Shown one piece after another: positions 1 to 24,794 of a stretch of DNA of 24,794 nt. The notes under the pieces are model-generated. The model worked only from the letters and a program-made list of their open reading frames with translations, searched no databases and was not told the origin of the DNA. The DNA lies in the IMG/VR virus record IMGVR_UViG_3300009184_000204, positions 1 through 24,794 of that record, one strand, 5' to 3'. Origin of the DNA: a virus. Each line of letters opens with the position of its first letter. Position 1 is the stretch's first letter. The translations under genes and the position numbers were made by a program.

Positions 1-462
1 ACTATTTGTAGGTGTAATTGTGTTGGTTGGTGTGATTGTGTTTGTAGGCGTTAAAGTCCTTGTTGGTGTAATGGTTTGAGTTGGAGTTATTGTGTTAGTT
101 GGAGTTATGGTGTTGGTAGGGGTAATGGTATTTGTTGGAGTTATGGTGTTGGTAGGGGTAATTGTGTTAGTAGGAGTAATTGTTGGTGTCTTTGTCTTAG
201 TAGGTGTAACTGTATTTGTTGGAGTAACCGTATTAGTAGGTGTAATAGTAGGAGTCTTTGTGTTAGTAGGTGTAACTGTATTTGTTGGAGTAACCGTATT
301 AGTAGGTGTAATAGTAGGAGTCTTTGTGTTAGTAGGTGTAACTGTTGGGGTCAATGTATTAGTAGGGGTAACTGTCCTTGTTGGAGTAGGTGTTTTAGTT
401 TGAGTTCTAGTTACAGTTGGTGTTGGTGTAATTGTCCTTGTTGGTGTTGGGGATGGTGATGG
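1..462 (-). repeat. Pro-Thr stalk A (low-complexity coding repeat)
   Basis: This stretch encodes residues 421-574 of the leftmost protein, built almost only from TPT, NT, IT, VT, KT and RT units. The DNA is G/T-rich on the plus strand and A/C-rich on the coding strand. It is an extended, flexible or rod-like linker by composition and continues past the window edge. Long antisense frames here are composition artefacts. Confidence 0.92.
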
Positions 463-1722
463 GCATATTGTTGACCCAGTTATTGTACCAACTGAATTTG
501 TTGAATAACAATACCCATTTATACTAAAATTTCTACTTGCACCCCAACCACTAGTGTTATTATTGATGCAAGATTGGAAATCAACATAATATGTTTGACC
601 AATAGATCCATCAAATAAGGTTGTTTTACCACATATTTGTGTATTTGGCTCTTCCCTACAAACATCATAACAACTTAATGTACCTACTGAATCAACATAA
701 ACATCAAAGCAATTACACCCATTTGGGTCAGGAATCAATGAATTTCCCCTAAAATATATCTTATTATTGTTATTTATTAATCTAAAATTTGTGTTGCTAA
801 ATGTGGTATAAATATGATAATAATCTTGTGGTATGGTAAATCCAGAATATTCAACTGTCAATGATGCATATAACATATTCATATTAACTGGAACCAATGC
901 TGTTGGATCACTATACTCATTAACCCCTATGTTGCTAACAAGATTTCTATTTGTGTTCATATTTGGTATTACCCAAGTATACCAAGAATACCCTATTGTT
1001 GTGTATGCTGGAACTTCATGCGTCTTGAATAGATATGCTTGAATTAAATTTCCATATTCATCAAAGCCCCCACTATTTTGACTTATCTTTGCTGTTCTTA
1101 TTTGTGGAGCATTTACCCCCCAACCTGAGAAGGATAAATATCTATTAAGTTGGTTGTTGAATGTGGTTGCACTTATGGATGGACCAATGCCATTTGAAAA
1201 TCCCCTAAATAAGCTGCCACCACTTGACATCCAACTATTGAATTGTACATTTAAATTAACTGGTTCAATAAATAGATATGCATCAAATTGCTCTGGTGTT
1301 GTTGGGGTCACAGTTGGGGTTATGGTTGGAGTTGGGGTTTTTGTTCTTGTTGGGGTATTTGTGGGTGTTATGGTTCTTGTTGGAGTTACAGATGGCGTCT
1401 TTGTTCTTGTTGGTGTTATAGATATGGTTGGTGTTATAGATGGTGTTATCGATATGCTTGGGGTTATGGTTGGTGTTGGGGTTGGGGTTGTGCATTGTAT
1501 TTGGATGGTTACCCCTATTAAGAATTGAGTTCTTGTTATATTGTCATATATTGGTGTGCTATTTGTTGAATCCAGATAAATATCAAATGGTCCTTTTGAA
1601 TGAGATGATGGATTTAACTGCAAGAAATACCTTGAACAAGCTGTAACACCAGTTATTTCATTCTCTATTCTGTTTTCACATATAGGATCAGTATTTATTA
1701 CAATTAATTTATATGTTGCCAT
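1..1722 (-). CDS. Multi-domain virion fibre/adhesin candidate with Pro-Thr stalks (partial, 3' end beyond left edge)
   Basis: The frame starts at an ATG directly abutting the TAA of the upstream gene and stays open for all 574 codons to position 1, so the C terminus is missing. Order seen: a 77-residue N-terminal domain; a Pro-Thr stalk (residues 78-143); a globular, Asn-, Tyr- and Cys-containing domain of about 277 residues (144-420); and a second Pro-Thr stalk from residue 421 to the edge. I do not recognise the globular domain. The N-terminal domain contains a 'PFDIYLDS' segment resembling the 'TPLSIYVSD' segment of the neighbouring 183-residue protein, so the two may share a fold. Position at the end of a baseplate/tail operon and the globule-stalk-globule layout suggest a fibre or adhesin that projects from the virion; this is inference. 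No signal peptide or membrane segment is visible. Confidence 0.8.
199..343 (-). repeat. 66-bp tandem repeat inside Pro-Thr stalk A
   Basis: Positions 199-264 and 265-330 are identical 66-bp units (22 codons each), and a third copy begins at 331 and matches for about 13 bases before diverging. The period is a multiple of three, so copy-number change lengthens or shortens the stalk without a frameshift. Perfect identity, against diverged surrounding PT units, points to a recent duplication. Confidence 0.9.
1294..1491 (-). repeat. Pro-Thr stalk B (low-complexity coding repeat)
   Basis: Encodes residues 78-143 of the leftmost protein: TPTPT, SITPS and TRT units linking the N-terminal domain to the globular domain. 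Less regular at the DNA level than stalk A, with no long perfect tandem unit. Confidence 0.88.
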
Positions 1723-2274
1723 TTAACAATCTATTATTTTAAAATAACTGCAAGAGTTAGAATCCTTAATGGTTATCATAATTTGATTTGCCCCATCAAA
1801 TATTATTGGTACGCCTATTGTTGCTGGTAGTGAGTTTGTGTTGACAATTGTTGCAACATAAGTCTCATAATTGCCATTTATATCAGATATGTAAACATTT
1901 AAAGGTGTTGTTCCTGTTAAACTAGTTAAATTAATTGTATTGTTTGTAGTTGGTGGTGGTATATATCCTGGAGTTGCAGATGGTGTTGGAGTTGGGGTTG
2001 GAGTGATTGATGTGATATTGGTAATGCTATATATGATATCACAATTTATATAACAATTATATTTCTTTGATGTTCTGCATCCTGTATTATCTTCTACAAT
2101 TATTGTTACTTGGGGTGCTGAATTAAAAATAATTGGTAACACATATGAAATATCCCCAGCAAGTGGTAAAGTTGTTACCTGACCCAAATATGCCTCATTA
2201 CCCCCAAATGCATCAGATACATAGATACTTAAAGGTGTGTCTCCACTTAAACTTGTAAATATAATATTTGTCAT
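1723..2274 (-). CDS. Small virion protein with duplicated domain and Pro-Thr hinge
   Basis: I place the start at the ATG at 2274, which overlaps the TGA of the upstream gene as ATGA; a TTG three codons earlier is possible but less likely. The 183-residue product holds two copies of one domain, residues 1-74 and 111-183, joined by a Pro-Thr hinge (about 91-105, '[12 protein letters not shown]'). The copies share TSL-x-G-x-TPL-x2-Y-x-SD, an internal PIIF, and a D-x3-C near the end. This looks like a small beta-sandwich repeat related in style to the SprB-like repeats next door, but I cannot assign it to a named family. Stop and the next start abut (TAA then ATG), indicating translational coupling with the leftmost gene. 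A fibre or baseplate decoration is likely; no enzymatic motif is seen. Confidence 0.78.
   Translation of the reverse strand: MTNIIFTSLSGDTPLSIYVSDAFGGNEAYLGQVTTLPLAGDISYVLPIIFNSAPQVTIIVEDNTGCRTSKKYNCYINCDIIYSITNITSITPTPTPTPSATPGYIPPPTTNNTINLTSLTGTTPLNVYISDINGNYETYVATIVNTNSLPATIGVPIIFDGANQIMITIKDSNSCSYFKIIDC
1960..2004 (-). repeat. Short Pro-Thr hinge
   Basis: Encodes about 15 residues of TP repeats between the two homologous domains of the 183-residue protein. It is the shortest of four Pro-Thr tracts in this operon. Confidence 0.8.
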
Positions 2275-4430
2275 ACTGAACAACTAATGTTATATGCTAT
2301 TTTCAAGTTTATTGCCAACACTTGTGATGTTATGCTACTTCCTGGGTCTGCTATGATGTTTATTGTGTTTGTTATCAAATCATAAGATACACTATCAATT
2401 CCTGGTATTGCCCCAACCAAATTCACTATTGAATTCACATAAACTGAATCTGTTGGCACATCTGTTCTTGTATATCCTGTGTAAAATGTGTTTCCACTTG
2501 TTAACCCACTTGGTTGTAATGTATATTCTGTTGTGAAAACTGCTGAATTTAAATTACATTTTGGATTGGTTATGGTTGTTGATCCACTAAACTGCATATT
2601 TACCAAATCACTAAAACCTTCATTCAAGAAATCCAATAATCCAAAATTATTTAAAGGTTGTAATGAAAATGTTTGTGAATCCACAACATATATTTTATAT
2701 GATGTATTCACACTAAAGCAATTTATGGATGCTTCCCTTGTCAATGAACAACTATTTGCATCTTGTATTGTCAAGCTATAATTCCCTGTTGTTAATCCTG
2801 TTGCTGTTATATATTGTGGGTTTCCACTTACATTGCTTGACCATGTGAATGTGAATGGGGGCGTACCCTTTGTTATCAGTGCTGTAATTGATGCATCATT
2901 CCCATTTACACAAGATACCGGATATAATGAGAAATCAATCCCATTGCTTGATGTAACTTGTATGTTTTTCCTTTGCTCACATCCTATTGCATCAATAACC
3001 CTTAATTCATACTGACCCTCTGTTATATTCTGAAATGTAACCCCTGTGAGATTTGTATCAATAATTGATGTGGTATTTAGGTAAAAGTCATATGGGGGTG
3101 TTGCTCCTGTGCTTACATATGCAAAAATACTACCATTGTTTGAACTACAAGTTGTTCCAGTTACTGAATGCCCCAATGTGAATTTATTCTCTGCTATGAT
3201 TGTTACCTCTTTATCATAATAACATCCCGTGGAATCTTGCATATAAGCTGTATATGTTCCACTACCTAAATTGTCAAATATGTAATTTGTTAAGGTTGTA
3301 TTTATGGTTGTGGTGTTTCCACTTGCATCTATTAATCCATATGTGTAAGGTCCCGTACCCCCAACCAAATTAATATTTATAAAACCATTTGATGACGAGC
3401 ATATTGAATTTGTTCCATTTATAGAAACAGATGTTACTCCATTATCATTATCCAAACTAGTGAATATTGCATACTCACACAAAGCAGCATCTTTTACTAA
3501 TATTTCATAAGAGCCAGATGTCAAACCTGTCATTTTAAAACTCCTATCATAAGAAATGTCATAATAACCTGTATTTGCAGAATAATAGAATGGTGTTGTA
3601 CCCCCACTTATTGTTATGTCTAAAGCCCCTGTTGCTGTGAAACAAGTTGGTTGTGTGGGTATTATTTGTATAAGCCCCATTGTGGAAGCATTATTTATCT
3701 CTATTGATTTTGTTTGTGTGCAACCTTGACCATCTGTAACATTTACAGAATATGTTCCAGCAGATAAATTTGTTTTTGTGTTACCTGATGACCCATCATC
3801 CCAGAAATAAGTATATGGACCAGGATTTGTTTGCCCTGTTATATATATCTTTCCTGTGTTACCACTAAAGCAAGGGGAAGCATCAATTGTATAATACCCA
3901 TAATCAAAAGTTGTTGATGACTTGATTATAAAACTTTCTGTTGTTGCTGAACAACCCCCAATATCTTCAATACGCAAATAATATGTATCAGCACTTAAAT
4001 TTTCAAAAATAATAAATTCTGAATTAAAAACATTATTGGAAATCAAATTTCCCCCATAATTATACAAATAACAATCTGTTGTTGAAAAATAAGAAGTTGT
4101 GGTTGCAGTCACTGAACCATTACTTTCCCCACATAATGTGTTGTTGGTTGACACAATTGAACCACAACATCCACTTGAAACAGGAATATTAATGAAAAAT
4201 TCCAAATTTTCACTTAAAGTAGAATCATTGACCCTAACACCATATGTTGTAGCAGATAACCCAATTTGGTATATTGGGAATTCATCTGTGGTTATAATTG
4301 ACCCCAAAGGTGGTTCAACCCAATCAATGGTATATGGGGGTGTTCCCCCAGTTAATGATAATGATATTGCACCAGCACTTGTGCTTGAACAATCCCCAGT
4401 TACGCTTAAAAAATAATCAAATGCTGCCAT
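2271..4430 (-). CDS. SprB-repeat virion adhesin (seven repeats)
   Basis: The 719-residue product is a chain of seven diverged repeats, roughly residues 9-83, 88-170, 182-247, 256-328, 333-414, 419-494 and 500-571. Each follows the SprB-repeat plan: an early Cys, then 'NG' or 'TG', 'GG-x-xPYTY', an 'L-x-aGtY' turn and a closing 'DxxGC'. Repeat 3 is the clearest ('LSAGTYSVNVTDGQGC'). A distinct domain without the repeat pattern follows (572-719), beginning near 'YKIYVVDSQTF'. SprB is the cell-surface gliding adhesin of Flavobacterium, and the repeat is typical of Bacteroidota surface proteins. In a phage tail operon, with no signal peptide, it is best read as a fibre or spike that contacts the host surface. 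The start ATG lies 4 nt after the upstream stop; the end overlaps the next gene by 4 nt. Repeat family is confident; role is inferred. Confidence 0.85.
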   Translation of the reverse strand: MAAFDYFLSVTGDCSSTSAGAISLSLTGGTPPYTIDWVEPPLGSIITTDEFPIYQIGLSATTYGVRVNDSTLSENLEFFINIPVSSGCCGSIVSTNNTLCGESNGSVTATTTSYFSTTDCYLYNYGGNLISNNVFNSEFIIFENLSADTYYLRIEDIGGCSATTESFIIKSSTTFDYGYYTIDASPCFSGNTGKIYITGQTNPGPYTYFWDDGSSGNTKTNLSAGTYSVNVTDGQGCTQTKSIEINNASTMGLIQIIPTQPTCFTATGALDITISGGTTPFYYSANTGYYDISYDRSFKMTGLTSGSYEILVKDAALCEYAIFTSLDNDNGVTSVSINGTNSICSSSNGFININLVGGTGPYTYGLIDASGNTTTINTTLTNYIFDNLGSGTYTAYMQDSTGCYYDKEVTIIAENKFTLGHSVTGTTCSSNNGSIFAYVSTGATPPYDFYLNTTSIIDTNLTGVTFQNITEGQYELRVIDAIGCEQRKNIQVTSSNGIDFSLYPVSCVNGNDASITALITKGTPPFTFTWSSNVSGNPQYITATGLTTGNYSLTIQDANSCSLTREASINCFSVNTSYKIYVVDSQTFSLQPLNNFGLLDFLNEGFSDLVNMQFSGSTTITNPKCNLNSAVFTTEYTLQPSGLTSGNTFYTGYTRTDVPTDSVYVNSIVNLVGAIPGIDSVSYDLITNTINIIADPGSSITSQVLAINLKIAYNISCSV
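2718..4406 (-). repeat. Seven tandem SprB-like protein repeats
   Basis: Seven repeats of about 65-83 residues with the GTPPYT/GtY/DxxGC pattern. They have diverged at the DNA level, so this is an old protein-level array, unlike the near-perfect Pro-Thr duplications at the left edge. Confidence 0.82.
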
Positions 4431-4434
4431 CTTC

Positions 4435-7413
4435 TTAACAAATTATATTTACATCAACCCCAACATTTATTGTCAATAACTTGTTTGTAGCAATCTCATC
4501 AACACAATCCAAATCAACAAACTTAATTACACCATTAATTGGCGTTGTATAATTAATATCATAATAATATAAATTGGATAAGGCATTAATCAATGATGTT
4601 TCCCACAATTGACTTGTTGGAACATCATCATTCCCAATACCATCATAAAACTTCACCTTTGCAACAATGCTTGAATTCAACACAATCTCACTATACCAAC
4701 TGGTCAATACATTAGTACCATCACAACTCAAATCAAATTCTTCAATGGTTGAACCAATTGCATTACCCAAGATAACCTGGAATGAATCTGCTGGGGTTGC
4801 CACCATGCTAATACCATTCTTAATACAAATATCTGAAAATATTGGTGAAGTGATATACTCATCCCCACTTGTAATTGGGATAATAGAACTAATATTAATA
4901 TTAGATATTGTAATTACTTTAGGGTCATTTCCTGTAAACCCACTCATAACCCTCTTATAAACATATTTTTGCTTGTGAAATATGGAATTCTCAAACTTAA
5001 CCCCACCCATCCATAGGGTTGTTGCTGGTATCATCTGTTCAACCAACTTAATCCAATATGGATTTATCCCCTCAACAAATTTAATTAATTTCTCATATGT
5101 ATATTTGTTTGTTGGGATGTTAACTGTATATGGTGCTTCAATATATTTCCAAAAAATGGATTGCAATGTTGGATAACCCCCTGTCTTGCCATCATTAATG
5201 TACATCCTATTACGCACATTAATCATATTCTTTGCAAATGTTGATGCAAACTCAAAAAATGATTTTGATTTTGGTTGTGGGTTTATCTCTGTTGCATCAG
5301 TACCCCCAGTTGTCGCATAAGGGTATGTTAAGCCACTTTGTGGTATTGGGTAATCATACTCATTAGATTGAACCCAAACATCATACAGAAGCCCTTGTGA
5401 GGGGTTTAAGAATATACTAGTGTTTTTAACATTCAATAGCAATCTTTCATCACTCACAAAATAATAAGCATTATAACTTCCATCCACAGAAACCCTCATC
5501 AATGTATTATCCCTTGACCAAGATTTCTTATTATCCACATATTTGGATAAGGTAAAACCCTCATCAATATATGGGAACTTTCTAAAAATATCCAAATATT
5601 TATTGCCATATGTGAATGGCTCAAACTCTGAACCATATTGAACATTTGGTGCAACCCCAGTTCTTGTTGCTATTTCAAGGCTTTTATGCTTTGGGGTTAA
5701 CTGATACCATCCAGCACCCATCTGGAAGAATAGTTGGTCACTATCTTTTGGCTGCTTGGGATAACCTGTCAATCTATCTAAGGGGTAATTTGTTGTGTTA
5801 AAATTAACAATTAATGATGTGGTGTTTTCTGTCATTGCTGTGTATGTTTTACCTGATAAGGTATATGTACTAGCACTAAACACAGGATCATTATCAATAT
5901 AACTCCCTGTCTGTATTTTTGATAAATCTGAATTAAATTTTGTTAGATTTATCTTTTGGTCCGCAATATATATATGCTCATTAAATTCTATCAATGCCTC
6001 TGGTGCGCCAAATAACCTAAGTATAAACTCAATTGAACGCCTTGTACCCTTTGATTTAAACAAGTAAAATGAATTGATGACCAAATTCCTATAAAAAGAA
6101 TAATTCAATTCCAATGGCGTTTGTGACCTATTATATGCAGGATATTTAAAATCACTATTATTCCCAAATATGGATTCTATTAAGGTCTCATCTGTTAAAA
6201 ATTGGAAATCTTCTTGCCAACCTAATGTTTGACCCAAATTCACCAATAATTGGGATGGTATGTCATTCTTTGGGGTATAATTAACTGAATTCATATATGC
6301 CAAAGAATCAATGAACTTTTTAACCTCATCAAAACTTCTGCCATATATTTGAAGCATACTTTCAATCCTCCTATCAAATGTATCAAACTCCTTCAACGAA
6401 TCTGAAACAAAAAACCTTGATATGAGATTTGTTCTTGCATTGTCAAAATAATTTGCAATCACTTGAACATTATCCAAATATGTGGAAAACCTATCACTTA
6501 ATATATCTATATTCCAAACCCCATCCAAAGGAAAGGTTATGTTTGTATCCACTAATGTAAATTGACCATTATCATTTTCTTGTGGCACTTGTAAGGTCAT
6601 TGTATAAATGGGTGAAGATAATGTATTTAACATAAATTGCTCCAACTCATCCAACTGACTCTTCAATAACAAATTATATAGAAAGTCACTTGGTCTAATT
6701 ATAAAAGATTGAACACTATTGCTTGATGATACCCCAAATGGTGAGCCTGAAACTGTAATAGTTAAAGTACCCTCTGTTAAACTTTCAGAAGGATTCAAAA
6801 TAACCAAGGGGTAAACAACCCCATTTATAGATAATACATAATCAACATAATATTTTGTCAAATTCCTATATTCAGAAACAACAATCTCATTTGCCAATAA
6901 ATTAATTGCTGAATTTTGGCTAAAATCAACACCAAAAGGATTGTATATCTTCTCTATGTTAATATCAAAAGTTGTATCATCTGTAATAGCATCATAAACA
7001 ATATTTGTTGCTGTATAACCAGTATTTAAATTATTATCATAAAAATTAACATCAATGGATGCCGGAAAATTATTTATTACATTTGTTATGGACACAGAAA
7101 ACCTTTTGGATAATGACCCATACATAACAAAACCCATAACTTGGGTTATATCATAATTTGGATAAACATCTAATTCCTTTGATATTGCTGTTTTAACATC
7201 CCCAATATCATTAATTCCCAAACTTTCCAAGCTAACTGGTGCATCAAAAATATTTGTCTGAAATTTACGTGGAATAGTTTCAAATATAGATGGCGTGAAT
7301 TCAAATGTACCAAAAGTCAAACCACCCCCTGTCACAAGTTGGTATCCAACCAAGTTGTCAAAAACACTACTAGCACCAGCAAGGGGATTATTCTTAACGT
7401 AAATTATTGGCAT
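4435..7413 (-). CDS. Baseplate wedge candidate with gpI/gp7-like region
   Basis: The 992-residue product contains a stretch (about 340-475) resembling phage tail protein I of the P2 type, with 'YLFKSKGTRRSIEFILRLFG' near residues 450-469: a helix, the K-G-T turn and a second helix. A later segment (about 780-822) has the 'YWIKLVEQMIPAT' and 'GGVKFENSIFHKQKYVYKR' pattern that I associate with the C-terminal part of such proteins. In T4-like phages the gpI-like domain is carried by the large wedge protein gp7, so this is a candidate gp7 counterpart, although it lies about 10 kb from the gp6-like gene. The N-terminal 330 residues are beta-rich and unrecognised, as is the tail after 825. The ATG overlaps the upstream stop by one base (TAATG). 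A structural role is likely; the exact gp7 assignment is moderate. Confidence 0.72.
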   Translation of the reverse strand: MPIIYVKNNPLAGASSVFDNLVGYQLVTGGGLTFGTFEFTPSIFETIPRKFQTNIFDAPVSLESLGINDIGDVKTAISKELDVYPNYDITQVMGFVMYGSLSKRFSVSITNVINNFPASIDVNFYDNNLNTGYTATNIVYDAITDDTTFDINIEKIYNPFGVDFSQNSAINLLANEIVVSEYRNLTKYYVDYVLSINGVVYPLVILNPSESLTEGTLTITVSGSPFGVSSSNSVQSFIIRPSDFLYNLLLKSQLDELEQFMLNTLSSPIYTMTLQVPQENDNGQFTLVDTNITFPLDGVWNIDILSDRFSTYLDNVQVIANYFDNARTNLISRFFVSDSLKEFDTFDRRIESMLQIYGRSFDEVKKFIDSLAYMNSVNYTPKNDIPSQLLVNLGQTLGWQEDFQFLTDETLIESIFGNNSDFKYPAYNRSQTPLELNYSFYRNLVINSFYLFKSKGTRRSIEFILRLFGAPEALIEFNEHIYIADQKINLTKFNSDLSKIQTGSYIDNDPVFSASTYTLSGKTYTAMTENTTSLIVNFNTTNYPLDRLTGYPKQPKDSDQLFFQMGAGWYQLTPKHKSLEIATRTGVAPNVQYGSEFEPFTYGNKYLDIFRKFPYIDEGFTLSKYVDNKKSWSRDNTLMRVSVDGSYNAYYFVSDERLLLNVKNTSIFLNPSQGLLYDVWVQSNEYDYPIPQSGLTYPYATTGGTDATEINPQPKSKSFFEFASTFAKNMINVRNRMYINDGKTGGYPTLQSIFWKYIEAPYTVNIPTNKYTYEKLIKFVEGINPYWIKLVEQMIPATTLWMGGVKFENSIFHKQKYVYKRVMSGFTGNDPKVITISNINISSIIPITSGDEYITSPIFSDICIKNGISMVATPADSFQVILGNAIGSTIEEFDLSCDGTNVLTSWYSEIVLNSSIVAKVKFYDGIGNDDVPTSQLWETSLINALSNLYYYDINYTTPINGVIKFVDLDCVDEIATNKLLTINVGVDVNIIC

Positions 7414-8306
7414 TATTCTATTATGTTATCAAAATTTTTGCTTATGTCTATATCATCACCCCTATCTTCTCTAACCTCATATAACAACTCATTAAACTGA
7501 TTTCTAACCTCAAATAGATTATATTGTTTATATATGTTGTTTGCCGGGTCATATAATGTATAAACCCCATCCTCAATAGATTTGGTCTGATTGCCAAATA
7601 TCCCAATTGCTAATGTGGATATATCATGCTCTGCTATCTCAATCTCCAATGTTGTGGGATTGAAATAGGTGTTGGTTATAATTATGTTTTGATTTGGCTG
7701 ACCAATAAAAGGTGTTGCATTTGTCTTGTTTGAAGGTGAACTACTTGGACTTAAAGTCAAGAAAACCAAATTGGTATTGTTATCAACATACCTATATCTA
7801 ATTGATTTTTGGTTTGTGTTCACCTCATTTGTCACAATTGGCTCACAAAAGAAAGATGATGTTATTAACCTAAAGAAGTTTGGAACTTTCTGTCCATTAT
7901 TCAAATATTCAACCCTATACCCAACCAATTCTTGGGGTACCTCAAATTTATTTCTAAAATCATCCGGAACATCATCCAAATTTATAATAATACCTTTAAC
8001 ATTTGGTAATGCACTCAAAATACCACAATCATTTATTTTTGTTCTTATTTGTGCTGGTCTTAAATATAATGTATAATAACCAAGTGCTGTGAATTCAGAA
8101 GCTGGTAATGTCAAATTATATAATCCCCCCAATATCTCATCAGGATGCTCACTATCAAAATAAGGTTTCAATATAGTTGTAGCATCCAATCTTTTTTGTG
8201 AAATCAAATCTGCTTGATCCCTTGTTGGTGCATATACCATTACTATCTCCACATCTTCGGGACTCACATCACTAGGTCTAACTGTTCCATATGTACCAAT
8301 TGCCAT
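7413..8306 (-). CDS. Unrecognised baseplate/tail structural protein
   Basis: The 297-residue product starts 'MAIGTYGTVRPSDVSPED' after a 34-nt gap, one of the few real gaps in this operon, and its stop overlaps the next ATG by one base. No signal peptide, membrane helix or catalytic motif is visible. The sequence alternates short beta-like stretches and ends in an acidic tail ('REDRGDDIDISKNFDNIIE'). I do not recognise the family. Its one-base coupling to the gpI-like 992-residue gene suggests the two products are made together and may contact each other in the wedge. Confidence 0.75.
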   Translation of the reverse strand: MAIGTYGTVRPSDVSPEDVEIVMVYAPTRDQADLISQKRLDATTILKPYFDSEHPDEILGGLYNLTLPASEFTALGYYTLYLRPAQIRTKINDCGILSALPNVKGIIINLDDVPDDFRNKFEVPQELVGYRVEYLNNGQKVPNFFRLITSSFFCEPIVTNEVNTNQKSIRYRYVDNNTNLVFLTLSPSSSPSNKTNATPFIGQPNQNIIITNTYFNPTTLEIEIAEHDISTLAIGIFGNQTKSIEDGVYTLYDPANNIYKQYNLFEVRNQFNELLYEVREDRGDDIDISKNFDNIIE

Positions 8307-8340
8307 ATTATTACATTTTAATTATAAATAGTTTATTTCT

Positions 8341-9387
8341 TTATTTATTTGTCAATTTAAAATACCCATATCCATATTTTTCCATATCTTGTAGTGTTTT
8401 GACTTCACCAAGTCTTTGGACTTTCTCATAACCTGAATTTTTCCCCCTCTCAACAAATACATTTGAGAAAATCTGGACATCAGATACTGACTTCATCAAT
8501 GCCTCATTCTTTGTGATTGGGGTCAATTTGGTTGTATCTTTGGTTAACCCTTTACTATTAACCTCAAATGTTGTGACACCAAAAGGGTAATCCACATATT
8601 TAATATCTTGAATGGTATAAGCAGTGAATGAATCATTTATATTTGTAACTTTTCCATAAACAGTACCATCCTTAATTACATCAACACCAGCCTTATATGA
8701 TTTTTCCCCATATAACTCCAACTCAATCAAATTTGATTTTGTATACCCTGAAACTATAACATTACCATCATATATATAATCATCAATATCCATACCTATA
8801 TCACCTGTAAAGATATAATCATAACTTATTGGTGAATCCTTCCACGGACCCCCACTTGGGATAAATTCAATTGTTCCATCTGGATTATCACTTTTCTTAT
8901 CTTTATCAAAAGGAATTGTTATTGTCTTGGTAATAATATTTGTTCCAAAATTATTATTTTGTTTTAATTTTATTTCATATTTGGCAGATGATTTTGGATA
9001 TCCATGACATTTCTTAACATCATCCATAACCTCAATTTTGCTATAATCCCCCCAATATATTTGATATTCTGATCCTTTGGTATAGGCATTCACAATTGAT
9101 GTATTGTATATGCAGTAAGTATATGGACTTTCTGCACTAAACACATAATTTAAAACTGTTTCCTTTTGTTGTATTGCACCATCAAACTCTGAATAATAAC
9201 CAATATCAACACAATCTTGCATCAATAATATGGGGATTGTAAGCCCTGTCAAGGATGATGTACCATTTACCCCACTTGTCAATAAACTGGTCATCCCTGT
9301 ATAAACACCAAAGGTGTTACCACTATAAGTAACCTCCTTAATTATGGATGATAATGACTCAGGGGATATTTTAATCTTATATATCAT
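8341..9387 (-). CDS. Unrecognised virion protein
   Basis: The 348-residue product has no signal peptide or membrane helix. One segment, 'SEYQIYWGDYSKIEVMDD', resembles the WGD core of PKD-like beta-sandwich domains, but that is weak. A 'GLTIPILL' segment near residue 50 resembles 'GGVTIPTYLL' in the upstream 194-residue protein, which hints that the two are related or share a module. Its ATG overlaps the upstream stop by one base (TAATG). Placement within the tail operon is the only functional clue; I do not assign a function. Confidence 0.72.
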   Translation of the reverse strand: MIYKIKISPESLSSIIKEVTYSGNTFGVYTGMTSLLTSGVNGTSSLTGLTIPILLMQDCVDIGYYSEFDGAIQQKETVLNYVFSAESPYTYCIYNTSIVNAYTKGSEYQIYWGDYSKIEVMDDVKKCHGYPKSSAKYEIKLKQNNNFGTNIITKTITIPFDKDKKSDNPDGTIEFIPSGGPWKDSPISYDYIFTGDIGMDIDDYIYDGNVIVSGYTKSNLIELELYGEKSYKAGVDVIKDGTVYGKVTNINDSFTAYTIQDIKYVDYPFGVTTFEVNSKGLTKDTTKLTPITKNEALMKSVSDVQIFSNVFVERGKNSGYEKVQRLGEVKTLQDMEKYGYGYFKLTNK

Positions 9388-9971
9388 TACTTCTTTGTTA
9401 CATATTCATACCACTTCATAGGATTCTTCTTAACACCCACTTGGGCTTTATCCTTAATATCATAATACTCATAGGTATAAGTATCATAATTTAATTTTAT
9501 CTTATAATAAAAATCAAAAACCTCATTCAAATTATATCTATCACTTGTTGTTGACTGACAAACATTTGCCATCCTTTTAAAAGTACCATCTTTTCCACTA
9601 AAAAATGTTGCACTAACATAAAATGTATCAAAATTAAAAATTTCCTTATCTTTTAACCAATAAACAAAAAATCCTTCTGTATTCTCTGTATAATCCAAAA
9701 GATATGTTGGTATGGTAACACCACCTATTTTAATCCCATTACTTGCTTGTAAGATTGTTGTTAGATAAACTTTTTGAGATTTACTAAAGGGGGTGTCATA
9801 ATAATCCAACTTAAAGAATGAATTATTAAAATTGTTTGCAACAGTATTAATATCCTCCACATTGAAACCAATGCTTTTTGCCAAATAACTTGAACTCCAA
9901 TTATTTATTGAATCCAATTCCTTTCCATTATGGAAATTAAAATTTATATTTAAACTATAATCTATTCCCAT
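9387..9971 (-). CDS. Unrecognised small virion protein
   Basis: The 194-residue product starts 'MGIDYSLNINFNFHNG' 4 nt after the stop of the FISUMP gene and is coupled to the next gene by a TAATG overlap. It is rich in aromatic residues (many F and Y) and Asn, has no membrane segment, and contains a 'GGVTIPTYLL' segment echoed in the 348-residue protein. No named family is recognised. It could be an adaptor or chaperone for its neighbours, but nothing in the sequence proves it. Confidence 0.7.
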   Translation of the reverse strand: MGIDYSLNINFNFHNGKELDSINNWSSSYLAKSIGFNVEDINTVANNFNNSFFKLDYYDTPFSKSQKVYLTTILQASNGIKIGGVTIPTYLLDYTENTEGFFVYWLKDKEIFNFDTFYVSATFFSGKDGTFKRMANVCQSTTSDRYNLNEVFDFYYKIKLNYDTYTYEYYDIKDKAQVGVKKNPMKWYEYVTKK

Positions 9972-9975
9972 TTCA

Positions 9976-10890
9976 TTAATCTTTTATACATCTAACAGAA
10001 TACCCATTATTGGGGTCATCTGGCTGAAAATCCAAATTATCATTATTATATTTCAATTGGACTAATTTTTTGAAATTTAATGAACTCCCTGGTGTTTGCG
10101 TCCAAAATGTTGTGGTTTCACCAAAATAGTTAAAATTGCCACTAAATAATCTTCTCCCTGCTGGATATGCATTAAACCCACTTTGATTTGTTGCCCCATC
10201 ATTTGGACTATTCCACCATACAAATCCGGCTGTTTTCATCTTACCCCCAGCAACACTATTACCACCAAGATATGATCCCAATGTTTGAAATTCTGCTTCT
10301 GTTGGTACATGGTATCCAGTAGGGCATAACCCCCCACCATTTGATGTAGCATACCAATTGTATAGATACCCAAAACAATTATCAATGGCATTATTATATG
10401 CACAATAAGCACCACTATTTATATTTTTCCAAGTTGTGGGATTTGTCACATATGGAATGATTGTTCCATTACTATATCTTGTTGTCCTCAAATTCTCTGT
10501 AAACCAAGTTTGTGTGCCAATTACTGCTGTACCATAATAATTACCATCATAATCCCTAACATAAGTTGCACCAGAACAAGTATTGACACTTGTCAAAACA
10601 CCACTTGAATTAATGTTGAATACTGTCCCCTTTGTACTGCTAACATACCAACCTTCAGCTAATATCTCATAACCAGTATCTGTCCCAATGTAAATAATAT
10701 CATTAATCTCTATTTTCTGTGGGGTTCTTTGTGTTGATACATATAATATATCACAATCCCCCACACAAGTTGTTGGTGTTGTTGTACAAAATATTGAATT
10801 ACAAGCATCACCACTAGTTGCATAGTTATACCAACTACCACAACCACTTGGGGTTGGTGCTGAACCTGCATATATGTTAAAATCTGTCAT
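9976..10890 (-). CDS. FISUMP-domain (C-type-lectin-like) tail protein
   Basis: I choose the ATG at 10890 ('MTDFNIYAG'), 5 nt after the tandem TAA codons that end the upstream gene; a TTG at 10902 would overlap that stop. The 304-residue product has an N-terminal Cys-rich region (about 1-105) and a C-terminal FISUMP domain (about 110-304; Fibrobacter succinogenes major paralogous domain, common in Bacteroidota). Signatures seen: 'VRDYDGNYYGT', 'GTQTWFTENLRT', 'YGYLYNWYA'-type motif (here 'FGYLYNWYAT'), 'LCPTGYHVPTEAEF', 'GFNAYPAGRR' and a final 'GYSVRCIKD'. The family has a C-type-lectin-like fold, used by several phages for receptor binding. It lies directly after a Pro-Thr stalk protein. No signal peptide is visible, consistent with a virion protein. 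Domain call is strong; receptor binding is inferred. Confidence 0.88.
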   Translation of the reverse strand: MTDFNIYAGSAPTPSGCGSWYNYATSGDACNSIFCTTTPTTCVGDCDILYVSTQRTPQKIEINDIIYIGTDTGYEILAEGWYVSSTKGTVFNINSSGVLTSVNTCSGATYVRDYDGNYYGTAVIGTQTWFTENLRTTRYSNGTIIPYVTNPTTWKNINSGAYCAYNNAIDNCFGYLYNWYATSNGGGLCPTGYHVPTEAEFQTLGSYLGGNSVAGGKMKTAGFVWWNSPNDGATNQSGFNAYPAGRRLFSGNFNYFGETTTFWTQTPGSSLNFKKLVQLKYNNDNLDFQPDDPNNGYSVRCIKD

Positions 10891-10895
10891 ATTTA

Positions 10896-11450
10896 TTAAC
10901 AATTTTGATTGAATGCTATTAAATTATTTGATGAATAATACCTTAATTCAGTTGCTGATGGTGTAGGTGTAACAGTTGGTGTCACTGTCTTGGTTGGTGT
11001 CATTGTTGGGGATGCATTAATTGTTCTAGTTGGTGTAGGAGTAATTGTCTTAGTTGGTGTTATAGTTGGTGTAACTGATGCAGTTGGGGTGATAGTTGGG
11101 GTGATAGTTGGTGTAACTGTTTTAGTTGGTGTAATTGTTGGTGTTGCAGTAATTGTTCTGGTTGGTGTAGGAGTAACTGTCTTAGTTGGTGTAGGGGTAA
11201 CTGTGCTGCTCGGTGTAGGTGTTGGTGTAGGTGTTTTTGATACATCAGGAAAACCCTCAATTAACCCCTTATGTGAGAACCTAACAACCTCATAATCAAC
11301 TATTGCATTTATGGAATTATTTAAAACCTCTTCCCCATAACTATTTATGGTATCTTGATGCCCAACATTATCAAAATCCATCTTAATGGGTAAACTAATT
11401 GTTAAGTCATTAAGTTTTGGTTGCAACAATCTATATTTATTCGCAGTCAT
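10896..11450 (-). CDS. Pro-Thr stalk protein with short N-terminal attachment domain
   Basis: The 184-residue product has a compact N-terminal domain (1-72), a Pro-Thr tract (73-167) and a short 17-residue C-terminal tail ending in Cys. This suits a rod that anchors at one end and presents a small tip. The ATG lies inside the end of the upstream gene (14-nt overlap), and tandem TAA codons end it just before the FISUMP gene. The stalk and the FISUMP protein may form one appendage, made as separate chains. I do not recognise the N-terminal domain. Base composition of the tract is strongly strand-skewed, like that of the leftmost gene. Confidence 0.82.
10950..11234 (-). repeat. Pro-Thr stalk C with internal 44-residue duplication
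   Basis: Encodes residues 73-167 of the stalk protein. A 29-residue unit starting at K90 recurs at K134 with only conservative differences (V/I, T/N, T/S, I/M), giving a 44-residue (132-nt) offset. This resembles the larger in-frame duplications of the leftmost gene but is more diverged. Confidence 0.85.
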
Positions 11451-13065
11451 CTATCACAGGTTTTACAATTAAAGAATTCCCATCAATATTTGTTGATTTA
11501 AGAATTTTCTGTTCATAATAATCATATCCTTCAGGAAATAACTTAAAAACATTATTAACAAAAGGATAAAAGGAATTATTTATGAAGGGATAATTAATTC
11601 CATTATTATTCTCATCAAAAAATCCAACACTATAAATATCCCTCCATCTAAATTGACCATCCACCTTTGAATAAAATGCATAATTTGGAACATTATCTGC
11701 CAAGTTCTTATCAACTGTTTCAACATAATCTGAAAATACCTTTAGTTGCAATTTATTATGGGGTTTATAGTAATACCCTTTTTCATTATTATTTATATTA
11801 AAGATTGGCGAATGTTTTATTTTATAATAAAAGTCTGAAACAACCCTTTCCAATTGCTCATATTCATTATATTCACAAAAATCACCATCAAATACATTTG
11901 GGGGATCATAATAAAAGAACTCATTCTTTTCATTATCAAAATAAGAAATAGACCTAATATCACTATTAGATTCTGAATTTCTACTCTCCCACCATTGAAT
12001 ATTATTTTTAAGAATATTGAATTCCCACCCTTTTTTCATATTATCATTCCTTGATGCAAAAAATCCTGATTGACCCTTGAAAATAATTGTTAAATACAAC
12101 TCACTTATTGGCCTATTATGATTATCCACAACACCCTCAATATTAATCTCATTTTGCAATGTAAAATTGTATGCGTAATTTGATTCCTTAGTAAAACCTG
12201 AAAATTCAATATTACTATTTCCATCAAAAACACCCCTCTGGAAACCAGATTTTGTTACAACCAACTTGTCACCCCCATCAATGACTTTATGTTTTCTAAT
12301 GTAATATCTTGAAGTTGTTTCACCCGAATTACCCCCAATAACAACACGTTTTAATGTGCTTGGAATACTTGATTTAATCTGGTTATTAATGTTAAGTATG
12401 TTTATGATATATTTCTCTGATTCAAAAGAATTATCACCAAATGAATATACATCATACACAACACCATTAATCAAAACACTCTCCCCTTCTTTGACATTAT
12501 GCTCAACCCCACAAGTAATTCTTGATATATTAAACCCATTTATTATAACATCATAACCAATAAATGGTATTCCATCTTCCACAGTCCAATCATAGAAAAT
12601 ATTCTTCATTTTAATGTTAAGCCTTTGTTTGCTGTCCTCACTATAAGGATAAGTCAAATAATAACGCCAATTATAGGTATATGCACTTACTGACTCATAA
12701 CCAAATGCTGTTAATGTGGGGGTTCTATAGAAATCAAATTCATATGCTTGAAGAAATCCCTTCTTAACCTTCTCATCTTGTATATAGATTGAATTCAATA
12801 ATGGATATATTAACTCATTTTTATATTTACTACTTGTAATGCCTGAATATGAATTAATATATGTAAAATTTATGTTAAAAACTGGTCTAATCTTAAATGA
12901 TTTGCTCTTTTCTTGTTCATATAATTTTTTTAAATCAACATTAACATCCCTATCAAATTCAATAAGTTCTTTCCTTGTAGATTCAAACTCAATTGAAATC
13001 TGTGAATTATCATCATCTGATACCTTATTCTTATATAAACTAGGAACAATACTATATTTATTCAT
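11437..13065 (-). CDS. Unrecognised 542-residue baseplate/tail protein
   Basis: The ATG overlaps the end of the 1,635-residue gene by 8 nt, and the stop overlaps the next gene by 14 nt, so it is firmly embedded in the operon. The product is rich in Tyr, Phe and Asn, with no signal peptide or membrane helix. Notable stretches are a mid-protein '[19 protein letters not shown]' segment, which looks like a small carboxypeptidase-regulatory-type beta domain, and a C-terminal '[18 protein letters not shown]' followed by '[15 protein letters not shown]'. It sits beside the giant protein in the place where T4 has gp7-gp8, and it may be a wedge or fibre-attachment component. I do not recognise it as any named T4 protein. 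Confidence 0.75.
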
Positions 13066-16000
13066 TTAAATATTTTGTTTTAAATTTATCCAAAGCTGAA
13101 AACCCTTTCTTAATACCAAAGTAAAAATGAAATGGTGCACCAACTATAAAAGAATCAATCCCACCCCTATCATCTCTATTATATTCATTATTTTTTTGAG
13201 CAAAAATATAACCCCTATCATTATTATAACTCAAATCATAAGATGAATCTGAAAAATAATCTGTTTTTGTATCTCCTGAAGTAAACTTTATTCTTTCAAG
13301 AGATTGATATTTTTTATTCTTAATATCGTTTTGTGCTGTTCCCCAATTGTTTTTTTCTGTTCCAAAAATTGTTCTTGAAGTTTTATCTAAATTCCAACTA
13401 TAAAATGGCACATCTTGTGACTTATTGCCGTAATTTTGTCTAACTAATGCGTTTGTTTCAATCTTCCTAAAATTAACTCTACCTGGTGTTATATGATCCT
13501 TTAACTGTAAATCAGCTTCTGATGATGAATAAAAAACTCCCATATAATTTTTATCTCTACCATTACTACTCTTTTCACTAAAAATGATGGTTGGTGAATT
13601 ATTTGTTTTAAATTCATATAATTCTGGTGAAAATTTAACAACCCCAAATTCAGAATTGATTGACATCAATTGAGCCAAATCTCCATCCACCTTTTTCCCA
13701 GGTTCTCTAAAAAATTCATTTATAATTTTAGTACTTCTCAAAAAATTAGAATCCAATATCCTACTAATAACAAAAAAGTTTACCAAATCAGAATTATCAT
13801 AATGACTTGTAGGATTGATTGAATTCACAACATACCCATAAGTACTAAAATCATTAAATGATGTCTTCTGCCTATTCTTAACTCCCAAATTAACAATTGT
13901 AGTTGGATACATCAAGTTGTAGTTATTTAACTTATTTCCCCTTCTATTAATATCCCCAACAAATTTAGTATCACTATATGGTGAACTTCTGTAATAGAAA
14001 TTATTTGTTTCACTATCATAGTAAACCAAATCATTGCAATATTCTGGAGTTGTCTTACTTGTGTTTGCTCTAAAAGAAAACATAAATAAAGAACCATTTA
14101 CCCAATTATTTGCAAATGTTTCAGATATAACACCTCTACATATACCATAATTTAATTTAAACCTAAAAATCCATTCATTGAATGCAGTAAAATCCACAAC
14201 CAAATCAATTATTGGTCGTCTAACCAACTGATAACATCCATCCTTTATATATGTTTTTTGATATTTTGTTGATGTACATTCCTCATTTATTTTTATAACC
14301 CCTCCAACATTTGAATAACAAGAGTATGGTACCAAATTTTTACATATATTGAATGTACTCAACACACCTGCTGCATTTGGCAATCCAGAAATGTCACTTC
14401 CAGCAAAACTAGCATCAAAAAGTGGATTAGCCTCAAAAGGTAATCCCTCACCCTGTGAAGATTTGGGATATGTGTAAATCCTAAATGCATTATTCTGCTG
14501 TAATATACCAACACTATTATTATTCCAATTATTACCATCCAAACCATCTGAAGTTGGAAGTCTATCTGTCCTCAATACTATTTTTTTATTAGTGCGTAAT
14601 AATTTTTTATCCTTTAATTCAAGATGTGAACTATATGAAAAATATAACATAAGATTAAAACGACCAGAATTAATTGCATTATTTTCTTTCACATCACCAG
14701 AACCCAACATATAAGACCCACCATTAAAGTCTAAGTTTGATATATTATATTTTGAATCAAGTAAATTATTTGGTGTATTTTTTGGGTATGTATTATTACC
14801 ACCTGCACGTTCACCATTTTGTATTAAAAAATTAGATTCTTTTAAAGTTGGTTTAGCACTTATCCAAGTTTTTAAAAATGTAACTACATTAGGATAAAGT
14901 CCTAATTTTGATGTGGGGTTATCTGTTATTGGATTTCTATTATTTAATATACCAGCATAATAAGAAACAGCATCTGTTTTGTAGGGTTCATAATCTTGTC
15001 CAGGTTGGAACACATATGAATCAAATGAAACATCATTTTGGTCTGTTAACGTTTGTATTGTTACATTCTTACTATAAATGCTTCCATTATTGAAATCATT
15101 AAGTTTTTGTATTGGTATATTTAACTTAGTATTAAGGCTCAAACTAATTTGATCCTCATTGTCATAACCAAAAATCTTACCCAAACCATATTTGTTTGTA
15201 TATTCAGGTGAGTAGGGGTCAACACCTCTCTGTATAATTAACACATATTGGTTTTCTATATTTTGAAAATACTCAATTGGGTTATTAATAATTAATTCCT
15301 TACCCTCATCTTTTTGATTCCCCAACTTAACTCTCAATACAGCAGATGATGTCAATACACTAGGTAAATATCCAATTTTTGTCTTATCTGATATATTTAT
15401 ATAGTCATAATATGTCATACCAGTTAATACTTGAAAATATTCCAAATCAGAAGCATAATAAGATGTATTAGTTACACCAGTTAAAACTGGTAATGTATAT
15501 GTTTCTGAAGATTCAATATCTTGCGTTACAGCATATTTTACATTTATAACTTTGTTTTGTTCAGTTATTTTAATAGACCCAGGTTTACCAAAGAAAGTTT
15601 CACCATCTATTGTTGTCCCACTATATTTAAAATTAATATCTTTTGATACACTACTATTAACAAAACTCAATAATTCTCCTGTTTCAATCAAAACATCAGA
15701 TAAAACAACAATTACATTATCATAATGATATTTAAATTTATTCAAATTATTTGCAAATGAAACTTTTATTTTATTTTTATTAGAAAAATAATTATTTCTC
15801 AAATTAAAATAATTAATTCTTTCCCCTATTGGTAATGTTTCACTATAAACTGAAAAATTTTGGGCAAGAACAGATAAACTAAATTTGTCAGATCTTGGCA
15901 TCTTAATGTCTGTTTCCCCTACATTTTTAACTTTTATACCAGATGAATTTGTTGTTCTACCTGCAAGAGCTTGTGTCATTGCAAGTATCATCAAAGGTTT

Positions 16001-17965
16001 ATCATCTTCATATAAAGAATTATCTTCATATGATTTAATACCTATTATATCATTTAAATTAGCCCAATTAAAGTTTTGAGAAAAATTATCATAATATAAA
16101 GTATAGTTTGATAATTGTGATAATAATCCATTATTTTGAGCTAATCCTTCTAATTCAACATCTGCCTCTTCCATCTCACAATTACAAATTTCACAATTTG
16201 GATATGTTATATTTGGTAAATGTATTTTTTTTATTTTTCTTTTTACTATTTTTTTAAAATTTCTAATAAGATAAACATATAAAGTAGAAAGTCCTACTAA
16301 TAATACAATACCTTTAATAATAACCAATGGTCCTGAAAGAAAATTACCTGGATTAAATGCTAGAATTATTTGTAAAATGACTGCACCTATTAAAAATGTT
16401 AAAATAGCTAAAATTGCTGGTAATATCACAAATGCAAAAAAATTCCACAAAAATGCAATCAAATGATATCCAAATATCAAAGGAACATTAATAAATTGGA
16501 ATATTTGAACAATTAATGAAAATAAGAAATATAATAAATCAAAATTCTTAACCCCATCATTAACTGGGTATTTATTAACATTTTGTTCACAACTCCTATC
16601 TGAAATTTCTTTTATCCCAATAAATTTACCTTGTGTTGTACCCCCTTGGTATTGGTCAACCAATCCAGCAATAGTATATACCTTATTATATTCAAACTCA
16701 TAAAAAGTATCCTCACAATTGATTGCAGCATCTTTATTTGCATAACCATTCCAGTCAAGACCAAAATAATATGATTTATTTTTATTATTTGTATATTCTT
16801 TAATATTTGGTACTAAATAATGTGCCTTTCTTGATGTATCTCTTGAATTATCCACATCTTGCCACTTCACCTTAAATCTATATTTACCCTTTCTTGGTAT
16901 CCCTATTTTCTCATTTGTTGTTATAATTTGATTTCCATTTTCATCTGTAACAACATATTCCAAATTCATAGGTAACTCAACAACCCAAGTCCCATCACCA
17001 TCTATAACTCTACCATTATTATTTAATTCATATTGTTCAAGAATGGGTAAACTATTTGAATCAAGATTTTTTGTTTGTCTTATTGCAAGTATTTGACCAG
17101 GACCTGTTTCAAGTTGGCATAAATTGCCCATACTTTCCTTCACACCACAATTAATCTTAACACTATCTATATTACTTGTACCAAAGATTGACCCAATAAA
17201 TATTGCTGTTGGTTGGATGTCAATACTTGCATCATCCCTTAAATCAAAATCAACCCTATTTATTGTTGAATCACAAGTTTCTGGATCACCCCAAAGTGGG
17301 GATATGGTTATACCTTTGGATAAAGAAACAATCTGTGGCAATGAATCCAAATCTGGTGAACTTTGGAATGAATTTCCTTTAAATTGTGCCTCTGTTGCCC
17401 TTCCCATCCTTATCAAATCTTGGGGGGTCAATGAAAATTCACCAATATCTGATAAATCCAAATCCATTAATATGCTATAACTTCCAACCGGAACACCAAA
17501 TATCATATAATCCCCACTTGAATTTGTCTTTACTGTATATTTGTAATACTTCTCATAAACCTCAATGGCTTGGGCATCAAACATAACATCATTTAGTGTG
17601 GGGAATGTTCCTGTTGCAACATGCCCAGGGCCTGATGACTCATATGGTAATAAATTGTATCTATAACCATCTTCATTTTTATCATTTATTGACTTATATG
17701 GATATATAGATGTAATTAACTCATTCTTTGCATCCTCTTCACTCAATGGGATAAAAATTGAAACTCTAGCATTTGCAATACCAAAGCCATTATTTGCTGT
17801 AATCCTTCCTGCAACAACACCATAGTTTGCACAATCCAATGTATAAACATCAGATTGCCTTATTTTAAAAGATAAAATCTCAAGGAATTCAATATTTTGG
17901 TCTAACTGAAAATTAACAACCTTATCTTGTCCAATTTCAGTCTTAATTCTAAAACTATTTTGCAT
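13058..17965 (-). CDS. Giant baseplate-locus protein with internal transmembrane block
   Basis: The 1,635-residue product starts 'MQNSFRIKTEIGQDKVV' after a 79-nt gap holding a possible promoter. An early segment (about 47-168) reads 'YGVVAGRITANNGFGIANARVSIF' style then 'TNSSGDYMIFGVPVGSYSI' style, the two halves of a carboxypeptidase-regulatory-like beta-sandwich separated by an insert. Residues about 474-536 and 545-567 are strongly hydrophobic (three or four helices), followed by a basic stretch (568-582, 'RNFKKIVKRKIKKIH') and a CxxCxC cluster (C591, C594, C596). The remaining thousand residues are Asn/Tyr/Ser-rich and unrecognised, ending near 'FHFYFGIKKGFSALDKF'. Its place after gp6 is where T4 encodes gp7 (1,032 residues), but similarity to gp7 is not evident. 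A membrane-contacting virion or injection role is inference. Confidence 0.8.
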   Translation of the reverse strand: MQNSFRIKTEIGQDKVVNFQLDQNIEFLEILSFKIRQSDVYTLDCANYGVVAGRITANNGFGIANARVSIFIPLSEEDAKNELITSIYPYKSINDKNEDGYRYNLLPYESSGPGHVATGTFPTLNDVMFDAQAIEVYEKYYKYTVKTNSSGDYMIFGVPVGSYSILMDLDLSDIGEFSLTPQDLIRMGRATEAQFKGNSFQSSPDLDSLPQIVSLSKGITISPLWGDPETCDSTINRVDFDLRDDASIDIQPTAIFIGSIFGTSNIDSVKINCGVKESMGNLCQLETGPGQILAIRQTKNLDSNSLPILEQYELNNNGRVIDGDGTWVVELPMNLEYVVTDENGNQIITTNEKIGIPRKGKYRFKVKWQDVDNSRDTSRKAHYLVPNIKEYTNNKNKSYYFGLDWNGYANKDAAINCEDTFYEFEYNKVYTIAGLVDQYQGGTTQGKFIGIKEISDRSCEQNVNKYPVNDGVKNFDLLYFLFSLIVQIFQFINVPLIFGYHLIAFLWNFFAFVILPAILAILTFLIGAVILQIILAFNPGNFLSGPLVIIKGIVLLVGLSTLYVYLIRNFKKIVKRKIKKIHLPNITYPNCEICNCEMEEADVELEGLAQNNGLLSQLSNYTLYYDNFSQNFNWANLNDIIGIKSYEDNSLYEDDKPLMILAMTQALAGRTTNSSGIKVKNVGETDIKMPRSDKFSLSVLAQNFSVYSETLPIGERINYFNLRNNYFSNKNKIKVSFANNLNKFKYHYDNVIVVLSDVLIETGELLSFVNSSVSKDINFKYSGTTIDGETFFGKPGSIKITEQNKVINVKYAVTQDIESSETYTLPVLTGVTNTSYYASDLEYFQVLTGMTYYDYINISDKTKIGYLPSVLTSSAVLRVKLGNQKDEGKELIINNPIEYFQNIENQYVLIIQRGVDPYSPEYTNKYGLGKIFGYDNEDQISLSLNTKLNIPIQKLNDFNNGSIYSKNVTIQTLTDQNDVSFDSYVFQPGQDYEPYKTDAVSYYAGILNNRNPITDNPTSKLGLYPNVVTFLKTWISAKPTLKESNFLIQNGERAGGNNTYPKNTPNNLLDSKYNISNLDFNGGSYMLGSGDVKENNAINSGRFNLMLYFSYSSHLELKDKKLLRTNKKIVLRTDRLPTSDGLDGNNWNNNSVGILQQNNAFRIYTYPKSSQGEGLPFEANPLFDASFAGSDISGLPNAAGVLSTFNICKNLVPYSCYSNVGGVIKINEECTSTKYQKTYIKDGCYQLVRRPIIDLVVDFTAFNEWIFRFKLNYGICRGVISETFANNWVNGSLFMFSFRANTSKTTPEYCNDLVYYDSETNNFYYRSSPYSDTKFVGDINRRGNKLNNYNLMYPTTIVNLGVKNRQKTSFNDFSTYGYVVNSINPTSHYDNSDLVNFFVISRILDSNFLRSTKIINEFFREPGKKVDGDLAQLMSINSEFGVVKFSPELYEFKTNNSPTIIFSEKSSNGRDKNYMGVFYSSSEADLQLKDHITPGRVNFRKIETNALVRQNYGNKSQDVPFYSWNLDKTSRTIFGTEKNNWGTAQNDIKNKKYQSLERIKFTSGDTKTDYFSDSSYDLSYNNDRGYIFAQKNNEYNRDDRGGIDSFIVGAPFHFYFGIKKGFSALDKFKTKYLNE
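16265..16546 (-). other. Hydrophobic (transmembrane) block in the giant protein
   Basis: Encodes residues about 474-567 of the 1,635-residue protein: uninterrupted stretches of F, L, I, V and A with almost no charge, broken by NPGN near 538-541, then followed by a Lys/Arg-rich run. Three to four membrane-spanning helices fit. It begins right after an otherwise soluble, Asp/Asn-rich region. Confidence 0.82.
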
Positions 17966-18044
17966 TTTATTCTTTATTATTCATAAATATTTTATTATAT
18001 GTTATTTATAAAAGAATAAAGAATATCCCCACAAAATAAATAAT
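17966..18044 (-). promoter_or_regulatory. Intergenic spacer with candidate late promoter
   Basis: This 79-nt gap separates the gp6-like gene from the giant gene. On the coding (minus) strand it holds TATAAATA at 18010-18003, the T4 late-promoter core, about 38 nt before the ATG. An 11-bp inverted repeat (17968-17978 with 18015-18025) also lies here. In such AT-rich DNA both can arise by chance, so the call is tentative. Confidence 0.35.
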
Positions 18045-19880
18045 TTAAATAATAGTCAACCCGTTATTTGTCTTCACCTTAACTGTAATATCTCTTTCTG
18101 GATATCTTATATGATATATCTCATTTGAATCTGCATAGATTGTTTCATCACTTGAAAGTATAATCCTATTTGAGGCTGGGGGATAATACCCCACAACTGG
18201 TTCTGCACCAGAATAATTGCCACCAACCAAATTTTTGAACAAAATATTTGATACAGTAATTACCCCATTCAAATTCTGAATGCTACTCTTTATTTCAGAT
18301 ATATTTATATCTTTGCCCAACTGAATATTCTGTGGTATGAAATAATTATTTATTGTTGAAATTATATTGTTAACAATATCTTTTGATGCAAAACCTGCTG
18401 ATATGGTAACAGCAGCCTCAACACCAACATCTATAACTTTTGCCGATGAAACAACAATATAATCATTTATCATTCTATAATTTGATAAATAATTTGCAAT
18501 ATTGTCTGTTAAAAATATTGAATTATCACTAATCAATTTTCCATTTGCATCATAGGATAAAACAAGCACTTGTATTTTATTATCCACCTCTTGAACTGAC
18601 ACCTTTGCTGGAGCCCCAAATTGTGGTGGCATATTACGTATGATTGATTCATAATCATTTATGGTAACTGCTCTTTTCTGCGCAGCAAAATTAAAGGATA
18701 CAAAATTCCTAACCTCTTCTGTGGTTGGTAATCCAGCTCCCCCAATTGCTGGGAATAAATTATTAACCCTTAATGAATTAATAACAGCCGATTCTTGTGC
18801 TGGATTCCCTGCATTCAATCTAAATGAATTAACCCCAATCTGGTTAATTGTATTTGGTCCAAGATTTGTGTTTAATCCACCCCCAACTCTGTATTGAACA
18901 AATAATGTGCTATTTGGTTTTAATGTTCTACCCAATGAGAAATTATTCAAATAATTCTGTAATGTGGGCAATTGACCTGTTGTTGTGAATTGGTTTAATT
19001 GCTCTAATGCTGTATTAACCCCATTTCCAAATGTCAATTTCTTAAACCCTTCTGATGTGAATTCACTTATGAAACGACTATCTGTTTGAATATACTTTCC
19101 AACCTTTATACCAGCATTGCCTGTGTCCTTTGTTTGGTCAATAATGAAAACCCTATCCTCTGCCAATGAATCAACCTCATACCATTTATTTGCATCCCCA
19201 ATAAAGTCTGATGATGGGGGAATTGTATTTATCTGACCATCTTTTAATAAAACACTTGTAATACCCAAAACATTTTTATCTGGCAAAAATAATTCAAAAA
19301 ATGGTCTAACATCAGATGCTGTTATAACCCTCTTAAATACCTTTGTAACCCCATTGATAACTGGCTCACGTTTTGTTAAAGTATAATTAATAACTATATT
19401 ATTTAACTTATTTGGTATTACTGTCCTATTTGGAAGACCCTGCCCATCATAATCTGATGAAAAATCAATATCATTTATGCTTTCAAAAATGACACCATTA
19501 CCCAAAACTTGTGCACCTCTCTCAAGGACACCAGCATATCTTGCGTCTGCCTTATCGCCAAATGGTGGTACAACTATTGAAAAATCACATAAGGTCAATG
19601 AGGGTCTTTGACCTGGGATTTTTAATCCGTAAGTTCTTGCTATATTATATATGGATGATTTTTGTTGTGCATATTGCAAAACTGTTTCTTGCAAACTCCT
19701 ATCAATATGATAATGCAAATTGTCAGCAACTGCTGCATTCAAATCAAGGAATACTGAAAATATGGAAGCATCATTAAAATCATTAATCAAGTCAGGATAA
19801 TATGTCCTAACATAATTTAATAATTCAGTTCTTATGCTCTGAAAATCCCTAACACCATATGATATTTTTCTATCTGACAT
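18045..19880 (-). CDS. Baseplate wedge protein, gp6-like (baseplate J family)
   Basis: The 611-residue product resembles T4 gp6 (660 residues), the protein that forms the continuous wedge ring of the contractile-tail baseplate and belongs to the baseplate J group. The N terminus has the family pattern: 'YGVRDFQSIRTELLNYVR', 'YYPDLINDFNDAS', 'LDLNAAVADNLHYHIDRSL' and 'TYGLKIPGQRPS'. The middle has 'GGAGLPTTEEVRNFV' followed by 'QKRAVTINDYESIIR' (about 380-415), and the C-terminal part (about 503-548) shows the terminal J-type domain ('LGKDINISEIKSSIQNLNGV'). It follows the gp25-like gene with one base between stop and start, as in T4 where 25 and 6 are adjacent. No membrane segment is present. 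The call is firm at family level. Confidence 0.9.
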   Translation of the reverse strand: MSDRKISYGVRDFQSIRTELLNYVRTYYPDLINDFNDASIFSVFLDLNAAVADNLHYHIDRSLQETVLQYAQQKSSIYNIARTYGLKIPGQRPSLTLCDFSIVVPPFGDKADARYAGVLERGAQVLGNGVIFESINDIDFSSDYDGQGLPNRTVIPNKLNNIVINYTLTKREPVINGVTKVFKRVITASDVRPFFELFLPDKNVLGITSVLLKDGQINTIPPSSDFIGDANKWYEVDSLAEDRVFIIDQTKDTGNAGIKVGKYIQTDSRFISEFTSEGFKKLTFGNGVNTALEQLNQFTTTGQLPTLQNYLNNFSLGRTLKPNSTLFVQYRVGGGLNTNLGPNTINQIGVNSFRLNAGNPAQESAVINSLRVNNLFPAIGGAGLPTTEEVRNFVSFNFAAQKRAVTINDYESIIRNMPPQFGAPAKVSVQEVDNKIQVLVLSYDANGKLISDNSIFLTDNIANYLSNYRMINDYIVVSSAKVIDVGVEAAVTISAGFASKDIVNNIISTINNYFIPQNIQLGKDINISEIKSSIQNLNGVITVSNILFKNLVGGNYSGAEPVVGYYPPASNRIILSSDETIYADSNEIYHIRYPERDITVKVKTNNGLTII

Positions 19881-19881
19881 A

Positions 19882-20358
19882 TTATATATTTATTATGATA
19901 AATTCACTACCTGAAAAACTATTGTTATTTGTAGTATATTCTATTTTTATTTTTGCTGTATTTTGATATGTGCCATTACCAGGCGAACGATAAACCTTAT
20001 CCCTTGATGATAACCCAACATCATCCACACTCAATCTGTTTCCTTGAACCTCCTCATTCTGATCCAAAGGCTCAATAATTATCTTGTTGATAACCAAATT
20101 TGGTATATACTTTGCAACAGAATCCCTAATATCATTTTCAATCACATCAAATGAAACAACATCCAATGGTTCAAATAGAAATTCATATAATCTTGTCCCA
20201 AAATCTGGTAAATAATATCTACTACCTTTTCTTGTTAATAACAAATGCAATAAAGATGCTCTAATCTCATCTGAAGCTGTTTCTGTCATCTTTAAGGCAT
20301 CACCCCTAAGTGATGTATCAAAGGGGAAATCAACACCATATGTAAAACCTTCAGCCAT
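19882..20358 (-). CDS. Baseplate wedge protein, gp25/GPW family
   Basis: The 158-residue product matches the gp25 (GPW) family of small baseplate wedge proteins, which join the sheath-contacting inner baseplate of contractile tails and injection systems. Visible signatures are 'FPFDTSLRGDALKMTE', 'IRASLLHLLLTRKGSRYYLP' and the hallmark 'PDFGTRLYEFLFEPLD' (about 50-65), then an amphipathic helix and a beta strand pair. Length is slightly above T4 gp25 (132 residues); a 15-20 residue tail explains the difference. It is the first gene of the leftward structural operon, and the region upstream contains a candidate late promoter. No Shine-Dalgarno sequence precedes the ATG. Confidence 0.9.
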   Translation of the reverse strand: MAEGFTYGVDFPFDTSLRGDALKMTETASDEIRASLLHLLLTRKGSRYYLPDFGTRLYEFLFEPLDVVSFDVIENDIRDSVAKYIPNLVINKIIIEPLDQNEEVQGNRLSVDDVGLSSRDKVYRSPGNGTYQNTAKIKIEYTTNNNSFSGSEFIIINI

Positions 20359-20442
20359 TATAACTCATTTAAATATAAATATATCTTTTTCACAAATTTG
20401 TAAACTATTTTAATTTATTGTATATTTATATGAAAAAAAATT
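20359..20442. promoter_or_regulatory. Divergent control region with two opposed TATAAATA boxes
   Basis: This 84-nt gap separates divergently read genes. TATAAATA occurs on the plus strand at 20374-20381, 61 nt before the plus-strand ATG, and on the minus strand at 20430-20423, 64 nt before the gp25-like ATG. The near-symmetric placement fits a back-to-back promoter pair using a T4-like late sigma factor. The sequence is very AT-rich, so chance matches are plausible; no -35 element or operator is identified. Confidence 0.42.
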
Positions 20443-21072
20443 ATGAAAACATTAAGATTAACAGAAGCTGGTTTAACTAAACTAGTTAAAAGAATAATTA
20501 TTGAAGACAAAGGAAGTGAAGGTCTTTTTATGGACTATCACAGTGCTAGTAAAGCATCAACTGGCAAAGAAGGAATGGCTAAGATGCAAAAAATTATGGA
20601 TAAATTAGAAAGAATGAAATCCAAATTTGAGTCATCTAATTTTTCATTTAGTGAAGATGATGTATTGAAACTTGAACTTATTGATGGTTTGTTATATGGG
20701 AGAGATTTTGATAGACTTATTAATACTTACAAAGAAAAAAAGAGTTCTTCAGAAGAATCATATAATAATAATCCTTCTAATTTCTATAATAAAAAACCAT
20801 CCTATTCTGATGTTGAATCTCAATTATTGAATGGTAAATTAGAATGGGATGGTGGTTTGAATTTATATAATTCAAAACTACAACAACTACCAGATAATTT
20901 AAGAATTAATGGTGATTTGGATTTAAGAAATTCCAATATTAAATCCTTACCAGAAGATTTGTTGGTTAATGGAAATATACTATTAAATACAAATAAACTA
21001 GCCCAATTTAGAAAAAGTGGTATTCCGTCTTCTATTAGGATAAAAGGTATATTTGATATTTCAAAAGGGTAA
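20443..21072 (+). CDS. Small phage protein with N-terminal helix module and LRR-like end
   Basis: This is the only plus-strand gene and lies alone between the late operon and nrdA. The 209-residue product starts 'MKTLRLTEAGLTKLVKRI', a short basic helix of the 'LTE-x-x-L-x-x-L/I-V-K-x-I' type that I associate from memory with the start of many Bacteroidota phage proteins, possibly a packaging or targeting tag. A charged, helical middle (about 40-120) follows, with a Ser/Asn-rich linker (about 104-120). The last 75 residues hold leucine-rich-repeat-like units ('LQQLPDNLRINGDLDL', 'IKSLPEDLLVNGNILL'). No membrane segment or catalytic motif is visible. The ATG at 20443 is preceded by an A-run, not a Shine-Dalgarno. 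A strong terminator follows. Function unknown. Confidence 0.78.
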   Translation: MKTLRLTEAGLTKLVKRIIIEDKGSEGLFMDYHSASKASTGKEGMAKMQKIMDKLERMKSKFESSNFSFSEDDVLKLELIDGLLYGRDFDRLINTYKEKKSSSEESYNNNPSNFYNKKPSYSDVESQLLNGKLEWDGGLNLYNSKLQQLPDNLRINGDLDLRNSNIKSLPEDLLVNGNILLNTNKLAQFRKSGIPSSIRIKGIFDISKG

Positions 21073-21095
21073 ATTTGTTGCTAACTAATCTTATT

Positions 21096-21136
21096 AAAAA
21101 ACCCCCAATTCTAAATTAATAGGTTGGGGGTTTTTT
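21096..21136. terminator. Bidirectional intrinsic terminator
   Basis: Arms at 21096-21108 (A6 C5 AA) and 21124-21136 (TT G5 T6) pair perfectly over 13 bp around a 15-nt loop. Each strand reads a C/G-rich stem then a T run, so it can end transcription of the plus-strand gene ending at 21072 and of nrdA ending at 21158. It is the only strong hairpin terminator seen in the window. Confidence 0.9.
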
Positions 21137-21157
21137 ATTTAACAAATTGTATAAAAT

Positions 21158-23911
21158 CTAAGATTCACAACTAACACACTCATTAATATTTCTTGCAAAT
21201 GATTGTGCTGAACTCTGGCTAAACTGATAGTAAAGCGTCTTAACCCCCTCTTCATGTGCATATAGATATAATTGATTTATATCCTTTGCTGGAACTGATG
21301 GATGTATCATCAAATTTAATGACTGTGATTGGTCAATGAATTTTTGCCTCTGTGCTGCTTGTAATATTAATTCTTTTGGTGATATTTCAATAAATGATTT
21401 AAATACCTCTTTTGTGGGAAAATCCAAATGCTGAACCGATCCATCTTTCTTCAAAATACTCTCCCAGGTTTCTGGTGTATTTAAACCATACTTATCCAAT
21501 TCAATATCCAAAAATGGATTCTTATAAATTGTTTTTGATTTAGCCAAATCTTTAATAAAATAATTTGATTTGATTGGCTCAATACCCATACTTACTTGTC
21601 CTAGAATAAATGAACTTGACTTGGTTGGGGCAATAGCAATTAATGTTGTATTGGCATAACCCTCTCTTAAACATTTATATCCCTTCTCTTCATATAAATA
21701 TTTTGAGGCCAATTCTGATTTCTCTTTAATTATTTTAAATATTTGATGATTTAATTGCTTTGCCATCAAAGATTCAAATGGTATTAATTTTGATTGGAAT
21801 AATGAATGATATCCTAAAACCCCCAAACCAATTGCTCTGTGTTGTGATGCAAATCTATTAGCCCTTTTCATACCAGCCATTTTACCTGACTTCAATATAA
21901 ATTCATCCATAACTGCATTTAAGAACATAGTATAAACCTCAATTGCGTCAGTCTCAACTATCTCATCCCAATGAAGTAAATTTAATGAACCCAAACAACA
22001 AACAAATGAATTTAATGAATCTGTCGGTAATTGAATTTCTGAACAGTTAAATGTTCTCAAACCATTTGATACAAAAATATGCTCATCATTATCAATAGTT
22101 GGGCAATAAACTGGTTCATTATCTAATTGCTCAATTGCAACAACCTTTGCCCTTTTTTTGGTATTATCTCTATATTCTCTTTCCTCAATAATTATATTTT
22201 TTCTTGACAAGAATTGTGTTTTATTTTCAATAATTAAGGCATCATTTTTACTACCAAAAATTAATCTCCAACAATCTTTAGATGTATAATATTTATGACC
22301 ACCTTTACCATCTGGCATTAAATGTGACCCCTCTTTTCTTAATAAAGCAATTGAACAACTTAATCCTAAATTTGTAAATAAAATTTGTAATTCTTTCAAA
22401 AAATCTTTATTAATATCAGCATATACTATCTGTAATGGTTCCCCTTCAGATACACCTTTAAATGCTGAACCATCTGCATATAACAAACCTTTTAAATAAG
22501 ACCAAATAGTATCCTCATTTGATTCCCAAATCCAAGATGGAACATAACCTTTTTCAAAATTTAATGCTTTTTTCAAAGTTCTTGATGTCAAACGCTTCTT
22601 TTTAACCAGTGATTGATTTATTTTACAATCATGAAATGTTGCTGGATTTCTATTTCTTAATCCAACTTTTTCTTTACCAAAAGCATTTTTAATACCATAT
22701 GTGTCACAATCATACTTATAATGTAATTTATTAAACTTTTCTTGAATATCATCAACTAAGTCAAAATCATTCTCCCAAACATCAATCATTAATTCATTCT
22801 TGGTTTGTGTTCCATCTGATTGATATATCCCCAACAAATAAGCCTCATCTTGCATATCCAAATCACCAAACAAACCTTTTTCTGTTTGCAAAGCAACATA
22901 GTCACCAATTTTTAAATCTTTTGCTTCAACTCTTACAATATCTTTTGTAGTATCATTAAAAACTGGTATTCCATGATTGAATGTCACTTTTTGTGTCATC
23001 CCATTTGAATATGTTATTTTTAGAATTTCAGCATCCTCATTTCTCAATAACATAGGAGATGATTTAACAGCTTCACTCCCACTAAATAAAACTAGTTCCT
23101 CACCACTCTCATGTAACTCTTTTACAGTCAAATATCCTTTTGATGTAACAACCCTTTGATCCTCTGTTAAGCATAAATTTGAAGCAGTTATCTCCATACC
23201 CAACTCTTTGTAGGGGGAATTGTTGTTTGAGTTATCCTTAAACATAATATATGGAAAACCAAACTCATTACGCCTTTGAATAATCTTTGCCCATATCTTT
23301 CTCTTACTTGGATCACCCCCCTTCATATCATTAATCCAATTATCTGTAACAGTAACACCATATTGTAAATTCTGGATTGGATTACCTTCTGTTCCAATAT
23401 CAAGGAATTCCATAATATCATCATGTTCAGCTGGTAACCAAACTGCACATGCACCCCTTCTTGCCTCTGATTGCTTGCAAACATCAACAACTGTGTCATA
23501 CACCCTTGCATAATGAACTGGTCCATCTGCTGTACCACCTGTTGATATTTTAGTTCCCCTACCTCTAATATTACCTAAATAAGCACTTGTGCCACCACCA
23601 TATTTTGACATCATACCAATTTCCCTTCCAGCATTTAAAATGCTATCTAATGTGTCATCAATATTGGATCCATAACAGGATATAGGCAACCCCTTTTCTT
23701 TGCCAAAATTAATCCATACAGGAGTAGAAAGGCTATAAAAACCCCTTGCCATATATTCCTCAAACTTAACAGCAAACCCATCAATTTTTAAATATTCTTC
23801 TGCTTTATTTGCAATATCTTTAATCCTTTGCTCGGGGGTCTCATTTATATACCCCCTTGATAAGAAAAGCCTGCTCTCATCATTTAACCAATAATATTTT
23901 TCTTTATTCAT
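21158..23911 (-). CDS. nrdA: Ribonucleotide reductase class I large subunit, intein-containing
   Basis: Encodes the catalytic subunit that reduces ribonucleotides to deoxyribonucleotides. The precursor is 917 residues; removing a 376-residue intein (247-622) leaves a 541-residue enzyme. By E. coli numbering I see C225 (C79, 'PISCYGSN'), N437 (N245), C439 (C623, the first residue after the intein), E441 (E625), C462 (C638), the radical-transfer pair Y730/Y731 (Y894/Y895, 'KTLYYQ') and a C-terminal CxxC (C912/C915, 'ECVSC'). The phosphate-binding 'PTKSSSFILGQVSMGIEP' is intact. Only 78 residues precede C225, so the usual N-terminal ATP-cone is missing. It follows nrdB by 12 nt, with no Shine-Dalgarno, and shares a terminator with the convergent gene. 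All catalytic residues are present, so the spliced enzyme should be active. Confidence 0.95.
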   Translation of the reverse strand: MNKEKYYWLNDESRLFLSRGYINETPEQRIKDIANKAEEYLKIDGFAVKFEEYMARGFYSLSTPVWINFGKEKGLPISCYGSNIDDTLDSILNAGREIGMMSKYGGGTSAYLGNIRGRGTKISTGGTADGPVHYARVYDTVVDVCKQSEARRGACAVWLPAEHDDIMEFLDIGTEGNPIQNLQYGVTVTDNWINDMKGGDPSKRKIWAKIIQRRNEFGFPYIMFKDNSNNNSPYKELGMEITASNLCLTEDQRVVTSKGYLTVKELHESGEELVLFSGSEAVKSSPMLLRNEDAEILKITYSNGMTQKVTFNHGIPVFNDTTKDIVRVEAKDLKIGDYVALQTEKGLFGDLDMQDEAYLLGIYQSDGTQTKNELMIDVWENDFDLVDDIQEKFNKLHYKYDCDTYGIKNAFGKEKVGLRNRNPATFHDCKINQSLVKKKRLTSRTLKKALNFEKGYVPSWIWESNEDTIWSYLKGLLYADGSAFKGVSEGEPLQIVYADINKDFLKELQILFTNLGLSCSIALLRKEGSHLMPDGKGGHKYYTSKDCWRLIFGSKNDALIIENKTQFLSRKNIIIEEREYRDNTKKRAKVVAIEQLDNEPVYCPTIDNDEHIFVSNGLRTFNCSEIQLPTDSLNSFVCCLGSLNLLHWDEIVETDAIEVYTMFLNAVMDEFILKSGKMAGMKRANRFASQHRAIGLGVLGYHSLFQSKLIPFESLMAKQLNHQIFKIIKEKSELASKYLYEEKGYKCLREGYANTTLIAIAPTKSSSFILGQVSMGIEPIKSNYFIKDLAKSKTIYKNPFLDIELDKYGLNTPETWESILKKDGSVQHLDFPTKEVFKSFIEISPKELILQAAQRQKFIDQSQSLNLMIHPSVPAKDINQLYLYAHEEGVKTLYYQFSQSSAQSFARNINECVSCES
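22046..23173 (-). other. Intein with LAGLIDADG endonuclease in NrdA
   Basis: Encodes residues 247-622. It starts with Cys (C247, 'CLTEDQRVVTSKGYLTV', block A), has block B TxxH (T310, H313), two LAGLIDADG motifs ('YLLGIYQSDG' 358-367 and 'YLKGLLYADG' 472-481, both with the catalytic Asp) and ends 'VSNGLRTFN' before C623. Insertion lies between L246 and the catalytic cysteine, so the enzyme stays inactive until splicing. The penultimate residue is Phe, not the usual His. An active homing endonuclease is likely. Confidence 0.93.
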
Positions 23912-23923
23912 TATATTTGTTTT

Positions 23924-24794
23924 TTAAAATAAATCGTCTTCTGTTATTGACTTTTGTTTTTTATTGTATGAAGTACTTTTCTTATAGAAAAAATCATCCT
24001 CCTTTGTTGATAAAATCTCCACATCAAACCATAACGTCTTCTCAATTTCTGTAAAATCAACCTTAAACACTGGCTTCATTCCAATTCTATTTAATGAATT
24101 GTTAAATCTATTTTGAATGAAATATTTAATTGTATCTTTTGATAAGAAACTTAACTCCCCATGCTCAAATATCCAATCTAATATTCCACATTCGGCAGCA
24201 TATGCTTTATGGCAAGCAGAAACAATTAGTTGCTCAAATTCTTTATCAAACCATTCTGGGTTTTCTTCCTTGATAATATTGATAAGTTCTGATCCAAAAT
24301 TACCATGAATTTCTTCCTCCTTTGATGTAGCTTCAACAACATTTGAAATACCCTTAAATAGATTTTTCTCTTTATTAAAGGACATCATAATCAAGAACTG
24401 ACTAAATAAACTCACATGCTCAATAAACAATGAAAATAATAATACAGACTTTGTGTACATTTTATTCTCTTTGCTCCTTGTTCCATCCAAATATTTTGAT
24501 AGATAACTAATTCTATTCTTTATGGCAGGAATTTCAATAACTGTCTGAAACTCATTTTCCAACCCAAGAATTCTTAATAATTGCGCATAAGCATCTTTAT
24601 GTCTTACTTCCGAATTTCCTGATATTAAAACTTTATTATTATATCTTGTTATAATAACCCCTGTTGGAACGGTGACACAATAAATATTACCATCATAATC
24701 CTCAATAGTTGGTCTGTATGTTATTGAGGAATAAGGTTCTACATTTACAAAATTAATAGCATAAACATCTTTATAAGAATCTTTCCTATTATCT
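23924..24794 (-). CDS. nrdB: Ribonucleotide reductase class I small (radical) subunit, intein-containing, partial
   Basis: The frame is open to the right edge, so the N-terminal part and most of an intein lie outside. After the splice site the enzyme resumes with 'SEVRHKDAYAQLLRILGL', which gives the diiron ligands E115 and H118 and, four residues on, the radical tyrosine Y122 (E. coli numbering). Further on are 'FIEHVSLFSQF' (E204) and 'KEEEIHG' (E238, H241). The C terminus ends in 'ITEDDLF', the short acidic/aromatic tail that docks on NrdA. An internal TTG at 24562 is not the start: the frame continues upstream through the metal-site motif and the intein. It is followed by nrdA at 12 nt. 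The visible catalytic residues are intact, so the spliced protein should be functional. Confidence 0.93.
   Translation of the reverse strand, partial: DNRKDSYKDVYAINFVNVEPYSSITYRPTIEDYDGNIYCVTVPTGVIITRYNNKVLISGNSEVRHKDAYAQLLRILGLENEFQTVIEIPAIKNRISYLSKYLDGTRSKENKMYTKSVLLFSLFIEHVSLFSQFLIMMSFNKEKNLFKGISNVVEATSKEEEIHGNFGSELINIIKEENPEWFDKEFEQLIVSACHKAYAAECGILDWIFEHGELSFLSKDTIKYFIQNRFNNSLNRIGMKPVFKVDFTEIEKTLWFDVEILSTKEDDFFYKKSTSYNKKQKSITEDDLF
24614..24794 (-). other. C-terminal part of an intein in NrdB (partial)
   Basis: About 60 residues are visible. They read 'YCVTVPTGVIITRYNNKV' then 'LISGN' before Ser+1, matching the final blocks of a phage-type intein (xYCxxVPxGxxxxRxNxK, then xxGN). The penultimate residue is Gly, not His, and the next exon residue is Ser. 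Insertion falls one residue before metal ligand E115. Whether an endonuclease domain is present cannot be told from this window. Confidence 0.88.

Follow-up and report, generated by a model that had tools for sequence, protein, structure and literature searches.

A seven-repeat SprB-type protein as a putative baseplate arm of uncultured phages probably infecting Bacteroidota

A 719-aa protein made largely of SprB-type repeats is encoded at 2271–4430 on the minus strand of a 24.8-kb virus record, the whole of which is called the window here, and has orthologues in at least 80 IMG/VR loci. Judged from its sequence, we consider it probable that this protein forms a constitutive arm attached to the baseplate of a large phage with a contractile tail and, probably, a Bacteroidota host, and it is best read as a conserved arm or spacer of seven Ig-like domains that may touch the cell surface. 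It is called the arm below, although its virion location, tethering and polarity, and any ligand, are what we infer. Related stretches occur on hundreds of uncultured phage contigs, so that the arm appears as a widespread, conserved tail component and may serve as a marker gene for such phages.

Repeat family and predicted fold

The ORF starts with an ATG codon and matched the Pfam family PF13573 (SprB) with an E-value of 4.2e-25 and 87.5 bits, above the curated Pfam cut-off of 28, which makes the protein a member of this family. The runners-up were BiPBP_C (6e-5, below its cut-off) and then Ig_3 (0.0028). The initial annotation had described seven SprB-like repeats and suggested a profile search as a check; SprB scored far above the other Ig-like families and the repeats were not assigned to an unrelated one. 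In a SprB scan of the whole window, which gave no match in 14 control genomes, six repeats scored singly and two reached the cut-off. A phage-repeat profile, built from sequences including the window protein itself, counted exactly seven repeats of 61–80 bits each, in agreement with the number first proposed.

The seven repeats cover aa 8–570. Repeat 1 (aa 8–84, 4179..4409, minus strand as for all that follow) is without the second Cys of the family pair, repeat 2 (aa 85–169, 3924..4178) occurs in two allele classes among close phages, and repeat 3 (aa 170–249, 3684..3923) is canonical and belongs to those most similar to bacterial repeats. They are followed by repeat 4 (aa 250–331, 3438..3683), repeat 5 (aa 332–414, 3189..3437), repeat 6 (aa 415–494, 2949..3188) and repeat 7 (aa 495–570, 2721..2948), the last being the most conserved across phages. 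The remaining residues, aa 571–719 (2274..2720), form a different, non-repeat C-terminal domain (CTD), which is proposed as a tether. An AlphaFold2 model of the protein (mean pLDDT 75.5) consists of seven beta-sandwich repeats and an alpha/beta CTD.

The arm and the SprB proteins of Bacteroidota have the family hallmarks in common (C, G, GGT-P-Y-Y, L-aG-Y-V-D-GC and a Cys pair). The two hallmark Cys columns hold Cys in 97% and 84% of phage repeats and in 94% and 97% of bacterial repeats, the hallmark D column is occupied in 99% of both, and the aG-Y-V-tD-GC end is common to the two groups. For six of the seven repeats, both Cys residues are kept in at least 90% of 52 sequences. Proteins folded in the cytoplasm do not usually keep such pairs, and this sequence conservation suggests disulfides in the mature virion. 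The arm differs from the bacterial SprB proteins in being phage-encoded and short, in having its own CTD of a baseplate-shared type, and in lacking a secretion signal or type IX secretion system (T9SS) domain. No T9SS sorting domain reached the cut-off in the 719-aa protein, the sole TIGR04183 match being internal with an E-value of 0.042, and by eye its N-terminus shows no signal-peptide core and no K or R in residues 1–35, so that the proposed lack of a secretion signal stands. The same observations count against the idea that the gene is cargo, secreted or displayed by the infected cell and no part of the virion. Bacterial relatives of the repeat do include surface proteins (PMC7073777), but the position of the gene within a baseplate operon is invariant and we regard this explanation as extremely improbable.

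In fold, the array came closest to fragments of GhpA from Aureispira (PDB 9flp, 9flw, 9fly; Foldseek E 3.5e-18). Among solved structures, the best matches in a sequence-profile comparison were a phage neck-whisker protein, GhpA, in which 15 stretches matched, and the T5 decoration protein. GhpA is, however, a giant bacterial protein of 5898 aa, and a baseplate-type CTD is known here for the arm alone. Towards Hoc, T5 pb10, neck whiskers (9occ) and other Ig-like virion proteins, the similarity of single repeats ranges from weak to clear; Hoc, T5 pb10 and the neck whiskers are head or neck proteins, whereas the SprB Cys pair and a CTD paralogous to a baseplate protein were seen for the arm.

The baseplate operon and the C-terminal domain

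The initial annotation had placed the gene in a tail operon, which is borne out by two genes of the same minus-strand gene run: a gp25-like gene at 19882–20358 (PF04965, E 7e-11) and a Baseplate_J/gp6-like gene at 18045–19880 (PF04865, E 1.6e-7), both with matches to baseplate wedge proteins in PHROGs. Based on these two genes, the operon was identified as a T4-like baseplate operon. Always directly upstream of the arm gene lies a gene (4435..7413, minus strand) for a 992-aa protein of baseplate/wedge type, whose residues 244–481 show a relationship to large proteins from the baseplate region of Microcystis phage Mel-JY01 (E 1.3e-8) and Flavobacterium phage immuto (E 1.5e-5). Only 4 nt separate the stop codon of this wedge gene from the ATG of the arm gene, and the stop codon of the arm gene overlaps the next start as ATGA. 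An identification of the wedge protein as P2 gpI gained subthreshold matches only: the match to Tail_P2_I (E 0.0056) reached 10.8 bits against a cut-off of 20.6, matches were weak and subthreshold in 3 of 12 relatives, and hhalign to P2 gpI itself was not significant. The structure model of the wedge protein was poor overall (pLDDT 52) and gave no significant Foldseek match.

The next gene, in a conserved slot (1723..2274, minus strand; likely starting at the ATG at 2274, although listed from a TTG at 2283), codes for a small protein in which two copies of a short module, each giving a module hit, are joined by a TP-rich linker. It is followed by a hypervariable TP-linker protein (1..1722, minus strand), of which 574 aa are present before the gene runs off the contig; its N-terminal ~95 aa are conserved and the rest is variable, and this protein is the more likely host-range protein. 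Several tail proteins carry TP-rich low-complexity linkers (an 11-residue stretch), including those encoded at 10896–11450 and at 1–1722 (minus strand), and the combination of a conserved N-terminal module, a TP linker and a variable part has the appearance of a system for modular display.

Homology links the CTD of the arm to the C-terminal part of the wedge protein encoded upstream. Comparison by hhalign gave E-values of 6e-6 and 4e-5, against 0.19 for a reversed control and 4e-4 to 0.85 for other domain pairs; the homology is remote and these E-values come from single comparisons. An HMM of the wedge C-terminus matched the CTD of the window at an E-value of 7e-7 and those of two orthologues at about 1e-4. 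The paralogous part of the wedge protein is aa 821–992 (about 4438–4953), and the models of the two domains show the same order of helix, two strands, helix and three strands. In a sister lineage (L046–L052), the wedge homologue keeps its first ~770 residues without a CTD-like domain, is extended to 1743–2876 aa, and its gene is not followed directly by a SprB gene. This pattern fits an arrangement in which arms attach at the wedge C-terminus, being fused there in the sister lineage and a separate protein in the lineage of the window. Three orthologues of the arm (L126, L138 and L155) are longer, with a TP-rich linker and an extra domain after the CTD; with such extensions the C-terminus evidently can lie exposed, so that the polarity of the arm is uncertain. 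Separately, VIA-align gave weak matches (Z 3.7–4.4) of the wedge C-terminal domain to T7-like nozzle proteins and to a Bas63 baseplate protein, which are noted as a lead.

The homology of the CTD to the wedge protein also bears on the possibility that the arm is a Hoc-like capsid decoration protein, in which a row of Ig domains would be followed at the C-terminus by a domain that binds the capsid. Its architecture resembles that of Hoc, one orthologue matched a Hoc-like PHROG at 2.7e-8, the PHROG matches of the repeats carry head or Hoc-like names, and the repeat profile matched Hoc in the PDB weakly (E 0.064). A capsid role is nevertheless quite unlikely in our judgement, given a CTD shared with a wedge protein and a gene that is always found in the baseplate operon in close linkage to the wedge gene.

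Distribution, age and selection

A protein scan with the 719-aa arm returned 7 close viral relatives, a scan with the upstream wedge protein returned 40 loci, and a profile scan with the arm alignment found 321 matching stretches in IMG/VR, the relatives' contigs being up to 326 kb in size. Among the best 80 of these 321, the arm gene lay directly behind a ~995-aa wedge gene in all 80, with the junction being an overlap of at most 14 nt or a gap of at most 4 nt; the wedge gene was intact in 77 and split into two ORFs in 3. Nearly all of these 80 arms are 709–743 aa long, and one is truncated at the end of its contig. The breaks of the ~995-aa gene fall at different points in L034, L039/L096, L123 and L127 and may be assembly errors or real.

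None of 50,697 phage records represented a cultured phage with the arm protein, and in the same records relatives of the arm, the wedge protein and a 297-aa protein were limited to a stretch of LR756502 and a weak match in a Citrobacter phage. LR756502.1 (L084) is a 642-kb uncultured metagenomic phage in which the related stretch shows 28% identity within another protein architecture, a 1675-aa ORF at about 514363–519387 in which the phage-repeat profile recognized 14 SprB-type repeats, including one or two weak ones. By gp6 the nearest cultured phage was Flavobacterium phage immuto (28.8%), in which no SprB repeats were found. Further SprB repeats were observed in other ORFs (about 350–900 aa) of the related phages L043, G005, G013, G035 and G040, those at 15983–17665 of L043 lying within the hypervariable downstream slot.

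Each repeat of the window was most like the repeat at the same position in L043 for all seven positions, narrowly so for repeat 5, whereas paralogous repeats within an arm are 10–34% identical. This position-by-position orthology indicates that the seven-repeat array is old and fixed, and it extends to phages whose wedge proteins are only ~49% identical, as had been anticipated in the claim that the array was kept for a long time. Recent duplication of repeats within the phage was considered and rejected on the strength of these low paralogue identities and because several repeats are no closer to one another than to bacterial ones; for repeats 1, 2, 5 and 6, the mutual similarity is on average about equal to the similarity to bacterial repeats. 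Over the whole arm gene dN/dS was 0.09–0.24, which points to purifying selection, with slightly raised values in repeats 2–3 for some phage pairs.

When phage pairs were binned by wedge identity (means of 93, 80 and 49%), the arm was 86, 64 and 46% identical and the protein in the slot two genes downstream 23, 16 and 13% identical, the latter values being relative to the shorter protein, with some proteins cut by contig ends. In a small bin of nine pairs at 65% wedge identity, the downstream protein was conserved. Since arm divergence tracks that of the baseplate while the proteins further downstream are hypervariable, these data argue against the arm as the main determinant of specificity. 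Two mosaics were detected among close relatives: in L022, whose wedge protein is about 95% identical to that of the window, arm aa 19–389 are of L015 type, and in L023 the same holds for aa 118–324. The log-likelihood gains were 42 and 23 respectively, compared with permutation maxima of 13 and 10. The two mosaics place the exchangeable part within repeats 1–5, with repeats 6–7 and the CTD staying with the backbone.

These results are relevant to whether the arm could itself be the primary receptor-binding (host-range) protein, with repeats 2–4 binding a glycan or protein of the host surface. Its gene has the location typical of a tail-fibre-like gene, repeats 2–4 occur in two allele classes that are exchanged by recombination, and the slight rise of dN/dS in repeats 2–3 would be in keeping with such a role. 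We nonetheless hold it to be unlikely, as the length and repeat number are fixed, identity follows that of the baseplate, dN/dS stays well below 1 and the truly hypervariable proteins are encoded two genes further on. No reverse transcriptase, as part of a diversity-generating retroelement for variable tips, was found in nine related contigs, all of them possibly incomplete.

Host, predicted mechanism and comparison with known systems

A GTDB genome search with a single 53-aa repeat core from phage L126 yielded 209 bacterial relatives. The 79 loci listed are all labelled Bacteroidota, except one ‘uncultured bacterium’, and cover many orders and families, PF13573 relatives spanning Chitinophagales, Crocinitomicaceae, Saprospiraceae, Cyclobacteriaceae and Bacteroidales. 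SprB repeats have also been reported to be enriched near TANFOR toxin genes (PMC7073777). A pattern scan of GTDB genomes with the arm alignment found no full-length bacterial relative of the arm and thus no sign of recent capture; 80-aa repeats do not allow a decision on an origin by domain-wise capture. The phages carrying the arm probably infect Bacteroidota. A scan for the Bacteroidota promoter motif gave 5 occurrences against 2.6 expected, which was not significant.

The initial annotation had derived the repeats from the gliding adhesin SprB. This part has to be revised: PF13573 is a general Ig-like module of Bacteroidota surface proteins, as the GhpA matches illustrate, and from the sequence relationships the SprB name appears to point to such a module and to a Bacteroidota host, not to gliding. 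Annotation of a viral protein as ‘SprB repeat’ should accordingly not be taken as evidence of gliding biology. It had further been proposed that a virion arm could bind a SprB-type adhesin of the host or its ligand, here taken to be through repeat–repeat mimicry, or compete with it. The repeat family is the same as that of the adhesin, and phage resistance in Flavobacterium has been linked to loss of gliding, with receptors proposed in the gliding machinery (PMC7345892). This proposal did not gain support, however, and appears very unlikely to us: the repeats are a generic Bacteroidota module, the genome scan gave no sign of recent capture, and repeats 1, 2, 5 and 6 are on average about as close to bacterial repeats as to each other. 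A related and similarly improbable variant is that the arm docks on, or is carried by, SprB/GhpA-type fibres of the host through homotypic or ligand-sharing contacts before the hypervariable tips find the final receptor. If true, it would mean that the phage docks on, or rides, moving or extended adhesins ahead of its final receptor.

For the baseplate-attached arm favoured here, we propose that the paralogous C-terminal domains of arm and wedge protein would pack together and so tether the arm, with the seven Ig repeats projecting outward as a rod. The arm may space or present the hypervariable tip proteins with TP linkers whose genes closely follow its own, and it may itself make weak, generic contact with a glycan or protein coat of the host, host range being more probably decided by the TP-linker proteins. 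Such a design would keep a conserved arm separate from hypervariable tips, and its predicted attachment point is the domain which the arm has in common with the wedge protein.

Ig-like arrays on phage virions are already known, and the closest described case is that of the crAss-like phages, where tandem BACON repeats occur in tail-associated proteins with a suggested role in host binding (PMC6949934). Like the arm, the BACON arrays are tandem repeats of a Bacteroides-associated surface domain encoded beside tail genes. They belong to another domain family and show recurrent domain duplication or transfer, whereas the arm is a fixed, orthologous seven-repeat array encoded, unlike them, in a T4-like baseplate operon. 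The arm may thus be a second, independent parallel to the crAssphage arrays, assembled from a repeat type that also serves on the surface of Bacteroidota themselves. In the literature searched, we found no description of phage tails with SprB repeats, nor of UniProt entry A0A6J5LD72, a 714-aa ‘SprB repeat’ protein of an uncultured Caudovirales phage (BFVD). This entry is 31% identical to the arm with a near full-length fold match and is probably a member of the arm family already deposited under an automatic name.

Several other genes of the window are of note. Within the baseplate operon, 9976–10902 (minus strand) encodes a protein of 308 aa that includes a Fib_succ_major domain (E 1.9e-38); in the related contig G018 this domain is also part of a hypervariable downstream protein of 1546 aa. 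A 209-aa protein whose end is leucine-rich-repeat-like is encoded on the plus strand at 20443–21072, where its gene separates the nrd genes from the baseplate operon. The large subunit of ribonucleotide reductase (21158–23911, minus strand) is interrupted by an intein, in which Pfam recognizes a LAGLIDADG endonuclease domain, and the small-subunit fragment at the contig end (23924–24793) starts, by eye, with an intein-like C-terminal end.
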